Of a DNA stretch of 64,000 nt, positions 1 through 64,000 are shown in pieces (position 1 is the stretch's first letter; every line of letters starts with the position of its first letter). A model generated the notes under the pieces. The model made no database searches. It worked only from the letters and a program-made list of their open reading frames with translations, and was not told the origin of the DNA. The translations under genes were made by a program, and so were the position numbers. The stretch spans positions 124,001 to 188,000 of IMG/VR virus record IMGVR_UViG_3300042197_002234. One strand, 5' to 3'. The DNA is from a virus.

Positions 1-6
1 ATTTTG

Positions 7-140
7 TAGTCAGGGTCGGACTCGAACCGAATACCGTTCAAGACGGATTAGACAACCTTACGACTCCATAGAACCCACAAGTGTCTGGGACTATTGGTCT
101 TGGGGACTCGGGTACCATCCCTCATTACGTCCACCTAACT
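7..140 (-). ncRNA. Long tRNA-like RNA, Leu-type ends, anticodon unassigned
   Basis: On the minus strand a 7-bp acceptor (AGTTAGG with CCTGACT) encloses 134 nt. A T-arm with loop TTCGAGT precedes the 3' strand, the discriminator is A, and CCA is not encoded. The 5' side (AGTTAGGTGGACGTAATG) resembles the Leu-type RNA at 49322-49441, and both end CCTGACTAC. An ordinary class II tRNA is about 85 nt, so about 48 nt are extra; a nested hairpin (CCCA with TGGG, ATAG with CTAT) occupies the place of the anticodon arm. It may be an insertion-bearing tRNA, a decayed tRNA or a tRNA mimic. I could not place an anticodon. Confidence 0.45.
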
Positions 141-214
141 ATTTACCCCACTTCACCAGCTTAACGGACTGGCTGCCATGTGGGAGTGGGGGTTTCCTGT
201 TATTTCAGGACTCC
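141..214 (-). other. Structured spacer between tRNA-like RNA and tRNA-Phe
   Basis: There is no ORF here. Two inverted repeats are visible: ACCCCACT (145-152) with AGTGGGGGT (185-193), enclosing a CCAG/CTGG stem, and TCCTG (195-199) with CAGGA (206-210). It may be part of one longer structured RNA with 7-140 or a processing spacer in the tRNA precursor. Confidence 0.3.
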
Positions 215-215
215 G

Positions 216-288
216 TGGTGAGAGCTGGAATCGAACCAGCGGCACGTAGGGCTTCAACCTACTGCTCTACCTACTGAGCTATCACACC
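216..288 (-). tRNA. tRNA-Phe (GAA)
   Basis: A 73-nt cloverleaf on the minus strand: acceptor GGTGTGA with TCTCACC (one T-T mismatch), D-arm with AGCTCAGTAGGTAGAGC, anticodon stem GTAGG/CCTAC around loop TTGAAGC (anticodon GAA), and T-loop TTCGATT. CCA is not encoded. Confidence 0.92.
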
Positions 289-298
289 ATATAAAAAA

Positions 299-435
299 TG
301 ATAGTGTTGGGATACCCGTCTCGTCCCAATCTTAACTGCTTAATCGTAGTTTTACGAGGCCTCGGCAGAGGGTGTTGAACACTGTGAACCTTACAACTAC
401 TTTGTCGACTTTCATTGTAAGAGTGACCACTATCA
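299..435 (-). ncRNA. Unidentified 137-nt structured RNA with acceptor-like closing stem
   Basis: The ends pair over 8 bp (GATAGTG with CACTATC plus a flanking T-A), like an acceptor with discriminator A. The last 5-bp stem before it (TTGGG/CCCAA) sits where a T-arm would, but its loop is 13 nt and lacks TTCGA. Inside are a CTTACAA/TTGTAAG hairpin, a 10-bp palindrome CGAGGCCTCG, and a TCGTA/TACGA stem. The stretch GGCCTCGTAAAA followed by a TTAAGCAGTTAA element loosely recalls the tag region of tmRNA, but the length is far too short for a normal one. No significant ORF. Confidence 0.35.
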
Positions 436-469
436 ATATTTTTTCTATTTCAAAGAACCCTTTTCGTCT

Positions 470-502
470 GGGGTGTAGGTAACCCTATCAAACCTACACC
501 CC
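470..502. terminator. Strong 11-bp hairpin between promoter and structured RNA
   Basis: GGGGTGTAGGT (470-480) pairs perfectly with ACCTACACCCC (492-502) around an 11-nt loop. There is no T-run on either side, so it may be a processing or stabilising element at the 5' end of the transcript starting near 510 rather than an intrinsic terminator. Confidence 0.45.
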
Positions 503-517
503 CATCGTTTGTGAATA

Positions 518-548
518 CAAAGTTACAAAACATTTTTCTAACTAACAA
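518..548 (-). promoter_or_regulatory. Bacteroidota-type promoter for the RNA cluster
   Basis: On the minus strand TTG (548-546), 20 bp, then TAACTTTG (525-518), matching the TTG-N19-21-TAnnTTTG consensus. It would transcribe the structured RNA, tRNA-Phe and the long tRNA-like RNA toward position 1. Confidence 0.6.
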
Positions 549-569
549 GTACCCACTTATTTTTTTTTG

Positions 570-643
570 TAGTCCCTGTCGGATTCGAACCAACGACCCT
601 CTGCATGTAAGGCAGATGCTCTAACCAACTGAGCTAAAGGACT
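570..643 (-). tRNA. tRNA-Val (TAC)
   Basis: Minus-strand cloverleaf: acceptor AGTCCTT/AGGGACT, D-arm AGCTCAGTTGGTTAGAGC, anticodon stem TCTGC/GCAGA with loop CTTACAT (anticodon TAC), T-loop TTCGAAT. CCA is not encoded. Confidence 0.92.
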
Positions 644-649
644 ATTAAG

Positions 650-720
650 TTGCGTGTTCGGGGTTCGAACCCGATTGACCTTCCTTATGAGAGAAAGTTC
701 TTTTCCCCTAAGCCACGCAA
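650..720 (-). tRNA. Probable tRNA-Met (CAT)
   Basis: A 71-nt minus-strand element whose ends pair as TTGCGTG/CACGCAA. The anticodon loop CTCATAA gives CAT, and the T-arm TCGGG-TTCGAAC-CCCGA is perfect. The junction next to the acceptor is irregular (one extra base) and the D-arm is small, so it could be a diverged elongator Met or a CAT tRNA read as Ile after modification. Confidence 0.7.
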
Positions 721-725
721 TTTAT

Positions 726-798
726 GTTACCCCCCAAGGATTCGAACCTCGATTAAGTGGACCAAAACCACTTGTCCTGCCATTAGACGAGAGGGTAA
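726..798 (-). tRNA. tRNA-Gln (TTG)
   Basis: Minus-strand cloverleaf: acceptor TTACCCT/GGGGTAA, anticodon stem AGTGG/CCACT around loop TTTTGGT (anticodon TTG), T-loop TTCGAAT. The discriminator is C, unusual for Gln. CCA is not encoded. Confidence 0.88.
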
Positions 799-830
799 TT
801 TTAGGTTACCAATATGTCAAAGAACCCGTA

Positions 831-865
831 AAACAAAAAACCCCGAACTTTTTATGGTTCGGGGT
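831..865 (-). terminator. Terminator upstream of the tRNA cluster
   Basis: ACCCCGAAC (840-848) pairs with GTTCGGGGT (857-865), followed on the minus strand by TTTTTTGTTT. It ends transcription arriving from the 1048-2267 operon before the tRNAs. Confidence 0.8.
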
Positions 866-1047
866 CTGTTATCTGTTTTACTTTCAAATATCCACAATTA
901 TTCCGAACCAATATTTTGCACACGTGGATACCAGCAATTTTTAAATTGCGACTTACTGATAATGACCATATGTTTATTAGTTCTCATTGTATTTTAATTT
1001 ATAAGTATTACAAAGTTAAGAAAAATTTTAGACAAGTCAAACTTTTT

Positions 1048-1305
1048 TTAAAATCTTTTCGCAATTTTAAGAATTGTTTCCTCTTCTTCCCTAGTTAACA
1101 TCAACCTACTGTTAGATAATTTATCCAAAGCGATTCCCCATTCTAACTCCATAATGTTTTTTCGTTCTTCAGGAACATTGTAATAAGTTGGTTTGATATG
1201 ACCATCCTCGGTCAGAATATCAATCAATTCTTTAATTTCTCTTTTTGAACAAGCGTCAACAAAATCGCTTGGGTCTATGTCTACATAAGATTCAAATTCT
1301 GGCAT
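1048..1305 (-). CDS. Small acidic hypothetical protein
   Basis: 85 aa, acidic, predicted mostly helical, with no signal peptide or membrane segment. It is the last gene of the minus-strand operon that begins at 2267, and the terminator at 831-865 is the next one downstream. I do not recognise a family. The start ATG at 1305 lies 12 bp after the previous stop. Confidence 0.75.
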   Translation of the reverse strand: MPEFESYVDIDPSDFVDACSKREIKELIDILTEDGHIKPTYYNVPEERKNIMELEWGIALDKLSNSRLMLTREEEETILKIAKRF

Positions 1306-1317
1306 ATTTTTTTAATA

Positions 1318-1551
1318 TTAAATGGTTTCGTCAATTTTATCTTGAATTTCAATAATTTTTGATTCAATGTATCTTTCTAATTTTTCTGACACATTAAGAT
1401 ATTGTTCCCTTAGTTTATGAAATTCTTCATCATTAATTTCTTTAAAAGAACTATAATGCTTGAAACAATAGTGGAATCCTTCCGCACCTATTCTGTATCG
1501 AACCATTTCAAAGTTCTCTAATTCTTCATGTAAATAATCTATATTACTCAT
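1318..1551 (-). CDS. Small helical hypothetical protein
   Basis: 77 aa, rich in Glu/Lys/Ile and probably a coiled-coil-like helical protein. Its ATG overlaps the stop of the metalloprotease gene by 4 bp (1548-1551), so the two are probably translationally coupled. No recognisable domain. Confidence 0.75.
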   Translation of the reverse strand: MSNIDYLHEELENFEMVRYRIGAEGFHYCFKHYSSFKEINDEEFHKLREQYLNVSEKLERYIESKIIEIQDKIDETI

Positions 1552-2267
1552 TGGTTTAATTTTCTTTTACAGTTATTACAAAATTCTTTACGGTTAGTAC
1601 CATTAACTTTCATTAAACAGTCTTCGTCGTCGCAGTGATTTAGACCAAAGTTGTGACCTAATTCATGATTAGCAACATTCTGTAGGTTAGAAATTCTATA
1701 GTTACCGTTAATCTTTAATTGATAAGTACTAACAACAGCGGCGTCATGGTAAAATCTTGCGTAACCACTAATTAATTCAAGGTTATTCTCATGAGAACAC
1801 AAAGGATGATTAGTAACATATACGTGACGACCATCACCATCACCTTCTTCCAAGTTTAAAGTTTCAAGAGCATTAACATATTCACCGTTAATGAAATAAC
1901 GAGAGCTAGGGTTTGAATGTGGATTACCGATTTTAGTTTCTAAACCGTAAAAATTTTCGATTCCCTGGCAAACAGTCTCCAAATCTTCATGACTGTAATC
2001 ACCAAAACCATGAACATATACAATGTTTTTCGGTTTTTTAGTTTCAGATTTAACAACAGGTTTAGTTGATGGTTTATTTTTTACATCAACTGATTTACCA
2101 TATTTACCTAACTTATGTTCTTTGTCATAAGAATCCGCATATTCAGCAGCACTTTGTTTGAATTTATCAATACTATAGTTGTGTTTTTCGGCAAGTTCAA
2201 ATAAAGAACCAACAATTACTACAACAATACAAAGATTTACAATTGATTTTAATGGTGATGTTTTCAT
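1548..2267 (-). CDS. Archaemetzincin-like zinc metallopeptidase, membrane-anchored
   Basis: 239 aa. Residues 8-24 form a hydrophobic N-terminal signal anchor; a Lys-rich linker runs to about residue 80. The catalytic signature is HELGHNFGLNH at 201-211, followed immediately by C212, C217, M219, C230 and C233, i.e. HExxHxxGxxHCx4CxM...CxxC. That arrangement is the hallmark of archaemetzincins (zinc peptidases with a second structural zinc site), although the spacing between the Met and the last CxxC is shorter (10 residues) than usual. The substrate is unknown; the anchor suggests activity in the periplasm or at the membrane. A strong promoter lies 4 bp before its ATG. Confidence 0.85.
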   Translation of the reverse strand: MKTSPLKSIVNLCIVVVIVGSLFELAEKHNYSIDKFKQSAAEYADSYDKEHKLGKYGKSVDVKNKPSTKPVVKSETKKPKNIVYVHGFGDYSHEDLETVCQGIENFYGLETKIGNPHSNPSSRYFINGEYVNALETLNLEEGDGDGRHVYVTNHPLCSHENNLELISGYARFYHDAAVVSTYQLKINGNYRISNLQNVANHELGHNFGLNHCDDEDCLMKVNGTNRKEFCNNCKRKLNQ

Positions 2268-2271
2268 ACTA

Positions 2272-2301
2272 CAAAGATACTAAAATTATTTTAACTACCA
2301 A
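2272..2301 (-). promoter_or_regulatory. Leaderless promoter of the archaemetzincin operon
   Basis: TTG (2301-2299), 19 bp, TATCTTTG (2279-2272), then only 4 bp (TAGT) to the ATG ending at 2265. Initiation about 5-7 bp after the -7 box would place the mRNA 5' end at or beside the start codon. Confidence 0.75.
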
Positions 2302-2321
2302 AAAATAATGATAAATATTTG

Positions 2322-2393
2322 TAGGCCCACCAGGACTCGAACCTGGAATAGAAGCTTAGAAGGCTACTGTTATATCCCTTTAACTATGGGCCC
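2322..2393 (-). tRNA. tRNA-Arg (TCT)
   Basis: A 72-nt minus-strand cloverleaf: acceptor GGGCCCA/TGGGCCT, anticodon loop CTTCTAA (anticodon TCT) with one mismatch in its stem, T-arm CCAGG-TTCGAGT-CCTGG, discriminator A. CCA is not encoded. It stands apart from the main cluster, between two protein genes. Confidence 0.9.
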
Positions 2394-2402
2394 TAATCTA
2401 AA

Positions 2403-2552
2403 TTAGATTTGTTTGATGATGTACTTATGACCTGAATCTGAGTTTTTTTCAAAAAGAGACCTCATTTTTTCAGCCTCTTCTTGAGTTTCAAACTCCATTA
2501 CATCATCTTGACCGTCTAACAAAACAACAGGTAATTCAACGTTAGTTGTCAT
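2403..2552 (-). CDS. Small hypothetical protein
   Basis: 49 aa from the ATG at 2552, after which the sequence becomes protein-like (MTTNVELPVVLLDGQ). The reading frame stays open upstream to 2645 with further possible starts (2564, 2582), but that part is low-complexity. Acidic, with a possible helix ending in a basic tail. No family recognised. Confidence 0.6.
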   Translation of the reverse strand: MTTNVELPVVLLDGQDDVMEFETQEEAEKMRSLFEKNSDSGHKYIIKQI

Positions 2553-2616
2553 CTGTTTAATCATTTTAACTATAATATACATAACACTGTAAAGGTAATA
2601 CAAAAAATTAAAATAA

Positions 2617-3705
2617 TCAAACTCTTTTTTTACCACCAAAAACATTAGGAGTTAAATTAGTTCTATTTGGTCTGACATTTTTTAGCATATTTGCTTGAGC
2701 TGATAATGAGTTTTTCTTTAATTCTAATGTTTCTTGTCTATTTTTGGGTTTGTTTTGTATTACAGGTTTAATATTTTTTTCTGTTGGTTTATATATAGAC
2801 CTATTATTGATAATTTGATTAACTAAATCGTATTTAACAGTATCTTTAATTTTATCTTTATTAGGATTAAATGGTTTATCATTTATTTTAAATAAAATAT
2901 CATTAAGTAAGTTTAAAGATGTTTGTTTATATTCTAAATCAGTATTATTTCTAAAATCATTATCATAATCATAAACTAATTTTAGTTTTTTATAGGGTGG
3001 TAAAGAATATATATATTTAGCAGTTCTACTTTGTAGTGTTGAATCTTTAATCGCCCCAGTTATTGAGTACGATTGATTTTCATGCCAATTATAAATGTAT
3101 GTAATTTCGTTAATAAATTTGTAATGTTCATTACCCGCCATTTCTAACATAGGTAAACCTATTCCAATATCTACTGCAGCTTTTAAATAATCATTTTCAA
3201 AAATTAAATCTTTTAAATTTATTGACCTAAATAAAAAAGCCCTATATGTTCTCATATGTGAAAAATTCCATGGAGTACTTCTAGCTTTGTCAGGATTTGC
3301 TTTACCATAATTCATACTTCTACCATTTGTATCAACCCATTTAGTACCGCAAATCCAAATATTTTGGTCAGTATAGATTTTATTGATTAACCCAAAAACA
3401 TTATTATCCAACAATTTATCATCACCATCAATTTCTATAATAACATCAGCCCATTCAATATCACCATTATTATAAATTATATCTATAAAGTTTTTAGCTT
3501 TGTATTTTTTTTGTTTATTTTTTATTAAAACAAATCTTTCATCACCATCTATTGTTTTTTCTGCGATAGAATACGAATTGTCGGTAGACATATCGTCAAC
3601 AAGATAACAAACAAAATTTGTAAAATATTGATTTTTTATTGAATTTATACAATCTGATATATATTTTTCAGAATTCCAAAATGTTGATACAACTACTAAT
3701 TTCAT
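2617..3705 (-). CDS. Family 2 (GT-A) glycosyltransferase
   Basis: 362 aa from the ATG at 3705 (MKLVVVSTFWNSEKYI). The GT2 core shows the N-terminal nucleotide-binding beta strand, a DDMSTDNS segment near residue 35, and the metal-binding EIDGDD (DxD type) near residue 98. A W-H-E motif follows the core. The last ~90 residues are basic and low-complexity (ending GGKKRV), unlike a catalytic domain. It probably transfers a sugar to a phage or host surface glycan. It is divergent from the plus-strand sugar cassette that starts at 3770, 65 bp away. Confidence 0.8.
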   Translation of the reverse strand: MKLVVVSTFWNSEKYISDCINSIKNQYFTNFVCYLVDDMSTDNSYSIAEKTIDGDERFVLIKNKQKKYKAKNFIDIIYNNGDIEWADVIIEIDGDDKLLDNNVFGLINKIYTDQNIWICGTKWVDTNGRSMNYGKANPDKARSTPWNFSHMRTYRAFLFRSINLKDLIFENDYLKAAVDIGIGLPMLEMAGNEHYKFINEITYIYNWHENQSYSITGAIKDSTLQSRTAKYIYSLPPYKKLKLVYDYDNDFRNNTDLEYKQTSLNLLNDILFKINDKPFNPNKDKIKDTVKYDLVNQIINNRSIYKPTEKNIKPVIQNKPKNRQETLELKKNSLSAQANMLKNVRPNRTNLTPNVFGGKKRV

Positions 3706-3769
3706 AAAAAAGGGGTATGGTCTATTTATAAATAGGTTCACTAACTTATTTTTTAAAAAATATCATAAA

Positions 3770-4339
3770 ATGTCTGAAAACAAATACATAATTCCTTCGC
3801 CGAGAGTGTTTCATGTTATACCGTGGAATAGTGACAAAAATATTGGTAAGTCATATAATGAGATGATGGCGATGGTTAGAAGTAATGATTGGGTTTGTTT
3901 TTTAGATGGAGATGCGGTTCACACAACATCATTTTTTGGTGTTAGGATTGAGGAGGTAATTAAAAATAATCCTGATTATTCTTTATTTACTTGTTACACA
4001 AATAGGGTTGGGTGTGGTTATCAAATCGCACCTGGTGTTGACTCTAAATCTAACGACCAACAATACCATAGAAATTTTGGGGAGTTACTTTGGAATAACA
4101 ATGGTACCCAAGTTTTCGATGTAACAAAACAATCTCCAATGAGTGGGGTTTTACTACTTATTAAAAAATCATCATGGGAACAGGTTGGGGGGTTTAAGGA
4201 AGATAAAATGTTAACGGTGGATAATGATATTCACATAAAATTTACAAAAGCAGGTTTTAAATCGGGGCTAATGAAAGGTATATATGTACAACATTGGTAT
4301 AGAGGTAATAATCCTGGAAATAAATCACATTTATTATGA
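3770..4339 (+). CDS. GT-A-type glycosyltransferase, short
   Basis: 189 aa. The DGDA motif near residue 47 is the DxD metal site of GT-A enzymes, and the segments WVCFLDGDAVHT and MSGVLLLIKKSSWEQVGGF are typical of GT2 folds. It lacks the usual N-terminal VSxxxP strand, so it is either truncated at the N-terminus or a compact variant. First gene of a tightly coupled operon (its stop overlaps the next ATG by 4 bp). Confidence 0.72.
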   Translation: MSENKYIIPSPRVFHVIPWNSDKNIGKSYNEMMAMVRSNDWVCFLDGDAVHTTSFFGVRIEEVIKNNPDYSLFTCYTNRVGCGYQIAPGVDSKSNDQQYHRNFGELLWNNNGTQVFDVTKQSPMSGVLLLIKKSSWEQVGGFKEDKMLTVDNDIHIKFTKAGFKSGLMKGIYVQHWYRGNNPGNKSHLL

Positions 4340-4935
4340 TATATAAATTTTTAGATGTTGGGTGTAAAGTTGGGGGTTCTTTTGATGTTTCTAAAAAATT
4401 TGGTTACACCAAAAATGAAGGTCTTGGTATTGATATAAATGAAGAACACGTTAAAAAATTCATTAATTCAGGTTATAATGGATTGGTTGCGGATGCAACT
4501 AATTTACCTTTTGATGATAATTCATTTGAATTAGTTATTTTTAGTCATGTTTTAGAACATTTACCTAATGAAGAATTAGGAAAAAAAGCCCTTGATGAAT
4601 GTTTGAGAGTTTCTTCTAAACATGTTTTTTTAGCTTTACCTTTTTTTGATGAGGACGAGTATTTAAACTCTTTAAGATTAAAAACTTACTATTCAGATTG
4701 GACGGGTCATAAAAATAAAGTTCATCTTAAAACAATTTTAGAAAATTATCTTAAAAATTACAAATACGATTTAACTTTAAAAACTAAAATAACTGATAGC
4801 GGATTTCCTGAAATATTACCTATAGAAGCACCTAAAAATTCCCATAATTATGATGAAAAAATACACAGTAAAAAAGAAAAAATATTTTTTGACCGAGATA
4901 TTTGGAGGGAGTATATAATTTTAATTAAAAAATGA
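4336..4935 (+). CDS. SAM-dependent methyltransferase (class I, Methyltransf_11-like)
   Basis: 199 aa. FLDVGCKVGGSFD is motif I for SAM binding, LGIDINEEHV carries the acidic residue that binds the ribose, ADATNLPFDDNSFELV is the motif around the adenine, and SHVLEHLPNEE is the post-motif typical of small-molecule and sugar methyltransferases. Its place among glycosyltransferases suggests that it methylates a sugar or a glycan terminus. ATGA-type overlaps on both sides. Confidence 0.82.
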   Translation: MIYKFLDVGCKVGGSFDVSKKFGYTKNEGLGIDINEEHVKKFINSGYNGLVADATNLPFDDNSFELVIFSHVLEHLPNEELGKKALDECLRVSSKHVFLALPFFDEDEYLNSLRLKTYYSDWTGHKNKVHLKTILENYLKNYKYDLTLKTKITDSGFPEILPIEAPKNSHNYDEKIHSKKEKIFFDRDIWREYIILIKK

Positions 4936-5543
4936 TTAAATACTCAGTAATTATACCAACAATGTGGTTCTCAAATAAAATTGAATTAATTGTAAAAAAT
5001 TTTAATTCAAGTCAGTTTGTTGATGAAATTATTATAATAGATAATAAAACTGAAAATTCGATTGAGTTGTCTCATTATGAAAAAGTTATACATATTAAAA
5101 ATAAAAAAAATATATTTGTAAATCCTTCTTGGAATTTAGGTGTAAATTTATCTAAAAATGAAAATTTAATAATTTCTAATGATGATATCTTAATTAATGA
5201 TATTGATAGGGTATTAAGTAATAAAGAAATATTTGATTGTGATTTAGTTGGGTTAGATTACGAGAATATTAATAAAAATAATACAGTTATTTTAAAAGAA
5301 ACTAAAAAACATATGGAAAGAGGTTTTGGTTGTTTCTTAATAATTAAAAAAAAATCTTACGTTAATATACCCGAAATATTAAAAATTTGGTTCGGGGACA
5401 ATTTTTTATTCAATAAAGTTAAAAATAAAAAAATGTTTTCGTGTGATAAAATAGAGATTGAGTTGTCAAAAACAATTAAAAATATTAATGGGGTTAATGA
5501 TATATTAAATCAAGATAAAAAAAATTTTTTAAAAGTGTTATGA
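4932..5543 (+). CDS. GT2-like glycosyltransferase, compact
   Basis: 203 aa. It starts with the GT2 strand YSVIIPTMWF and has an IIIDNKTENS segment, a NPSWNLGVN segment resembling the rhamnosyltransferase-like subgroup, and the acidic motif SNDD near residue 81 in place of DxD. Lys/Asn-rich, like its neighbours. The acceptor cannot be predicted. It overlaps both flanking genes by 4 bp. Confidence 0.75.
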   Translation: MIKYSVIIPTMWFSNKIELIVKNFNSSQFVDEIIIIDNKTENSIELSHYEKVIHIKNKKNIFVNPSWNLGVNLSKNENLIISNDDILINDIDRVLSNKEIFDCDLVGLDYENINKNNTVILKETKKHMERGFGCFLIIKKKSYVNIPEILKIWFGDNFLFNKVKNKKMFSCDKIEIELSKTIKNINGVNDILNQDKKNFLKVL

Positions 5544-6319
5544 TTGATATTAATATTGATGAACATGAAATACATAAGATTGTGTTGGATAATTTAAAAA
5601 CAAAAAAACCCTTATCAATTATTAGAATTGGTGATGGTGAGTTGTGTGCATTAGAGTATGACTATAATAAAACATTAACGGATAAATTTTACATTTCTCA
5701 CACTGGAAGAGTATACCCAAAAAATCAAATTATTGAGATATCAAATAATATTAGAACCGCAATTCAGGAGTCTGACATTATTGGGATAACACCTAGTTAT
5801 CTAATATCCCAAAGACCTGACTCTCCTTGGTCAATAACAAATAATAAAATATATGAAATACTATACCCAAATCATGGGTTAAAAAGATATTGTGATATGA
5901 ATCTACATTTTAAATTAACCCATAACAATCTATTAGATGACATTTTAAAATCGGTTAATGAATTGTATATTTTAACAAGTCGGGATGTTAAGGATAAGTT
6001 ATTAAAAAAATACCCAAACATAAAAAAAATATATTTTTATAAAATACCTGGAGAATTTAAATTTGAGGAGGAAAAAACTTTTGAAGATTTTTACCCAACA
6101 ATATACAATAGAATATATTCAGATTTTTCAAAAAACGATTATTCAGGTAAACTATTACTTTTTGGTGGTGGATTTATAGGTAAAAATTTAGGTGTAAAAT
6201 TCTCAAAAAGTGGTGGAGTGTCTATTGATTTGGGTAGTGTTTTTGATTTATTTTATGGTAAATTAACCAGAGGCGAAGGGAAAGGTTCTTATAGTTATAT
6301 AAAATCTATTTTAGAATGA
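5540..6319 (+). CDS. GT-D fold glycosyltransferase
   Basis: 259 aa. The motif SIIRIGDGELCAL (around residues 27-39) is the conserved R-x-GDGE site of the GT-D fold family (formerly DUF1792), known from enzymes that build O-linked glycans on bacterial surface adhesins. The C-terminal half (LLFGGGFIGKNLG, GGVSIDLGSVFD) is also typical of the family. Length is as expected. Part of the sugar operon, with 4-bp overlaps. Confidence 0.8.
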   Translation: MIDINIDEHEIHKIVLDNLKTKKPLSIIRIGDGELCALEYDYNKTLTDKFYISHTGRVYPKNQIIEISNNIRTAIQESDIIGITPSYLISQRPDSPWSITNNKIYEILYPNHGLKRYCDMNLHFKLTHNNLLDDILKSVNELYILTSRDVKDKLLKKYPNIKKIYFYKIPGEFKFEEEKTFEDFYPTIYNRIYSDFSKNDYSGKLLLFGGGFIGKNLGVKFSKSGGVSIDLGSVFDLFYGKLTRGEGKGSYSYIKSILE

Positions 6320-6996
6320 AAATTATAGTTTACAGTGTTAATACAGGTGGGTATGATATGTTAACTAACCCTGAAGTATATGACCCATCTGTTCGTTATA
6401 TTTTATTTACCGATAACAAGTACTTTAAATCTAATGTTTGGGAAGTAAATCATATAGATTTTATTGACCAATCATTAGATAATCGCAAAAAGGCTAGATA
6501 CGTTAAGTTAAATCCGCACCTCGTATTACCAAAACACGATGTTAGTATTTGGGTAGATAACTGTTACAAGCCAAGATTTGATAATGCTAAAAATTTATTA
6601 GAGGAAATTTCTTTTAATAATTCAATAATGTCATATAAACATGATGTTAGAAATTGTATTTACCAAGAAGCAAAAAAAGTAATACAGGACAAACTGGAAT
6701 ACCCTAATATTGTTAATGAGCAGATTTTAAGATATAAAGAAGAGGGGTTTCCTGAAAATTACGGATTATTTGACAGTGGTTTTACAATTAGAAAAAACTC
6801 AAAACAAGTTAATAAATTTAATGATTTATGGTGGAAAGAAGTATTAAATAATAGCGGTAGAGACCAATTATCGCAAGTGTATTCTTCTTGGAAGACGGGT
6901 ACACCAATTGATAAAATCCCTGTCGGTCAATCTATTTACCATAATAAATTTCTACACCCTAAAGTTAAACACCCAAGAAGATGGTTGATATCATAG
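6316..6996 (+). CDS. DUF616/TOD1-like glycosyltransferase
   Basis: 226 aa. It begins MKIIVYSVNTGGYD, followed by YILFTDN, IWVDNCYKPR (acidic WVDN as a DxD-like site) and RDQLSQVYSSWK near the C-terminus, the pattern of the DUF616 (TOD1/MUCI70) domain. The donor and acceptor are unknown. It overlaps the next gene by 16 bp. Confidence 0.72.
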   Translation: MKIIVYSVNTGGYDMLTNPEVYDPSVRYILFTDNKYFKSNVWEVNHIDFIDQSLDNRKKARYVKLNPHLVLPKHDVSIWVDNCYKPRFDNAKNLLEEISFNNSIMSYKHDVRNCIYQEAKKVIQDKLEYPNIVNEQILRYKEEGFPENYGLFDSGFTIRKNSKQVNKFNDLWWKEVLNNSGRDQLSQVYSSWKTGTPIDKIPVGQSIYHNKFLHPKVKHPRRWLIS

Positions 6997-7565
6997 CAGT
7001 AACATACGGACAAAATGAGATTTTAAAATGTTTTATTAATTCAATAAAATCTCAAACTTCAAATAATTGGAGGCTTGTGATTATTCACGATGGGCCTAAC
7101 CAAAAATTACAAAATGAATTAAATAAAGAAAATTATTTAATAAAGGATAAGATAGAATTTATACAACATCCATTTAGAACTGAAAATTATGGTCATCTAC
7201 TGAGAAAATGGTCTCTTGATAATGTCGTAAAAAATGATTATGTATTACTCACAAACGGTGATAACTATTACACTCCTAATATGATTGAAGAGGTGTCAGA
7301 AAAGACTGAAGATTTAATTTATTTTGATGCAGTACATTCCCACCCAACAAAAGTTAATCATAACAAATCAACCTATGGATACTTTAATAGTCAACTTAAA
7401 AGGTCTCATGTTGATATGGGTAATGTGGTAATACGTAGTTCTTTAGCCCAAAAAGTAGGGTTTAACTCAATTGGTTATGCCGCAGATTGGGATTATTTTG
7501 AAGAGGTCTTGAAATTGTCACCAACTATTTGTAAAATTGATAAAGTTTTATTTGTACATAATTAA
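6981..7565 (+). CDS. Family 2 glycosyltransferase
   Basis: 194 aa. It starts with the typical GT2 strand VDIIAVTYGQNEILKCFINS, then VIIHDGPN and the metal site TNGDN near residue 89. The C-terminus (YAADWDYFEEVLK) resembles the catalytic-base region. It ends the uninterrupted run 3770-7565. Confidence 0.8.
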   Translation: MVDIIAVTYGQNEILKCFINSIKSQTSNNWRLVIIHDGPNQKLQNELNKENYLIKDKIEFIQHPFRTENYGHLLRKWSLDNVVKNDYVLLTNGDNYYTPNMIEEVSEKTEDLIYFDAVHSHPTKVNHNKSTYGYFNSQLKRSHVDMGNVVIRSSLAQKVGFNSIGYAADWDYFEEVLKLSPTICKIDKVLFVHN

Positions 7566-7571
7566 TATAAA

Positions 7572-8063
7572 ATGGAAAAGGTATTAGTTTTAAATTCCGA
7601 TTACACTCCAATAAACGTAACAACTGTTGTACGCGGTTTTGTTTTGGTAAGTAAGGGTAAAGCGGAGATATTAAAGTCTTCAGAAAACCCTATTGTAACT
7701 GGTTATCAAACATATATTAGACCTGTAATAATTAGATTGTTAACATATGTTAGATATAGGGTTAGAAATCTAAAAATTAATAGAAATCGTATTTTTAAAA
7801 GGGATTTGAATCAGTGTGTATACTGTGGTTCAAGAAAAAGTTTAACTATTGACCACGTGTTACCAAAGTCGAGAGGTGGTGATAACTCATGGACCAATTT
7901 AGTAACTTGTTGTTCGCCATGTAATAGAAAAAAAGGTGATAAGACACCTGAAGAGGCTAATATGAAACTTACTCGCAGACCTTACGAACCTACTTTATTC
8001 TCCGAAATTATAAATCCAAGTATTTCAGATGTTTGGATTGATTTTCAAAAGGATTATGTATAA
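7572..8063 (+). CDS. HNH endonuclease
   Basis: 163 aa. The HNH zinc-finger nuclease occupies residues ~80-125: CVYCG, TIDHVLPKSRGG, NLVTCCSPCNRKKGDKT (two CxxC pairs, catalytic His of DHV, Asn of TNL). The N-terminal ~60 residues (MEKVLVLNSDYTPINV) match the domain seen in a widespread family of short bacterial and phage HNH proteins. It may act as a free-standing homing endonuclease or in DNA processing. 6 bp after the last sugar gene; an intrinsic terminator follows. Confidence 0.88.
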   Translation: MEKVLVLNSDYTPINVTTVVRGFVLVSKGKAEILKSSENPIVTGYQTYIRPVIIRLLTYVRYRVRNLKINRNRIFKRDLNQCVYCGSRKSLTIDHVLPKSRGGDNSWTNLVTCCSPCNRKKGDKTPEEANMKLTRRPYEPTLFSEIINPSISDVWIDFQKDYV

Positions 8064-8066
8064 AAT

Positions 8067-8092
8067 AAAAGAGTATCTTTCGATACTCTTTT
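8067..8092. terminator. Bidirectional terminator after the sugar/HNH operon
   Basis: AAAAGAGTATC (8067-8077) pairs with GATACTCTTTT (8082-8092), with T-rich sequence on both strands. It separates the plus-strand cassette from the convergent large minus-strand genes. Confidence 0.85.
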
Positions 8093-8162
8093 ATTAGATG
8101 TGAACTACCCCCTTTCTTTTAGATGGTTTATACACTTTCAGATTTTACTCTGATAGTCTCTT

Positions 8163-9944
8163 TTAGGATAAAGCCTTTTCTTTCATTGTTTCACCCGCTA
8201 AATCCATTTTATCTTTAATTTTTGATATACTAGGACAAACTAAGTCAGCAATAGCCCCTTCAATTTTTTGACCAAAGCTTGAGTCTGTAAACATATCAAC
8301 CAAAGAATTTCTAATTATATCATATAAATATCCTTCCATTCCTTGTTCTTTTTGTATTTTTCTTGCGATACCTTCACCAACACCTTTGGATATTGCGTTA
8401 CTTAGATATTCACAATTAAATATTTTACCATTTGCGTAATCTCCGATTGGTATGTCACCTATTGTTGCGATAAAAATGTTTGCTAAGTAACCTTCAGTAC
8501 CAATACCTAACTTTTCAAGTATTAATTGTACAAATCTTTCTTTAATTGTATCAAAAATTCCACCAGGTACTTGACCAAAAAAACTTTTTATAATATCTAA
8601 AAATTGTTCATTTATTAAAATATCATTGAAACCTTGAGACTTTAAGTAAAACATTTCACTAAGTAAGTCGTCAACAAATTTTTCTTTTTGTTTTTTTGTT
8701 TTAGGTTTCCCTGATTCAGAAATTATTTTAAATCTGGTATTTATTATCTTATACTCTTCTACCAAACTTTTTTTTTTAGACTCAGAAAGTTCGTTAAGGT
8801 TTTCTCTGATTATCTTTTTAAGGATTGAATCTCTGTTTTCAAATACAGTGGTTTTTTGTTGACCACTACCACTACCAATTCTAAAGTCAATTGATTGTCC
8901 GTATTCATTTTTTCTAATACCTAAATTGTTAATATCTGTTTTAATGTCTTCCCATTTCTTACTACCAAAAATGTTACCAATATCTTGTGTATACGATGCA
9001 CATTTATTAACACCAGGTTTTATTCTAAGTAATGTGTAATAATTTATTGGGTAGTTACCGTAAGCAAAATCGTAATATTGTTTAAATAATTGTCTACATG
9101 CAGTTCTAAACTCTTTACTTTTAACTTCACTACTAGTGACTGTCTTAACATTAGTAATCATATTAGCCGCTAATGTTCTGAAGTTATCACCAACAGATTT
9201 ACAGTACATAGTATTACCAATAGTTACACTTAAAATACTAGTACCTCCCTTCTTAACAAAATCTATTTGTTGACCAGTACATGCCGAATATCCTAAACCA
9301 CCTTCTTCTTCAGGGGTAGTATAGTTACCTATTTCCGACTTCATTTCTGAAGACCTAGATGTTTGTTTACAAACCCAAATAAATGTGTCAGTATTTGTAG
9401 GTATTAATGATTTAATATCGGTTCTGTCTGAAAGTTGTTTAGTAGCAGTAATAAAATCTGATAATTTTGTTAAAGTACAAACACCGTTAACTTTATCAGT
9501 GTTTTTAACATTTTCATCGCCATAAGTGAAAATTTGTAAGTCAGGATTTGCATCTCTAACTGAATTTACAAAATTTATAAGTTCTGGATTCATGGAATCT
9601 TCTTGCAATTTTCTTAATTTAGCACAAGTCCATATACGGGTAGTGGGGTTTTTAGTTTTAAGTTCGTTATCACTATAATATTCTAACACACCATTGTCTT
9701 GCCCTTGTACTGGTGCTCGTAACACCGCGTTTGGGAACCCAGGGACTTTTGTGGAATTTTTCTTAAGCCACACTTCCTCACCATTAAGATTATATACGTC
9801 ACCATCCGCTGGAAAACAACCAGCTTGATAAGCCATTTTTAATTGTTGATTCATCATTTTAACCGCGGTTACATCACTAGCACCGCCTCTGACACCCTGT
9901 TCAGTTAAAACTTTTTTTACTAATTTGTTTATATTTGTTTTCAT
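8163..9944 (-). CDS. Large leader-bearing protein, possible virion protein
   Basis: 593 aa with no recognised domain. The N-terminus MKTNINKLVKKVLTEQG is an amphipathic basic leader with a V-L-T-E|Q site at 12-16, the form a T4-type head protease would cleave. The body is Thr/Asn-rich with scattered Cys; residues ~375-430 are Lys/Glu-rich and coiled-coil-like, and the C-terminal ~140 residues are helical with hydrophobic stretches. It is the last of three consecutive long minus-strand genes (12601 to 8163), which by size and order could form a structural or injected module. That function is inference. Confidence 0.8.
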   Translation of the reverse strand: MKTNINKLVKKVLTEQGVRGGASDVTAVKMMNQQLKMAYQAGCFPADGDVYNLNGEEVWLKKNSTKVPGFPNAVLRAPVQGQDNGVLEYYSDNELKTKNPTTRIWTCAKLRKLQEDSMNPELINFVNSVRDANPDLQIFTYGDENVKNTDKVNGVCTLTKLSDFITATKQLSDRTDIKSLIPTNTDTFIWVCKQTSRSSEMKSEIGNYTTPEEEGGLGYSACTGQQIDFVKKGGTSILSVTIGNTMYCKSVGDNFRTLAANMITNVKTVTSSEVKSKEFRTACRQLFKQYYDFAYGNYPINYYTLLRIKPGVNKCASYTQDIGNIFGSKKWEDIKTDINNLGIRKNEYGQSIDFRIGSGSGQQKTTVFENRDSILKKIIRENLNELSESKKKSLVEEYKIINTRFKIISESGKPKTKKQKEKFVDDLLSEMFYLKSQGFNDILINEQFLDIIKSFFGQVPGGIFDTIKERFVQLILEKLGIGTEGYLANIFIATIGDIPIGDYANGKIFNCEYLSNAISKGVGEGIARKIQKEQGMEGYLYDIIRNSLVDMFTDSSFGQKIEGAIADLVCPSISKIKDKMDLAGETMKEKALS

Positions 9945-9974
9945 TTTGAAATTTATTTTTTTGATTTAAATTTA

Positions 9975-10847
9975 TTACACATCGGTACCTGTTATAATAT
10001 TATCTTCAACACTACCTCCGTCAACGTCAACTTGAGTTTTACGACAATTTTTAATAATTTTATCGTAAACTTCTTGAGTGATTGTTGTTGGATACCCTTT
10101 TTCTTTTAATTTAGTTTCAGTTTCAGGACCGTAATACCCATCAGGTTCTGCTCCAATACATTCTTGAATCTCTTTAAGTTTAGGGTTCTTACAATATTTA
10201 GTGAATGGTAAATCAGGACAACCCCTATATTTTCCATCTTCAGGAACTGGTGGTGGAACTGGTTCTTCTTCATCTTCTTCAGGTGGTGTTTCGCCAGGAT
10301 AAAAATATGCGAAAATAGCCGCTAAAATTCCTGCTGCCGCGTATTTTTTCCAATGCTTACCAAAGTGTTTTTTAATCGCCTCCCAAGTACCACTTTTTGT
10401 TGGTTGTTTAGTTATTTCTTTAGCGTATTTTTCGGCTAATTCTTTGGAAGTTTTATTTATAGATTGTTTAATTTCTTCCGTCATAGTTCTTCTAATTTCT
10501 TGTTCTAACGTTAACTTTTCAGCGTTAGTTAAAGTTCTTCCACCTTGTTTTTCAATCTGTTGTAAAACTTTCTCAACGGTTTGTTTTTCTATATTTTTAG
10601 CCCCTTGAGCACCAGCTCTATAACTAGTTGCGGTACCTTTTTTAATTTCCTGTATTGCTAATTCTTTAGCCTCACTTTTCATAAACGCTTCGATTTCCTT
10701 TTCAATAGACTCCAAACCCATTCGTTTTAATGCAGCAAATTGTTCAGATAATACACTGTGGGTAACATCTTCATTAATAGCGGTAATTGGTTTAAGGGAC
10801 ACCAATTCTCTAAATCTATTAATTTCTTCTAAAACTTCTTTTCTCAT
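9975..10847 (-). CDS. Membrane protein with C-terminal peptidoglycan-binding-like domain
   Basis: 290 aa. Residues 1-35 are leader-like with [ILV]-x-E sites (AINED, LSEQF). Residues ~40-155 form a long Lys/Glu/Thr coiled coil. One transmembrane helix lies near 169-183 (AAAGILAAIFAYF), then an acidic Pro-rich linker (EEEPVPPPVPEDG). The C-terminal ~70 residues contain CIGAEPDGYYGPETETKLK, a PG_binding_1-like repeat, and four Cys. The layout suggests a protein that spans a membrane and contacts peptidoglycan. Between two other long genes on the same strand. Confidence 0.75.
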   Translation of the reverse strand: MRKEVLEEINRFRELVSLKPITAINEDVTHSVLSEQFAALKRMGLESIEKEIEAFMKSEAKELAIQEIKKGTATSYRAGAQGAKNIEKQTVEKVLQQIEKQGGRTLTNAEKLTLEQEIRRTMTEEIKQSINKTSKELAEKYAKEITKQPTKSGTWEAIKKHFGKHWKKYAAAGILAAIFAYFYPGETPPEEDEEEPVPPPVPEDGKYRGCPDLPFTKYCKNPKLKEIQECIGAEPDGYYGPETETKLKEKGYPTTITQEVYDKIIKNCRKTQVDVDGGSVEDNIITGTDV

Positions 10848-10867
10848 TTTATTTTTATTTTTTTATT

Positions 10868-12601
10868 TTAAACTTTTGTTTGTTTATTACTTATTGGTGA
10901 TAATACTTTTTCAGCACCTTTAGATAATGTTTTCATTACATTACCAATTGTATTACTAAATGCTGATTTAACTGAATGTGGTATATACTTTGTAACCAAA
11001 CCTCTATCATCCATTTCAACATTGGTGTATAATGCCAATTCATAATTGTTGATTTCACCATCAACTTTTTCAATAACACCTTTATATTGAGGATTTTTAC
11101 TAATACACCCTTCAAATGTTTTTACAGCGGTTTCGGTATTTTTGGTAAATTTATTACCATCATTTTTTAATGAATTTACAATATTGTCATCTATTTTACA
11201 ATCAGGCCACATAGTATTATGGTATTCTGAAAAATATTGGTTAACACCCGCAATATCATTACCTGAATCTCCAACTTTGAGGTTTCTTTCTTTAAAAAAC
11301 CAAGCTATTGCTAATCCACTTCCAACCGCAACTACACCTTTCTTAGAAAATAATTGTTTAATAAATGTTTCAACACCTGAAATAACTTTATTCAAACCGT
11401 TAAATACAGTTTGAATTACTTTATTAATACCTGGCATTTTTTCAGCCAAATAAGCTCCAACACGGCTTAAACCATTTTTCAACCCTGGTAATTTTTCAAT
11501 CAAACCTTGTAATAATTTACCTGTCGCTGAAGTTGTAGTAACTTTACCCGCAGTTTTTAATGCTGCTTTAGTTGATTGTCCCGCTGCCGCAGCGAATAAC
11601 CACGCGATTAAATCAATTATTAAAAACATATATGGGTTCGCATTACGTTCAGGGTCTTTAGGGTCTGACTCTCCACTTACTATTTCATACAAATCAAGTA
11701 TCACTATTAAACCCCATATCGCTTTATTAATTCCTGTTGTAATAGGAAGTAATGCGGTTGCAACGTCAACAACAATACCTATTGTCGTATAAGCGTTTCT
11801 TCTAATCCATCTTAACAAAGGAATGACACCTTTTTTAAGAATCGGCAATATAATTTTTTTAGCCGCAGCACTTAATCCTGACAACACTATACCACCAACT
11901 TTAGCACCTGCATCGACAACTTTACCTGTTGCTCGTAAGAATTTATTTGATTTATAACCTGAAGATAAAGTAGCGTCAAGAGTTTTTAAATGGTCGTAAA
12001 TGGCTTTATATTCCCAATCAATATCAGACATCTCATCGTTAATATACGCTTTGATATCCATGTTTTTTTTCTTTTTTAGTTGTTGATTAACTTTATCTAA
12101 TAATTCTTTATTATTGATTCTTTTAATTTGTTTTAACGCTTCTTCTTCATCGTCGTTGAATGTTTTTGATAAAGCATCAACTAATTTTGTTGTGATATCT
12201 AAAGCGGTTGCGTCAACATTTTGTTCTGAAATCAAAGTTCTTAATCCATCAAATGACTCACTAACAATTTGTTTAGCGGTTTTAGTATTAATAGATTCAG
12301 TTATTATTGTTTTTTTACCGAAATTTTCTTCCCATTCTTTAACCAATCTCAATGATTGTTGTGGTGAAAATATTTCAGAAATAATTGTTAAAATTTTTCT
12401 TGGCTTTGATAGATATTCTTTTAAAGTTATCTCACCTGAATTAAATTCAAAATCGTTATTATCTTTAGCGATTTGAACTAAATATGGTAACATACTTTCA
12501 TTGTATGGTACATAAAAACCTTCATTTTCACAAACATAAAAACCTTTGTTTGTAAAAACATATTTTTCATCTTTTGATACCCCTAATAGCTCTGTATTCA
12601 T
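10868..12601 (-). CDS. Large membrane-active hypothetical protein
   Basis: 577 aa. The N-terminal ~110 residues are soluble, with ITESINTKTAKQIVSES and LISEQN near residues 100-128, resembling the leaders seen elsewhere but placed internally. Residues ~225-350 hold several hydrophobic or amphipathic helices (GIVLSGLSAAAKKIILPIL, MFLIIDLIAWLFAAAAGQS). The C-terminal part (near 440-510) has a PG-binding-like pattern (GNDIAGVNQYFSEY, TAVKTFEGC). The size and hydrophobic middle recall ejected internal phage proteins, but no homology is evident to me. Confidence 0.75.
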   Translation of the reverse strand: MNTELLGVSKDEKYVFTNKGFYVCENEGFYVPYNESMLPYLVQIAKDNNDFEFNSGEITLKEYLSKPRKILTIISEIFSPQQSLRLVKEWEENFGKKTIITESINTKTAKQIVSESFDGLRTLISEQNVDATALDITTKLVDALSKTFNDDEEEALKQIKRINNKELLDKVNQQLKKKKNMDIKAYINDEMSDIDWEYKAIYDHLKTLDATLSSGYKSNKFLRATGKVVDAGAKVGGIVLSGLSAAAKKIILPILKKGVIPLLRWIRRNAYTTIGIVVDVATALLPITTGINKAIWGLIVILDLYEIVSGESDPKDPERNANPYMFLIIDLIAWLFAAAAGQSTKAALKTAGKVTTTSATGKLLQGLIEKLPGLKNGLSRVGAYLAEKMPGINKVIQTVFNGLNKVISGVETFIKQLFSKKGVVAVGSGLAIAWFFKERNLKVGDSGNDIAGVNQYFSEYHNTMWPDCKIDDNIVNSLKNDGNKFTKNTETAVKTFEGCISKNPQYKGVIEKVDGEINNYELALYTNVEMDDRGLVTKYIPHSVKSAFSNTIGNVMKTLSKGAEKVLSPISNKQTKV

Positions 12602-12633
12602 ATTAAATGACGATTATCTATAAATATATCGAT

Positions 12634-12873
12634 TTACAATAAAGTATTTGCCTTTCCTCTTGTTAACCCAGAAGTCCATACTTTTTGTTCAGGATTATGA
12701 GTTGGTCCAAATTTTCTACCACTAGACCACTTAGTTACAGTCGGGTAAGCTGGTTTAGAACCACCACCTGAAGAAGGTGCTGCAGCAGCATCTTGTTCAT
12801 CAATCTCACCATTATTTTCTTTTGTGGTGAACTTTTTCATTAAATAGATAATTTGGTCAACATCACTCTTCAT
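12634..12873 (-). CDS. Small Gly/Ser/Pro-rich hypothetical protein
   Basis: 79 aa. A helical N-terminus (SDVDQIIYLMKKFTT) is followed by EIDEQDAAAAP (an [ILV]-x-E|Q site), a GGGS linker and a conserved-looking C-terminus (GPTHNPEQKVWTSGLTRGK). First gene of the 12873-8163 minus-strand run. Function unknown. Confidence 0.7.
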   Translation of the reverse strand: MKSDVDQIIYLMKKFTTKENNGEIDEQDAAAAPSSGGGSKPAYPTVTKWSSGRKFGPTHNPEQKVWTSGLTRGKANTLL

Positions 12874-12890
12874 ACCAATAAATAGTTTGA

Positions 12891-12919
12891 TAATAAAAAA
12901 CCCACTGTGATGTGGGTTT
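12891..12919 (-). terminator. Terminator between two minus-strand genes
   Basis: AAACCCAC (12898-12905) pairs with GTGGGTTT (12912-12919), followed on the minus strand by a T-run. It ends the transcript of 12926-13258. Confidence 0.75.
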
Positions 12920-12925
12920 ATTTCT

Positions 12926-13258
12926 TTAAAAAAAATCTGATTTAGGCAATTTGTCAGGATATATCAGATAATACTCATTCAAAAATGATTTGATTTCATC
13001 TTCTTCATTTCCTTTTTCCAACTCATCGTCAAAAAAATTACCAAATAAATCATCAATATCGTCGTCCTCCTCGTTATACATTTCAATTAATGTATTTTCG
13101 GTAAAATTATCAAAATCATACCCAAAAGATTCTACCTCATCTAACTGTACTTGGTCTGTTCTTATTTCATCATCACCATCGGTAGTTAATCTAAAGGTAA
13201 CGTCCAATGTTTTTGACGATTCATTAATGTAATACGAAACTAATTCTTTAATTTCCAT
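12926..13258 (-). CDS. Acidic hypothetical protein
   Basis: 110 aa, extremely acidic in the middle (EEDDDIDDLFGNFFDDELEK). No domain recognised. Such acidic proteins can be DNA mimics or scaffold-like, but nothing here shows that. Confidence 0.7.
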   Translation of the reverse strand: MEIKELVSYYINESSKTLDVTFRLTTDGDDEIRTDQVQLDEVESFGYDFDNFTENTLIEMYNEEDDDIDDLFGNFFDDELEKGNEEDEIKSFLNEYYLIYPDKLPKSDFF

Positions 13259-13322
13259 GTTATTTTTGTTTAATTTTGTTTATAACAAAGAAATATCGCA
13301 AATTTATTAAAAAGACAAAAAA

Positions 13323-13880
13323 TTAATTATATTTTTTAAATCTATTAAACATATCCAATGACTCTTGTATGTTAAATGCGATTTCACCCTTTTCATCATC
13401 TTCAAAATCATCACCAAACATATTATTTTCCCACTCACCTTCAACATCCTCATCATTAAAAAACATACCTCTCATTGTTTCAAAATCATCGTTTTCAACT
13501 TCAGGTTCTATTAAAAACATTGTTTCACTTTCAGTATCATCAACGTCAACGGTTCCATTTGGTAAATCATATGGGCCGTCACCAATCATATCAAGTCTTT
13601 CACCTAAAGTAACATATTCTTCATCTTCAAAAGTTTCTTCTGGTTCAAAGCCATGTGAACCTGAATAAACATCTTCATTAATGTTCATGTTTCTGTATGT
13701 CATAACATCACCTTTGTTACTTACAGTTATACCACCTTTATCATTGGCGAAATCTTGGGTATATAATGGACTCATATTTGATGAGACGTTATTGGTCGCA
13801 AAACCATTATAAAGTTCTTTGTGTTGGTCAAGGATATTATTTCTTTCCTCTTTTGACATTTTGAAAAAATAAGCGTTCAT
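13323..13880 (-). CDS. Acidic hypothetical protein with leader-like N-terminus
   Basis: 185 aa, acidic. The N-terminus reads KMSKEERNNILDQHKELYNG, similar in layout to other basic/amphipathic leaders in this window but without a clear Glu cleavage site. An internal ATG at 13859 is an alternative start. No domain recognised. Confidence 0.7.
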   Translation of the reverse strand: MNAYFFKMSKEERNNILDQHKELYNGFATNNVSSNMSPLYTQDFANDKGGITVSNKGDVMTYRNMNINEDVYSGSHGFEPEETFEDEEYVTLGERLDMIGDGPYDLPNGTVDVDDTESETMFLIEPEVENDDFETMRGMFFNDEDVEGEWENNMFGDDFEDDEKGEIAFNIQESLDMFNRFKKYN

Positions 13881-13939
13881 AGTTTTCTTTTACTAATAAA
13901 TATATTGATTGATGAGAATATTTTATCTATGATTATAGT

Positions 13940-14233
13940 ATGTTTAAAGTAGATATAAACGAGTATGCTGAAGGTGCTATTTTATTAGATGGTCTTGAGT
14001 CTGCAATAATTGGTGTTGTTGAAGAATTTGGAAATGGTCGTAGAATTTTATATTCTAAAGCTAAGATTTTAAAAATTCTTGAGGAGAGAGATTTAATGAC
14101 ACAAGGTGAGGCTGAAGAGTTTTTTGACTATAATATATTGGGTCTTTATGCTGGAGAACAGAATGCCGTGTTTTTAGATTTGGAAATTGAACCTGTTGAA
14201 AACGGTGGTAATTGGGAATATATGTTAAAATAA
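13940..14233 (+). CDS. Conserved phage hypothetical protein
   Basis: 97 aa. Sequences of the type AILLDGLESAIIGVVEEFG...ILEERDLMTQGEAEEFFDYN...GEQNAVF occur in many phage genomes of different hosts; no function is known to me. Convergent with 14225-14830, overlapping by 9 bp. Confidence 0.78.
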   Translation: MFKVDINEYAEGAILLDGLESAIIGVVEEFGNGRRILYSKAKILKILEERDLMTQGEAEEFFDYNILGLYAGEQNAVFLDLEIEPVENGGNWEYMLK

Positions 14234-14830
14234 CAACATATAATTTTCAAGAACCATTTGTGAATAACGATGTAAGTATCTATTAATTTGGTCTAAGTCA
14301 GGTTCAATATTTTTAGATTCTAAAGCTTTAATAGTACCATTAATCATTTCAGCTTGAGCTTGGTCAGCCATTTCAATTACTTTATCAAAGGCCTCTTCGT
14401 CGTGAATTGGTCGGTATTTGAATTCGTGTTTTATTCTTTCTGAACCCATGTATAAATACGGTGCGGCGCCAAACATATTTGTAATACCTGACTCTCTAAC
14501 AGCAATTAAATATTCTTTTAAAAACTTCCTATTAAAGAATTTAAATATATCCATATTCTTTACTAGTTTTTTAAATTTTTCAATTTCACCTTGGTTTTCA
14601 CCTAACTTAACTTTTTTTCTTTTTTCAAAACTATCAACTAAATCCCACTTATCAATTCCATCAATTAACGCTAATTTACTTCCGTTATCCCACTCCACAT
14701 AATACTGAGTATCCCCAAATATAGTGATTTTCTTAATAACAGTACCTTTAGTTCCAATTGGAACAGGTGTATTGTCTTCCATGTGAAATAATATAATTCT
14801 ATCACCTTCTTTTAATTCAGGATTTATCAT
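14225..14830 (-). CDS. DUF4314-domain protein
   Basis: 201 aa. The N-terminal ~60 residues match the DUF4314 pattern: GDRIILFHMEDNTPVP, GTKGTV, YVEWDNGSKLALI. This is a small beta-barrel fold common in phages and plasmids. The C-terminal ~130 residues are helical (MFGAAPYLYMGSERI) and resemble an extension found with it in other phages. Function unknown. Confidence 0.75.
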   Translation of the reverse strand: MINPELKEGDRIILFHMEDNTPVPIGTKGTVIKKITIFGDTQYYVEWDNGSKLALIDGIDKWDLVDSFEKRKKVKLGENQGEIEKFKKLVKNMDIFKFFNRKFLKEYLIAVRESGITNMFGAAPYLYMGSERIKHEFKYRPIHDEEAFDKVIEMADQAQAEMINGTIKALESKNIEPDLDQINRYLHRYSQMVLENYMLLF

Positions 14831-14877
14831 CTGTCGTAATATTTATTAAATAAATATAATCAAAGTATTTATTGTAT

Positions 14878-15516
14878 ATGAGTAAAACCTTGTTAATTAA
14901 TGAATCCCAAAAAAAATTGATTCTTTTAGAATCGGCTAATGACGAGTTTGGTGATATTATAAAAAAGAATTATGACTTTGTTAAGAAGGTTATTAAACTG
15001 TCTTCAGAACAAATGAGTCTTAATTTGGAATTTTTATTAACTTGGGGTGCAACTATTGGTGGTTTTGTCGGTCCTTTAAATGATTTTATTGTTGGTAAAT
15101 TTCCTGAAGTTTCGGATGTTGAGTTAAGTCTTATAATCACGGGAATAATTGCGGTTTATTATGTTGACAATAAAGAAACAGTTAAAAAAATAATTGAACA
15201 TATAAAAGAAAAAGGTGTTTTTAACATTTTTACCTCAGCATTTAATAAAAGTAAGGAATTAAAAAGTACTTTTTTAAATTTTATGAGTAGTTTAAATTTG
15301 ACTCTGCATAAAGTAACAAATATTATGTCATATGCGTTTATAATTCCACTTATACCTATGATTTATGAATCAGTTTCAAGTGGGATTATGACACCTGAGG
15401 ATGGTAAAGAAATTGCTCTTAGATTAGGGTTATTTGGTTTATTAACCGTATCAGGTATTGCTCTAAGAGAGTTTATAATTAAATTAATTAAGAGATTTAG
15501 AGGTCCCCATCAATAA
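14878..15516 (+). CDS. Leader-bearing membrane protein
   Basis: 212 aa from the ATG at 14878. The leader SKTLLINESQKKLILLES has I-N-E|S and L-L-E|S sites. About three transmembrane segments follow (near 55-75, 148-165 and 180-200), with a Lys-rich cytoplasmic-type loop between. The family is not recognised. A leader of this type on a membrane protein is unusual if it really is a head-packaging signal; it might act at membrane entry. Convergent with 15497-16261. Confidence 0.72.
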   Translation: MSKTLLINESQKKLILLESANDEFGDIIKKNYDFVKKVIKLSSEQMSLNLEFLLTWGATIGGFVGPLNDFIVGKFPEVSDVELSLIITGIIAVYYVDNKETVKKIIEHIKEKGVFNIFTSAFNKSKELKSTFLNFMSSLNLTLHKVTNIMSYAFIIPLIPMIYESVSSGIMTPEDGKEIALRLGLFGLLTVSGIALREFIIKLIKRFRGPHQ

Positions 15517-16261
15517 AATCAGATAGTTTATTTCTAAACATTTCAATCGATTCATAACTTAATGGGTAATTATCCGATTTATTACCCAAAATTATTGTTG
15601 GGTAGAACTGTACCGCGGTATATATGTCATCACAATTATATATGTCTTGTTCATTATTAAGTAGTTGCCAACAATCATCAGCAATAATGTCCCTATAGTT
15701 ATCTAATATTTGATAACTTACACCAGCAATCGATTCTAAAAGTACTTCATTATCAGTAATTAATGGTTCACCATTCAAAGTAATTTTATAAATATTTAAA
15801 TCAAAATAGAACCAAAAAGTGTTGTCATTATGTTCAACACCATCATGTTTAAATTTAGAATAAAACTTTACAGTAATTCTTTCACCTTTATGGTATGTGT
15901 TTAACGCGAATAGTTTTATGGTGTCATTAGTAAAATCAGTCATTTCTTTTGACATTTTTTTAGATATTGAATAATCACCTAAACTAACCTGTTCCCCATT
16001 TAAATAAACTAAATCAATTTGATACTCAACATCATCTAACCCAATTAGTTTTGAACCATAATTAATTATTTCATTAATTTGGCAGGTAAACGCGTCAATA
16101 ATATACGACGAATAATTTTCAGTTGGGATTATATTGATATTAATTAATAAAAAATCATCATCAAGAACTTGAATATCTAAAAATTCAATTAGATATTTTT
16201 TATCTTTATGTTTCTTTTTTTTAAGATAATTGATTAATGCTTTTATTTTGGCGTTGCTCAT
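15497..16261 (-). CDS. Hypothetical protein
   Basis: 254 aa, Asp/Ile/Tyr-rich, predicted alpha/beta, with no signal peptide or recognised motif. Its ATG overlaps the stop of the upstream metalloprotease-like gene by 4 bp, so the pair is probably co-translated and possibly functionally linked. Confidence 0.72.
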   Translation of the reverse strand: MSNAKIKALINYLKKKKHKDKKYLIEFLDIQVLDDDFLLININIIPTENYSSYIIDAFTCQINEIINYGSKLIGLDDVEYQIDLVYLNGEQVSLGDYSISKKMSKEMTDFTNDTIKLFALNTYHKGERITVKFYSKFKHDGVEHNDNTFWFYFDLNIYKITLNGEPLITDNEVLLESIAGVSYQILDNYRDIIADDCWQLLNNEQDIYNCDDIYTAVQFYPTIILGNKSDNYPLSYESIEMFRNKLSDFIDGDL

Positions 16262-17205
16262 TTTTGTTTACCGTAATCTAATATTTTATCAATAACAATC
16301 TTAATTTCTTCATCATTCATTTCGTGAATATCTTTATTGTTTTCAAACCATTCTTTAGCAATAACCTCAATAGGTTTTTTCGTTAATTTAGATAACCTTT
16401 TAAACCCTCTATATTGTGCGGGAATTTCATGTTCTTGAGTATAATATGGTAATGATTCTTCGGGTTCTTCATCTTTATCTAAAAACTCACCTTTGTATTC
16501 TTGTCTTCCGTGTTCTAGTTCGTGAGCCATTAGCTCGTTTATTTCGCCAACTAGTTCGTACATTTGTGATTCTATTTTTTCAGGATTAAAAAGTATTAAT
16601 ACCTCAACAACATCTTCATCAGGTACATAATAACCGTTTACTTTAAATCTATCTTGCATTTTAGAAGCTTTAAGTGTTAGTTCTACTGTAAAAGTAAATG
16701 GTAAGTTAGTAAACTTGTATTCATCACTTTCTTCAGGTAAATAAAAAAACCCACTTTTTTTCTTTTTAATTTTTTTAATAATATCTTTTACCGCAGTTCT
16801 TATGGCTAATCTACTCATTGTACTTTCATTAACGATTTCTTCTTTTGGTACTTTAAAGTTAATCTCTTCAATTAAAACTCTATTGTTGTCAACATCAAAC
16901 ATAGATAAAATTTGACTAATATCATTAGTTAAAACTCGTTTAAAATAAAACGGAGCTTTTTCACTAGTTAACTTTGAGGATAATATAATTTTTGATATAT
17001 CATCATTTAAATTAATAATATTAACCGAAACTTTAATATAATCATACCACTCTCCAACGCTTATCATTTTTTTATACCCCAAAATCTCAAATGTATAATC
17101 AATATCAGATTCGAAATCAACATTCAATATAATCGGATTCCTATACTTAAAAACCTTATCTTTAAGAATAAGATTAACTTTATTTACTTGATTTTGATTT
17201 AACAT
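16258..17205 (-). CDS. HExxH metalloprotease-like protein
   Basis: 315 aa. ELMAHELEHGRQEYKGEF around residue 230 is a HExxH zinc-protease motif (HELEH) with a nearby Glu-rich segment. The N-terminal half is beta-rich with no recognised domain. No signal peptide, so it would act in the cytoplasm or from the virion. Coupled to 15497-16261. Confidence 0.7.
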   Translation of the reverse strand: MLNQNQVNKVNLILKDKVFKYRNPIILNVDFESDIDYTFEILGYKKMISVGEWYDYIKVSVNIINLNDDISKIILSSKLTSEKAPFYFKRVLTNDISQILSMFDVDNNRVLIEEINFKVPKEEIVNESTMSRLAIRTAVKDIIKKIKKKKSGFFYLPEESDEYKFTNLPFTFTVELTLKASKMQDRFKVNGYYVPDEDVVEVLILFNPEKIESQMYELVGEINELMAHELEHGRQEYKGEFLDKDEEPEESLPYYTQEHEIPAQYRGFKRLSKLTKKPIEVIAKEWFENNKDIHEMNDEEIKIVIDKILDYGKQK

Positions 17206-17290
17206 ATCAATAAATACTTTTTTTTGACAAATAGTTCTTTATATAATTTGGTTTGGTAGTTAATTACTTTTTGGTGGTTAATTAATATTT

Positions 17291-17965
17291 ATGTATATGA
17301 ACTATAGAAAAATATGGGAATCATATCACGGTAAGATACCCACAGATAATTTAGGTAGAACTTTTGATATTCATCATATAGACGGTAACCGTAATAACAA
17401 CGATATTACAAATTTAATGTGTTTGTCACTGGAAGACCATTATAAAATACACCTAAAACAGTATAATGAAAATAAATCCGAAAAAGAATTTCGTTCATTA
17501 GTTTTCTTGTCTAGTCGACTTAGTAAACCAATTGATGATTTGAGTGGGTGGTCAGTTTCAGACAAAACTAAGGAGAAAATTAGAAACACTTTATTGGGTA
17601 GTAAGAGACCTCCTGAGGTTGTTAAAAAATACCAAGAAAAGTTAAAAGGTTATGTATGGAAGCCTGAAGATATCGAGTCCAGACGACAAGGTTTATTAAG
17701 GTATCATAAGGAAATGACCGAAGATTTTAAAAATGAATGGAGAAGTAAACTATCAAATTCCCATAAAGGGAAAGTTCTTAGTGATTCAACCAAAGAAAAA
17801 TTATCAAAGGTAAATTCAAAATTGACGGATAACGAAGTTTTATTGATTTATGACTTGATTATGTCAGGTGAAAGGTATAAAATTATATCTGAAAGATTTA
17901 ATATTAGTCAATCACAAATAACATCAATAAAACAGAAAAAAACATATAAATGGTTATGGAGTTAA
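17291..17965 (+). CDS. HNH homing endonuclease with NUMOD3-like repeats
   Basis: 224 aa. Residues ~20-55 (FDIHHIDGNRNNNDITNLM...HYKIH) form an HNH nuclease of the I-HmuI type. A DNA-binding tail follows with NUMOD3-like motifs (SDKTKEKIRNTLLGSKRP, NSHKGKVLSDSTKEKLS) and a C-terminal helix-turn-helix (YKIISERFNISQSQITSI). This is the usual layout of free-standing phage homing endonucleases. It overlaps the downstream thioesterase gene by 16 bp. Confidence 0.88.
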   Translation: MYMNYRKIWESYHGKIPTDNLGRTFDIHHIDGNRNNNDITNLMCLSLEDHYKIHLKQYNENKSEKEFRSLVFLSSRLSKPIDDLSGWSVSDKTKEKIRNTLLGSKRPPEVVKKYQEKLKGYVWKPEDIESRRQGLLRYHKEMTEDFKNEWRSKLSNSHKGKVLSDSTKEKLSKVNSKLTDNEVLLIYDLIMSGERYKIISERFNISQSQITSIKQKKTYKWLWS

Positions 17966-18387
17966 TATCAACACATCCAATTAAAAAATCAGACTTAGGA
18001 TTTCACGGTAATCTTTTTGGAGGTTCGTTACTTAAATGGATTGATTCAGCAGCTGCGGGTTATTCAATGCAGTTGTGCGATACTCCAAGGATGGTTACTA
18101 TATCAATAGATAAATGTTTTTTTGAAAGACCTGCCAAGGAAGGTCAATTGCTGAAAATTTATGGGACACCATCTAAATTAGGTAACACTTCCATAACTTT
18201 ATATATGGAGGCGAGAGCACATAATGTTTACACGGGAAAACAGACAATTATTTTAAGAACTAACATTAGGTTTGTTTCAATCGATGGTGAAGGTAATCCA
18301 ATCCCAATAGGTGAAAGAGGTAAAATAAGAATTCAAAATATAATAGACACACAAATAGAAAACAAAAATGAAAACGAAGAAGTTTGA
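17950..18387 (+). CDS. Acyl-CoA thioesterase (hotdog fold, YciA-like)
   Basis: 145 aa, the length of single-domain hotdog thioesterases. GFHGNLFGGSLLKWIDSAAA is the family signature containing the catalytic Asp, followed by VTISIDKCFFERPAKEGQ and LGNTSITLYMEARA. It should hydrolyse acyl-CoA. Why a phage needs it is unclear; it could modulate host lipid or CoA pools. Alternative ATG at 17956. It overlaps the HNH gene upstream and the GMP-reductase-like gene downstream (20 bp). Confidence 0.82.
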   Translation: MVMELISTHPIKKSDLGFHGNLFGGSLLKWIDSAAAGYSMQLCDTPRMVTISIDKCFFERPAKEGQLLKIYGTPSKLGNTSITLYMEARAHNVYTGKQTIILRTNIRFVSIDGEGNPIPIGERGKIRIQNIIDTQIENKNENEEV

Positions 18388-19396
18388 TTTTAAAGACATT
18401 ACAATTGTACCAGAAATGGTTTCCTCAATCTCAAGTCGTAAAGAGATTAATATTTTAACATCAGAACTCAAGTTACCTTTAATGGTGTCCCCAATGGATA
18501 CTGTTGTTGATACTGAAAACTTTTTTAAATTTAGTAAAAAAGGAATGGTTGTTTGTATGCCAAGAGGTGAATCTGAAATTTCAGGAGTGTTTTGGTCAAT
18601 ATCATTAGAAGAGTTTGATTTAATAATTACCAATGAGATTATTCTTGATACGTGTGAACCAGTACATATTTTAGTTGATATGGCTAATGGTCATATTAAA
18701 AAGTTACACAAATTGTGTGAAAAATTTGTAAAACAAAATAAAAAAGGTGTGCATAAGTTAATGGTTGGTAATGTCGCAAATCCTGAAACATATGCCGTTT
18801 TATCGGAAATAGGTGTTGATTATGTTAGAGTTGGTATTGGTGGTGGTTCAGGATGTTTAACTTCTGCAAATACAGGTGTTCATTATCCAATGGCATCATT
18901 AATTAATGAATGTTTTAAAATTAAAAAAATTAACAGTTATAGAACAAAAATTGTTGCTGATGGCGGTTTTAGTAATTATGACGACATTATCAAAGCTTTA
19001 GCTTTAGGTGCTGATTATGTTATGTTGGGGGGTATTTTAAATAAAACTTTAGAGTCGTGTTCACAAACAAAACTTTTTAATTTAATACCGATTAATGAAT
19101 CGACTGCGGAAAAAATATGGTATGATTTACCTTTTTTAAGAAAATACATGTATAAAAACTTTAGAGGTATGAGTACTAAAGAAGTTCAAAGGAAATGGGG
19201 TAAGTCTGTTTTAACAACATCTGAAGGCATTGTAAAAACTAATAAAGTTGAATACACGTTAGGTCAATGGGTTGATAATTTTGGCGACTACTTGAGGTCC
19301 GCAATGTCTTATACTAACTCAAGAAATTTAGAAGATTTTAAAAATTGTGAGATTGTGTTTATTACAGAAAACGCCTTAAAAAGATTTAATAAATAA
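18368..19396 (+). CDS. guaC: GMP reductase-like enzyme (IMPDH/GMPR family)
   Basis: 342 aa, matching GMP reductase (about 347) and lacking the CBS domains of IMP dehydrogenase. The (beta/alpha)8 barrel shows GNVANPETY, VGIGGGSGCLTSANTGVHYP (catalytic Cys163) and IVADGGFSNYDDIIKALALGADYVMLGG. The sequence TGVHYP right after the active-site loop matches the GMPR form (TGVGYP) rather than IMPDH (AGVGVP). GMPR converts GMP plus NADPH to IMP and ammonia. The usual IRSTCTY segment reads LRSAMSY. With the PurA-like enzyme at 31280 it would route G nucleotides to A nucleotides. IMPDH activity cannot be excluded. Confidence 0.82.
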   Translation: MKTKKFDFKDITIVPEMVSSISSRKEINILTSELKLPLMVSPMDTVVDTENFFKFSKKGMVVCMPRGESEISGVFWSISLEEFDLIITNEIILDTCEPVHILVDMANGHIKKLHKLCEKFVKQNKKGVHKLMVGNVANPETYAVLSEIGVDYVRVGIGGGSGCLTSANTGVHYPMASLINECFKIKKINSYRTKIVADGGFSNYDDIIKALALGADYVMLGGILNKTLESCSQTKLFNLIPINESTAEKIWYDLPFLRKYMYKNFRGMSTKEVQRKWGKSVLTTSEGIVKTNKVEYTLGQWVDNFGDYLRSAMSYTNSRNLEDFKNCEIVFITENALKRFNK

Positions 19397-19672
19397 TTAG
19401 ACAAATGATATGGAGACTTTAAGGTCTCCATTTCCTTTTATAACCCTGTGATAAGTACCCTCAGGTATTAAATAACTTTTACCCACTTCTAATGTGATTG
19501 GTAATTCGTTATCTAACTGAACTTTCCAATTGTCGGACTCTAATACTTCAACTATTCTATTTTCTCTATCTCGATGCCATTTTAATTCATGTTCATCAAC
19601 ATTAGAATCAAAAGTTCTTATTTTAGTATTATTATGTTCTTTTTGAATAAAAGGTAATTTATTTTTCATCAT
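19397..19672 (-). CDS. Small cupin-like protein
   Basis: 91 aa. ELKWHRDRENRIVEVLES, VQLDNELPITLEVG and YLIPEGTYHRVIKGNGDLKV give a cupin-like pattern with His and Glu/Gln metal-ligand candidates. It is similar to short cupin-like proteins found in large phages. Ligand unknown. Starts just before, and is co-directional with, 19682-20272. Confidence 0.65.
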   Translation of the reverse strand: MMKNKLPFIQKEHNNTKIRTFDSNVDEHELKWHRDRENRIVEVLESDNWKVQLDNELPITLEVGKSYLIPEGTYHRVIKGNGDLKVSISFV

Positions 19673-19681
19673 ATTTAAATT

Positions 19682-20272
19682 TTACCAATATCCACCGTAT
19701 GTTTTACCACCCCATAAATGAGCATATCTGTTAATTCTACAAGCCCAATATCCTGCGGTCATTCTATCTTTTTTTGCCTTACAATTATGTCTTGATGCAA
19801 ATTTTCTTCTAGCTTCAGGGTTAGATACTTTAGCTGTGAGCCCACCTTTAACATCACCAAAACTTATTTTTTTAACCTTACCTGTCGATGGGTTTTTTAC
19901 ATACACAACATATTTTTTACCACCACCACTATTTCTCATTGGTTTACCTAGTTCAACTTTCCTACCTTGATATTCAGCCTCATTAATAGATTCAATAACA
20001 TAAGGTACTTCTAACCTAACCATTTTACCATTAGATAATTTAACTTTTTTACCAAAGTCAGACTCCATCAACCACTTGTCCTCAAGACCAATTTGTATTA
20101 AATTTTTATTATATAATTTTCTAGTTTCATTAATTAACTCAAAAAAATTTTTAGAATAAGGTCTAAAAACATTCTCAGTTACGGATAAACCCTCATCTAA
20201 ATGGAATTGTAGATTCTTTGATACTTCTGTTTCAGTTATTAAACTTATTGGTGTCATAATTTGTCTTTTCAA
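19682..20272 (-). CDS. DUF5872-domain phage protein
   Basis: 196 aa. The C-terminal half carries the DUF5872 pattern KYVVYVKNPSTGKVKKISFGD, ARRKFASRHNC and GYWACRINRY, found in marine myoviruses. The N-terminus contains PISLITETEVS, an I-T-E|T site. The body (RPYSKNFFELINETRKLYN) is typical of the same phage proteins. Function unknown; a virion role is plausible. Confidence 0.75.
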   Translation of the reverse strand: MKRQIMTPISLITETEVSKNLQFHLDEGLSVTENVFRPYSKNFFELINETRKLYNKNLIQIGLEDKWLMESDFGKKVKLSNGKMVRLEVPYVIESINEAEYQGRKVELGKPMRNSGGGKKYVVYVKNPSTGKVKKISFGDVKGGLTAKVSNPEARRKFASRHNCKAKKDRMTAGYWACRINRYAHLWGGKTYGGYW

Positions 20273-20291
20273 ATAAATATCACTAACTTTG
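20261..20291 (+). promoter_or_regulatory. Promoter for the P-loop kinase gene
   Basis: TTG (20261-20263), 20 bp, TAACTTTG (20284-20291), then 14 bp to the ATG at 20306. It overlaps the start region of the divergent DUF5872 gene. Confidence 0.65.
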
Positions 20292-20305
20292 CTTATATTA
20301 TTACT

Positions 20306-20701
20306 ATGAACGAAAAAGTATTATACATTGTTAGAGGATTACCAGGTAGTGGTAAATCAACGTTTGCAAAATCATTAGGTGGGAAACACTTTGAGGCTGA
20401 TATGTATTTTATTGATGAAAACGGAGTATATAACTTTGATTTTGCTAAAATAAAAATGGCTCACAATTGGTGTATGATTCAAACCCAAAAAGTAATGGTT
20501 GATGAGGAACCAAAAATAGTTGTCTCAAACACATTTACTCAAGAGTGGGAAATGGATACATATTTTAAATTAGCGAAAGAGAATAATTACAAAGTATTTT
20601 CTGTAGTCGTCGAAAATCGTCATGGTGGTAAAAACGAACATGGGGTTCCTGAAGATAAATTACAAATAATGAAGGACAGGTTTGAATTTAAACTATTATG
20701 A
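20306..20701 (+). CDS. P-loop kinase (AAA_33 / polynucleotide-kinase-like)
   Basis: 131 aa from the ATG at 20306. The Walker A motif GLPGSGKST is near residue 10, followed by a segment EADMYFID, a conserved VVSNTFTQEWEM and a C-terminal helix. This small family (NEDD4BP2-like) phosphorylates nucleic-acid ends or small molecules; it lacks the phosphatase domain of T4 Pnkp. Its stop overlaps the next start by 4 bp. Confidence 0.8.
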   Translation: MNEKVLYIVRGLPGSGKSTFAKSLGGKHFEADMYFIDENGVYNFDFAKIKMAHNWCMIQTQKVMVDEEPKIVVSNTFTQEWEMDTYFKLAKENNYKVFSVVVENRHGGKNEHGVPEDKLQIMKDRFEFKLL

Positions 20702-20892
20702 AAATATTTTTTAATTTATTAATTTTTATTATAAAACTTTTAATATCAATTAAAGTTTCATACCTATTATATATTACATATAACAATCCAACCAATGCTA
20801 TTATAGATAAATTATCTTGGTGGATTTGTTTATTAGTTTTTGATGTTTGGTTAATGTCTAATTTACCACAACCAAAAGAAGATGAATCTTAA
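20698..20892 (+). CDS. Small two-helix membrane protein
   Basis: 64 aa with two hydrophobic helices (about 3-27 and 41-56), translationally coupled to the kinase upstream and converging 4 bp into the PPK2 gene. No family recognised. Confidence 0.65.
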   Translation: MKIFFNLLIFIIKLLISIKVSYLLYITYNNPTNAIIDKLSWWICLLVFDVWLMSNLPQPKEDES

Positions 20893-21962
20893 GGTTGTGG
20901 GTTTAAAACAGATATAGCCTCAGGATAATTTTGTGACAATACTTTTTCATTTTTATTTTCATAAGGTATGTTCTGAAGTACATATCTAATTGAATTTAAT
21001 CCTGATATTCTTTTATCGTTTGAATCTATAACAACCCAAGGATGATTTACAGTTGACGTTTTATCAAATAATCTATCCTTAAACTCTGTGAATCTGCCCC
21101 ATAAATCTTGCATTTTTTCATCATTTGGTGAATATTTCCAAGATTTAAGAGGTGATTGTTGTCTCATTTGAAATCTTTTAGCTTGAGTATCTTTTTCGAT
21201 TGAAAACCATAATTTAAATAGATAATCACCGTCTTTAACTAAATCATTTTCAAAATCTTCAACATTATTCATAAAATCCTCATACTCTTCAGGCTCACCA
21301 TAACCCATTAACGGTTCTATTAAACCTCTATTATACCAACTTCTGTCTAGTAAATTTATTTTACCTTTTTGTATTCTACTTCTATATCTATCCCACCAAT
21401 TTTTTCTTTCTTCGGGTGTTGGTATTCCAAGAGCAATTACATTATAATATCTCGGATTCATATTTTCAATAAACTTTTTAATTGTGGAGCCTTTACCTGC
21501 AGAATCCCTACCTTCAAAAACAATAATAACAGTTTTACCTGTCTTATTTAACCATTCCTCTAATTTCAACAATTCAATTTGTAGATAATAAAGTTCTTCT
21601 CTGTAAACTTTTTTTGGTAGTATTGAAGGTTCTTGTGGTACCATTGAAAATTCTTCGGGTTCATCCACAATATCTTTAATATTTTGTTGTCTAACTTCTA
21701 AAGACTTTAAAAGCTCATTGAAGAATTTAGACACATTCATTTTTCTATTACCTTTTAATTTTGTAATTTTTTCTAAACCACGTTCAAATAACGATAATTC
21801 AATTAAACCTTTGTCATGATATTCTTTTATTTTAATTAAATTCATTTTGTTTTCAGTGTTATATAATCTGTGTAATTTTAACAATGTTGTAATTTTTTCC
21901 ATGTAAAATTCAGAGTTATCGCTAACACCCTCTTCAATAATAAATTTATATAAATTAGACAT
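20889..21962 (-). CDS. ppk2: Polyphosphate kinase 2 family protein
   Basis: 357 aa. Residues ~125-330 are a PPK2 domain: Walker A VFEGRDSAGKGS (148-159), Walker B/lid LLDRSWYNRGLIEPLMG (204-220), and FKLWFSIEKDTQAKRFQMR. PPK2 uses polyphosphate to phosphorylate ADP/GDP (or AMP), or makes polyphosphate in reverse. The ~120-residue N-terminal extension is helical and not part of the domain. Rare in phages; it could regenerate ATP/GTP late in infection, including the GTP used by the PurA-like enzyme. Last gene of a minus-strand pair. Confidence 0.9.
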   Translation of the reverse strand: MSNLYKFIIEEGVSDNSEFYMEKITTLLKLHRLYNTENKMNLIKIKEYHDKGLIELSLFERGLEKITKLKGNRKMNVSKFFNELLKSLEVRQQNIKDIVDEPEEFSMVPQEPSILPKKVYREELYYLQIELLKLEEWLNKTGKTVIIVFEGRDSAGKGSTIKKFIENMNPRYYNVIALGIPTPEERKNWWDRYRSRIQKGKINLLDRSWYNRGLIEPLMGYGEPEEYEDFMNNVEDFENDLVKDGDYLFKLWFSIEKDTQAKRFQMRQQSPLKSWKYSPNDEKMQDLWGRFTEFKDRLFDKTSTVNHPWVVIDSNDKRISGLNSIRYVLQNIPYENKNEKVLSQNYPEAISVLNPQP

Positions 21963-21965
21963 AAA

Positions 21966-22184
21966 TTATTTAGAGCGTTTTTGAAAATAAAAATACAATC
22001 CAAAACAAAGACCCGATAAAAAATACAAAATTAGATTGGCGCACCAAATACTCCCTGTTAAAACAAAAAGTTGATATTGAATTATATCGAATCCAAACGG
22101 GTTGAAAAACATAGCTAACATTAAAAATTTTACTGACAAGTTTTCTAAAAAAACTTTTCTCCACGTTCTCTGTATGTTCATCAT
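21966..22184 (-). CDS. Small two-helix membrane protein
   Basis: 72 aa with two hydrophobic segments and the motif FNPFGFDIIQYQLFVLTGSIW, of a type found in phage and bacterial small inner-membrane proteins. It ends 4 bp before the PPK2 start. The frame beginning at 22188 is also open, but its composition is less membrane-like and it is probably the shadow. Confidence 0.7.
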   Translation of the reverse strand: MMNIQRTWRKVFLENLSVKFLMLAMFFNPFGFDIIQYQLFVLTGSIWCANLILYFLSGLCFGLYFYFQKRSK

Positions 22185-22297
22185 CCATAGATTTGTAATT
22201 AAAATTTATGTTTCTTTTGGAAACTGTTTTATTATAAATATTATAAACAACGAATAATTGTTAAGTGATGAATATTTATTGAGTAAAGACCAATTGT

Positions 22298-22804
22298 ATG
22301 AGAAAAAATATTATTGACGAAAGAAAAATTCGTAAAATTATTAGACAACATATTTTAGAACAAGTTAACATAGAAAAAGAACCTGAAAAAAAACAAAGAT
22401 GTGTTGCGGGTAATGTTATTCCGTTAGACGATATTGTAGGACCTTCAGATAGTTTTAATAGTTATGCGAAAAATCTATCTAAGAGAGATGGTGGAATTAA
22501 CGGTATGACAGATACTTTAGATATGTTAAGAACATTAAGATTACATCCAGATATTAATGATGGTGGTGAACATTTGTCCTATAGTTTAATGAATCATTTA
22601 AATAAGTTTAGAAACAAAAATTATTTTGATGAGACAAATAGTGGTTGTATGAAAGCTATGGATAAAGTAATTGAACTTTACAAGGAAAATGAACATGGTG
22701 AAGATTTAGTTAGAGACATTGAAAAAGTTTTAAAACACAACGACCCGACACCAAGAGCTAAAGAATATCTGAAAAGATGTCTTGTGTTAATTAAAGAAAA
22801 ATAA
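22298..22804 (+). CDS. Leader-bearing hypothetical protein
   Basis: 168 aa. The leader MRKNIIDERKIRKIIRQHILEQ is strongly basic and amphipathic, with an I-L-E|Q site near residue 21. The body is helical with two or three Cys and no domain recognised. An intrinsic terminator follows. Confidence 0.75.
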   Translation: MRKNIIDERKIRKIIRQHILEQVNIEKEPEKKQRCVAGNVIPLDDIVGPSDSFNSYAKNLSKRDGGINGMTDTLDMLRTLRLHPDINDGGEHLSYSLMNHLNKFRNKNYFDETNSGCMKAMDKVIELYKENEHGEDLVRDIEKVLKHNDPTPRAKEYLKRCLVLIKEK

Positions 22805-22852
22805 TCCTCAATCGAGGACTTTTAGGACCGTTATCGTTTCGGTAACAAAATT

Positions 22853-22880
22853 AAAGGGGAATCCGCTACTCCCCTTTTTT
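22853..22880 (+). terminator. Terminator
   Basis: AAAGGGGA (22853-22860) pairs with TCCCCTTT (22870-22877), followed by a T-run. A second hairpin with a GTTATC/GGTAAC stem lies just upstream. Confidence 0.8.
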
Positions 22881-22897
22881 ATTTAATAACTTTTTAT

Positions 22898-22905
22898 TAC
22901 CTTTG
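22898..22905 (+). promoter_or_regulatory. -7 box for 22920 gene
   Basis: TACCTTTG, 14 bp before the ATG at 22920. No clear TTG upstream, because the terminator occupies that space. Confidence 0.5.
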
Positions 22906-22919
22906 TAGAAAAAATAGAG

Positions 22920-23528
22920 ATGAAAACTAATTTTGCAAATTCATTTTTTGATAGTTTTAAAAAAATGATGAATAGAGGTCGTTGGTATTGGAAACTTTGG
23001 GATTTGTTTAGATATGATATCCCAAGATTTTTCCGTAATCTATGGTTGTTCCGTAAAAACCTGTGGAATCACACTTGGTATAATGGAGACGGTTCAATAT
23101 TACCATGGGTCAAAACAGCGGTTGATGATATGTGCTGGAGGATTGAAAAACATGGTATGGAGGTTGAAGAAAGTCGTATGAAAAAAGTTGCTAAAATGAA
23201 AAGACTTTCATACTTAATTGATGTTTGTGTTAATGATAATTTTATTGATGTGGCGGAAGAAGAATTAGGCGTTAGAATGATTTATCATGATTGGGTATTC
23301 AAACCTGTTGAGGGAAGAGAGGATGTTGTTGAATTGGTGGATATGGACACCCCTGAAGAAAAGGAGATTAATACAAAAATCATAAAAAGAGCTCACGAAA
23401 TTCAAAAAGAATACTGGGAAGAACTAATATCAATTATTAAAGGTCCCGATTACGATAAAATTAGAGAGTCTGAAGAAGATTTTGATAAATTATATGATGG
23501 TTCTGATATTAGAGCTTGGTGGGATTAA
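22920..23528 (+). CDS. Conserved phage hypothetical protein, Trp-rich
   Basis: 202 aa with an aromatic, basic N-terminus (RGRWYWKLWDLFRYDIPRFF) and an acidic helical C-terminus ending AWWD. Proteins with this RYDIPRF...WYNGD...W arrangement occur in several large phages; no function is known to me. Confidence 0.72.
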   Translation: MKTNFANSFFDSFKKMMNRGRWYWKLWDLFRYDIPRFFRNLWLFRKNLWNHTWYNGDGSILPWVKTAVDDMCWRIEKHGMEVEESRMKKVAKMKRLSYLIDVCVNDNFIDVAEEELGVRMIYHDWVFKPVEGREDVVELVDMDTPEEKEINTKIIKRAHEIQKEYWEELISIIKGPDYDKIRESEEDFDKLYDGSDIRAWWD

Positions 23529-23546
23529 AAATTATTATTATCTTTG
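23516..23546 (+). promoter_or_regulatory. Leaderless promoter
   Basis: TTG (23516-23518), 20 bp, TATCTTTG (23539-23546), then 4 bp (TATT) to the ATG at 23551. It lies in the end of the preceding gene. Confidence 0.7.
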
Positions 23547-23550
23547 TATT

Positions 23551-23643
23551 ATGAAATCAATTATCAAAAAATATTCAGTGGGAATTGCAATCATAACTTG
23601 GTTTGTTGCTATTATAACTTTTGCTTACTTTATGACTAAATAG
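23551..23643 (+). CDS. 30-aa single-helix membrane peptide
   Basis: A short ORF, MKSIIKKY followed by about 17 hydrophobic residues and a short polar tail. It begins 4 bp after a strong -7 box and ends 2 bp before the phosphoesterase gene, so it is likely translated and co-transcribed. Function unknown; the size fits a small regulatory or holin-like membrane peptide. Confidence 0.6.
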   Translation: MKSIIKKYSVGIAIITWFVAIITFAYFMTK

Positions 23644-23645
23644 AC

Positions 23646-24338
23646 ATGAAAATTACATTAATATCCGATACGCACAATAAACACAAGCAAATCACGGAAG
23701 ATTTGATTGGTGGTGACTTGTTGTTACACGCTGGTGATATGTCAAGTATGGGATATCAGCATGAAATTAGAGAATTTCTCAAATGGTTTAACAATCTAAA
23801 CAACTATACTCATAAAATTTTTATTGCGGGTAATCATGATTGGGGTTTCCAAGACAGTCCTATGATGTGTGAAGGACTTTTAGATTTTTATAATAAGGTA
23901 ACCTACCTTGAAGATATGTTGGAGGTTATTGGGGATGATTATAATAGTTCTGTTAAAGTTTGGGGTAGTCCTTGGCAACCAGAATTCTATAATTGGGCAT
24001 TTAATTTACCACGTAATGGTGAACAACTCAAGGAAAAATGGGATATGATTCCTATGGACACTGATATTTTAATTACTCATGGACCCGCCTGGGGATATGT
24101 TGATGACGTTGAGGGTCGTAGAGGTGAGCACTTGGGTTGTGAGTTGTTGGCAGAAAGAATTAAAGTTGTTAAACCTAAAATTCATCTATGTGGTCACATT
24201 CACACTGGTAATGGTTATATGTTTGATGGTAACACTCATTATATTAACGCATCTGTGTTAAATGAAAGATACAATTACGCTCACAAACCATTTCACATTG
24301 ATTGGAATCCTGAAACTAACGATTTAATTTTCTTATAA
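23646..24338 (+). CDS. Calcineurin-like metallophosphoesterase
   Basis: 230 aa with the full set of metal motifs: LISDTHNKH, LLHAGDMSSMG, IAGNHDWGF, ILITHGPAWG and LCGHIHTGNG. The closest types are small bacterial/phage phosphoesterases of the MPPED/YfcE group acting on phosphodiesters or nucleotides. Cytoplasmic. 2 bp after the small membrane peptide. Confidence 0.88.
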   Translation: MKITLISDTHNKHKQITEDLIGGDLLLHAGDMSSMGYQHEIREFLKWFNNLNNYTHKIFIAGNHDWGFQDSPMMCEGLLDFYNKVTYLEDMLEVIGDDYNSSVKVWGSPWQPEFYNWAFNLPRNGEQLKEKWDMIPMDTDILITHGPAWGYVDDVEGRRGEHLGCELLAERIKVVKPKIHLCGHIHTGNGYMFDGNTHYINASVLNERYNYAHKPFHIDWNPETNDLIFL

Positions 24339-24342
24339 AAAT

Positions 24343-24960
24343 ATGAAATACATACTTGAAACTTATGGGTGGACTATGGATGTATCCTGTCACTCTCTAA
24401 CTGATGAACAAGTCTCAGAAATCCAACAAATTATGACTGAAAATGGTTATGAAGAACTGTGGGAGGCTAGATACGACATTGAAGATAAATTAGGAATTTA
24501 TATTCATGAACCTAACATGTTTCAAATTTCTAAAGGATTTCATAATGGAACCATGTATTTTTATGTTAAAGATGAGGATGGTAAAATTGTTACTGAATTT
24601 GGTATTGAGGACACTACTGATGTATATGACGCGGTACCAAATATTGATGACTATGAATATGAAGGTTATGACGCTTTTCCATCAAAAGACAAACATAAAA
24701 ACATTTTGTTAGTTATTGATGAAAATAAAGGTGGTATTAATGACTATCACTTTGAAAGTGATAAAATTCCTACCGCAGCGGATTTTTCATATCAACCAGG
24801 TTGTATTGAAACCCCTGATGGTGATTGGGATTTTATATCAAGAATATTTTTTAAAACAACCGAACTAGAAGTTTACGACCATTTGGACAATACTGGTAAG
24901 GCATCAACAATCGAGTTGTGGACATTGGAAAATTCAGGTGTTTTGGGTAATGAGGAATAA
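24343..24960 (+). CDS. Hypothetical protein
   Basis: 205 aa, acidic, alpha/beta, with no motif recognised. It follows the phosphoesterase by 4 bp and ends the operon at a strong terminator. Confidence 0.72.
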   Translation: MKYILETYGWTMDVSCHSLTDEQVSEIQQIMTENGYEELWEARYDIEDKLGIYIHEPNMFQISKGFHNGTMYFYVKDEDGKIVTEFGIEDTTDVYDAVPNIDDYEYEGYDAFPSKDKHKNILLVIDENKGGINDYHFESDKIPTAADFSYQPGCIETPDGDWDFISRIFFKTTELEVYDHLDNTGKASTIELWTLENSGVLGNEE

Positions 24961-24987
24961 AAAATGGGGGTTAGTGACCCCCATTTT
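24961..24987. terminator. Bidirectional terminator
   Basis: AAAATGGGGGT (24961-24971) pairs with ACCCCCATTTT (24977-24987), 11 bp, between convergent genes. Confidence 0.88.
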
Positions 24988-24989
24988 AT

Positions 24990-25904
24990 TTATAGACTTA
25001 ATAACATCTCAACTAATTCAGGCTGTGGAAACATGTCTACTTTACCTCTCATAACATTAGTATGGGACCACATACCTTTAGTTCTTTCGCACATGGCAAC
25101 ATCCATCCTATCAAAAGCCTTAAACTCACCATCTTTTTTAATTAATTTAATTAAACCTTCTCTAACATCAATTGAATGTTTGTTACCTATATATAAAATT
25201 AGTTCTTTTAAACTAACAATTTGGTTGTCGGAATATTTGTGCCAATATTTAAACCCTCTAAATTCTTGACGTAATTCAACAATCTGACTTGGGTGAGCTT
25301 CGGTACCAACATAAGTATAAAATTTATCAGGATTTAATTTAATCCAAACACCATTTTTACTATAACCGCCTTTGGTTAATTGACCAAAATTACAAACTTC
25401 AATTCCTATTGAATTTCTGTGCATAATATTGTTTCCAGTACCAAGATGCCATCCATATCCTCCGTCAGGTATGCACTTTACAACTTCACCATCAAATTTT
25501 TCATCATTACCTCTTATTGACGGTCCCCCAAGAACAAATTCAGTGGCGACTTGACCTCTATTGTCATTAGCCCAAGCATCTATTGTATTGTATGGGTTAT
25601 GCCATCCTGCGGTGTGATGTAAAAATAACCATTCTTTTTTTGTTGGTCCTGGTAAAAATTGACCTTTAGGTAGTAATTTTTCCTTAATTAAAATCTCATT
25701 ATTTTCTGTAATGTCTGTTGTCGCAATCGCCATTGCGTTCCAAGTTACTGGACCAACCAAACCATCATCGAGTAAACCATTTTCTTTTTGCCATTTTTTA
25801 ACCGCTTTTTCAGTTTTTGGACCAAAATCACCATCAACATAAATGTTTAAAAATTCTTGTAGTAATTCTACGTTTTTTCCTTTTGAACCTAATCTTAGTG
25901 TCAT
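24990..25904 (-). CDS. N-acetylmuramoyl-L-alanine amidase with peptidoglycan-binding domain
   Basis: 304 aa. Residues 1-60 are a PG_binding_1 domain (LGSKGKNVELLQEFLN, DGDFGPKTEKAVKKWQ). Residues ~85-300 are an amidase_2-type domain: LFLHHTAGWHNP (zinc His), GYGWHLG, IGIEVCNFG and the C-terminal MWSHTNVMRGKVDMFP (second zinc His, Lys, Asp). It cleaves the amide bond between MurNAc and L-Ala and is the best candidate endolysin here. No signal peptide or leader, so it probably depends on a holin. Confidence 0.9.
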   Translation of the reverse strand: MTLRLGSKGKNVELLQEFLNIYVDGDFGPKTEKAVKKWQKENGLLDDGLVGPVTWNAMAIATTDITENNEILIKEKLLPKGQFLPGPTKKEWLFLHHTAGWHNPYNTIDAWANDNRGQVATEFVLGGPSIRGNDEKFDGEVVKCIPDGGYGWHLGTGNNIMHRNSIGIEVCNFGQLTKGGYSKNGVWIKLNPDKFYTYVGTEAHPSQIVELRQEFRGFKYWHKYSDNQIVSLKELILYIGNKHSIDVREGLIKLIKKDGEFKAFDRMDVAMCERTKGMWSHTNVMRGKVDMFPQPELVEMLLSL

Positions 25905-25943
25905 AATATTTCTTTTACTATAAATAATCTAAAAAAATAAAAA

Positions 25944-25968
25944 AGGTGGGAATTATTTTTTCCCACCT
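25944..25968 (-). terminator. Terminator overlapping the 3' end of the 62-aa gene
   Basis: AGGTGGGA (25944-25951) pairs with TCCCACCT (25961-25968); the minus strand then runs into T-rich sequence. The right arm lies in the last codons of the gene. Confidence 0.75.
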
Positions 25969-26141
25969 AATTTAGTTCTTTTTACACCCTTAGTTATTGG
26001 GGGTTTTTTGTACTTAATCTCAACCTGATATGGGTTTACTGTACTTATCTTAGAGTCGTACTTCCAAATACTAATAGTGTCTTCATCTTCATAAATTCTT
26101 TCCCATTTTTTATGTTCTTCTTGACTTATTTTTTTACTCAT
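25953..26141 (-). CDS. Small basic hypothetical protein
   Basis: 62 aa with an acidic first half and a Lys/Arg-rich tail (GVKRTKLGGKK). Its ATG is 4 bp downstream of TATATTTG, a leaderless arrangement. No family recognised. Confidence 0.72.
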   Translation of the reverse strand: MSKKISQEEHKKWERIYEDEDTISIWKYDSKISTVNPYQVEIKYKKPPITKGVKRTKLGGKK

Positions 26142-26145
26142 ACTG

Positions 26146-26153
26146 CAAATATA
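26146..26153 (-). promoter_or_regulatory. Leaderless -7 box
   Basis: TATATTTG on the minus strand, 4 bp (CAGT) before the ATG at 26141. A possible TTG lies 22 bp further upstream, inside the end of the aaRS-like gene. Confidence 0.6.
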
Positions 26154-26164
26154 ATAAAAAAATA

Positions 26165-26989
26165 TTAATCCACCTCAACCTCAACCATATTTAGTTCATA
26201 AGCCCTTGCAAGTCTTGTCATTCCAATACCCCCTCCGAATCTTGGGAAAAATTTGTGAGATAGAAATTCTTCTAATTCGGCTTCAACTCTTTCTTTACCG
26301 AATAACTCAAACAACTTGGCGGAATAACCACCATTTTCAATTGTATAGAACATATTTCTCATTTCTTCAACATCACAACTTCTTTCCGCACTACCAATGG
26401 TTTCTTGACCATATAAAATAACATCCACTTTGTTAAATACACCATTAGTTCCGTGTTTCATATTCCAAAATGGATTAGTTCTAAGTGGAAAGTGTTGTAA
26501 TGAGATTGATTCGCTAATCTCTTTCCACATTTTGGTTTCGTGTTCTGCTTCCAATATATCAGTACCATATTGAGAACACATTCCTTCATAAGCAACAGCC
26601 TTAGGACTTCTAAATCCTAAATAATTTAGTAAATCCTCTTCAAGTTTTATCATTTCAGATATGGTACCCTTGGATTCGAACTCAAACATTGGAAAAATTA
26701 ATTCGTGTCTACCAGGTATTGGATTTTTTTCTTCTCTATATGAAGTTGATATACAAAAAACTCCATTCCATTCAGGGTTTTTAAGTAATTCATATTCTAA
26801 CCACATCTGACCTGTCTGTGGTAATGGCCATATTAAACCACCATACTCAAAAGTTTTAACCGAGTGAGGGTTTTCACATGCTGCTAAAATTGATAATCTG
26901 GATTGTGTTGGAACTTCAACAAATCCTCTCTTTAAGAAGAATTCTCTCATCTTCTGCACAAGTTCATTGTAAATTTTTGTGTTTTTCAT
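26165..26989 (-). CDS. Class II aminoacyl-tRNA synthetase-like catalytic domain
   Basis: 274 aa. Motif 2 is TSYREEKNPIPGRHELIFPM with FEFE following, and motif 3 is FGGGIGMTRLARAYEL near the C-terminus, as in the Asp/Asn/Lys subclass (IIb). The N-terminal OB-fold anticodon-binding domain is absent, so it may not act as an ordinary synthetase. Free-standing relatives make asparagine (AsnA-like) or attach amino acids to proteins (EpmA-like) or other acceptors. Phage versions are rare; which amino acid is activated cannot be told from sequence alone. Confidence 0.8.
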   Translation of the reverse strand: MKNTKIYNELVQKMREFFLKRGFVEVPTQSRLSILAACENPHSVKTFEYGGLIWPLPQTGQMWLEYELLKNPEWNGVFCISTSYREEKNPIPGRHELIFPMFEFESKGTISEMIKLEEDLLNYLGFRSPKAVAYEGMCSQYGTDILEAEHETKMWKEISESISLQHFPLRTNPFWNMKHGTNGVFNKVDVILYGQETIGSAERSCDVEEMRNMFYTIENGGYSAKLFELFGKERVEAELEEFLSHKFFPRFGGGIGMTRLARAYELNMVEVEVD

Positions 26990-27030
26990 TTTAATTTAAT
27001 TTATGGTTTATGTTTATTTTTGTTTGGGCA

Positions 27031-27055
27031 AAAAAAATCCCCTCAATAGAGGGGA
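27031..27055 (-). terminator. Terminator-like hairpin upstream of the aaRS-like gene
   Basis: TCCCCTC (27038-27044) pairs with GAGGGGA (27049-27055), followed on the minus strand by TTTTTTT. No minus-strand gene lies just upstream, so it may end an unannotated small RNA or insulate the gene. The rest of 27057-27175 shows nothing else I recognise. Confidence 0.6.
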
Positions 27056-27175
27056 CTAATAATGGTAATGATTTATTAAAATTTTTATATTTTCGTAAGT
27101 CGCTCAGTATTTTTACCATCAGAATATAAATATGATAAAAGTTTGTAAAATGTAAATTGTTTTGTATTTATTGTT

Positions 27176-28222
27176 ATGAAACTTGTAATAACCGAAAGTA
27201 AACTAAATTACATATTGGAAAGGTTAGGGGTTGCAGAACCAACACTACCATATGTTAATTTAGTGTATGAAATTTTAGAAGATAAAATTCACAAGTTATT
27301 AGAAGAAAAACCAAAAAATTATGTTGAAGAAGTAAAAATAGGTCACGATTATATAAAAGACATTTACACCAATTATTTTGATGAATTTGAGGAATTACCT
27401 ATCGAAAGCATGTCAATAGATTTATATTTCAAAATTGTTAAGGAAGTTGAGTCTAATAATTTTGCAACTGGCGGCGCCGCTTATCAGATTGAAAAAAAGA
27501 AAAAAGGTGGTTCTTATATTAAAAGAAAAAATATATTACTACCTAAAAAAATTTTAAAAGAGATTGATGATTGTGTTGTTGTTAAAATGGATATCGAAAT
27601 TTACATAACAAAAAAATTCGATTCATCATCAACTGACGAATTGTTGTATGACTTAAGAGATACTATACTACATGAGTTTAATCATATTTATGAGTTTTAT
27701 AAAAGAAGTCAGTCCGACAAAAGTTTAGTAGATACTAGTTTAGGTTTATCAGGTGGTAAAAATTATAATGTACCTAAAAGTATTTTTAATGTTTGGAATG
27801 ATTTTATCTATTTTGTTTACTACTCTCAACCCCATGAAATAAACGCTAAAACTCAAGAAGCATATAGTAAGAGACTCAGAATGAGTTTTGATGATTTCAA
27901 AAACACTTACTATTGGAAAACAGCTAAAGGGATGGAGGAATTTGATTCAAGTGTGTTTTATAATAAATTAGTAGATACCATAAAATCACATAATCCTGAA
28001 TATGTTGAGTCTGTTTTAAATAGACTTTATTCGTGGTTTATGAGAGATTATAAAGAAGTATTAAACTACTTCGATAATGAACCAATAAGTTTAGTTAAGA
28101 AATCTAAAAACTTGGAAAGTTTAATACGTAATTTTGAACCTAAAATTAAAAATGCGGGTAAAAAATTACAAAGAAATTATATAAGATTGTACAGTTTGTC
28201 ACCTGAAGAAAATAATTTATGA
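27176..28222 (+). CDS. Leader-bearing HExxH metalloprotease-like protein
   Basis: 348 aa. The leader MKLVITESKLNYILERLG belongs to the ITE family (I-T-E|S at 5-8). Around residue 163, TILHEFNHIYEFYK is a HExxH zinc motif. A conserved segment with HEINAKTQEAY follows, a pattern (HExxH then E) seen in several short zinc proteases. If packaged, it could be a virion protease acting on entry or on head proteins. Confidence 0.75.
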   Translation: MKLVITESKLNYILERLGVAEPTLPYVNLVYEILEDKIHKLLEEKPKNYVEEVKIGHDYIKDIYTNYFDEFEELPIESMSIDLYFKIVKEVESNNFATGGAAYQIEKKKKGGSYIKRKNILLPKKILKEIDDCVVVKMDIEIYITKKFDSSSTDELLYDLRDTILHEFNHIYEFYKRSQSDKSLVDTSLGLSGGKNYNVPKSIFNVWNDFIYFVYYSQPHEINAKTQEAYSKRLRMSFDDFKNTYYWKTAKGMEEFDSSVFYNKLVDTIKSHNPEYVESVLNRLYSWFMRDYKEVLNYFDNEPISLVKKSKNLESLIRNFEPKIKNAGKKLQRNYIRLYSLSPEENNL

Positions 28223-28308
28223 CAATTTGTCAGTAATTTTCTGTTGGCATAGTTTTTTATATTGATTTGCGAAAAAAAATAAACTAAATTTCGTAAAAAA
28301 AGAAAACT

Positions 28309-28776
28309 ATGGATTTATTCAGGTATTTTAGAAACAACAAAAGCTTAGATGAGCTAATTAAAGACTTAAACAAAAATTTAAAAGATTTTGGGTTTGAACC
28401 TTATTCAACAAATTTTAACACATCGGAAGAATCGGGATTTGATGATAACGGTGAATGGACTAAATCAACATTCAAATCAGACGATGGTAAAATAATGATG
28501 GTTACCGTAACACGTAATTACAATTTTAACGATGAGTCAACTAACGATGAAATAAATTCATCAGACATTAAATTTTTGGAAAGTGAGCTATCTAAAGCCG
28601 TAGACTCTCAGAACTTTGAAATGGCGGTTAAATTAAGAGACAAAATTAAACATTTAAAATCTAATGAAAAGGTTTTAAAACAGTTTGAAAAAGAATTGGA
28701 GTTGGCAATTAAAGAACAAAATTTTGAAAAGTGTATTGACCTTAGGGATAAAATTAAAAGTATAAAGACAAAATAA
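28309..28776 (+). CDS. UVR-motif protein next to DnaK
   Basis: 155 aa. The C-terminal ~70 residues hold two UVR-like coiled-coil motifs ([18 protein letters not shown] and [18 protein letters not shown]), as in UvrB/UvrC, ClpC and McsA-type adaptors. The N-terminus is not recognised. It ends one base before the DnaK start, so the two are surely co-transcribed and may act together as chaperone and adaptor (inference). Confidence 0.78.
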
Positions 28777-28777
28777 T

Positions 28778-30634
28778 ATGGGAAAAATAATAGGAATTGA
28801 TTTAGGAACAACTAACTCTTGTGTTGCGGTAATTGAAGGTAAAGAACCTGTGGTTATTGCAAACAGTGAAGGTAAAAGAACCACACCTTCAATTGTAGGA
28901 TTTGTAGGTTCGGGAGAAAGAAAGATTGGTGACCCAGCTAAAAGACAAGCGATTACCAACCCTGATAAAACAATTTATTCAATCAAAAGATTCATGGGTA
29001 CTAACTATAACGAATCCAAATCTGAGATTGGTAAAGTAACTTATAAAGTGGTTAATGAAAAAAATAGTCCTCGAGTTAAAATTGATGATAGAAATTATTC
29101 TCCTCAAGAAATTTCAGCAGCTATTCTTCAAAAAATGAAACAAACCGCTGAAGATTATTTGGGTGAAAGTGTTACTGAGGCGGTTATTACGGTTCCCGCA
29201 TATTTTAACGACGCTCAAAGACAAGCAACCAAAGAGGCGGGTGAAATTGCTGGTTTAAATGTTCGTAGAATTATCAATGAACCAACCGCAGCGGCTTTAG
29301 CATACGGTTTAGATAAGAAATCAACAGACATGAAAATTGTTGTTTTTGACTGTGGTGGTGGTACTCATGATGTTTCAGTTCTTGAATTAGGTGATGGTGT
29401 ATTTGAAGTTTTATCAACAGATGGTGATACTAATTTAGGTGGTGATGACTTTGATAGAGTTTTAGTTGAGTATTTAGCAGAACAATTCAAAAAAGAACAC
29501 GGTATGGATATTTTGAAGGACACTATGGCGTTGCAACGTCTTAGAGAAGCGGCGGAAAAAGCTAAGATTGAATTGTCATCTTCGTCTCAAACCGAAGTTA
29601 ACTTACCTTATATCACCGCAGATTCTTCAGGTCCTAAACACTTACTTACAACAATAAACAGGGCTAAGTTTGAACAGTTAACTCAGTCTTTGGTTGAAAG
29701 AACCATTAAACCTTGTGAATCGGCTTTGAAAAATGCAGGTTTAAAACCGAGTGACATTGATGAGATTATTTTAGTGGGAGGTTCCACACGTATTCCAGCT
29801 ATTCAAGACGCGGTTAAAAAGTTTTTTGGTAAAGAACCTTCAAAAGGTGTCAATCCTGATGAAGTTGTTGCTTTAGGAGCGGCAATTCAAGGAGGTGTTT
29901 TAGCAGGAGATGTTAATGATGTTTTATTATTAGATGTAACACCATTGTCTTTGGGTATTGAAACTATGGGGGGTGTGTTTACTAAACTAATTGAATCTAA
30001 CACAACTATTCCAACAAAAAAATCCGAAACATTTTCAACAGCTGTTGACAATCAACCTTCAGTAGAAATTCATGTACTTCAAGGAGAAAGAGCAATGGCT
30101 AAAGATAATAGAACTATTGGTAGATTTCATTTAGACGGATTACCACCATCTATGAGAGGTGTTCCAAAAATTGAAGTAACTTTTGATATTGACGCTAATG
30201 GGATAATTAATGTATCGGCAATTGATAAAGCAACTAACAAACAACAATCAATTAGAATTGAGTCTTCTTCGGGTTTGTCCAAAGAAGAAATTGAAAAAAT
30301 GAAATTGGAAGCTGAACAAAATGCCGAATCTGATAAAAAAATGAAAGATGATGCCGATACTCTAAATTCCGCAGATTCTTTAATATTCCAAATTAACAAA
30401 TCAATGTCTGATTTTGGTGATAAATTAACTGAAGAACAAAAAATAGATATTGATACAACAATGAATAAACTTAAAGAAGCTCATTCTCAGAGAAATGTTT
30501 CCGAGGTTAAAACTTTAATGGAAGAAGTTAACACAAAATTCCAAAAAATAAGTCAGGAATTGTACAATTCAACAACAGAAACGAATGAATCTGGTTTTGA
30601 CGCATCAGATGTCGAATTTGAGGAAATGAAATAA
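28778..30634 (+). CDS. dnaK: Hsp70 chaperone DnaK
   Basis: 618 aa, full length. It has the nucleotide-binding domain ([34 protein letters not shown] with Cys and His in place of the usual Leu and Phe, VGGSTRIPA), the linker [19 protein letters not shown], and substrate-binding and lid domains. The sequence is close to Bacteroidota DnaK, suggesting capture from a host. The C-terminal tail ([12 protein letters not shown]) is shortened. It would assist folding or assembly of phage proteins. No dnaJ or grpE is visible in the window. Confidence 0.97.
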
Positions 30635-30655
30635 CAGTTTTTATTCTAAAAAATT

Positions 30656-30686
30656 AAATCCCGATTTATATATCGGGATTTTTTAT
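30656..30686 (+). terminator. Terminator after dnaK
   Basis: AAATCCCGAT (30656-30665) pairs with ATCGGGATTT (30672-30681) followed by a T-run. The T-rich tail overlaps the next promoter. Confidence 0.88.
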
Positions 30687-30687
30687 T

Positions 30688-30695
30688 TATATTTG
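30688..30695 (+). promoter_or_regulatory. Leaderless -7 box
   Basis: TATATTTG, 4 bp (CATT) before the ATG at 30700. No TTG at the usual distance; the dnaK terminator occupies that region. Confidence 0.6.
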
Positions 30696-30699
30696 CATT

Positions 30700-31287
30700 A
30701 TGAAAGTTATTTTTTTAGACAATGATGGGGTAATCTGTTTATCTGATAATTGGGGAGGTAGGTTTAAAAAACAAAAGAAGTGGGGTGGACGAAAATTATC
30801 AATGACTAATAAAGAAATTCCTGTAGAATATAGATTTGATAACTTTAACAAAAAAGCGGTTAAAGTTCTTAATGAAATCTTAGAAGAAACAGGTGCTGAA
30901 ATCGTAGTGTCTTCTGATTGGAAGCATCACTCCACTTTGGAAGAATTGGGGGAATATTACCTTTCTCAAGGAATTATTAAGAAACCTATTGCGGTAACAC
31001 CTAATTTAGGTCAATGTACTTGGTATAAAGACTGGGTATGGTCAAGGGATTGGGGTTTAGAAATGACTCGTGTTATCGAAATTAAACAGTACTTAAATGA
31101 CCATCCTGAAATAACTAATTGGGTCGCCATTGATGATTTAAATATGGGTAAAACTGGTATGTACTACGGTATGTCATTTGAGCACGATTGGGCTTTAGAT
31201 AATTTTGTATACACACCTTTGGCTAAAGAAGGTATTAAACAAAGTGGTGTAAAAGATAAAATTTTAAAATTTCTTATAAATGATTAA
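30700..31287 (+). CDS. HAD-like phosphatase domain protein (Swiss-army-knife RNA-repair type)
   Basis: 195 aa. VIFLDNDGVICLSDN at the N-terminus is the DxDG(V/T) motif of HAD phosphatases, with VVSSDWKHH (motif II region) and WVAIDDLNMG (motif III). The match is to the HAD domain found in 'Swiss Army Knife' RNA-repair proteins. It may remove phosphates from nucleic-acid ends or nucleotides. It overlaps the purA-like gene by 8 bp. Confidence 0.78.
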   Translation: MKVIFLDNDGVICLSDNWGGRFKKQKKWGGRKLSMTNKEIPVEYRFDNFNKKAVKVLNEILEETGAEIVVSSDWKHHSTLEELGEYYLSQGIIKKPIAVTPNLGQCTWYKDWVWSRDWGLEMTRVIEIKQYLNDHPEITNWVAIDDLNMGKTGMYYGMSFEHDWALDNFVYTPLAKEGIKQSGVKDKILKFLIND

Positions 31288-32284
31288 TTACGCGGATGTG
31301 ATTGTAGACCTACAAGCTGGGGATACAGGTAAAGGTAAAGTTGCCCACTCTTTATTAAAAAGTGGTGAATATACTCATGTTGTTAGGTATAATGGTGGTG
31401 GAAATGCGGGACATACAATATACCATAATGGTAAAAAAATTGTAACTCATTTTATACCTTGTGGTGTTCTTTACGGTATTAAATCAATCATTGGTCCAGG
31501 ATGTGTAGTTAATATTGATAAGTTGGTTAATGAAATTAATGAATTAAAAAACGAAGGTATTGAGATTTATGGTAAGTTGTTCATTGACAAACGAGTTCAC
31601 ATTATAACTGACAAACACGTTGAAGAAGATTCTAAAGACACTGAAATTGGTACGACTAAAACGGGGAATGGACCTTGTTATCGAGACAAGTATTACCGTA
31701 AAGGTTTACAAGCCAAAGACATTTCTTTTTTATCCCCAATGATGATTGATGTTTACGAAGAGTTTCATATGTCACAAAAAGTATCTATTTTGTTTGAAGG
31801 TGCTCAGGGGTTTGAATTGGATATTGATTGGGGTGATTATCCATATGTAACTAGTTCTCATTGTACTATTGGTTCCGCAATACTTAACGGTGTTCCACCA
31901 CAAAAAATTAAAAATGTGTTTGGAGTTGCAAAAGCTTATAGGACTTACGTAGGTGCAAAAAATTTTGAGGGTGATTCCGAATATTTCCAAAAAATTCGTG
32001 AAGTTGGTAATGAGTTTGGTGCAACAACTGGTCGTCCAAGACAAATCAACTGGATTGATTTGAATGATTTAATAAAATCTATTCAAATTAACGGGGTTAA
32101 TAAATTAATTATCAATAAAATTGATGTTCTTGAAAGTATTAATATTTTCAAAACAATTTACAATGGTTTGGAATTGTCACATGATAATAGAAAACACATG
32201 GAAGAGTTTATCGAAGACGCGATTTATACGTCCTGTCCTAGTGTAGAAAGTATTATATTCTCAACCACACCATTCGATATTTAA
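31280..32284 (+). CDS. purA: Adenylosuccinate synthetase family (PurA / PurZ-like)
   Basis: 334 aa, about 100 shorter than bacterial PurA but similar to archaeal PurA and phage PurZ forms. It has DLQAGDTGKGKVAH (P-loop; D15 aligns with the PurA catalytic Asp), GGGNAGHTIY (His45), IGTTKTGNGPCYRDK, EGAQGFELDIDWGDYPYVTS, EFGATTGRPRQINWID and IINKIDVLE (NKID, guanine recognition). PurA makes adenylosuccinate from IMP, Asp and GTP; PurZ makes the aminoadenine precursor from dGMP. The retained Asp and NKID favour a GTP-using PurA or PurZ0-like enzyme. No DatZ or MazZ is seen. Confidence 0.87.
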   Translation: MINYADVIVDLQAGDTGKGKVAHSLLKSGEYTHVVRYNGGGNAGHTIYHNGKKIVTHFIPCGVLYGIKSIIGPGCVVNIDKLVNEINELKNEGIEIYGKLFIDKRVHIITDKHVEEDSKDTEIGTTKTGNGPCYRDKYYRKGLQAKDISFLSPMMIDVYEEFHMSQKVSILFEGAQGFELDIDWGDYPYVTSSHCTIGSAILNGVPPQKIKNVFGVAKAYRTYVGAKNFEGDSEYFQKIREVGNEFGATTGRPRQINWIDLNDLIKSIQINGVNKLIINKIDVLESINIFKTIYNGLELSHDNRKHMEEFIEDAIYTSCPSVESIIFSTTPFDI

Positions 32285-32307
32285 TTGTCATAAAATTGTC
32301 ATATTTT

Positions 32308-32337
32308 AAACCTCTCATTTTTTTGAGAGGTTTTTTT
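32308..32337 (+). terminator. Terminator after the purA-like gene
   Basis: AAACCTCTC (32308-32316) pairs with GAGAGGTTT (32325-32333) and is followed by a T-run. Confidence 0.85.
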
Positions 32338-32340
32338 GTT

Positions 32341-32348
32341 TATAATTG
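32341..32348 (+). promoter_or_regulatory. Probable leaderless -7 box
   Basis: TATAATTG, 5 bp before the ATG at 32354; one mismatch to TAnnTTTG. Confidence 0.4.
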
Positions 32349-32353
32349 TGGGT

Positions 32354-32749
32354 ATGAAAAATTTATTAATTCTATTATTATTTTTGACCCCTGTTATAGG
32401 TAAAAGTCAGTATGTTAAAATACCAACAAATTATGACGCAAAAAAAACTGCCGAACATATTATGATGGGACATATTAAAATGTTTCTGAATGACTCTATA
32501 ACTGAAGTGGTAGTTGAAAAAAATAATGGTAGATGGGTAACGTCATATCTAAACAAATCTCAGGTTGAAAAAATTGTTTGGAAAACACTTAAAAAGGGTA
32601 AGTCACATTTTACAGGTAAAACAAATGGGGGTTACAGATTTTACATAACAATTGAAGATGTAAACGATGACACTAAAATTTTAAATTCCTTAGATATTAC
32701 TATGGATTCATTTACCCAACAGATAAAATCAATTGAAATAAAAAATTAA
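32354..32749 (+). CDS. Secreted hypothetical protein
   Basis: 131 aa from the ATG at 32354. The N-terminus MKNLLILLLFLTPVIGKSQ is a Sec signal peptide with likely cleavage after KSQ, a common Bacteroidota pattern. The mature part is small and alpha/beta. It is followed 4 bp later by the T9SS cargo-like gene, so both are likely exported together. Confidence 0.75.
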   Translation: MKNLLILLLFLTPVIGKSQYVKIPTNYDAKKTAEHIMMGHIKMFLNDSITEVVVEKNNGRWVTSYLNKSQVEKIVWKTLKKGKSHFTGKTNGGYRFYITIEDVNDDTKILNSLDITMDSFTQQIKSIEIKN

Positions 32750-32753
32750 TAAT

Positions 32754-33578
32754 ATGAAAAAACTACTATCTATTTTAATGGTGTTGTTCACAGCCTTAAA
32801 TGTGACAGCAAAATGCGATTTTTCAAAAATAAAATTGCAACGATGGAATCAAGGAATTTATTACAAGTGGTATCTATCTGGTTGGGAAAGAGACACTTGT
32901 AAAGGTTTTATGTTTACCGTTTATGACTTTCAGAAGAAAAAAACAGACACTGTTGTTGACACTCGAGGAATTCTTGAGGTAGGATTTAATGCTCCTGGAA
33001 AGTATAAACTTATTGTTAAACTTTGGGACAAATGTAATAAGTGTGATACTGTATTGTATGATTATGTAGACATTATTGCTTGGAAACCTACTGCTGGTTT
33101 AAAATGGATAAAGAAAACTTGTGATAGTGCTTGGTTTGAGTTGAATTCTTTTAATATGAAGGATACTTGTTGGGACTATTATTTTTGGATTTATAACGGT
33201 CCTGAATTGGAAAAACTATCTGACAAGGATTTCTTGGGTATGAGTGATTATCAACTTTACAACTATTATAGCTTTTCAGATGATGATATTAAGTTGTTTA
33301 AAAATGAACGATTGATTAAATTTAAATTCCCTAAAAAAGGTAAATATCTAATTGTGGGTTATTATTATAATAAATGTTTGGGTCAAGACACAATGTTTTT
33401 TAATCGTCAAATTATAGATTGTAATACCACGTCTGTAAATGTTTATAATAAACCCGAACCAAAACTCATTGGAATATATGATATGATGGGTAGGTCTGTA
33501 TACAATATTCGAGAAAACGAAATATTAATATACGTCTACGATGATGGGTCTAAGATAAAAAAACAAGTAATTAAGTAA
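32754..33578 (+). CDS. Secreted protein with T9SS C-terminal sorting domain
   Basis: 274 aa. A Sec signal peptide (MKKLLSILMVLFTALNVTAK) leads a Trp/Cys/Tyr-rich beta-type body with paired Cys (CNKCD, KKTCDSAWF). The last ~40 residues, KLIGIYDMMGRSVYN through LIYVYDDGSKIKKQVIK, match the type A sorting signal (D-x-x-GR ... G-x-Y ... Kxxx) that directs Bacteroidota proteins through the type IX secretion system to the surface. Finding this on a phage-type genome ties the host to T9SS-bearing Bacteroidota and suggests a displayed or secreted phage product (for instance superinfection exclusion; inference). Confidence 0.82.
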   Translation: MKKLLSILMVLFTALNVTAKCDFSKIKLQRWNQGIYYKWYLSGWERDTCKGFMFTVYDFQKKKTDTVVDTRGILEVGFNAPGKYKLIVKLWDKCNKCDTVLYDYVDIIAWKPTAGLKWIKKTCDSAWFELNSFNMKDTCWDYYFWIYNGPELEKLSDKDFLGMSDYQLYNYYSFSDDDIKLFKNERLIKFKFPKKGKYLIVGYYYNKCLGQDTMFFNRQIIDCNTTSVNVYNKPEPKLIGIYDMMGRSVYNIRENEILIYVYDDGSKIKKQVIK

Positions 33579-33580
33579 TA

Positions 33581-33606
33581 AAAAACCCCTTAGTTGGGGG
33601 TTTTTA
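33581..33606. terminator. Bidirectional terminator
   Basis: AAAAACCCC (33581-33589) pairs with GGGGTTTTT (33597-33605) between convergent genes. Confidence 0.85.
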
Positions 33607-33608
33607 TT

Positions 33609-33851
33609 TTATTCCTCAGAATTATCTTCCTTAAAAAAGTTAGTTAAGAATTTACCTACAACACCTGAGACTATAGATGTAATTATTAATAATTTTAATT
33701 CTGAAGGTGTGAAAATATCTTTTAAATTATCGAATTGCCACAACCCACCTATCGCCAATACAGAAGCAACCGCCAATAAAGAGTCTCCGACTTTTCTCCA
33801 TTTTTTTGGGGTTGGTTTCCAATAATTTTTAAGTTCAGGTTTTTTAATCAT
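33609..33851 (-). CDS. Holin-like small membrane protein
   Basis: 80 aa, with two hydrophobic helices (SLLAVASVLAIGGLW and LLIITSIVSGVVGKFL) around a polar turn, a basic N-terminus and an acidic C-terminus (FKEDNSEE). This topology fits class II or III holins; the family is not recognised. Confidence 0.62.
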   Translation of the reverse strand: MIKKPELKNYWKPTPKKWRKVGDSLLAVASVLAIGGLWQFDNLKDIFTPSELKLLIITSIVSGVVGKFLTNFFKEDNSEE

Positions 33852-33879
33852 ATATCTATAAATATTTGAAAAATCCTAT

Positions 33880-34008
33880 TTATCTACCTTGACCTTTATA
33901 TTTCTTTGGTTTTGCCTCTTTTGGGCCGAACTTCTTTTTTGCTTTACCAACACTCTTTTTACCAAAAGACTGTTTCATTGAGTTTGATGTTGATTTTCCT
34001 TTAGTCAT
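33880..34008 (-). CDS. Small very basic protein
   Basis: 42 aa, Lys/Ser/Gly-rich (SMKQSFGKKSVGKAKKKFG) and ending KYKGQGR. Similar tiny basic proteins with a terminal GQGR occur in Bacteroidota phages; nucleic-acid binding is likely but unproven. Short, but the complete frame and its position support it. Confidence 0.6.
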   Translation of the reverse strand: MTKGKSTSNSMKQSFGKKSVGKAKKKFGPKEAKPKKYKGQGR

Positions 34009-34063
34009 TTCACTTATTATAAAATTTTTGTTTATATATCAATAAATATCAAAAATTTTAAAC

Positions 34064-34093
34064 AAAAAAAGGGAGTAAAAACTCCCCTTTTTT
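34064..34093 (-). terminator. Terminator-like hairpin
   Basis: AAAAGGGAGT (34067-34076) pairs with ACTCCC plus T-run, A-rich on the left, so it can end transcription from either side. It lies between 34193-34411 and 33880-34008. Confidence 0.75.
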
Positions 34094-34192
34094 GTTATAT
34101 ATATAAAGGCCCTCAAGATGAGAGTGATAGTAATAATAAATATACCTAAACCTAAAAAAGTTTTATTTTAAATATATTCAGAAGTATTTTTT

Positions 34193-34411
34193 TTACTTTT
34201 TAAATTTAGAAAACATTCCGTTCATTTCTTTAAATAAATCATCCATACTTTTAAGTGATGACATATCCATTTTTTTTGGGGTACCAATAGTTTGAATTTT
34301 TTCAATCATATCAAACAATTTTTTACCATAATTTTTCCACCAAAAATAAATACCAACTGAAATTAGAACTAAAACAATTACTAAAATAGTTAACACAATT
34401 TCTAAAAACAT
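34193..34411 (-). CDS. Small single-pass membrane protein
   Basis: 72 aa. The N-terminal helix (FLEIVLTILVIVLVLISVGIYF) is followed by a basic, Met-rich cytoplasmic tail. Similar short proteins are common in large phages; role unknown. Confidence 0.68.
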   Translation of the reverse strand: MFLEIVLTILVIVLVLISVGIYFWWKNYGKKLFDMIEKIQTIGTPKKMDMSSLKSMDDLFKEMNGMFSKFKK

Positions 34412-34459
34412 AATTTTTTTTTCTAATTATAAGGTATTAACGGTGTTAAGTCAAATAAA

Positions 34460-34489
34460 TTGATTATTGTTTTATTTAAACTATATTTA
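34460..34489 (+). promoter_or_regulatory. Leaderless promoter
   Basis: TTG (34460-34462), 19 bp, TATATTTA (34482-34489), then 4 bp (AGTT) to the ATG at 34494. The last base of the -7 box differs from consensus. Confidence 0.55.
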
Positions 34490-34493
34490 AGTT

Positions 34494-34763
34494 ATGAAGC
34501 GTTGTATAGAAGTTCTACTTAATAAGGTCTTCAAATCTGACTTGGAACTACTATTTGGTATTGGTAGTTACGTTATCATAAATTACTGTAAATACAGTAC
34601 AAATAATTTGAGTTTTGTAATTGACTGTAAAGTAATGGTATCCGATGTTGAGTTAACAAAAGAGGTGTATCCTGACGGATTAATCTTATTAGTTGAGGAA
34701 TCTTGGAAATTTATAGGTTTTAATGAAAAAATATCTGTAGTAACATCAATAGACATTACCTGA
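34494..34763 (+). CDS. Hypothetical protein
   Basis: 89 aa, alpha/beta, no motif recognised. Convergent with 34746-34937 (18-bp overlap). The start follows a leaderless promoter. Confidence 0.65.
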   Translation: MKRCIEVLLNKVFKSDLELLFGIGSYVIINYCKYSTNNLSFVIDCKVMVSDVELTKEVYPDGLILLVEESWKFIGFNEKISVVTSIDIT

Positions 34764-34937
34764 AACCCCTATTAATCCGTTTTTGATATACTCATAATAG
34801 ACTTCTTCAATAACCAAAATACTATTGTTATTTGTCGTATTTTTTAATCTAACACAAACCTCATCACGAAAAGTATCAATAACACCATGCTGATGAGCGG
34901 TCCAATAAATTTCTTCAATTAGTTCTTCGTTTGTCAT
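34746..34937 (-). CDS. Small acidic hypothetical protein
   Basis: 63 aa beginning MTNEELIEEIYWTAHQHG, helical; the N-terminus resembles small phage proteins with this IYWxAHxxG pattern. No function known. Confidence 0.62.
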   Translation of the reverse strand: MTNEELIEEIYWTAHQHGVIDTFRDEVCVRLKNTTNNNSILVIEEVYYEYIKNGLIGVSGNVY

Positions 34938-35044
34938 TTTAATAAGATTTGTTATGTCTATATAAATATAGTAATAAGGGAATATTAAATCAAATAAAGG
35001 TTGATTATTAAATAAAAAAGGTCTAAACTTATAAAAAAAATATT

Positions 35045-35470
35045 ATGAGACAAATTAAAATCGGTGATACTGTAAAGGTACACTACACAGGAAAACTTGA
35101 GGATGGTACAGTTTTTGATTCCTCATTAGTAGAAGGTCGAGAGCCGTTAGAAACAGTATTGGGTAACAATATGTTGATTAAAGGTTTTGAAAACGGTCTG
35201 ATTGGATTATCCGAAGGTGATAAAAAAACTTTGGAAATCGAACCATCAGAAGGGTATGGCGAATACCAAGAAGAGATGGTAAACGAAATACCTAAAGGTA
35301 ATGTCCCTGAAAATGTTAAAGCGGGAGAAATGTTACAAGGTATGAGTCAAATGGGGCCTATCAATGTTAAAGTCATTGAAGTTAAAGATGAAACTGTTGT
35401 TATTGATGCCAATCACCCTTTGGCTGGTAAAAAATTGGTTTTTGATATTGAAGTTGTAAACATAAAATAA
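35045..35470 (+). CDS. FKBP-type peptidyl-prolyl isomerase (SlyD-like)
   Basis: 141 aa. KIGDTVKVHYTGKLEDGTVFDSS is the FKBP N-terminal signature; NMLIKGFENGLIGLSEGDKKT, PSEGYGEYQEEMV and DANHPLAGKKLVFDIEV follow the SlyD layout with an insert-in-flap domain. It lacks the His-rich metal-binding tail of E. coli SlyD. It acts as a folding catalyst and chaperone; in this setting it may help phage protein folding. Confidence 0.92.
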   Translation: MRQIKIGDTVKVHYTGKLEDGTVFDSSLVEGREPLETVLGNNMLIKGFENGLIGLSEGDKKTLEIEPSEGYGEYQEEMVNEIPKGNVPENVKAGEMLQGMSQMGPINVKVIEVKDETVVIDANHPLAGKKLVFDIEVVNIK

Positions 35471-35476
35471 TTTAAC

Positions 35477-35800
35477 ATGACAAGTATTTTAAATAAAATC
35501 TCAGAAAAACTAAAACAATTATTTAAAACAACATTCATTTATGTTGTAATTTTAATATCATCATCAGCTTCATTTTTTGTTGGCATGTATTACCAAAAAA
35601 TTAACACTAAAACTAAAAAACATGAAGTAACCAAAATATTAAAACATGAAGTTGTTTTAGCTGTTGATGAAAATAATAGTCTGATTATCATCCAAAAATC
35701 CACAGGAGATTATACAATATTTCAGGATTCAATCGGGAAACACATTTTTAATATGTACGCAAATAGCGTTTGGAATCAAAACACACAAAAAACTCAATAA
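35477..35800 (+). CDS. Single-pass membrane protein
   Basis: 107 aa with one transmembrane helix near 19-38 (FIYVVILISSSASFFVGMYY) and a soluble C-terminal domain outside. Located between FKBP and the lytic transglycosylase, it could be an i-spanin-like lysis partner, but the sequence does not prove it. Confidence 0.6.
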   Translation: MTSILNKISEKLKQLFKTTFIYVVILISSSASFFVGMYYQKINTKTKKHEVTKILKHEVVLAVDENNSLIIIQKSTGDYTIFQDSIGKHIFNMYANSVWNQNTQKTQ

Positions 35801-35802
35801 TT

Positions 35803-36348
35803 ATGAAAACTAAGAACATATTTTTATTTTCACTACTAACAATATCAACAATTGTTATATGTAGTTATTTTATTGAAAATAAATATGTTCATAACGAGTA
35901 TGTTTATATCGATGGAACAGGTGGAGAATCGTCTTTACCTGTTTCGTTAAAGATGTATGAAATTATTGAGGAACTCAGTTCAAAATATAATATTCCAAAA
36001 CACATAGCATACAATGTGGCATTTAAAGAGACTAAATATAAGGGACCTTTTGATTGGAATTATAACCCTTATTTAACCTCTTCAGCTGGAGCTGAAGGCC
36101 CAATGCAAATAATGCCAGCAACCGCAAACGGTATAAATAAAAAGAAAATTGATACAGAAACTTTAAGAACTGATTTAAGACTTAATGTTGAAACTAGTAT
36201 GAAACTATTAAGAAGACTATACGACAAATACGGTAATTGGTCTATTGTTTGCGGATACTACAACACTGGTCAACCTATTGTTAATGATTATGCGTCTTTT
36301 TGTTCAAACAATACCGAATACGTAAATAACTGGGTTTCTCCAAGATAA
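35803..36348 (+). CDS. Lytic transglycosylase (SLT-like)
   Basis: 181 aa from the ATG at 35803. The N-terminal hydrophobic segment is a signal or anchor (IFLFSLLTISTIVICSYF). The SLT domain shows AYNVAFKETKY (catalytic Glu of ..KET), SSAGAEGPMQIMPATA and CGYYNTGQP. It cleaves glycan strands of peptidoglycan to 1,6-anhydroMurNAc ends. It begins 2 bp after the upstream membrane protein. Confidence 0.88.
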   Translation: MKTKNIFLFSLLTISTIVICSYFIENKYVHNEYVYIDGTGGESSLPVSLKMYEIIEELSSKYNIPKHIAYNVAFKETKYKGPFDWNYNPYLTSSAGAEGPMQIMPATANGINKKKIDTETLRTDLRLNVETSMKLLRRLYDKYGNWSIVCGYYNTGQPIVNDYASFCSNNTEYVNNWVSPR

Positions 36349-36349
36349 C

Positions 36350-36739
36350 CTATTCGTACATTTTAGGTTCTTTTTTTGGATTTTCTTTTTCAAACGTCTT
36401 AACCAAAGCACCAGCCTTAGAATTAGCCTCGTTTTCATTTTTACCGCCAATATTAGGTCCGTGGTCTCTGTTTAACACACTAAATTGATGTTCGTGAACC
36501 CATTCGTGAGCTAAAGTTCTACAGATATCACGATTCATTCTATTCTTACTTAAAACTTTTAAAACACTATGTTTGTTTCTACTACCTGTAGACATTTTTT
36601 CTGTTTTTTTACCCAAAAATAAAACAGTAATATCCTTACTTAAAGGAATTTCTTTTTGCAAAAATTTAATGAAATTATTGAAAAACTTATGGTCTTTAAT
36701 AGGTATACCAGAATCAATATGTTTTACAGTTACTTTCAT
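36350..36739 (-). CDS. Small HExxH metalloprotease-like protein
   Basis: 129 aa. CRTLAHEWVHEHQF (HEWVH) is a HExxH zinc motif; ENEANSKAGALVKTFEKENP downstream carries the second acidic region. No signal peptide. Similar minimal proteins occur in phages, often annotated as DUFs. Convergent with the transglycosylase (1 bp gap). Confidence 0.7.
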   Translation of the reverse strand: MKVTVKHIDSGIPIKDHKFFNNFIKFLQKEIPLSKDITVLFLGKKTEKMSTGSRNKHSVLKVLSKNRMNRDICRTLAHEWVHEHQFSVLNRDHGPNIGGKNENEANSKAGALVKTFEKENPKKEPKMYE

Positions 36740-36795
36740 CTCTATAAATATAATTAACTTAATTAATAATTAAGATATTTATTTAAAAAGTCATC

Positions 36796-37632
36796 ATGTA
36801 CAAAAAAATATTGATAAATGAATCTGAAAAAAACCATATAAAAAATTTATATGGATTAAATGAGCAGAATGATGTAAATCCGTTTTTAATGGATTTTATA
36901 AAGAAAGCATTATCATCTCAAAAGCCTAGTACTGATTACACATTAGATGATATTAAAAAAGATTTTGAAACCTCAACAAAAGGAGACACTTCAGTAACTG
37001 GTTCAGGTAATGTTGAAATCACAGGTAATTTTAATTCGTCTCAAAAAGAAAATATTAATTTAATTATTGATGAGATGAATAAAATGGGTATTACAGACCC
37101 ATTGTCTCAAGTTGGTGTATTATCTGTAATTGCTAAAGAAAGTAATTTTAACACGTTTAAAGAAGTTGGGTATGGGGGAACCTCAGATAGTAGAATTGAA
37201 AGTATATTTGGTAGGAGAGGTAAAAAATGTAAACATCTCAAAAATAGTAATCCTGAGTTTTTTGATTGTGTCTATGGTTATAAATCAGGTATGAGATTGG
37301 GTAATGACCAACCAGGTGATGGATGGAAATATGTTGGTAGGGGATTCAACGGACTGACAGGTAAAGCTAATTACAAAAAATATGGTGGTATGGTAGGTTT
37401 AGATTTAGTTGGTAATCCTAATTTAATGGAAGACCCAAGAGTTGCCGCCAAAGTAGCCATAGCATTTTTTACAAAAGGAAAACCAGCAAGTTCATTCCCT
37501 AAATTTAATGATAAAGTCGAAGCCGCAACATATTTTGCCGATATAAATGCGGGTGGTCGTTCTGAGTTTGGTAGAACACCCGCAATCGCCGCGGCTCAAA
37601 AATTTGATGTTAAGACTGACGGTTTAGCTTAA
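36796..37632 (+). CDS. Leader-bearing GH19-like muramidase/chitinase-fold hydrolase
   Basis: 278 aa. The leader MYKKILINESEKNHIKNLYG contains I-N-E|S and is followed by L-N-E|Q near 24. Residues ~80-275 are a GH19-like domain: VLSVIAKESNFNTFKEVGY (catalytic Glu), DGWKYVGRGFNGLTGKANYK and ATYFADINAGGRSEFG. Such phage enzymes cleave peptidoglycan glycan. The leader suggests that this one, unlike the amidase at 24990, is packaged in the virion and used on entry (inference). Confidence 0.85.
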   Translation: MYKKILINESEKNHIKNLYGLNEQNDVNPFLMDFIKKALSSQKPSTDYTLDDIKKDFETSTKGDTSVTGSGNVEITGNFNSSQKENINLIIDEMNKMGITDPLSQVGVLSVIAKESNFNTFKEVGYGGTSDSRIESIFGRRGKKCKHLKNSNPEFFDCVYGYKSGMRLGNDQPGDGWKYVGRGFNGLTGKANYKKYGGMVGLDLVGNPNLMEDPRVAAKVAIAFFTKGKPASSFPKFNDKVEAATYFADINAGGRSEFGRTPAIAAAQKFDVKTDGLA

Positions 37633-37871
37633 TTTGTGACTATTATTTGAATTGTAATTCCAGCACTACCTGACGATATTCTATAATCATTAAATCTGTT
37701 ATCATTGACAAATCCATAATTTTTAAATTTAAAAATTATTACATCTTCATTCCCAAAGTAACCGTGTATTGCGTTTGTGGCGTAATCAATGTGGGGACTT
37801 TTTATCAAATCTTGTTTCCAAGGTTCTATAAAATCTTTTTCAAACTCTTCAGGTGTTATGTGAATAAACAT
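37629..37871 (-). CDS. Hypothetical protein
   Basis: 80 aa starting MFIHITPEEFEKDFIEPW; no motif recognised. Its stop overlaps the convergent GH19 gene by 4 bp. Confidence 0.65.
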   Translation of the reverse strand: MFIHITPEEFEKDFIEPWKQDLIKSPHIDYATNAIHGYFGNEDVIIFKFKNYGFVNDNRFNDYRISSGSAGITIQIIVTN

Positions 37872-37888
37872 AAATAATAGTTATTTCA

Positions 37889-38221
37889 TTAGCAACCCCC
37901 CAATCCTGGCCAAGGGTCTAAAATCGGTAGATGTTCAAGTTGGTCTTCATTAAAAATATGTAAGAGACCATACTGGTCCATTTCTCCAACCACCCTAACA
38001 TTACCTTCAACAGTCTCAAAAACTGATACAATGGTACAAGGAAATTTGTATCCTTTAGGTTTGTAAGCTTTATCACCTACTTTAAATTTTGTTTGTTTTT
38101 CCATTTTTATATTATTATCTGTTAATTTCCAAAAATTTTCACTAATTATTCTATTGAACTCAATGGGTATGTCTTTTTGAGCCATTATGAAATTATTTAA
38201 ACAATCTTTAATATTTGTCAT
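37889..38221 (-). CDS. Conserved phage hypothetical protein
   Basis: 110 aa. The N-terminal helix region (DIPIEFNRIISENFWKL) matches a pattern common in phage proteins, and the C-terminal part (KFKVGDKAYKPKGYKFPCTIVSVFE) looks like a small SH3/KOW-type barrel. It overlaps the upstream gene's stop by 14 bp. Confidence 0.7.
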   Translation of the reverse strand: MTNIKDCLNNFIMAQKDIPIEFNRIISENFWKLTDNNIKMEKQTKFKVGDKAYKPKGYKFPCTIVSVFETVEGNVRVVGEMDQYGLLHIFNEDQLEHLPILDPWPGLGGC

Positions 38222-38783
38222 AATATTCCCATACTTCTTCTATCTGTGATGGGTCAACAACAAATGATTCCCAATCATCCTCAGCCACTTCAACATCTTT
38301 AACATCGATATAAAATGTTTTTGGTGTAAATGGAAATGATTTAATATACCCTCTTTTACCAACCATTTTACTTCTGTCACCTGACTTATAATCTTCTTCG
38401 GACAACCAAGCCATTCCACTCCAACAAATACCCTTTTGGTCTCTTTTAACAATAGCATCAATATAGTATGGTTTACCATCTTTACCATCCTTAAATAAAG
38501 CTGAGCATCGTTTATTTTGGTACCATGGCACACCATTACCCAAATCTCTCACATCACCCCATTCTTCATCTTTACCTGTAATTGGTTGTAGTGGTTCGTA
38601 GTTTGCTAATCTCTTAAATAAGTCAGCAATAATAGGTGCTGACATACCTGAGTGTCCTTGCTTATCAAAAACTTCTATTAATTCCATAACAGCTTTACCT
38701 GTTGCTCCTTCATAGAAATCACCTTCTTCGTTAAAGAGTCCTGATAATTCTAACTCTAATTTTGCATGTTCTATTAGTCCCAT
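38208..38783 (-). CDS. Conserved phage hypothetical protein
   Basis: 191 aa, beginning LIEHAKLELELSGLF; the segment DLGNGVPWYQNKRCSALFKD is strongly conserved among unrelated phages as far as I know. Function unknown. In a minus-strand operon with thyA upstream (5-bp gap). Confidence 0.78.
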   Translation of the reverse strand: MGLIEHAKLELELSGLFNEEGDFYEGATGKAVMELIEVFDKQGHSGMSAPIIADLFKRLANYEPLQPITGKDEEWGDVRDLGNGVPWYQNKRCSALFKDGKDGKPYYIDAIVKRDQKGICWSGMAWLSEEDYKSGDRSKMVGKRGYIKSFPFTPKTFYIDVKDVEVAEDDWESFVVDPSQIEEVWEYYDKY

Positions 38784-38788
38784 AATGT

Positions 38789-40003
38789 TTAATTCGATAA
38801 AGGTGCTTTAATTGTTGGGTGTGATTGATAGTTTTCTATTGTGAAATCATTAGGTTCTAAATGAGTAAACAGCGATACATCATCAGATAATGACTTGTAA
38901 AAATCATCAGTTTTCATCATTACTAATTTTGGTAATTCATAAGGTGTTCTACTAATCTGCTCTTTTGCTTGTTCAATGTGGTTGCTGTAAAGGTGTACGT
39001 CTCCTAAGTTACCAATCAATTCATCTGGAACCATATTAACCATTTTGGCAATGATGTGGAGTAATAAACCATAAGATGCTATGTTGAATGGTAAACCTAA
39101 GAATGTATCTACTGAACGTTGATTCCACATTAGAGAGATTGCTCGTTTAGGAATATTGTTCATAGTTAATAACTCTTGAACTGTATCAGTTATTTTCTCA
39201 CCTTCATATCCTTTCGGATTATGCAGTTTAACAAATAATTTAATTCTTTCTTCATCACTTAACTCTCTTGTATAAACTTGAAATCCATAATGACAAGGTG
39301 GAAGAACCATTTGGTCTAATTCACCTACATTCCAGGCCGAAACCATTAGTCGTCTTGAATCTGGATTTGTTTTAAGTTCGTTGATTAGGTTTGCAATTTG
39401 GTCTATTGAATTGTTTTGGTATTCTATTTTAACACCATACTTGGTAACATCTTCACCATTTTCAATTGCCTTTATTACTTTATATTGGTCAGAACCTTTT
39501 ACATCTTTTAAGTCATAATTAGTCACATTCTTTCTACCCCAACTTCTCCATTGCTTACCATAAATGGAACCGAGGTCACCCCACTTCTTAGCAAACTCAT
39601 CATCTGTTTTGATTCGCTCAATAAACTCATCTTTAGAGTAAGGTTCAATAGTCGGTACTCCGTTTGTATCAACAGAGTATGATTTTAAGTAACGAACAAT
39701 ATCCTTATCACGAATTACTTTATGTAAGTAGTTCTTATAAGCATCACCATCCCAAATATGACAATCATTATCAACAAGGTATTTGATGTTTGTATCGCCT
39801 TTCAAAAACCATAACAATTCAGTTACAATTTGTTTCCAAGCCATCTTTTTAGTTGTGAGTAGCGGAAACCCATCACTCATTTTATGACGGATTGTATAAC
39901 CAAAAATAGATTTGGTACCAGTTCCTGTCCTATCTTGTTTTTCAACCCCATAGTCAAGAATATCTTGAACTAATTGGAGGTATTGTTTGTCAATTCTATT
40001 CAT
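38789..40003 (-). CDS. thyA: Thymidylate synthase ThyA with insertions
   Basis: 404 aa against 264 in E. coli. Core motifs are intact: DRTGTGTKSIFGY, FPLLTTKKM, LPPCHYGFQVY (catalytic Cys237), and GLPFNIASYGLL with Asn307, the residue that selects dUMP over dCMP. Extra segments lie at about 100-140, 158-198 and 247-290. It methylates dUMP to dTMP with methylenetetrahydrofolate, supplying T for an AT-rich genome. The insertions may be lineage-specific loops. Confidence 0.95.
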   Translation of the reverse strand: MNRIDKQYLQLVQDILDYGVEKQDRTGTGTKSIFGYTIRHKMSDGFPLLTTKKMAWKQIVTELLWFLKGDTNIKYLVDNDCHIWDGDAYKNYLHKVIRDKDIVRYLKSYSVDTNGVPTIEPYSKDEFIERIKTDDEFAKKWGDLGSIYGKQWRSWGRKNVTNYDLKDVKGSDQYKVIKAIENGEDVTKYGVKIEYQNNSIDQIANLINELKTNPDSRRLMVSAWNVGELDQMVLPPCHYGFQVYTRELSDEERIKLFVKLHNPKGYEGEKITDTVQELLTMNNIPKRAISLMWNQRSVDTFLGLPFNIASYGLLLHIIAKMVNMVPDELIGNLGDVHLYSNHIEQAKEQISRTPYELPKLVMMKTDDFYKSLSDDVSLFTHLEPNDFTIENYQSHPTIKAPLSN

Positions 40004-40004
40004 A

Positions 40005-40190
40005 TTAATAAGTTTGTTGTACTGTTAGTGCATAACTAAAATTTAACCACCCAAGATTAACACCAAATGCTGGGGTATATAATCCAGTTTCTAAAAATCT
40101 ACGTTTGTCATACCAAATAGAAACACATGGTACTATCATATAGTAACCAACGTGTTTAAAAAATTTGTTTGTTTCAATAGACCATCTCAT
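40005..40190 (-). CDS. Small hypothetical protein
   Basis: 61 aa, aromatic-rich, with an amphipathic middle (VGYYMIVPCVSIWYDKRR). It ends one base before thyA's start and so is in the same operon. Family not recognised. Confidence 0.6.
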   Translation of the reverse strand: MRWSIETNKFFKHVGYYMIVPCVSIWYDKRRFLETGLYTPAFGVNLGWLNFSYALTVQQTY

Positions 40191-40200
40191 TGTTTATATT

Positions 40201-40599
40201 TTAAGTTATTCTTATCCATTTTCTGTCCGAATTTAATACAAATCCACCAATAAAACAATCTTTTCTGTTCCATTCTTCAGGTGATATTAGTGAAAGAGTG
40301 TTAATTCCATTAAAATCATATAAATAATAGGTTTTTCCAACGATAGGGTCAAATGAAATTTTGGATTCCCACACCAAAACTGAATCTGAGTACTCCTGAT
40401 ACAATTTTTCAATCTTTTCTACTATTTCTCGTTTTTCTCTCTCAAAAACCTCAATCATTTTTTTAGATGACTCAGTTTTTATAAGACCTACATTGGGTAA
40501 ATCAAAACTTGGGGCACCCAAATTAGTCGGATATGACTTAATTTTAGCGTCATACCCATTTTCTTCACTCCAAACTATTAAATCAGGTTTTTTATTCAT
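40201..40599 (-). CDS. DUF2452-like protein
   Basis: 132 aa. The pattern SYPTNLGAPSFDLPNV ... IVGKTYYLYDFNGINTLSLISPEEWNR matches DUF2452, a family of short proteins in Bacteroidota and large phages. Function unknown. It overlaps the upstream gene by 4 bp. Confidence 0.75.
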   Translation of the reverse strand: MNKKPDLIVWSEENGYDAKIKSYPTNLGAPSFDLPNVGLIKTESSKKMIEVFEREKREIVEKIEKLYQEYSDSVLVWESKISFDPIVGKTYYLYDFNGINTLSLISPEEWNRKDCFIGGFVLNSDRKWIRIT

Positions 40600-40832
40600 A
40601 TTCTACTTACAGCAAATTCGTATCCCGTGAAGTTTGTGAAATAATCGGTCAACAATAATCCTTTACTATCAAAATTATCACATTTAATTTCTACAAAAAC
40701 AGCGGGTACGTCTGAAACCCACTCACCATTTTCATTTAATTGATTTCTTTCTAAAAGTTGATAACTAACGACCTGTATGTTTTGGTCAGGATACAGCTTA
40801 GTTAGCATTTTTTCAAAAATTTCACGTCTCAC
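40596..40832 (-). CDS. Hypothetical protein
   Basis: 78 aa, alpha/beta, no motif recognised. First gene of the minus-strand operon that includes thyA. Confidence 0.68.
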   Translation of the reverse strand: MRREIFEKMLTKLYPDQNIQVVSYQLLERNQLNENGEWVSDVPAVFVEIKCDNFDSKGLLLTDYFTNFTGYEFAVSRI

Positions 40833-40884
40833 GCTTAAAATTAAGTAATATATGAAGATTTATCAATAATTCTTATCTAACGAC

Positions 40885-40915
40885 TTGTTAAATTAAAATT
40901 TTACTAGTATCTTTG
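40885..40915 (+). promoter_or_regulatory. Promoter for the 40955 gene
   Basis: TTG (40885-40887), 20 bp, TATCTTTG (40908-40915). Here a 39-bp leader precedes the ATG at 40955; an ATG-started 6-codon ORF lies within it. Confidence 0.7.
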
Positions 40916-40954
40916 TGGTGTAATTAATGTTAAACAAAAATAATTAAGAAAAAA

Positions 40955-41191
40955 ATGGCAACAAAATCAGGAACAAAAGGACGGTACATTTGCAAGGTAG
41001 GTTTTTACGACGTTTACGCAAAAGATTCAATGAAAAAAGGGTCTAATGGTAAAGAAATGGTTGGTTCAACAGAATATTTGGTGTATCATTCCAAAAAAGT
41101 GGTTGAGAAAGGATTTAAAACTAAACATTTGGCGGTGGCCAAGGCTACTGATTTGTTGGGTGATAAATATAGAGGTGTTTACGGTCTCTAA
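40955..41191 (+). CDS. Small basic hypothetical protein
   Basis: 78 aa, Lys/Gly-rich, with the segment KVGFYDVYAKDSMKKGSNG. The strong promoter, adenine-rich leader and good terminator suggest high expression; a nucleic-acid-associated role is possible but unproven. Confidence 0.75.
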   Translation: MATKSGTKGRYICKVGFYDVYAKDSMKKGSNGKEMVGSTEYLVYHSKKVVEKGFKTKHLAVAKATDLLGDKYRGVYGL

Positions 41192-41198
41192 AAAATGA

Positions 41199-41224
41199 AA
41201 AAGTCGGAATTTCCGACTTTTTTT
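41199..41224 (+). terminator. Terminator
   Basis: AAAGTCGGAA (41200-41209) pairs with TTCCGACTTT (41211-41220), followed by a T-run. Confidence 0.85.
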
Positions 41225-41274
41225 ATTTGAATTTAATTCATTTTATAACTATACTTAGGAGAAACAAATATTTT

Positions 41275-41949
41275 ATGAATTTAGGTAAAGATTTTAAAAA
41301 GTACGCTAAAAGTGAGTACAACTTGTCGTCAATGAATCTTCATTATTTTGGTCAACAAATTGAAGATTCCATGACACCTTACATTTTAGAGGAAAGAGAA
41401 ATGAGAGCAACTCAAATTGATATTTTTTCACGATTAATGAGAGATAGGTTATTGTGGGTTGCAGGTCCTGTTGATGATAGAATGTCAACTGTGGTTCAAG
41501 CACAACTTATGTACTTGGATTCTGTAGATTCTACCGATATTACAATGCACATTGATAGTCCAGGTGGTTCAGTTAAGTCGGGTCTAAGTATGGTTGACGT
41601 TATGGACTACATTAAATGTGATATTAGGACTGTAAACACAGGTATGGCGGCTTCAATGGGTTCTGTATTACTTGGGGCTGGAACTAAAGGTAAACGTTCT
41701 TCACTTAGATTCTCTCGTACAATGTTACACCAATCTTCAGGTGGATTCAGAGGTAATATTCAAGACGCGGAAATTGACATGGTTGAATGGAAAAAGATAA
41801 ATCAAATACTTTTTGATTTATTAGGTTCTTATTGTGGTAAACCCGCAAAACAAGTTATGAAAGACGCTAGTCGTGATTTGTGGTTGAGTTCAGAAGAAGC
41901 TTTAAAGTATGGAATAATCGACGAGATTGTAACTAACAAGAAAAAATAA
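41275..41949 (+). CDS. clpP: ClpP-like serine protease
   Basis: 224 aa from the ATG at 41275, preceded by TAGGAGA, one of the few Shine-Dalgarno-like sites in the window. Catalytic triad: Ser127 in NTGMAASMGS, His152 in TMLHQSSGG, Asp201 in ASRDLWLSSEEAL. The N-terminal ~45 residues extend beyond the ClpP core. ClpP forms a barrel protease that needs a Clp ATPase; none is seen here, so it may use the host's or act in head maturation. Confidence 0.92.
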   Translation: MNLGKDFKKYAKSEYNLSSMNLHYFGQQIEDSMTPYILEEREMRATQIDIFSRLMRDRLLWVAGPVDDRMSTVVQAQLMYLDSVDSTDITMHIDSPGGSVKSGLSMVDVMDYIKCDIRTVNTGMAASMGSVLLGAGTKGKRSSLRFSRTMLHQSSGGFRGNIQDAEIDMVEWKKINQILFDLLGSYCGKPAKQVMKDASRDLWLSSEEALKYGIIDEIVTNKKK

Positions 41950-41972
41950 AAGGGGTTAAAACCCCTTTTTTT
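41947..41972. terminator. Bidirectional terminator after clpP
   Basis: AAAAGGGGTT pairs with AACCCCTTTT around a short A-loop, with T-runs on both strands; it separates the convergent lipoprotein gene. Confidence 0.85.
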
Positions 41973-42228
41973 ATTTTAAATTACGATTAACATAAACATA
42001 AGTTATTGTATCACCAATTTTGTAGGTATTACCACGATAAGAAATCAATTCAGTTCCACAATCTGTTTTATAAGTGTATAGTGGTTCATACTCTAATGTA
42101 CTTTGACTTTGATGTTGTTTCATCTCAGTAATAACACATTTGAAAACCAAATCGTTTTTACTTATCTCATGTTTATTTTTACAAGAAAATATTAAAAGTA
42201 TTGTAATAGATGATAATAGTTTTTTCAT
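41971..42228 (-). CDS. Small lipoprotein
   Basis: 85 aa. The signal peptide with lipobox (LLIFSCKNK) ends at a Cys at residue 16. The mature part has two more Cys and a C-terminal beta region. It would be anchored in the host envelope; superinfection exclusion or lysis control are possible roles. Confidence 0.72.
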   Translation of the reverse strand: MKKLLSSITILLIFSCKNKHEISKNDLVFKCVITEMKQHQSQSTLEYEPLYTYKTDCGTELISYRGNTYKIGDTITYVYVNRNLK

Positions 42229-42271
42229 TTAACTAATATAGTTAAAATAATAAAAAGTGTCAAATTATATT

Positions 42272-42736
42272 TTACTTAATATTTGGTATGATAGTACCAA
42301 ATATGTTTCGTATATTATCACCCAGTGATTTTTTCCATTTTTGATAAATTTCATCATCTCCAACACCTGAAGTCCCCATAGTTCCTGAGGTCCCTAGCAT
42401 ACCAATAATTCCCTTAGAAGATGCGACAATATCCATATAACCTTTCGCATCATTTTCTGAATTATACTCTATAAAATAATTTTTAAAAGCACTAATTTTT
42501 TTCCATAAATCAGGATTACTTTTTTCTAAAGTTAATGGGTCAACACCATTGGTTTCATTTTTAAGTTTAACGTACATTTTGAACTTAGTACTATTAGGTA
42601 CATTTGATTTACCAACATACCATTGGTTACCATCACTATCTACTTTAGTTATTGTAGTCCCTGTTGTTGCTTCAATTAAAAATCTTCTTTCTAATAAAAG
42701 ATTTGCTTGCTCAATTGCTCTTTTTTTATTACTCAT
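42272..42736 (-). CDS. Leader-bearing hypothetical protein
   Basis: 154 aa. The leader SNKKRAIEQANLLLERRFLIEA is basic and amphipathic with an L-I-E|A site near residue 21. A Gly/Thr/Ser repeat (GMLGTSGTMGTSG) lies at about 112-124. No catalytic motif recognised. It overlaps the upstream gene by 8 bp. Confidence 0.72.
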   Translation of the reverse strand: MSNKKRAIEQANLLLERRFLIEATTGTTITKVDSDGNQWYVGKSNVPNSTKFKMYVKLKNETNGVDPLTLEKSNPDLWKKISAFKNYFIEYNSENDAKGYMDIVASSKGIIGMLGTSGTMGTSGVGDDEIYQKWKKSLGDNIRNIFGTIIPNIK

Positions 42737-43214
42737 TTTGTTTAAAAGTTTCTATGTTTATAGTTACTAAAGTTTCATATTTTCCAAAATTACCATCATG
42801 TATATAGTATATTTTAATTTCATCGGGTAATAAATTATACAGATAGTTAATATATTCATTTAATTCTTTTCTAACATCATATAATCTATCAAATAATTCT
42901 TCATCATTTCTATAATTTTCTTCCTGACCCTTTTCTTTGAAAAAAACGCTGAGAGACCCTGAATAGAGCTCACTAGGGGATTCTTGGTATAATTTTAAAT
43001 AATAATCCCTAACATCTAAATCCAAAATTTCAGATAGTTCTAAAATATCAATGAATAGATTGATGTATAATGTTGTTGAATATTTTTCAAAGTCTTTGCT
43101 AAACTCCCATCCTTTAATATATGGATTTTTTTTCTTAGTTGCGTTAATAACCATATTCAAACCTTTAATTTGGTCTTTATTAAAGTTATTATCTCTATAT
43201 GAAATTGGAGTCAT
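42729..43214 (-). CDS. Hypothetical protein
   Basis: 161 aa from the ATG at 43214 (MTPISYRDNNF). Tyr/Asp/Glu-rich, alpha/beta, with no motif recognised. Coupled to 42272-42736. Confidence 0.7.
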   Translation of the reverse strand: MTPISYRDNNFNKDQIKGLNMVINATKKKNPYIKGWEFSKDFEKYSTTLYINLFIDILELSEILDLDVRDYYLKLYQESPSELYSGSLSVFFKEKGQEENYRNDEELFDRLYDVRKELNEYINYLYNLLPDEIKIYYIHDGNFGKYETLVTINIETFKQNE

Positions 43215-43230
43215 ATTGATAAATATCAAT

Positions 43231-43260
43231 ATAAATAAAAAACCCTCGATTTAGGGTTTT
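43231..43260 (-). terminator. Terminator
   Basis: AAAACCCT (43239-43246) pairs with AGGGTTTT (43253-43260), with a T-rich tail on the minus strand; it ends the 43269-43460 transcript. Confidence 0.78.
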
Positions 43261-43268
43261 AATACTGT

Positions 43269-43460
43269 TTATCTACCTGACATCAAAACATTAATTTGAT
43301 TCATAATCCTAACCTGTAATGACTCAAGTTTTCTAATCTCAGCAATTTGATTAGGATTTAGGTCTATATTCTGACCTTTAATCTCATTAATTTTATTGTG
43401 TAATCTGGTGTGTTCATTTAATAAACTACCATACATTTCGGCTTTCTGTTGCTCTGTCAT
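43269..43460 (-). CDS. Small coiled-coil protein
   Basis: 63 aa, helical throughout (LNEHTRLHNKINEIKGQN; IRKLESLQVRIMNQINVLM), likely a short coiled coil. No family recognised. Confidence 0.65.
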   Translation of the reverse strand: MTEQQKAEMYGSLLNEHTRLHNKINEIKGQNIDLNPNQIAEIRKLESLQVRIMNQINVLMSGR

Positions 43461-43498
43461 ATTTTAAATTTAATTTTTATTTTTATTATGTAAATATA

Positions 43499-43876
43499 TT
43501 AACCCCTTTCTCGGTCAACTTTTTTAACTTCTAAGTTAAAAGTATTTTCAAACCAATCTTTAAGGAGTTTTTCAAAAATTTCAACGCCCAAAATAGAGAT
43601 TATGTTTCTAAACTCCCATTCACCATACAATAATAAAGGAACCTCGTCTTTTGTAGCTGAATCACCCTCATATTCATGATATTGTAAAACCCATTCGTCA
43701 TCTTCCCAATCCGCCTCAACATCTTTATAAAAATTAACCACATCAATATCAGAGTATCTACCTTTTTCTTGTACCCAATAATCATAACTTTTGTCGGCAC
43801 TTTCTAATAAAGAATATTCTTTCATTAAAGAGTTGAATACTGATGATAATTGATTTTGATTAATTTTTATATCCAT
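43499..43876 (-). CDS. Leader and W-x-E family protein
   Basis: 125 aa from the ATG at 43876. The leader DIKINQNQLSSVFNSLMKEYSL is a diverged member of the ITE group, with L-L-E|S following. The acidic body has YDYWVQEKG and DWEDDEWVL. The C-terminus LKDWFENTFNLEVKKVD is the clearest example of the W-[FV]-E-x3-[FL]-N signature shared with a dozen proteins downstream. Function unknown. Confidence 0.75.
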   Translation of the reverse strand: MDIKINQNQLSSVFNSLMKEYSLLESADKSYDYWVQEKGRYSDIDVVNFYKDVEADWEDDEWVLQYHEYEGDSATKDEVPLLLYGEWEFRNIISILGVEIFEKLLKDWFENTFNLEVKKVDRERG

Positions 43877-43892
43877 AACAATAAATACTTTA

Positions 43893-43922
43893 AAAAACAA
43901 AAACCCCACCTTGTGAGTGGGG
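43893..43922 (-). terminator. Terminator of the holin-like gene
   Basis: CCCCAC (43904-43909) pairs with GTGGGG (43917-43922); the minus strand continues into TTTTTGTTTT. Confidence 0.82.
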
Positions 43923-43950
43923 ATTAGGTAATTTAGTATGTAAAAATAAA

Positions 43951-44124
43951 TTAAGCCTTAGCTTTTTCAACAACTGACCAAATAGTACCAACTAGTGTAA
44001 TAACACCACCGATAATTTCAGAAGCAATTGTTTCATCAATTAGTCCTTTAGTAATTAAAACACCACCCACAAATGTTAAAGTGTGTCTTACAATTCCAAG
44101 TACTTGTTCTTTAGTTAATTTCAT
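43951..44124 (-). CDS. Holin-like small membrane protein
   Basis: 57 aa: TKEQVLGIVRHTLTFVGGVL, a hydrophobic helix, a short turn (ITKGLIDETIA) and a second helix (IIGGVITLVGTIWSVV) ending in Lys. This pattern is shared by short phage membrane proteins of marine and Bacteroidota phages and fits a class II holin. It has its own terminator. Confidence 0.68.
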   Translation of the reverse strand: MKLTKEQVLGIVRHTLTFVGGVLITKGLIDETIASEIIGGVITLVGTIWSVVEKAKA

Positions 44125-44174
44125 AATTTTGTTTTTTTTGTTACGTTTATTAGTTTTATATAAATATCTCTTAA

Positions 44175-44999
44175 CTAACTAATTTTCAATTTAGTTCTGT
44201 CATACCCCATATTTTCCCACAAATCAAAAATTTCTTCTTTAAGTTTTCTATTACTTTCCCATCTGGAATGTCCTGTAAATTTTAATTTAAAATAAACGTA
44301 TCTTTCATCTGTTGAATAAGACATTGAATGTAAAGTGTAATAGTTTGGTAGCTTTTTTATCTCGGGTCTTATTTGTGTTTTATATATTACATCAAACTTA
44401 TCTTGACCTTTTATTGTATTATATGCAATTGTTTTTAAATTACCATGAACCGCACTACCAAATTTAGTACCCATAAAATTAGTCATAAAATCTAATATTC
44501 TTTTATTATAATGTAAGTAACCCAAAAACTCTTCTTTAGATTTTAACATTTCAATATAGTCTAAAGTATATTCAAACTTAATAATGTATGGTTCGTCTTC
44601 GATAATAGTTAGTGTTACGTAATCAGGTAATTTTACTTGAGCTAAAGATAATTTGAACGCCTTTTCGTATTTTTTAGTAAACTTAACCTTTGGTTGTAGT
44701 GTTGGTAGTTTTTTAATCTTTTTATCAAAGATAAACCTACCTAATTCTATTAATTTTCTATTATTACCACCGTAAACCGTGTTTGAATAATTTATTTCTT
44801 CTTTAAACCGTTCAAAATAATTTGTAACTAAAAGCGAAAGAGGATATCTTGATGTTTTACTATCAATATTTTTTTTAATCCATTCTCGAAAAACAATAAC
44901 ACCTAATTCGAAAAAATCTTCATCATCGTATCCAGATGAATCTTCTTTGAGTATATTACTCAGTATCTTGTATTGATATTCATTAACAATTAACTTCAT
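44175..44999 (-). CDS. Leader-bearing hypothetical protein
   Basis: 274 aa. The leader MKLIVNEYQYKILSNILKED aligns with the ITE leaders (V-N-E|Y). The remainder is Lys/Tyr-rich alpha/beta with no zinc or other catalytic motif I can see. It is one of the longest of the leader group. Confidence 0.72.
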   Translation of the reverse strand: MKLIVNEYQYKILSNILKEDSSGYDDEDFFELGVIVFREWIKKNIDSKTSRYPLSLLVTNYFERFKEEINYSNTVYGGNNRKLIELGRFIFDKKIKKLPTLQPKVKFTKKYEKAFKLSLAQVKLPDYVTLTIIEDEPYIIKFEYTLDYIEMLKSKEEFLGYLHYNKRILDFMTNFMGTKFGSAVHGNLKTIAYNTIKGQDKFDVIYKTQIRPEIKKLPNYYTLHSMSYSTDERYVYFKLKFTGHSRWESNRKLKEEIFDLWENMGYDRTKLKIS

Positions 45000-45042
45000 T
45001 TAAAGTATCTATGTTATATAAATATTCAGTAAATCAAGTTTA

Positions 45043-45141
45043 TTACAATAAATAAGACAGTATAAAAGCCGTTAATCCACCACACATTAAAGCGTATATA
45101 ATATTGTCTTGGTTTTTAATTAAAAATCGTTTGTATTTCAT
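45043..45141 (-). CDS. 32-aa single-helix membrane peptide
   Basis: A short ORF, MKYKRFLIKNQDN then a hydrophobic helix (IIYALMCGGLTAFILSYLL). The ATG lies 4 bp after TATATTTG, so it is very likely expressed. Comparable with the peptide at 23551. Confidence 0.6.
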   Translation of the reverse strand: MKYKRFLIKNQDNIIYALMCGGLTAFILSYLL

Positions 45142-45145
45142 AACA

Positions 45146-45153
45146 CAAATATA
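45146..45153 (-). promoter_or_regulatory. Leaderless -7 box
   Basis: TATATTTG on the minus strand, 4 bp (TGTT) before the ATG at 45141. Confidence 0.6.
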
Positions 45154-45172
45154 AAAATAAAGTAGATAAACT

Positions 45173-45499
45173 TCAATTATTTGTGTCTATAATTTGATTA
45201 ATATATAATTCTACTTTTGGTAACCACTCATTAATCATGTATTGCAACTCACCTATTATATTATCAAATTCCTCTCTATCTGAATTTCGATACAAATCAA
45301 CATAAACTTTTATTTTACTGTAAGGAACGATTCTATCAATTATAATTTTATCAATAGAACTAAGTTCGTTGTATTCATCAATTTCACCTAACCCCCATTC
45401 TTCAGACTCTTCTCGAATAATATTTAATTGGGAGTCTATTAAACCCTGTATAATACTACTAAGTTTGTCTAATTGTTTATCGGTGATTTCAATATTCAT
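45173..45499 (-). CDS. Diverged leader-family protein
   Basis: 108 aa. The N-terminus MNIEITDKQLDKLSSIIQG follows the leader pattern with Asp in place of Glu. Acidic, alpha/beta, with a C-terminal WLPKVELYINQIID segment. Function unknown. Confidence 0.7.
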   Translation of the reverse strand: MNIEITDKQLDKLSSIIQGLIDSQLNIIREESEEWGLGEIDEYNELSSIDKIIIDRIVPYSKIKVYVDLYRNSDREEFDNIIGELQYMINEWLPKVELYINQIIDTNN

Positions 45500-45533
45500 T
45501 ACATATAAATACTTTTTATTTTAAAAACAATTA

Positions 45534-45899
45534 CTACACGTTAATAAAAGTTGCCCCTGAAACTACCGCAACTGATTTTACCTCATATTCCCTATATATG
45601 TATTTATATTCATCGATACCCTTTTTTTTCCAATATATTTTAATTTTAATATCAGGTAAAAAACTATCTAACACATCATAAAACCCAAGGTCGACAGTGT
45701 ATTCATCAATAGTCATAACTATTTTATCATCCCTCATAAACTTAAAAACAGGAGTAAATCTGTTTGGGTCATAAACCATAACAAATTCCTCTTTTATGTG
45801 TATTGAGTATTCACCATCCTTAACTCCAACAATCGGTGTTAACTCATGGTAGTCAATTTTAAACAATCTCTCAATTATAGGTATTAGTTTATCATTCAT
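45534..45899 (-). CDS. Hypothetical protein
   Basis: 121 aa, beta-rich, no motif recognised. Its start overlaps the upstream gene's stop by 8 bp (45892-45899). Confidence 0.68.
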   Translation of the reverse strand: MNDKLIPIIERLFKIDYHELTPIVGVKDGEYSIHIKEEFVMVYDPNRFTPVFKFMRDDKIVMTIDEYTVDLGFYDVLDSFLPDIKIKIYWKKKGIDEYKYIYREYEVKSVAVVSGATFINV

Positions 45900-46143
45900 G
45901 TGGTATTATTTTTCTATCCGAAAATGAATTAATGTTCACATATTCTTCATTTAAATACTCAATAATTTGTGACATTAATTCTGATTCATTTTTGGAACTA
46001 CGAATACATAATGCTAAAGCACCTGAAAGTATTTTAGCCATTTCATCTGTTGTTGTTTTTTCACCTTCAGGTAATAGTATATTAAAATAAGCTCTTTCAC
46101 CGTCGTGTTTAAAATCAACAACAATTCGTTTTGTTATTTCCAT
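45892..46143 (-). CDS. Hypothetical protein
   Basis: 83 aa: a beta hairpin start (RIVVDFKHDGERAYFNILL) and a helix with ILSGALALCIR. No family recognised. Translationally coupled to 45534-45899. Confidence 0.65.
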   Translation of the reverse strand: MEITKRIVVDFKHDGERAYFNILLPEGEKTTTDEMAKILSGALALCIRSSKNESELMSQIIEYLNEEYVNINSFSDRKIIPHE

Positions 46144-46169
46144 AGAATAAAAATAACAAAATAATAAAA

Positions 46170-46358
46170 CTATGTCAATTTTTTTAAAGACATAAGACTA
46201 GGTATAATATCCCCCAATCTAACATTTAAACTAATACCATCTTTTTTTAGTTGAACATATAGTTCAGGATTATTGGGAATGAAATAAACATTCCCTATTT
46301 CATATTTTTCTTTTTTGTAGGTTATAATCTGACCTTCAATTATGTGCGCATCTCTCAT
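46170..46358 (-). CDS. Small beta-rich hypothetical protein
   Basis: 62 aa, starting RDAHIIEGQIITYKKEKYEIGNVYFIP, a small barrel-like pattern. Divergent from 46394. Confidence 0.62.
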   Translation of the reverse strand: MRDAHIIEGQIITYKKEKYEIGNVYFIPNNPELYVQLKKDGISLNVRLGDIIPSLMSLKKLT

Positions 46359-46393
46359 GGATTATAAATATATTATTATCTATATTTATAGAT

Positions 46394-46888
46394 ATGAGAA
46401 ACATAAAATTAGAAAAAGCTTTATACAAAGTTTTTAACAATCTGTTTATAAAAGACAGACTTGATTTTTATGTTGAGGTTAAACCACACAAATTTGACGA
46501 AAATTCATATAAAATATACGTATGGTTAATTATTGACCAATCAAAATATTGGAAGAGTTCGCCAAATTATTCACAAGAATATTTTGATTTTGTTATGTCA
46601 ATTTTTGAGGGTGATACTGAAGAAACCTTTAATGAGCTGGGTAAGTATGTAATACACGATAAATTGTTTTTCACTGGTGTTTTTTACAGACTTAGTAATA
46701 GGGGCGTATACAAACCATTATTTAATTCTCTAAAAGAAATGGGAATACATTACGTAATGAAAGAAAGTTATAGATTTCCATATCCTGAAATAATTTTAGA
46801 TAAAAATATTCCTATGACAGTTGAGGATGTTCAGGAAGAATTGAATGATGAATTTAATTTAGATGATATATTAATTTACTTCGGATAA
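46394..46888 (+). CDS. Hypothetical protein
   Basis: 164 aa, alpha/beta; no leader and no motif recognised. One of the few plus-strand genes in this stretch. It converges on the leader-bearing 46871-47197 gene with an 18-bp overlap. Confidence 0.7.
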   Translation: MRNIKLEKALYKVFNNLFIKDRLDFYVEVKPHKFDENSYKIYVWLIIDQSKYWKSSPNYSQEYFDFVMSIFEGDTEETFNELGKYVIHDKLFFTGVFYRLSNRGVYKPLFNSLKEMGIHYVMKESYRFPYPEIILDKNIPMTVEDVQEELNDEFNLDDILIYFG

Positions 46889-47197
46889 TCCTTTACAACC
46901 CTCTTCGGATTTTGTTACTACTACCACAACAGTCTCAACAGGAATAAAACTCTTAACGAAATTACTAATCTTAGTTTCAATACCCGACGTAAAATATTTG
47001 TTAACTAAGGCAAGAATTACTATTGTTTCATTATTTAAATAACTTGTGGTTACCACCGCAGTATCACAAACATTTTTAGCACCTAAAAATTGTACAACCA
47101 TTTTTTCTATAGAGTCATCATACTTACCCTTTTCAATATTTTCTTTATTGAATTTGGTAATTTCAAATAATTGATTCTCAGTTATAATGATTTTCAT
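46871..47197 (-). CDS. ITE-leader protein
   Basis: 108 aa. The leader MKIIITENQLFEITKF is a near-consensus member (I-T-E|N at 5-8). The body has a beta-alpha-beta feel with hydrophobic strands (TAVVTTSYLNNETIVILALV). It lacks the W-x-E C-terminus. Confidence 0.75.
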   Translation of the reverse strand: MKIIITENQLFEITKFNKENIEKGKYDDSIEKMVVQFLGAKNVCDTAVVTTSYLNNETIVILALVNKYFTSGIETKISNFVKSFIPVETVVVVVTKSEEGCKGLSEVN

Positions 47198-47266
47198 ATT
47201 GATAAATATGACTTAAAAAGGAATTACTCTTTTTACTTGGATTATATTTATAGTTAAACTAAGTTG

Positions 47267-47689
47267 ATGAACATAATTTTAACTTTATTATTGATTTTTA
47301 GTTTAATATCGTCTAAAGGTCAGGAAATTGTTCCGTCAGTTACCGTAAATAATAAAGGTACTGCAGTACAATTATATTATCAGGAAATATTTAAGGAGGG
47401 TGATTTTAAATTTGGACCGAGAGTTGGTGTAACTTATCACCCGATAAACACAACTTGGTCACATTTTTATTGGCAAAATATTATTGAGTATAAAGGGGTA
47501 TTTTTTTCACCATTTTGGTTAAGAAGTTATAACAAATCGATTGGGTATCAAATCCCAACAACTTTGGGTTACAAAGGTGAAACAAATATCGCAGACATTG
47601 AAGTGTGGGGTAACTATGTATATCACGCACGTACTTTTGATTTACACATTGTTATCTCACCTAAAAAACAAAGAATCCCTCTTAATTAA
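47267..47689 (+). CDS. Secreted beta-rich protein
   Basis: 140 aa from the ATG at 47267. The signal peptide (MNIILTLLLIFSLISSKGQ) has a Bacteroidota-style cleavage after KGQ. The mature part has aromatic beta strands (FKFGPRVGVTYHP, YWQNIIEYKG) like a small outer-membrane or surface beta protein. Possible receptor-masking role (inference). Confidence 0.72.
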   Translation: MNIILTLLLIFSLISSKGQEIVPSVTVNNKGTAVQLYYQEIFKEGDFKFGPRVGVTYHPINTTWSHFYWQNIIEYKGVFFSPFWLRSYNKSIGYQIPTTLGYKGETNIADIEVWGNYVYHARTFDLHIVISPKKQRIPLN

Positions 47690-47760
47690 AGTTCGCACCA
47701 TCCAAGACAAACTTTACCGAATGTGATTTTTTTAACAAATTTACATAAACACTTTTTCAT
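47686..47760 (-). CDS. Possible 24-aa Cys-rich peptide
   Basis: MKKCLCKFVKKITFGKVCLG with two more residues pairs including WC; four Cys in 24 residues, very basic. A complete ORF in an otherwise empty spacer, ending in the tail of the convergent gene. No strong promoter box. Listed as possible only. Confidence 0.35.
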   Translation of the reverse strand: MKKCLCKFVKKITFGKVCLGWCEL

Positions 47761-47817
47761 ATTACATTTTTATAGATTTTTATTTTACACTTTGCAAGGT
47801 TTTTACTTTACAGATTA

Positions 47818-48183
47818 TTAATAATGGTCAACGGTTTTAACCTCTTCATTAAAATTATTTTCAAACCATTTGGCCATAACAGGTTTCCATCTATTACCAA
47901 ATAACCCAAACAGACTACTAACCAAATTTTCATCCTCAACCATTAGTATTGGTGACAATTTTTTTCTAAAATCATCATCATTGTACCAATAATCTTCTTT
48001 GTAAATACGAAAAATTGTATTGTCGTCACCATAATCACCAAGATAATATTGAATTGCATTATCTGATTCATTATACTCATCATCAATATAATAAGTGTAA
48101 TTAATATCATTAAAGTCATAATACTTGTCTAAGTAATCGACAATAACCTGAGTTAACTTATCTTCAGTGATAATAATTTTCAT
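47818..48183 (-). CDS. ITE-leader and W-x-E family protein
   Basis: 121 aa from the ATG at 48183. Leader MKIIITEDKLTQVIVD; very acidic Tyr/Asp-rich middle; C-terminus MAKWFENNFNEEVKTVD, nearly the same as in 43499-43876. A 32-bp perfect palindrome lies 15 bp upstream of its start. Confidence 0.78.
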   Translation of the reverse strand: MKIIITEDKLTQVIVDYLDKYYDFNDINYTYYIDDEYNESDNAIQYYLGDYGDDNTIFRIYKEDYWYNDDDFRKKLSPILMVEDENLVSSLFGLFGNRWKPVMAKWFENNFNEEVKTVDHY

Positions 48184-48197
48184 ATAACAATAAATAG

Positions 48198-48229
48198 TTT
48201 GTTTACAGTAAACGTTTACTGTAAACAAA
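48198..48229. promoter_or_regulatory. 32-bp perfect palindrome, probable operator
   Basis: The two 16-bp halves (TTTGTTTACAGTAAAC and its complement) are perfectly symmetric with no loop, which fits a dimeric regulator's site better than a terminator. It lies between 48266-48610 and the start of 47818-48183, where it could control the latter. Confidence 0.6.
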
Positions 48230-48265
48230 AATCCCCTCTTTGTGGAGGTAGATTATTTTTTTAAA

Positions 48266-48610
48266 TTAGTTTAAATTTATTTTTACACCACCACCTGGTA
48301 ATTCCGTACAACTCCATTTACCATTCTCAATCCCAACATTTTTCTCGTTCCATTTAGTCCAAGTACCGTCAGGTTCAAGGTCAATGGTTACACCACCTTT
48401 ATCACCAAAAGTGGCACCTTGACTTGGTATATTTTCAATAAAACTTAAAAAAGGGTAATCACCTAGTTTATATCCAGACTTAAACGTTTTAGATAACTTA
48501 TCCCAAGGAACTCTACATCCTATTGTCGTACTTTGCGACTGTTCTTCAGAAATAACTCGTTTAACAATTCTAATTAAATCTGTTTCTGTTAATCTTACAA
48601 TTTTTGACAT
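48266..48610 (-). CDS. RLTE-leader hypothetical protein
   Basis: 114 aa. The leader SKIVRLTETDLIRIVKRVIS is almost identical to that of 51940-52335, then I-S-E|E. The body is Gly-rich and beta-like (GDKGGVTIDLEPDGTWTKW). Everything after the leader differs from 51940, so the leader behaves as a module. Confidence 0.78.
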   Translation of the reverse strand: MSKIVRLTETDLIRIVKRVISEEQSQSTTIGCRVPWDKLSKTFKSGYKLGDYPFLSFIENIPSQGATFGDKGGVTIDLEPDGTWTKWNEKNVGIENGKWSCTELPGGGVKINLN

Positions 48611-48618
48611 AATATTTT

Positions 48619-48969
48619 TTATATATAAATATTAATTAAATCATCAATTTTTAATCCCAAGGGGGGGATTCCAAGATATTCCATAATGTCATCTTCAGAA
48701 TACAGTCTATCTCTATTATCTGTAATCGTGACACGTACAAAATTACTATCACCTTGATTTTGGTATAAGAATTTACCTTTAGGTGTTTCAATAACATACA
48801 TTGGGCCAAAATTATTTAAATAACGGCTTAGCATTCTTGACCTAATATAACTAAATTCTTTAGGTAATTCATATTCGTTGGTCACCATATGAATTTTATC
48901 GGTCAGGTCAATACCTAATCTGTTCTCAATGAAATTTTTTAACTTATTCTCGGTGATTATTAACTTCAT
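48619..48969 (-). CDS. ITE-leader hypothetical protein
   Basis: 116 aa from the ATG at 48969. Leader MKLIITENKLKNFIENRLG (I-T-E|N). The body has a strand pair FGPMYVIETPKGKFLYQN. It ends with a hydrophobic helix rather than the W-x-E motif. Confidence 0.75.
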   Translation of the reverse strand: MKLIITENKLKNFIENRLGIDLTDKIHMVTNEYELPKEFSYIRSRMLSRYLNNFGPMYVIETPKGKFLYQNQGDSNFVRVTITDNRDRLYSEDDIMEYLGIPPLGLKIDDLINIYI

Positions 48970-49024
48970 ACATATAAATAGCGTGAAATTAATAAACGCG
49001 GCGGGGAGGGGGTCGATTTTTAAG

Positions 49025-49120
49025 ATGAATACCAAACAACCCGAAGGGGTCGGGGACGGACGACAAAAAATATACCGACGAAAGTCGGGTTCGGTTTATG
49101 CTGCCCCATTAAAAGTATGA
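49025..49120 (+). CDS. Possible 31-aa basic peptide in a GC-rich patch
   Basis: ATG at 49025, reading NTKQPEGVGDGRQKIYRRKS and on to PLKV. It uses GGG, CGG and CGA codons, unlike any neighbour, and sits in a G-rich island (48990-49120). No promoter recognised. It may be a chance frame in a structured non-coding element. Confidence 0.25.
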   Translation: MNTKQPEGVGDGRQKIYRRKSGSVYAAPLKV

Positions 49121-49130
49121 TTTTTTTATC

Positions 49131-49304
49131 TTAATATTGTTCAAGCCAATTATTATACCACTTATCATTCCCCACATTTTCAAAAAACTCTTCTCTGTTT
49201 TTCTTAAACTCCTCAGAACATTTGGTATGAACAAAATCACCATCTCCAACATGTTCCATTAGAGATTCATTTTCAATTTCTTTTTTACAGTGAAAACATT
49301 TCAT
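49131..49304 (-). CDS. Small zinc-ribbon-like protein
   Basis: 57 aa. FHCKKEIENE with C-x2-K and a second Cys at FVHTKCSEEFK give a partial zinc-ribbon pattern (CxxC replaced by C-K-K); the C-terminal half is acidic and aromatic. Function unknown. Confidence 0.6.
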   Translation of the reverse strand: MKCFHCKKEIENESLMEHVGDGDFVHTKCSEEFKKNREEFFENVGNDKWYNNWLEQY

Positions 49305-49321
49305 AACTTATATTTTAGTAG

Positions 49322-49441
49322 TAGTCAGGACAGGATTCGAACCTGTATGAAGAGTATGTGTGTCTCTTCTCCTATGGGTTTACCTCAAGGGTTTCCACCT
49401 GCCATCGCACGTTGTAGCGTCTACCATTCCGCCACCTGACT
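49322..49441 (-). tRNA. Long tRNA-Leu-like gene, anticodon unassigned
   Basis: 120 nt on the minus strand. Acceptor AGTCAGG/CCTGACT, then TGGCGGAATGGTAGACGC, the typical Leu D-arm, and a perfect T-arm ACAGG-TTCGAAT-CCTGT with discriminator A. A 6-bp variable-arm hairpin (GAAGAG/CTCTTC) precedes the T-arm. The stretch between D-arm and variable arm is about 33 nt longer than in a normal 86-nt tRNA-Leu and contains CTTGAGG, which could be a GAG anticodon loop. It may hold an insertion. Confidence 0.65.
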
Positions 49442-49484
49442 TGAATACAAAGATAGTACAGAATTTTGAATTTTCAAAATTTTT

Positions 49485-49862
49485 TTAATACCAATGGAAC
49501 CAAACATTATTTACGTCCCAACCGTAGTGTCTCTTGGCAAACACTTTAATTAGATTATTAAAAGAATCTCTGGATGACTTATCTTTGTTAATTAAATTAT
49601 GAACATTTAAAAACGGTAAGTTTGTAGAATTAAATAAGTCATCAATAAAATTAACTCCAACATAAAACTCTTTTCTTTCCCAATCATAATAAAATAATAA
49701 GTTTTCGTCATCCTCACTATCAAATACTTCGGTATGGTCAATAGATTCAGAATAAGACTCGTAATTTTCAGGGTAAAACAAATACAATAACTTATACAAA
49801 ACATCAGACTTTTTTTCCAAGTCCAATAAATTAACTTGGTTTTCAGTTATAATGATTTTCAT
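49485..49862 (-). CDS. ITE-leader protein
   Basis: 125 aa. Leader MKIIITENQVNLLDLEKK. Acidic middle (EVFDSEDDENLLFYYDWERK). The C-terminus LIKVFAKRHYGWDVNNVWF is a variant of the W-x-E module. Its start overlaps the upstream gene's stop by 4 bp. Confidence 0.75.
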   Translation of the reverse strand: MKIIITENQVNLLDLEKKSDVLYKLLYLFYPENYESYSESIDHTEVFDSEDDENLLFYYDWERKEFYVGVNFIDDLFNSTNLPFLNVHNLINKDKSSRDSFNNLIKVFAKRHYGWDVNNVWFHWY

Positions 49863-50242
49863 ACATATAAATATGATAGTTGTAACGGGATGTTCAACGT
49901 AGGTCCATCAACTATATAAACTGGTTCGTAGTAACTCGCCTTCCTTTGTAGGGTATGTTCAACCCACTTAACTATGAGTTCTTGAACTTCAGATTCTTGA
50001 AATCCAGTCATGGATGATAAAAATGACCCAGTCATGGATGATAAAAATGATATTAAGTCATATGAAATATAACACGCGTCATCTTTATCAAACCTAATTT
50101 CAGCATATTCATCACCAATATTCTTAACAAAATAAATCCTATCTTTAATTTCCACAAGATTATAATTCTTATTGTTTAATAACATAAAGATAAAACTCTT
50201 CTTAACATCCAATTCCTGATTTTCTGTTATAATTATTTTCAT
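49859..50242 (-). CDS. ITE-leader, W-V-E family protein (paralog 1)
   Basis: 127 aa. Leader MKIIITENQELDVKKSFIF; the middle (YAEIRFDKDDACYISYDLIS) is nearly identical to 50810-51157. A short in-frame duplication FLSSMTGSFLSSMTG is present. The module IVKWVEHTLQ is followed by a different tail that includes a second, frame-shifted copy of the repeat DNA (reading TLNIP). Confidence 0.8.
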   Translation of the reverse strand: MKIIITENQELDVKKSFIFMLLNNKNYNLVEIKDRIYFVKNIGDEYAEIRFDKDDACYISYDLISFLSSMTGSFLSSMTGFQESEVQELIVKWVEHTLQRKASYYEPVYIVDGPTLNIPLQLSYLYV

Positions 50243-50338
50243 ACATATAAATATGTTAGTTATAGGGTATGTTCAACACTCAGGTTAGCCTTTACTGTTC
50301 CTTTTGGGTTGTATCTCACCTCCATTTGTAAGTTATAT

Positions 50339-50524
50339 TCAATTTTTCCCAACATTACGTCTAAGTGGTTCTTTTTTGAAGAAGTACCCTGATATATCTA
50401 CATAAGGTAATACCTCTCGGTCTCCTTCAATTGTGGTTGTACCATTTTTACCTTTTAACATCACAATTTTATATCCAAATTTGTTGGATAACCATTTGAT
50501 AAATTTTACGTGTAATCTTTTCAT
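50339..50524 (-). CDS. Small basic hypothetical protein
   Basis: 61 aa, basic N-terminal helix (KRLHVKFIKWLSNKFGYK) then a mixed part. The stop lies inside a repeat copy. No family recognised. Confidence 0.62.
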   Translation of the reverse strand: MKRLHVKFIKWLSNKFGYKIVMLKGKNGTTTIEGDREVLPYVDISGYFFKKEPLRRNVGKN

Positions 50525-50527
50525 AAT

Positions 50528-50659
50528 TTAATTTATTTTAAGTTTTTTAGTAGTAATTTTTACTGAACCGTTTGTAATTGAGTTCATAATTTTTTGACAT
50601 TCATTCCAGTTTTTACAATTAGTCAAATCTACAGTAATTAAATTTCTTTCTTTTTTCAT
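50528..50659 (-). CDS. 43-aa basic hypothetical protein
   Basis: KKERNLITVDLTNCKNWNEC then a Lys-rich end. Complete ORF 3 bp upstream of 50339-50524 on the same strand, probably one transcript. Function unknown. Confidence 0.5.
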   Translation of the reverse strand: MKKERNLITVDLTNCKNWNECQKIMNSITNGSVKITTKKLKIN

Positions 50660-50809
50660 ACAAATTTTAATTGTTTTAATATATGACAAACAAATTTACG
50701 AATAAAAACTGAATATAACAAATGATAAACAACATTAAAACGATTGTTTATCATCAGACGGTATGTTCAACTTCCAATGACAAAGGGTATAATCGAAATG
50801 TGTTGTATC
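50660..50809. other. Spacer with 11-bp inverted repeat and repeat copies
   Basis: ATGATAAACAA (50722-50732) pairs with TTGTTTATCAT (50744-50754), a possible operator. A GTATGTTCAAC copy follows at 50761. No ORF of note. Confidence 0.5.
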
Positions 50810-51157
50810 TCACCTCCATTTGTAAGGTATGTTCAACAACGGAAAATTGTCGATGTTCTTGACCATGTTGTATCTCACCTCCATTTGTAAGGTATGTTCA
50901 ACCCAGTTACCTATAAGTTCTTGAACTTCAGACCATTTAAACCCAGTCAAGGATGATAAAAATGATATTAAGTCATATGAAATATAACACGCGTCATCTT
51001 TATCAAACCTAATTTCAGCATATTCATCCCCAATCTTTTTAACAAAATAAATATTATTGTTAATCTCAATAAGATTATAATTCATATTGTTTAATAACAT
51101 GAAGATAATTTTCTTTTTAATATCCAATTCCTGACTTTCAGATATGATGATTTTCAT
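50810..51157 (-). CDS. ITE-leader, W-V-E family protein (paralog 2)
   Basis: 115 aa. Leader MKIIISESQELDIKKKIIFM. The body matches paralogs 1 and 3. The module GNWVEHTLQMEVRYN is encoded by a full repeat copy; after MVKNIDNFP a second copy is read in another frame, giving LLNIPYKWR and the stop. The duplication therefore created the present C-terminus. Confidence 0.82.
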   Translation of the reverse strand: MKIIISESQELDIKKKIIFMLLNNMNYNLIEINNNIYFVKKIGDEYAEIRFDKDDACYISYDLISFLSSLTGFKWSEVQELIGNWVEHTLQMEVRYNMVKNIDNFPLLNIPYKWR

Positions 51158-51171
51158 GTAATATAAATATG

Positions 51172-51516
51172 TTAGTTATAGGGTATGTTCAACCATGAAT
51201 CCAACTGTGCTTTTTTCAGTGGGTTGGATTTCACCTCCATTTGTAAGGTATGTTCAACCCAGTTACCTATAAGTTCTATAACTTCATGCCTTAGGAACCC
51301 AGTCATGGTTGACAAAAATGAGATAAATTTATGTGATATCAAACACGCACCATTACTTTTATTAAATCTAATATCACCTTTTTCATCCCCAATCTTTTTA
51401 ACAAAATAAATATTATTGTTAATCTCAATAAGATTATAATTCATATTGTTTAATAACATGAAGATAATTTTCTTTTTAATATCCAATTCCTGACTTTCAG
51501 TTATAATAATTTTCAT
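51172..51516 (-). CDS. ITE-leader, W-V-E family protein (paralog 3)
   Basis: 114 aa from the ATG at 51516. The first ~47 residues after the leader (MKIIITESQELDIKKK) are identical to paralog 2, while the centre (IRFNKSNGACLISHKFISF) differs. The module GNWVEHTLQMEVKSN is again followed by a frame-shifted repeat copy (SWLNIPYN). Its start codon overlaps the preceding gene's stop by one base. Confidence 0.82.
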   Translation of the reverse strand: MKIIITESQELDIKKKIIFMLLNNMNYNLIEINNNIYFVKKIGDEKGDIRFNKSNGACLISHKFISFLSTMTGFLRHEVIELIGNWVEHTLQMEVKSNPLKKAQLDSWLNIPYN

Positions 51517-51851
51517 CACCAATTATCTTTGTTAACGAAGTTAATTCTTGTATTATCAACATATTTAAAACCTGTATACTCAATCATTTTTCTAAATTCG
51601 TATTTAAGAACAGATATATCAATTCCATGAACAATCTTTTCTTTCTTTATTTCAGGTTTGTAATTAAAACTTTCTGGCATGTCAGGTTTTGAATGAATAT
51701 CAACAACAAAACCATGGGATTCACCTCTATCACCATATCTAACATTAACTTTAAACTCAAATGGCTCGGTAACAAAATTATCAGTAAGATACTTGTTGCC
51801 AAGATTATTAAATAATTTAGTAAGAATCGTAGATAGTGTGGTAAGATTCAT
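51516..51851 (-). CDS. Hypothetical protein with leader-like start
   Basis: 111 aa from the ATG at 51851 (NLTTLSTILTKLFNNLG), similar in hydropathy to the leaders but without Glu. A beta-alpha pattern follows with FEFKVNVRYGDRGESHGF. A 13-bp palindrome TCGGACAGTCCGA (51863-51875) lies 12 bp upstream of the start, an operator candidate. Confidence 0.7.
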   Translation of the reverse strand: MNLTTLSTILTKLFNNLGNKYLTDNFVTEPFEFKVNVRYGDRGESHGFVVDIHSKPDMPESFNYKPEIKKEKIVHGIDISVLKYEFRKMIEYTGFKYVDNTRINFVNKDNW

Positions 51852-51884
51852 ATACATAAATATCGGACAGTCCGAAATAATGTC

Positions 51885-51917
51885 CAATAAAAAACCCCCA
51901 ACATAAGAAGGGGGTTT
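51885..51917 (-). terminator. Terminator
   Basis: AAACCCCC (51892-51899) pairs with GGGGGTTT (51910-51917), T-rich beyond it on the minus strand; it ends the 52335-51940 transcript. Confidence 0.82.
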
Positions 51918-51939
51918 ATATTTTAATTGTTAATTTATT

Positions 51940-52335
51940 TTAGTCTTCAAATGGGTCAGGAAAATCCATTCCTTCAATGGTGTCATAAAAATAATCAACC
52001 GTTCCTTCAATCATATCACTTGCGATTATTTCTAATTCATTTAAGGTTTCATCAGATAAATCTTCCTCCTCCATGAAATTCATAAATAACTTATCAAGGT
52101 CGTATTGCATTTTATTTACATATACATCAATATCATATGTTCCTCTAATGTGACCGTTTTCCAAATCTATTTCAAATAAGTTAACCACATTATTTATCAC
52201 CTCTTCAATAAACTCTACATAATTCTCAGTTGGCAATGGAGGTAACATATCATAATCCTCATCTTCGTTTTCTTTAATTACTCTTTTTACGATACGAGCC
52301 AAATCGGCTTCGGTTAGTCTAACAATCTTTTTCAT
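51940..52335 (-). CDS. RLTE-leader acidic protein
   Basis: 131 aa. The leader KKIVRLTEADLARIVKRVI is followed by I-K-E|N and a very acidic helical body (EEVINNVVNLFEIDLENG). It shares only the leader with 48266-48610. Function unknown. Confidence 0.78.
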   Translation of the reverse strand: MKKIVRLTEADLARIVKRVIKENEDEDYDMLPPLPTENYVEFIEEVINNVVNLFEIDLENGHIRGTYDIDVYVNKMQYDLDKLFMNFMEEEDLSDETLNELEIIASDMIEGTVDYFYDTIEGMDFPDPFED

Positions 52336-52365
52336 GATATTATTTTTATAATAAATATACGAAAA

Positions 52366-52707
52366 TTACAAAACTTTCCCATCTATAAGAACCTCATCAA
52401 CATTAAAGTCGGATGACCAATCATAATCATACGGAAACTTATCGGGTTCACAACAATTTCCAGTTTCAACATTCATCCTTGATTCAACCCAATGTTTAAT
52501 CGGTTCTATTTTTTTCATCTCCATGGAAAGACATAAATAAATTGGTTTAAAAAAATCATAGTTCCACCAAGTGTATTTTGTTTTGGTATAATAAGATATA
52601 ACCCATTCTTTTGTTTTTGGGTTAATTAACCAAATATGATTTTCGTGACCATAGACCAAGCAATCTTTGGTCATACCATCAATCATTTTAAAAAACGCGT
52701 TTTCCAT
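52366..52707 (-). CDS. W-V-E family protein without the leader
   Basis: 113 aa. The strand-rich N-terminus (YGHENHIWLINPKTKEWV) resembles 52688-53092. IKHWVESRMNVETGNCC is the W-V-E module, followed by a Cys/Asp-rich tail. The usual ITE leader is replaced by MENAFFKMIDGMT. It overlaps the upstream gene by 20 bp. Confidence 0.72.
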   Translation of the reverse strand: MENAFFKMIDGMTKDCLVYGHENHIWLINPKTKEWVISYYTKTKYTWWNYDFFKPIYLCLSMEMKKIEPIKHWVESRMNVETGNCCEPDKFPYDYDWSSDFNVDEVLIDGKVL

Positions 52708-53092
52708 TCAACACCTCTTCCACCCGTTCCCTACTTTGGAACCAACACAGTAAAGGTGTATTCACCTTGCAATTCAACACCTCTTCCACCTCCAACTCTA
52801 AAACGATGGTAGAATAAGGAGGTGTATTCACCTTGCAATTCAACACCTCTTCCACCCACTCAGATATAATGGGTTCAAAATCATGTCGTTCAAATGAAAA
52901 CCAAACAAAAAAATTATGAAAGAATGAATGCCTCCACCATAGAGTTCCATCATTTTTATATTCAAAATACCAATACTTATTTTTCCTATCAATAAACCAT
53001 ATGGAATCATTGTATGGTATTATCTCAACCTTAGATAATTCTTTATAAAGTTTCTTGAATATAGTATCTTTTAACTTGTTTGATATTTTCAT
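52688..53092 (-). CDS. W-V-E family protein with tandem C-terminal repeats
   Basis: 134 aa. N-terminus MKISNKLKDTIFKKLYKEL. The module ISEWVEEVLNCKVNTPP is followed by two more in-frame copies, VEEVLNCKVNTP and VEEVLNGKRVF. The ATG is 4 bp after TATCATTG. The repeats make the C-terminus about 35 residues longer than in relatives. Confidence 0.75.
   Translation of the reverse strand: MKISNKLKDTIFKKLYKELSKVEIIPYNDSIWFIDRKNKYWYFEYKNDGTLWWRHSFFHNFFVWFSFERHDFEPIISEWVEEVLNCKVNTPPYSTIVLELEVEEVLNCKVNTPLLCWFQSRERVEEVLNGKRVF
52706..52857. repeat. Three tandem copies of a W-V-E-coding segment
   Basis: ATTCAACACCTCTTCCACC occurs at 52707, 52772 and 52838; the last two copies are part of a longer unit beginning AGGTGTATTCACCTTGCA. 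The unit is about 66 bp, a multiple of three, so copies add in frame to the protein at 52688-53092. Confidence 0.85.
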
Positions 53093-53250
53093 AATACAAT
53101 GATACTAAAATAATTTGAAATAAAAAAACGGGAGTGTTCCCAAAAATTTTATTTTAACTTTCCGACTCATTTTATATAAGGGGGTCGTTTTTATGGGAAA
53201 ATAAAAAACCCCCACCAAAAGGTTTTTGAATCAAAGATATTTAACATCAG

Positions 53251-53685
53251 ATGAAACCAATAGAACAAACAAAATTTTCACTATTTTATCCAGACGGAAA
53301 AAGAGCCACATATGGAAATTGCTTAATAGCAAATATTGCATCAATATTAGAAGAATCAATAAATGAGGTACCAAACATATACGTGTTTTACGGAATGGAA
53401 AAAAAAGAAACCCCCATTGAAGAACAAACATGGTTTAATGTGTTAAACATATGGTTAAAATTTAAACACAATAAAATCATGACAAAACATGAACTATATG
53501 AACCAACTAAATCAAAATACGTAATAATGAGAGGTCTATCACCAAAAGACAGAGCACATACTTGCATATATGAAAATACTAATAAAGGGTTTGTTATGGT
53601 TCATGACCCACACCCATTATCGGTCGGATTAAAAACACTACAGTACTATTATACTATAGAAAATGTGACTACGACCCAAAAATAA
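53251..53685 (+). CDS. Cysteine-protease-like protein (C39/papain fold candidate)
   Basis: 144 aa. TYGNCLIANIASILE (Cys with following helix), DRAHTCIYENTNKGFVMVHDPHPL (His strand then Asp) give the order C...H...D seen in papain-like and C39-like folds. Many phage and bacterial orphans share the HDPHP ending. No signal peptide. Peptidase activity is not certain; it could be an inactive or transglutaminase-like fold. Confidence 0.6.
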   Translation: MKPIEQTKFSLFYPDGKRATYGNCLIANIASILEESINEVPNIYVFYGMEKKETPIEEQTWFNVLNIWLKFKHNKIMTKHELYEPTKSKYVIMRGLSPKDRAHTCIYENTNKGFVMVHDPHPLSVGLKTLQYYYTIENVTTTQK

Positions 53686-53953
53686 ATTTAAATATCTTTC
53701 CCCTTATATTATCAATCTTTTTTATTGCCAACCATTTACCACACACCCCACCACCAACATAAAAAACAATTACAAAAACATCCCCACTTAATAACCCCTC
53801 TAATGAATAAAACACGGAACCTATTGATAATAAATTAATCCATACTGTGTTGAGCAATAATGGAACCAATTTATTTTCATAGGTATACTTAATTTCCAAA
53901 ACTTTGAATATGTTGAATAATAATTGAAATATGAAAATAATGAAATATGTCAC
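53669..53953 (-). CDS. Membrane protein, DUF5698-like
   Basis: 94 aa from a GTG at 53953, which is 4 bp after TATATTTG, so the GTG start is well supported. Three hydrophobic helices with SIGSVFYSLEGLLSGDVFVI and GGGVCGKWLA, similar to the membrane half of DUF5698/YebE-type proteins. Convergent with 53251-53685. Confidence 0.68.
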   Translation of the reverse strand: MTYFIIFIFQLLFNIFKVLEIKYTYENKLVPLLLNTVWINLLSIGSVFYSLEGLLSGDVFVIVFYVGGGVCGKWLAIKKIDNIRGKIFKFIFGS

Positions 53954-53957
53954 AATT

Positions 53958-53965
53958 CAAATATA
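53958..53965 (-). promoter_or_regulatory. Leaderless -7 box before a GTG start
   Basis: TATATTTG on the minus strand, 4 bp (AATT) before the GTG at 53953. Confidence 0.6.
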
Positions 53966-54110
53966 AAGTATGAACCCAACTTTATGAATATTTTCTCCAA
54001 AATTACAGAAAATTTTTTTTTAGGAATTGGGGTCCAAATTAAAATGGGGGTCGTGCTCTGGGAAATAAAAAACCTCACTGTTTAGGTGGGGGTTTATAAG
54101 TATTATTTTT

Positions 54111-54557
54111 TTACTTTAATTTTTGACTTGCTAATACCCCTATTTGTTGGACAAGATTTGTATAACTATTAAAGTGCCCAATTGCAGAATCAATAGCTCT
54201 TATTAAGTTATCTCTTTTTTGTGTCGGCATTTTTGAAGATGTTATCTTATTCTTTAATGATGACAATTCATTCATTATTTTTTGATTTGGTTTGTCAAGT
54301 TTTTGTAGACTATCCATCTGTCTCTTTAAATTATTTAGATATTTGAAATAATCGTATCCTTCACCTCTCCATACACCCTTAAGACCTGAAACCATATCAG
54401 ATAGTCCCTCTGTCGGTTCTTCTTTCTTAATCTTTAATCCGTTTATTTCATCGCCAAACGCAACACCCTTCATGTTTTCACTAACGGTATGTCCTTCATT
54501 AACATATTGACTCAATATAGATTTTCTATCTTCTTCAGAAATTATAAATCTTCTCAT
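54111..54557 (-). CDS. Leader-bearing helical protein
   Basis: 148 aa. The leader MRRFIISEEDRKSILSQYV has I-S-E|E. The rest is Lys/Leu/Ser-rich helix (YDYFKYLNNLKRQMDSLQ) and probably a coiled coil. Function unknown. Confidence 0.75.
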   Translation of the reverse strand: MRRFIISEEDRKSILSQYVNEGHTVSENMKGVAFGDEINGLKIKKEEPTEGLSDMVSGLKGVWRGEGYDYFKYLNNLKRQMDSLQKLDKPNQKIMNELSSLKNKITSSKMPTQKRDNLIRAIDSAIGHFNSYTNLVQQIGVLASQKLK

Positions 54558-54597
54558 AATATATTCTTTAGTTATAAATACTTCCCATTTTCCAAAA

Positions 54598-54628
54598 ATT
54601 TTTCTGGAAATTTTTTCCAGAATTTTTA
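54598..54628. terminator. AT-rich terminator-like hairpin
   Basis: TTCTGGAAA (54602-54610) pairs with TTTCCAGAA (54614-54622), with T-runs on both strands. Confidence 0.6.
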
Positions 54629-54641
54629 ATACATACTTTGC

Positions 54642-54664
54642 AAAGGGGATTATCCCCCCTTTTT
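54642..54664 (+). terminator. Terminator-like hairpin
   Basis: AAGGGGAT pairs with ATCCCCCCTT and is followed by Ts on the plus strand. Together with the hairpin just upstream it marks the edge of the G-rich block. Confidence 0.5.
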
Positions 54665-54685
54665 GACCCCCAAAACCCTATATAT

Positions 54686-54713
54686 GGAGGGGGGATACGG
54701 GGGAGGGGAGGGG
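54686..54713 (+). other. G-quadruplex motif
   Basis: Runs of 6, 5, 4 and 4 G separated by ATAC, A and A satisfy the four-run G4 pattern on the plus strand, exceptional in such AT-rich DNA. The flanks (54661-54770) are also G/C-run-rich. No gene. Confidence 0.65.
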
Positions 54714-54880
54714 TCCCCCACCCTATAGGGGGGTATATCAGGGGGTAGTCCTTTTGTTTTGACCCCTGACTCCCCACCTCTCTGTAATGGTCTCTAATGA
54801 GGTCATGTCAAAACAATGACATATCCAAATAAAGTTATTAACATGACAGGATGACATGGGGGAATTGTTAATAAAAAGAT

Positions 54881-54911
54881 TTGGTAGTCTCGATTATTAT
54901 TCGTAACTTTG
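54881..54911 (+). promoter_or_regulatory. Orphan promoter
   Basis: TTG (54881-54883), 20 bp, TAACTTTG (54904-54911). No ORF begins behind it before 55059, so the first ~100 nt of its transcript may be a small RNA or a leader. A GGAG/CTCC hairpin lies near 54970-54985. Confidence 0.5.
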
Positions 54912-55023
54912 TATACCTTTTGAGTTGGGGTCAAACCCATCTCCTCTAACACATAATCTTACATGTGGGAGCGAGTATACTCCAACCTGCTTTATAGTTA
55001 ATATAAAGTTTCCCCATATTTGT

Positions 55024-55054
55024 TTGGTTAAGTGGACACTATTTTGTATCTTTG
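55024..55054 (+). promoter_or_regulatory. Leaderless promoter
   Basis: TTG (55024-55026), 20 bp, TATCTTTG (55047-55054), then 4 bp (TGTT) to the ATG at 55059. Confidence 0.75.
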
Positions 55055-55058
55055 TGTT

Positions 55059-55463
55059 ATGTATTCAGCGACACCATTATCTACATTAAGGAAGAAGGAC
55101 CTCAGAAAGATTGGTCAGGTCTGCATTAACTATTGTATTGAGAACCTTGGGGTTAATAAAAGAAAGAAGTTACCTCTTAAGTTATCCATCAAAAAGAATC
55201 CCCATGTTGATTCTTACTTTGGGGAGTATTGTCCTGATACCAATACCATTGTTATATTCTATGATGAGTTGATTACCCTTGGGGAGTTTACCTCTACCAT
55301 TGTTCATGAGTATACTCACCACTTACAGCCAATTGCTAGTAAGTACTACAAGTTACTTAAGGAACATGGATATGATAACCATCCCCATGAAGTGGAAGCT
55401 AGAAATAATGAGAAGTTCTATAACCGTAGAGTTCTTGCTTATCTAAGAAAAAACCTTCCTTAA
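55059..55463 (+). CDS. SprT-like HExxH metalloprotease
   Basis: 134 aa from the ATG at 55059, fixed by the promoter. STIVHEYTHHLQP (HEYTH) is the zinc motif, with HPHEVEARNNEKFYNR downstream where SprT-like proteins keep a further ligand. A compact, presumably cytoplasmic metalloprotease or DNA-associated protease domain. Codon use is richer in G/C at third positions than its neighbours. Confidence 0.75.
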   Translation: MYSATPLSTLRKKDLRKIGQVCINYCIENLGVNKRKKLPLKLSIKKNPHVDSYFGEYCPDTNTIVIFYDELITLGEFTSTIVHEYTHHLQPIASKYYKLLKEHGYDNHPHEVEARNNEKFYNRRVLAYLRKNLP

Positions 55464-55730
55464 TAGGGTTTCCCTTGAATGGGTTCTTATCTCCATGTTA
55501 ATGTCGTTGAAGTCTTCTGAACTTAGTGGGGACTTCTGATGTATCATTTCTATTATGTCCCCCATGTTTGAGTTAACCATTAAGTATACAGGTTTACCTT
55601 TCATCAGTAGATTTGTCATTATGTAGTTTACATATGTAACACTACCTGAATATTCCCCCACATTATATATCACATCATACCCTTTCTCTGTGGGGACAAC
55701 CTTTGTTTGTATTCCTTCTAAGTAACTCAT
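55443..55730 (-). CDS. Hypothetical protein
   Basis: 95 aa, alpha/beta, starting SYLEGIQTKVVPTEKGYDV; no motif recognised. Convergent with the SprT-like gene (21-bp overlap). Its 5' side is the long non-coding region. Confidence 0.65.
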   Translation of the reverse strand: MSYLEGIQTKVVPTEKGYDVIYNVGEYSGSVTYVNYIMTNLLMKGKPVYLMVNSNMGDIIEMIHQKSPLSSEDFNDINMEIRTHSRETLLRKVFS

Positions 55731-56751
55731 GTTAATAAATATATTATGGAACGTATAAATGTGAATAACTTTTTTATTATGAATTGGTCCTGACAGTATG
55801 ACAGAGGGGAAAATTGTTGAAAACTTTTTGTTAAAAAACTTGTTTTTGTCAAAATGTCAGTCTTGCTCGATGATGGGGATAATCCCCTCACAGGGAAATC
55901 AGCTAACACAAGTTCCCACTTTTTCCCACCATAACATACCGATTTCCTTTGTGGCTATACCGTAATGAGGATTTTTTCCCCTCTGACAATAGTCTAAACA
56001 ATACTTTTTTTACTATATGTATTTCCCAGTAAATAATGTACTTAACGGTACATAGAGCGGGGAAACACGTAGTGTGTTAGAAACTAACACCCGATTACCA
56101 TGAGATGTGTTAGAAATAATCTTCAACCCCCGACTATAAGGAGGTTTAGTGGACCAATATAGACCACTTAATAGACCATTATATCACCCACCATAACAAC
56201 AACTTATGGACATCTAAGACATGTGGGGGAAAGTGGGAGTGTCGAAGACCGACCACAGGGAGTTATCGTTTATATCCTTATTGTCAGGTTTCACCTGACC
56301 ATGGTGATATACTATACAACTCCCTAATTATACCATTTAGTATAATACCATAAGGTATAAAATAATATATACCCTTTAGGGTATTACTCTATACAATACC
56401 ATATATATTATACCCTATCAGGTCCATTATTGTGTTGACCATAATAAAGGGGGGGCAGTATAATGGGGGGATTTTACCGTATGGTAATAATATGACGGTA
56501 AAGTATTGGTCTATATAGGAATATTCCTGAACGGTAATATTTACTCTCGTTTTTAATACGAAGGTAATGTTTACCCACATATTCCTTTTCGTAATCCCCA
56601 TTACTGTAATGACCATTACGATAAATGGAACGATGGATTAAGAAATGAAGATTCTAATGGAACGAAACGCCAGTGGAGTGGAATGGTCACGATAGTGAAG
56701 AATCTGAATTACTTAATTCATTGTTTCGTTTATCCTTATATTTATATCTAT
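55731..56751. other. 1-kb non-coding region rich in inverted repeats
   Basis: The longest gene-free stretch in the window, between a minus-strand and a plus-strand gene. It holds GTGTTAG/CTAACAC (56074-56090), AGGGAGTT (56257-56264) with AACTCCCT (56318-56325) enclosing GTCAGGT/ACCTGAC (56283-56299), TACCCTTTAGGGTA (56370-56383), GGAATATTCC near 56519, and many TAATACC/GGTATAA steps. It could be a replication origin, packaging site or divergent control region. No credible ORF. Confidence 0.5.
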
Positions 56752-57057
56752 ATGAAGTATATCATAACTAATAAACAACTACATAACCTAATGACTAATC
56801 ACTTAAATCAATTTATGGATAGTCGTGATGTTAGTAAGTTTGATAACTTTATTATCATTTCAGAAACTGACGAATTATATGATTTTAACAATGTTAGTAT
56901 TGAATACGATTACGAAGATGGTAGATTGTTTATTGATGAACACTTTATAAACGATTTCATTTCTTGGTTCCCAGTTGGTGTAGAAAGCGCTGAGGATTTC
57001 ATAAAAGATTGGTTTGAAGAAACCTTTAACGTTAAAGTAGAATATACACAATCGTAG
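56752..57057 (+). CDS. ITE-leader-like, W-F-E family protein
   Basis: 101 aa from the ATG at 56752. Leader MKYIITNKQLHNLMTNHL (Asn in place of the leader Glu). Acidic body, then IKDWFEETFNVKVEYT, the W-F-E module. First of four co-directional leader genes. Confidence 0.77.
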   Translation: MKYIITNKQLHNLMTNHLNQFMDSRDVSKFDNFIIISETDELYDFNNVSIEYDYEDGRLFIDEHFINDFISWFPVGVESAEDFIKDWFEETFNVKVEYTQS

Positions 57058-57058
57058 T

Positions 57059-57493
57059 ATGAAAATAGTAATCACAGAATCTAAAATGCAAAGTGCACTT
57101 CTTAAGTTACTTAAGATTACATTCCCTGGCTTTGAGGATATATACTACGATTGGGCTAACTATAATTGTGGTATGGGTGAATGTTGTGACCCTTATGCCA
57201 TTGGATTTGTTCTATCCCAAAACAATTATGACGATTACCTATTTAAGTTGGTTGAAAGTAAGTATTATGATGATGATGGTGATTACTCTAGAAACCTTAG
57301 TGATGACCTACCTGAACTCTGTTATGAGTCACCTGATGTTAGAGACCCTCGTTTTGATGTTATTATATTTTATGAAGTATTCGCTGAAGAACTTGAACAA
57401 TACTTGGGACCAAAGTCTCTATGGGAAAATGAATTATTAAATTTATTAAACAGAATGTTCTTTATGGACGCTAAAACAATTTTATTTATATGA
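57059..57493 (+). CDS. ITE-leader acidic protein
   Basis: 144 aa. Leader MKIVITESKMQSALLKLLK. The middle has five Cys in YNCGMGECCDP, unusual for this family. Very acidic, Tyr-rich. One base after the previous stop, and a 4-bp overlap with the next gene. Confidence 0.75.
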   Translation: MKIVITESKMQSALLKLLKITFPGFEDIYYDWANYNCGMGECCDPYAIGFVLSQNNYDDYLFKLVESKYYDDDGDYSRNLSDDLPELCYESPDVRDPRFDVIIFYEVFAEELEQYLGPKSLWENELLNLLNRMFFMDAKTILFI

Positions 57494-57894
57494 AATTTAT
57501 TATTACTGAAAATCAACAAGAAAATATTATAAAACAATTGGTTAAATCTAATGGGTTTAGATTTGCATCTCGTGTTGTTGGTAGTCCTGATAGAGTTATT
57601 GATATAGGATTTAATAATGACCCGAATGAATTTTTAAAATTATTTAATGACATGAGTGTTCGTAAACTTAAATCAACACTATGGGTTTATAGTACAGATG
57701 GTCATAACATTGTATTATATAATCCTAGAAAAAAAGAAGCCACCGTAAACTATAATGATTTCTATGAAGTTCTTATTGAGGGATTTAAGCTTACGAGTCA
57801 AGAAGTTAGGTCAATAACTGAAAAGTTATTATTGGACAATTATAAAATAAAAGTTAATAAGATTGGTTTTTTCCCTATTAATCAATCGTTATAG
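57490..57894 (+). CDS. ITE-leader protein
   Basis: 134 aa. Leader MKFIITENQQENIIKQLVK. The C-terminus RSITEKLLLDNYKIKVNKIG keeps the last strand of the module but lacks the Trp. No domain recognised. Confidence 0.75.
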   Translation: MKFIITENQQENIIKQLVKSNGFRFASRVVGSPDRVIDIGFNNDPNEFLKLFNDMSVRKLKSTLWVYSTDGHNIVLYNPRKKEATVNYNDFYEVLIEGFKLTSQEVRSITEKLLLDNYKIKVNKIGFFPINQSL

Positions 57895-57900
57895 TAAAAT

Positions 57901-58230
57901 ATGAAATACATTATAACAGAATCTAAAATTAATACGTTAATTGATAAATTTATCACACAACAGTTTGGTAAACTAAATCATGAGTTTGACGGTGATAGAC
58001 TTATATTGGTTAGTGACACTGGTGAACCTATGATTGTTATTGTGGATAGAGGTGACGGACCTGAGGTTCACGTTGATATGGATGTCTATGGTGCCATTTA
58101 TAATATGTTCTCCATGAATGATTTTGAGGATATTCAGTCCTCTTTAATTAAATGGTTTCGTAAACACTATAATATATCCGTGGACGATATATTTACATTT
58201 GCCAGTGGTGAAGAAAATTATATATATTAA
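57901..58230 (+). CDS. ITE-leader, W-F family protein
   Basis: 109 aa. Leader MKYIITESKINTLIDKFI, beta-hairpin body (DRLILVSDTGEPMIVIVD), and LIKWFRKHYNISVDDIF as the C-terminal module (WFR instead of WFE). It abuts the convergent 58231-59067 gene with no gap. Confidence 0.77.
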   Translation: MKYIITESKINTLIDKFITQQFGKLNHEFDGDRLILVSDTGEPMIVIVDRGDGPEVHVDMDVYGAIYNMFSMNDFEDIQSSLIKWFRKHYNISVDDIFTFASGEENYIY

Positions 58231-59067
58231 TTACCACTGTCTTTCTTCAGGAGGAAATGTATTTATATAATCCTCCACTTCCACGTAATTATCACCAATC
58301 CATTTTCTTAATTCTTTGCTAAGTTCATATACGAACTCATCCTCACTAAGGTAACGCCAATTCTTATACTTAATAACAACCAATACTCTTTTTCTATCAT
58401 TAACAATACCTACATCTGATACACTAACTTTTACATCAGCATCAATTAACTCACAAGCACTAAATGAAATAATTTCATCATCTTCTGAGTTCATTATTTC
58501 ACAAGTAAGTTTCATATCATTTACTATATCATCAACAAGTTTCTGAATACGTTCCCTCCTAATTTGGTATTGTGGTTTTTCAATTTCCTCATTCATGTTT
58601 CTTATTATTTTTCTTATGGATTCATATAAGTTCGGCGAATCTTTGTTCCATTTTTTTACATCACCACTTCCTGTTCCTTCATACTTTAGAGTTATTGCTT
58701 CTTTTGGTATATCTTGAAATGTTACAATATGTTTTTTTGTTGACTCAAAGTGTCTATCTTTATACCATTTAACATCAGGAATCATCCTTGTGTCTATAAA
58801 CCATATATCATCATCGTATGATGAATCGAACCACGCTCTTTTATTTGTTGAATTGGTTGCAAATATTGCTGGTTTACATTTAACTCCATAACCCACATAT
58901 ATTTTATAACATTCCCCCGCCCTTACTTTAAGTCCCTGTTCCATTATCTTATCTCTAAACATTGGATTAGACTTATGAACAATAATTGAATTGGGTATGA
59001 TTTCTTTCCCTGCTGGAGAATAATCATCTTCCCTTAATATTCTTCTTATGGATTCTTGTAGGTTCAT
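58231..59067 (-). CDS. LQES-leader protein, possible ADP-ribosyltransferase-like fold
   Basis: 278 aa. The leader NLQESIRRILREDD has L-R-E|D. The middle contains IIVHKSNPMFRDKIMEQGLK and KPAIFATNS plus DDDIWFIDT, which loosely resembles the H...Y...E layout of TpT1/DarT-like ADP-ribosyltransferase folds. The C-terminal ~110 residues are a separate acidic domain. T4 packages an ADP-ribosyltransferase (Alt) with a similar cleaved leader, but here the fold is only a guess. Confidence 0.6.
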   Translation of the reverse strand: MNLQESIRRILREDDYSPAGKEIIPNSIIVHKSNPMFRDKIMEQGLKVRAGECYKIYVGYGVKCKPAIFATNSTNKRAWFDSSYDDDIWFIDTRMIPDVKWYKDRHFESTKKHIVTFQDIPKEAITLKYEGTGSGDVKKWNKDSPNLYESIRKIIRNMNEEIEKPQYQIRRERIQKLVDDIVNDMKLTCEIMNSEDDEIISFSACELIDADVKVSVSDVGIVNDRKRVLVVIKYKNWRYLSEDEFVYELSKELRKWIGDNYVEVEDYINTFPPEERQW

Positions 59068-59068
59068 A

Positions 59069-59596
59069 TTAATCTAACCATTTTGCGTTTAATCCTATAT
59101 ATACATTGGGTTGTATGAATCCGTCAGGGAATTGAATGAATGTTTGTGTCGTTCTATGCCACCCTTCACCTAATTCATATTTACCATCTTTGGTTTCAAA
59201 TAAAATAATTGGTTCTTGTGATATGCCTTTGCTTTGAAGTAATTCTTTTTGTGTTTCGTGTCTTTCAGTATCTTTTTCCACATCTTGTCTTACTTCACCT
59301 TGAATTCTACTTTCCAATTGTTTTTTTGTGTTTTCAGTAAAAATATCCATTGACATTGGAAAATCTTTTTCATATACCCACTCTAAATCTTTTACCCATT
59401 CATCAATCCATTCTGTAATACCTTCATATGTGTTTACATCATCTGATTGTGTTATCATTTTATAAACCCAATCTCTTAATACATATTCAGGAGTGTTTGG
59501 TAATTTTTTTTTTAACCAATTAAACATTCCTTGTCTTGTTTCAGTAACAATCCCCATCATTTGTCTAATTCTTTGTATGTTTTCTTGTAGGTTCAT
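59069..59596 (-). CDS. LQEN-leader hypothetical protein
   Basis: 175 aa from the ATG at 59596. The leader NLQENIQRIRQMMGIVTET has V-T-E|T. Trp-rich first half (WVKDLEWVYEKDFP), then a coiled Glu/Lys segment and a C-terminal beta part (FETKDGKYELGEGWHRT). It overlaps 59593-60024 by 4 bp. Confidence 0.73.
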   Translation of the reverse strand: MNLQENIQRIRQMMGIVTETRQGMFNWLKKKLPNTPEYVLRDWVYKMITQSDDVNTYEGITEWIDEWVKDLEWVYEKDFPMSMDIFTENTKKQLESRIQGEVRQDVEKDTERHETQKELLQSKGISQEPIILFETKDGKYELGEGWHRTTQTFIQFPDGFIQPNVYIGLNAKWLD

Positions 59597-60024
59597 ATCG
59601 TATAACAAAATTTAACTTCTAATTCTATCTCATCCCATAATGGATTATTTTTATCCATATAGTTTTGTAATAAATAGATTGCAGATATTCTATGTGCCCC
59701 ATCTTGAATTACATCATCCACAACAATAATTGGTGGTAAGTTTCTCAACGACTTTGGATTTCGTTTCATGTATCTTGCATACTCAACAACTTTTTTGGTT
59801 ACACCCCAACTATAATCGTCATTAAGAACATCTTCTAAAACTTCTTTGTAATAAGGAATTCTTTGTATTCTACCATCTAATATTTCGTCAATTGTAAGAT
59901 AATCGGTATCACAATCCATATTATCCATTTCATAGTTTGATAATGGTTTTCCTGATGACTCACCAGGTTGTGGGACATTTAATTCTTCCCTTAATATTCT
60001 TCTTATGTTTTCTTGTAGGTTCAT
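59593..60024 (-). CDS. LQEN-leader protein with ParB/sulfiredoxin-like domain
   Basis: 143 aa from the ATG at 60024. The leader NLQENIRRILREELN (L-R-E|E) is followed by a ParBc-like core: LPPIIVVDDVIQDGAHRISA matches the 'ID-G-HR' nucleotide-binding signature of ParB/Srx folds. Such domains bind or hydrolyse CTP/ATP or nick DNA; the exact activity is unknown. Confidence 0.72.
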   Translation of the reverse strand: MNLQENIRRILREELNVPQPGESSGKPLSNYEMDNMDCDTDYLTIDEILDGRIQRIPYYKEVLEDVLNDDYSWGVTKKVVEYARYMKRNPKSLRNLPPIIVVDDVIQDGAHRISAIYLLQNYMDKNNPLWDEIELEVKFCYTI

Positions 60025-60506
60025 TTCTTCGTTTTCTTTACACAATTAGGGTATCTCTTACCAAACATTGTCTTCATTCCTTTTTGGGTGTATCCTGGCC
60101 AACACTTTTCTGTTAACTCACCTTCATTCTGTTCTTGTTTCTGTAATCTAATTGTCTTTTCCTTTGACTTTTCTTTTACAGTTTCAATATAGTCGTATGC
60201 TCTTTTTAACCTTTGTTTTGTTTCTGGGTCTTTTGCGTTTTGATATGCGGCTCTTACTCTTTGGTGTATAAGATTAATTATCTGTGATTGTCTCTTATGG
60301 GGTTTAGATTTGAAACTATCTTTGTTTAATGTATCCACGATATCCTCTTTTGTTCTAAACTTTACAGATACCGTATCATTTGGATTCTCGTCGGTATATA
60401 ATCTTCTTCCTGAACCTTTGGGTTTCTTACCTGTTCCTGTCTTGGGGTCAGATTCATTCAATAGTTCTTCCCTTAATATTCTTCTTATGGATTCTTGTAG
60501 TGTCAT
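60021..60506 (-). CDS. LQES-leader basic protein
   Basis: 161 aa. The leader TLQESIRRILREELLNES has L-R-E|E. The rest is strongly basic and helical, ending CWPGYTQKGMKTMFGKRYPN plus CVKK, a tail I have seen in other phage proteins of unknown function. Probably nucleic-acid binding (inference). First gene of a three-gene overlapping series. Confidence 0.75.
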   Translation of the reverse strand: MTLQESIRRILREELLNESDPKTGTGKKPKGSGRRLYTDENPNDTVSVKFRTKEDIVDTLNKDSFKSKPHKRQSQIINLIHQRVRAAYQNAKDPETKQRLKRAYDYIETVKEKSKEKTIRLQKQEQNEGELTEKCWPGYTQKGMKTMFGKRYPNCVKKTKK

Positions 60507-60516
60507 ATTAATACTT

Positions 60517-61107
60517 TTAAAATCCTAATTGTTTTCTTCTTTCTACAGTATCTACAATGTCCAGATAGAAATCTTCAAGGTCTCTTTCTCCTGATTTAAT
60601 TTTATCAATTATTTCATCTCTTCTATATGCCGTATTTTTATTAATAAAATCAATCATTTCTTCATCAGTAATTCCTTCAGGTTTTGTTGGTTCAGGAATA
60701 CAATCATATTCTTCGGTGTAATCAATATCCGTTATATATAAACCACTTTCTCCAGTTATTTTTTCAAATTCAGGCACCATAGTTTCATCATACCATTCCT
60801 CAATTATTTGAACTATGTATGATTTTCTCACACTAAAAAAAGATTGTAGGTCATCGATAAGTGATTCTGAAACCATTAAACTCCCATTTATGAATTCTTC
60901 GTCGTCAAAGTAATAAACTACTGTGATGGTTTCTTTTCCGTTAACGCACCAATCTTCTCGTAAATTACCATAAGTACGAGATTTAATCCCTATTTTTCGT
61001 CTACCTTTTGAAATATACGTGTTTAAATAATTCTTTATTGAGTCACTAATTTTGGGACTAGAAGTTAAAAACTTTTTATATTGTGTTTCAGTAATAATAA
61101 ATCTCAT
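60517..61107 (-). CDS. ITE-leader protein
   Basis: 196 aa from the ATG at 61107. Leader MRFIITETQYKKFLTSS (I-T-E|T). The middle resembles the small family but is longer; VQIIEEWYDETMVPEFEKIT is a variant module with Trp. The C-terminal extension (TAYRRDEIIDKIKSGERDL) is helical. Divergent from 61162. Confidence 0.73.
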   Translation of the reverse strand: MRFIITETQYKKFLTSSPKISDSIKNYLNTYISKGRRKIGIKSRTYGNLREDWCVNGKETITVVYYFDDEEFINGSLMVSESLIDDLQSFFSVRKSYIVQIIEEWYDETMVPEFEKITGESGLYITDIDYTEEYDCIPEPTKPEGITDEEMIDFINKNTAYRRDEIIDKIKSGERDLEDFYLDIVDTVERRKQLGF

Positions 61108-61161
61108 ATAATGTTTTCTGTTAAATTCACTATTAATAAATATTCGATATTTATCTTTAAG

Positions 61162-61449
61162 ATGAAACTCATTATAAAAGAAGCACAAGTAAGTCAATTG
61201 TTAAGTGTTTATGATAGACTGATGAACTCAGAACAGTATGATGGTGTCTGTAACATTAATATTGATTACGATGAAATTATGGATAGGTTCGTATTGAACG
61301 TGTTTTTTAATCGTAGTTTTATTATAAATCTTGGGTCAGGAGGTCAACAGTCTCGTTACTTAAAAAAAACTTTTAATGAGATTGGTAAAAAGTTCTTATC
61401 TTTTACAAATAATAACCCGTTAATGTACCAACACTTTTCAGATTGTTAA
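61162..61449 (+). CDS. IKE-leader protein
   Basis: 95 aa from the ATG at 61162. Leader MKLIIKEAQVSQLLSVYD (I-K-E|A). Short beta-rich body; the W-x-E module is missing. Followed 4 bp later by 61454. Confidence 0.72.
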   Translation: MKLIIKEAQVSQLLSVYDRLMNSEQYDGVCNINIDYDEIMDRFVLNVFFNRSFIINLGSGGQQSRYLKKTFNEIGKKFLSFTNNNPLMYQHFSDC

Positions 61450-61453
61450 TAAC

Positions 61454-61816
61454 ATGAAAATTATAATAACAGAGTCTAAATTAGAAGATACTATCCTTAA
61501 GTTTTTGGACAATAATAATTTTGTTGTTTATAAAGGAGGAAGAAGTTTCAACTCTTACATTTATTTTTTGGAAGATGGAGATGATAATCAAGCAATGATT
61601 AGTGTGTATCATAGAAACGCTTTTGGAGAAATTAGAAATTGGGTTTATGTTAATCCCAAACTAATTAATCGTGTAACTTTATTTGTTCCTATTGATGAAA
61701 AAGATTTTTTAAATATTGTTTCACATTGGGTGAGTAATGTTTTAAATATGAAAATAAATAGTGTTGAAAACGCATTCCGTACAGACCAAGGACATAGATT
61801 GGATGTACGTCTTTAA
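61454..61816 (+). CDS. ITE-leader, W-V family protein
   Basis: 120 aa. Leader MKIIITESKLEDTILKFLD, typical middle (YFLEDGDDNQAMISVYHR) and VSHWVSNVLNMKINSVEN as the C-terminal module (WVS in place of WVE). Converges on 61823. Confidence 0.77.
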   Translation: MKIIITESKLEDTILKFLDNNNFVVYKGGRSFNSYIYFLEDGDDNQAMISVYHRNAFGEIRNWVYVNPKLINRVTLFVPIDEKDFLNIVSHWVSNVLNMKINSVENAFRTDQGHRLDVRL

Positions 61817-61822
61817 ATTATT

Positions 61823-62104
61823 TTAAACACCTGATTTAAGAATAACTTCTAACATATGAATCTTATCCCTATCCTCTTTGGTCTTGGTCTTCTTTGACTT
61901 AAGATATTCAATGGCGTTAACAATCTCTTCCCTTTTATTGATTACAGGAGTTGATTGCTGTGGTTCTATAATAACGGGTTGGATGGTCTCAGGTTTCTGA
62001 GGAATTGCATCATCACCACAATACAATATCCACATAGCTCGTAAGACCTTCTTTGGGTCCTTTACGAACATACTCATAACAATGTATATCAAGACTCTTC
62101 CCAT
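61823..62104 (-). CDS. Hypothetical protein with N-terminal hydrophobic segment
   Basis: 93 aa; the ATG at 62104 is fixed by the leaderless promoter (the frame is open further upstream). GRVLIYIVMSMFVKDPK may be a membrane helix, then a Pro/Gln-rich linker and a basic helix (KSKKTKTKEDRDKI). Function unknown. Confidence 0.65.
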   Translation of the reverse strand: MGRVLIYIVMSMFVKDPKKVLRAMWILYCGDDAIPQKPETIQPVIIEPQQSTPVINKREEIVNAIEYLKSKKTKTKEDRDKIHMLEVILKSGV

Positions 62105-62108
62105 AACA

Positions 62109-62138
62109 CAAAGATACAAAAAAACCCCCATTTTGCAA
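62109..62138 (-). promoter_or_regulatory. Leaderless promoter
   Basis: TTG (62138-62136), 19 bp, TATCTTTG (62116-62109), then 4 bp (TGTT) to the ATG at 62104. Confidence 0.72.
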
Positions 62139-62167
62139 TGAAGGTTCGTTAATTAAATTCCGTCCCA

Positions 62168-62317
62168 TTACAGATTTTCTTCAATCCATTTTTCATCTGT
62201 TTCAATCCAAGGCCATCCAGTACATTCTTTAGAGTATTTTTGAATTAATTCAATAACTTCTTCTCTACTCCAACTATCCTTTGGTTCTTTGATAAAATCA
62301 TCTATTGTTTTTTCCAT
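62168..62317 (-). CDS. 49-aa acidic protein
   Basis: EKTIDDFIKEPKDSWSREEV, then KECTGWPWIETDEKWIEENL. A complete ORF 10 bp downstream of 62328-62528 on the same strand. Family not recognised. Confidence 0.55.
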   Translation of the reverse strand: MEKTIDDFIKEPKDSWSREEVIELIQKYSKECTGWPWIETDEKWIEENL

Positions 62318-62327
62318 AATTTAAATT

Positions 62328-62528
62328 TTAAAAATTACCCCAATCTGTTAAATCTATTTCGTCCCCAAGTAATTCATCTTTAACCTTAACAATAGTACCA
62401 AGACCTGTTGGCGTAAACATAAATGTCCATCTCTCACCTGCAGTAGGAAATGTTGGGTCTTTCTTTTTTTGTTTTTTTCTCCATGATTCAAACTTTTTAA
62501 TCATGTCTTTATCTAACTCAAAGTTCAT
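62328..62528 (-). CDS. Small hypothetical protein
   Basis: 66 aa from the ATG at 62528: Lys-rich helix (MIKKFESWRKKQKKKDP), then RWTFMFTPTGLGTIVKVKDE. The pattern RWTFxFxPTGLG is familiar from large phages. Starts 1 bp after the upstream gene's stop. Confidence 0.68.
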   Translation of the reverse strand: MNFELDKDMIKKFESWRKKQKKKDPTFPTAGERWTFMFTPTGLGTIVKVKDELLGDEIDLTDWGNF

Positions 62529-62529
62529 A

Positions 62530-62781
62530 TTATTGTGGATTAAATAATTCAAAATCTGTGTTTTCGTCCATTTCTTTCCAACCACCTTCACCTTCCATAG
62601 ATGTGAAGGCTAACGTAACAATACAATTTCGTATATTGTCCATCTCATCAGAAATGTCTTCAGGGTCAATAACGATGGTTGCATCCCAACTCTTGTCCTT
62701 GATATTATTATTTAATTTTCGAGTTAATGAGTTATAGTTTCTAATTAAACTTTTCCTCAGTCCATCCATTGATACTTCCAT
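62530..62781 (-). CDS. Small hypothetical protein
   Basis: 83 aa with a basic N-terminal helix (LRKSLIRNYNSLTRKLNN) and acidic remainder. Known only as a phage-type orphan. First gene of the 62781-62168 series. Confidence 0.68.
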   Translation of the reverse strand: MEVSMDGLRKSLIRNYNSLTRKLNNNIKDKSWDATIVIDPEDISDEMDNIRNCIVTLAFTSMEGEGGWKEMDENTDFELFNPQ

Positions 62782-62878
62782 ATTATTTCCTTTAATTAAA
62801 TAAAGGTAATAAATCAGGCCAATACTGTCAAATCCTGTATTTCTGTGAAGATAATATTTAATTAACTTTTTTAAAAAA

Positions 62879-63592
62879 TCAAAACTTAAGTATCGACCAC
62901 TCTCCGTTGTAATCTTCCACTAAACAAGTACTATTTTCACAAAAATCACCTGAATTCATATAATCATTACTTAATTTTGGTTGATGAATGTGTCCACATA
63001 CTGCAACATCATAACCTTTTTGTTTTGTTAATCCTTTTGCATTTTCCTCAAAATCAGACACAAAATTAATAGCTCCTTTGACAGATTGTTTTATATCATT
63101 AGCCAGTGAATGATATGGTAAATTAAATTTTCTTCTGATAAAGTTGTAAACCGTATTTAATCGTATTACAAAATCGTATGACCATCCACCGATAACCGCC
63201 AACCATCTAACTTTCATAATCACGAAATCTAATACATCACCATGAAAACAAAAATATTTTCTACCGTCAATACCTATATGTACATACTTTCTAACAATCT
63301 CAATGTTATTCATCTTGAATGGTACAAATGGTTTTAAAAAGTCATCGTGATTACCCCTTATATAAATTACTTTAGTTCCATTCTCACTTCTTTTCATAAA
63401 CTTTCTGAATATTTTGGAGCATTCTTTCTTCCACTTACCTCCTGATTTTAGAGCCCATCCATCTATTATATCACCATTTAATATTAATACTTCGGATTCA
63501 TTGTTTTCTAAAAATTCTATTATTTTGTTTGTCTGTGATTGTCTCGCCCCTAAATGTAAATCACTCATTATTATTGTTTTCCACTTTCTCAT
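62879..63592 (-). CDS. LpxH-like metallophosphoesterase
   Basis: 237 aa from the ATG at 63592, whose ATGA overlaps the previous stop. All calcineurin-type motifs are present: IIMSDLHLGARQ, LILNGDIIDGW, YIRGNHDDF, FCFHGDVLD and VCGHIHQPK. The ARQ after DLHLG and the helical insert (LAVIGGWSYDFVIRLN) resemble UDP-2,3-diacylglucosamine pyrophosphatases of the LpxH type, which act in lipid A synthesis. Next to a glycosyltransferase, a role in envelope-glycan modification is plausible. Confidence 0.85.
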   Translation of the reverse strand: MRKWKTIIMSDLHLGARQSQTNKIIEFLENNESEVLILNGDIIDGWALKSGGKWKKECSKIFRKFMKRSENGTKVIYIRGNHDDFLKPFVPFKMNNIEIVRKYVHIGIDGRKYFCFHGDVLDFVIMKVRWLAVIGGWSYDFVIRLNTVYNFIRRKFNLPYHSLANDIKQSVKGAINFVSDFEENAKGLTKQKGYDVAVCGHIHQPKLSNDYMNSGDFCENSTCLVEDYNGEWSILKF

Positions 63593-64000
63593 TTCCAATA
63601 TGTGTTATGGTCCTTAAAAAACTGTTTATTATTTCTGTTTAGAAATGAACCAATCATTAATTTTATCATGTACATTAAACCTTTATTTTCAAATCTCCTC
63701 GGTGGTGTATATATAACTTTGTTTAATAGTCCAAATTTTTTAGGTTTTACTTGTTTTGATAATAGATAATCTTCCGCAACAATTACATCTTCATCAAAAC
63801 CATTTAACTCATTAAAAACACTTGTCCTTATTAACATAAATCCACCTAAACAAAATGGTGATATTGGTTTTGTAATTCTTTGAATTATATCAAAAAACTT
63901 AAACACATAATTATATTTACCATTTGTTGTTCTTACTTTAACTGTTAATAAATCTAATTTGTTTTTTATTATGGTTTTTAAAGATTTGTTAAGGAGATTA
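63589..64000 (-). CDS. Family 2 glycosyltransferase, partial (runs off the window)
   Basis: The frame is open from the right edge to the stop at 63589 (136 residues visible). GGFMLIRTSVFNELNGFDED followed by VIVAEDYLLSKQ is the acceptor-binding and catalytic ED region of GT2 enzymes. An apparent start at 63906 is a GTG inside the gene, so the N-terminal nucleotide-binding half lies beyond the window. Coupled to the LpxH-like gene by a 4-bp overlap. Confidence 0.8.
   Translation of the reverse strand, partial: NLLNKSLKTIIKNKLDLLTVKVRTTNGKYNYVFKFFDIIQRITKPISPFCLGGFMLIRTSVFNELNGFDEDVIVAEDYLLSKQVKPKKFGLLNKVIYTPPRRFENKGLMYMIKLMIGSFLNRNNKQFFKDHNTYWK

Follow-up and report, generated by a model that had tools for sequence, protein, structure and literature searches.

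What are the short repeats that crowd the 3' ends of several small genes in a large phage, and how do they come to differ from gene to gene? The window analysed here is a 64-kb stretch, bases 124001-188000 of a 195.5-kb IMG/VR record from an uncultured phage. A preliminary description had reported about nine copies of an 11-bp core within 1.4 kb, and this count holds: seven exact copies of GTATGTTCAAC and one with a single mismatch lie at 49888-51258, and a decayed ninth copy (TTATATTCAAT) occupies 50333-50343. The clustering exceeds chance, with 11 matches at ≤1 mismatch in the 64-kb window against 1.73 expected and 0 of 100 shuffles as high; the seven exact copies in the whole 195.5-kb record all fall inside this cluster. 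The core itself, however, proved to be only one end of a longer unit, a 36-bp repeat on the minus strand (GTTGAACATACCTTACAAATGGAGGTGAGATACAAC). The window repeats belong to a much larger pattern, which we found described nowhere; a literature search returned no paper describing translated CRISPR-like arrays. Some large phages thus seem to write captured, apparently foreign scraps of DNA into their own proteins.

The locus at 49.9-51.3 kb consists of three small paralogous genes (A, B and C) with arrays at their 3' ends and one orphan copy (Table 1). On the minus strand, each series reads repeat, 29 or 30 nt (here called the spacer), repeat, and its final copy is shortened (the shortened copies begin at 51193, 50771, 50277 and 49898). 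Start-to-start distances are 65, 65, 66, 66 and 65 bp, hence only 65 or 66. Gene B has two spacer units, genes A and C one each; their gene bodies are paralogous, yet the non-repeat parts of their arrays are unrelated. A further array (array 2, 52706-52856) has a different repeat and a 66-bp period, with the same 36 + 30 layout at the equivalent position of another gene. Neither the repeat-spacer architecture, nor the 65/66-bp spacing, nor array 2 figured in the preliminary description. Below, type 1 denotes arrays of the kind carried by genes A to C and type 2 those of the kind of array 2.

Table 1. Arrays and array-bearing genes of the window (window coordinates)
Feature	Position	Strand
Gene A, array-bearing paralog, MKIIITESQ...WVEHTLQMEV...LNIPYN	51172..51516	-	
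Gene A full 36-bp repeat, WVEHTLQMEV in frame	51223..51258	-	
Gene A spacer, 29 nt	51194..51222	-	
Gene A shortened last repeat GTTGAACATACCCTATAACTAA, stop in each frame	51172..51193	-	
Gene B, array-bearing paralog, end LNIPYKWR	50810..51157	-	
Gene B repeat 1, in frame	50867..50902	-	
Gene B spacer 1, 29 nt	50838..50866	-	
Gene B repeat 2, identical to repeat 1, other reading frame, gives stop	50802..50837	-	
Gene B spacer 2, 30 nt, past stop codon	50772..50801	-	
Gene B shortened last repeat, 12 nt	50760..50771	-	
Orphan decayed full repeat, joined to truncated unrelated gene (50339-50524, immuto35A_49 homologue)	50308..50343	-	
Orphan spacer, 30 nt	50278..50307	-	
Orphan shortened repeat, runs into gene C	50256..50277	-	
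Gene C, array-bearing paralog, WVEHTLQRKA...LNIPLQLSYLYV	49859..50242	-	
Gene C repeat, 81% to reference over 37 nt	49928..49963	-	
Gene C spacer, 29 nt	49899..49927	-	
Gene C shortened last repeat	49879..49898	-	
Type-2 gene, in-frame 22-aa units (VEEVLNCKVNTP + 10 variable aa)	52688..53092	-	
Array 2 repeat 1, GGTGGAAGAGGTGTTGAATTGCAAGGTGAATACACC	52821..52856	-	
Array 2 spacer 1, 30 nt	52791..52820	-	
Array 2 repeat 2, identical to repeat 1	52755..52790	-	
Array 2 spacer 2, 30 nt	52725..52754	-	
Array 2 shortened last repeat, 19 nt, overlapping next gene's start	52706..52724	-	

The residues WVEHTLQMEV, originally read in frame in all three paralogs, are so encoded in the genes at 50810 and 51172, but the gene at 49859 reads WVEHTLQRKA instead. 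As had been noted, a second copy in another frame supplies the final residues (LNIPYKWR-stop, LNIPYN-stop and LNIPLQ..., respectively, for genes B, A and C) and, in two of the genes, the stop. In gene B the stop codon comes from repeat 2 and the array extends beyond it; thus, the array is not needed for coding in this gene. The gene to whose end the orphan repeat is fused has an immuto homologue of 82 aa, and the alignment here ends at residue 60. Similar phage records for the locus were limited to two Flavobacterium immuto phages with one small gene in common, and the exact window repeat, used as a search pattern, matched only the contig of L017. Gene C also contains a perfect 24-bp in-frame tandem duplication at 50004-50050 (FLSSMTG twice).

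Relatives of the window genes were collected from IMG/VR, and 44 loci were scanned for short-range direct repeats. Repeat spacings peaked at 65, 66 and 67 bp (10, 46 and 10 cases), with further peaks at 132 and 198 bp; at most other distances the cases were single and scattered. From most of the sequence of 18 related records we drew 42 arrays with 179 units, spaced by 66 (123), 65 (9), 67 (4) or 68 bp (1). Arrays in the related phages reach about 9 units and were found in one gene family only. Adjacent units of the 42 arrays agree at 0.73-1.00 in columns 0-35 and at a random 0.21-0.38 in columns 36-65, the identity falling from 0.90 to 0.36 between column 35 and column 36; in the last repeat copies, similarity is gone after about 20-24 nt. 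A degenerate type-2 repeat pattern matched 29 stretches in IMG/VR and had 0 matches in 84,980 bacterial and archaeal species genomes, so that no host array with this repeat is known.

Type-2 repeats occupy columns 0-35 of the codon register and type-1 repeats columns 1-36; their borders lie one base apart in codon phase and enclose 36 nt in both. Since the 36 nt are kept despite the shifted phase, the borders are set on DNA and not on protein. In type 2, the Val codon is preceded by the last base of a codon that is otherwise free, and adjacent units agree in this base at 0.97 (G); at the opposite border, the third position of the conserved Thr codon is random (0.34). Selection on the protein cannot produce borders of this kind. 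The type-1 repeat and the reverse complement of the type-2 repeat are identical at 22 of 36 positions (p=5e-5 against shuffles), or at 17 of 35 when aligned in codon register, and both read GTTG...CACC. Presumably the array repeats resemble Cas13b repeats as well, a likeness that is not counted as evidence here. The shortened last copy of type 1, GTTGAGAATACCTAACTAA (e.g. L034 4531, window 51172-51193), holds stops in all three frames, as if designed to terminate inserts of any length.

Comparison of 248 distinct spacer strings revealed pairs that agree either at background level (up to 18 of 30 positions) or almost completely (24 or more), with one pair between, and spacers of one array never exceed 15 matching positions of 30. 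These bimodal identities led us to reject plain tandem duplication, by which the arrays would belong to an ordinary repeat protein whose 22-aa unit combines 12 conserved with 10 fast-evolving residues and whose repeats are held uniform by gene conversion. Such an origin would fit the frame kept by type-2 arrays and the 22-aa periodicity without DNA identity of some diverged family members. It is nevertheless very improbable: almost no intermediate spacer similarity exists within or between arrays, the borders cut codons (the random Thr third base and the fixed G described above), the type-1 array of gene B goes on beyond the stop codon, and unrelated new units occur between genes that are 97-100% identical.

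Spacer lengths of 30, 29, 31 and 32 nt occur 306, 15, 9 and 1 times. The spacers of type-1 arrays measure 29, 30 or 31 nt (17, 12 and 11 cases); lengths of 27, 28, 32 and 33 nt are absent, and two outliers measure 18 and 26. As the type-1 last copy can hold stops in all frames, lengths there are little affected by frame selection, and their spread looks like a physical ruler rather than codon steps. The composition of the spacers is not that of the phage. Their G+C is 0.33-0.47 versus 0.30-0.33 for the phage genome, their third-position G+C about 0.34 versus 0.19 in ORFs of one array-bearing phage, and their G+C is 0.40 versus 0.33 for the same 30 nt in unrepeated paralogs. No protospacer was found at the DNA or peptide level in 2.8 Mb of phage DNA, none that was convincing in a phage collection (one 29-nt match at E=0.3), and a plasmid search with nine spacers gave one 21-nt match only, at chance level; these searches covered small or biased collections.

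The arrays are read as protein, and selection acts on both their reading frame and their amino acids. In the gene frame, 3 of 123 30-nt spacers contain a stop versus 62 expected, and the other two frames of the same spacers contain stops in 44 and 80; among first spacers of type-1 genes, stops occur in 4 of 31 versus 14.6 expected. Near-identical spacers differ synonymously at 19 of 37 differences, against 9.5 expected, and spacers may be more coding-like in frame than random capture followed by a stop filter would give, a point against capture. The region upstream of the arrays is likewise gene body and not a non-coding leader. Selection on frame and amino acids argues against the notion that the units serve as guide-RNA arrays or as RNA decoys (mini-CRISPR or Racr-like) for a host Cas effector, with translation incidental. 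That notion draws on two features shared with Flavobacterium II-C/VI-B (PMC8092290), the 36/30 geometry and the GTTG ends, and on the existence of virus-borne mini-arrays and RNA anti-CRISPRs (PMC6858448, PMC10651486). Type-1 and type-2 repeats are, however, apparently opposite in orientation relative to the gene, and the protospacer searches above speak against guides as well. Nor was a conserved RNA hairpin seen across repeat types, although some genuine class 2 CRISPR repeats are likewise weakly folded; overall, we regard an RNA-level role as improbable.

Orthologous arrays differ by whole units, in genes whose bodies are mostly 97-100% identical and are often followed by downstream DNA of 94-100% identity. 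In one example, s007 s008 s009 s010 s011 s012 s013 stands against s129 s008 s009 s130 s131 s010 s011 s013. The copies are thus not fixed and identical in all relatives, and the comparison across related phages that the preliminary description had called for yielded variants in both copy number and junctions. Its proposal that copies reshape and extend C-termini, the locus being a diversity generator, is supported; copy numbers vary in relatives, and the junctions fall exactly at repeats.

The turnover is polarized. Across four ortholog groups, shared spacers follow one acyclic order, private spacers make up 11 of 33 at the gene side versus 1 of 37 at the far end, and ortholog pairs have the last spacer in common in 26 of 37 cases and the first in 4 of 37. 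In 13 of 47 arrays the two gene-side repeats match completely, as do 12 of 169 other pairs (permutation p=0.0007; as ortholog groups are few and contigs related, p-values are indicative). Reverse-strand copies of some type-2 arrays had entered the scans; clear ones were excluded from the repeat-pair test, and in the few that are left the reversed order counts against the reported gradient. Since both the private spacers and the most similar repeats lie at the gene side, the arrays grow at the gene-proximal repeat, as CRISPR arrays do at the leader. Some private spacers sit within arrays, which calls for numerous losses or for insertion at internal sites in some cases.

Arrays belonging to different genes also exchange spacers, in L039 (where s005 and s045 meet at position 2295) and in L184, and s077 occurs in two genes of L059. 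Recombination between copies, as originally proposed, therefore does occur between arrays, but the view that it is the main source of their diversity is not supported. It cannot supply new inserts; the spacers are unrelated rather than diverged duplicates, and gain at the gene side in one conserved order, 36-nt borders and non-phage G+C stand against it too. Capture has one main rival, the recombinational shuffling of units drawn from unsampled phages. In this view, each paralog combines a conserved 36-bp helix/strand segment with a 30-nt loop that is hypervariable; unequal recombination at the repeat would string together loops from many paralogs and from phages that co-infect, with no new DNA being captured. 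The exchanges just described are in line with this, as are spacers that are coding-like and under purifying selection; in type-1 genes, moreover, the shortened final copy codes for an end that looks native (LRIP/LNIP), so that gene anatomy could account for one repeat pair. Against shuffling, no other sampled array offers a source for most new spacers, and lengths are 29/30/31 rather than steps of three; spacer G+C and third-position composition are unlike those of phage genes, and neither the polarity nor the youngest-repeat gradient is predicted. We consider shuffling unlikely, yet less so than any of the other rivals.

In contrast, we lean towards CRISPR-type arrays that grow within coding genes by polarized capture of ~30-bp foreign DNA through a Cas1-Cas2-like integrase. 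Searches found no Cas1 in 33 phage records and no Cas2, reverse transcriptase or tyrosine recombinase in 21. A phage-encoded CRISPR system was rejected, with neither Cas1 nor Cas2 in the phage records and with HNH_4 matches that represent a nuclease of ~165 aa and not Cas9. (The window itself carries a small HNH endonuclease gene at 7572-8063, whose domain PF13395 occurs in 13 of 21 related phages.) As no Cas1-Cas2 was found in the phages, the integrase is probably the host's. In F. columnare, the type II-C and VI-B loci have 36-bp repeats and acquire new spacers of 28-32 bp, mostly 30; Flavobacterium II-C/VI-B repeats have GTTGT at the leader-distal end, and the II-C Cas1 serves another array in trans (PMC8092290). 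The reverse complement of the type-2 repeat has GTTGT at its start too, on the side opposite to growth, and together with the Flavobacterium-like geometry this makes a host Cas1-Cas2 the most likely agent of insertion. What weighs against capture is chiefly that no protospacer turned up in the searches above; the lack of Cas1 and Cas2 in the phage records, of the type-2 repeat in the bacterial and archaeal genomes and of a conserved hairpin, together with the restriction of arrays to one gene family, counts against it as well.

In the mechanism that we propose, the 3' end of the phage gene family (last helix and strand, WVExxLxxKVxxT) would offer 36 bp as a site of insertion. The integrase, which would work like Cas1-Cas2 and is probably the CRISPR adaptation complex of the host, would target the gene-proximal repeat, insert ~30 bp of foreign DNA there and duplicate the 36 bp, each event adding 66 bp (22 codons) beside the gene body. 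Old repeats at the far end would decay, and recombination between repeats would remove units. Insertions that stay open would be retained and translated into hypervariable, probably unstructured protein tails. The sequences themselves show the architecture, the exact borders, the gain and loss of units, the polarity, the selection on frame and amino acids and a composition unlike that of the phage; which enzyme acts, where the inserts come from and what they bring, diversification of tails, we infer. More tentatively, the gene family may have evolved a landing site where host CRISPR adaptation or an unknown phage integrase writes ~30-bp scraps of foreign DNA into proteins in frame, yielding protein diversity and perhaps diverting spacers from host arrays.

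An AlphaFold model of a 244-aa type-2 protein, built on a shallow alignment, predicts residues 1-88 as folded (pLDDT about 80), ending with the WVEEVLN helix, and the array-encoded part as disordered. The model had no significant PDB match, its structural matches were uncharacterised viral proteins only, and none of the family and fold searches pointed to a function for the array-bearing proteins. Many small genes of the window begin with a short basic/hydrophobic leader containing [LI]xE (MKIIITE, RLTE, IISE, RILRE; e.g. 46871, 48266, 49485, 51940, 54111, 57059, 58231 and 60021), a motif enriched at positions 3-8. A T4-like prohead protease (PF03420) is encoded in 6 of 6 records tested; hence, the leaders may be T4-type capsid-targeting sequences, and their proteins, type-1 array genes included, may be packaged in the head and injected. 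Elsewhere, the window encodes a full-length DnaK-like protein of 618 aa (28778-30634; phage-encoded, going by sequence only) and contains a perfect 32-bp palindrome, TTTGTTTACAGTAAAC/GTTTACTGTAAACAAA (48198-48229), just upstream of the gene at 47818; a very long collagen-like G-x-y region with a period of 9 nt and multiples spans about 41500-50600 of G000:C1 (L010).

What CRISPR-style acquisition is known for is the storage of memory for guide RNAs. In these phages, arrays with CRISPR geometry and polarity lie inside genes, and the acquired DNA is open in frame with its amino acids under purifying selection. If host Cas1-Cas2 makes them, phages have turned an immune-recording step into a generator of protein diversity or a sponge for spacers; otherwise, there may be an unknown integrase that uses the same ruler. 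In both cases, short DNA that is taken up in cells during infection by uncultured large phages would be recorded in the arrays.

Like CRISPR arrays, the phage arrays consist of direct repeats that are nearly identical and constant in length, with unique spacers whose length hardly varies; they also grow in a polarized way, the youngest repeat and spacer lying at one end and the terminal repeat being decayed. They differ in that the phage genomes showed no cas genes, array and 'leader' are coding, and the repeats have no conserved RNA hairpin; therefore, we do not file them as CRISPR arrays. A close parallel is with the Flavobacterium II-C/VI-B arrays (PMC8092290), by the 36-bp repeat, ~30-bp spacers, GTTG end, polarized growth and decayed terminal repeat, but the phage arrays stand in the translated 3' end of a gene, use coding sequence as 'leader', are selected for frame, and come with no cas genes, protospacers or conserved hairpin that we could find. 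Diversity-generating retroelements likewise diversify the C-terminal part of a phage protein, and integron cassette arrays are likewise polarized with repeats between units. We rejected both, as the 21 records hold no reverse transcriptase and no tyrosine recombinase; the inserts are whole, unrelated 30-nt sequences and not point substitutions, and the units are of fixed length without genes. Virus-borne mini-CRISPR arrays (PMC6858448) and RNA anti-CRISPRs (PMC10651486) are also short, cas-less repeat-spacer units in viral genomes; these have been described as RNA elements akin to host repeats, whereas the phage arrays are translated and multi-spacer, and their type-2 repeat has no match in the bacterial genome collection (84,980 species). 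Finally, off-target or ectopic Cas1-Cas2 integration (e.g. PMC7999890) would yield repeat-spacer units outside the normal leader-proximal site, as seen here, but in these phages it would be recurrent, directed at phage genes and selected as protein.
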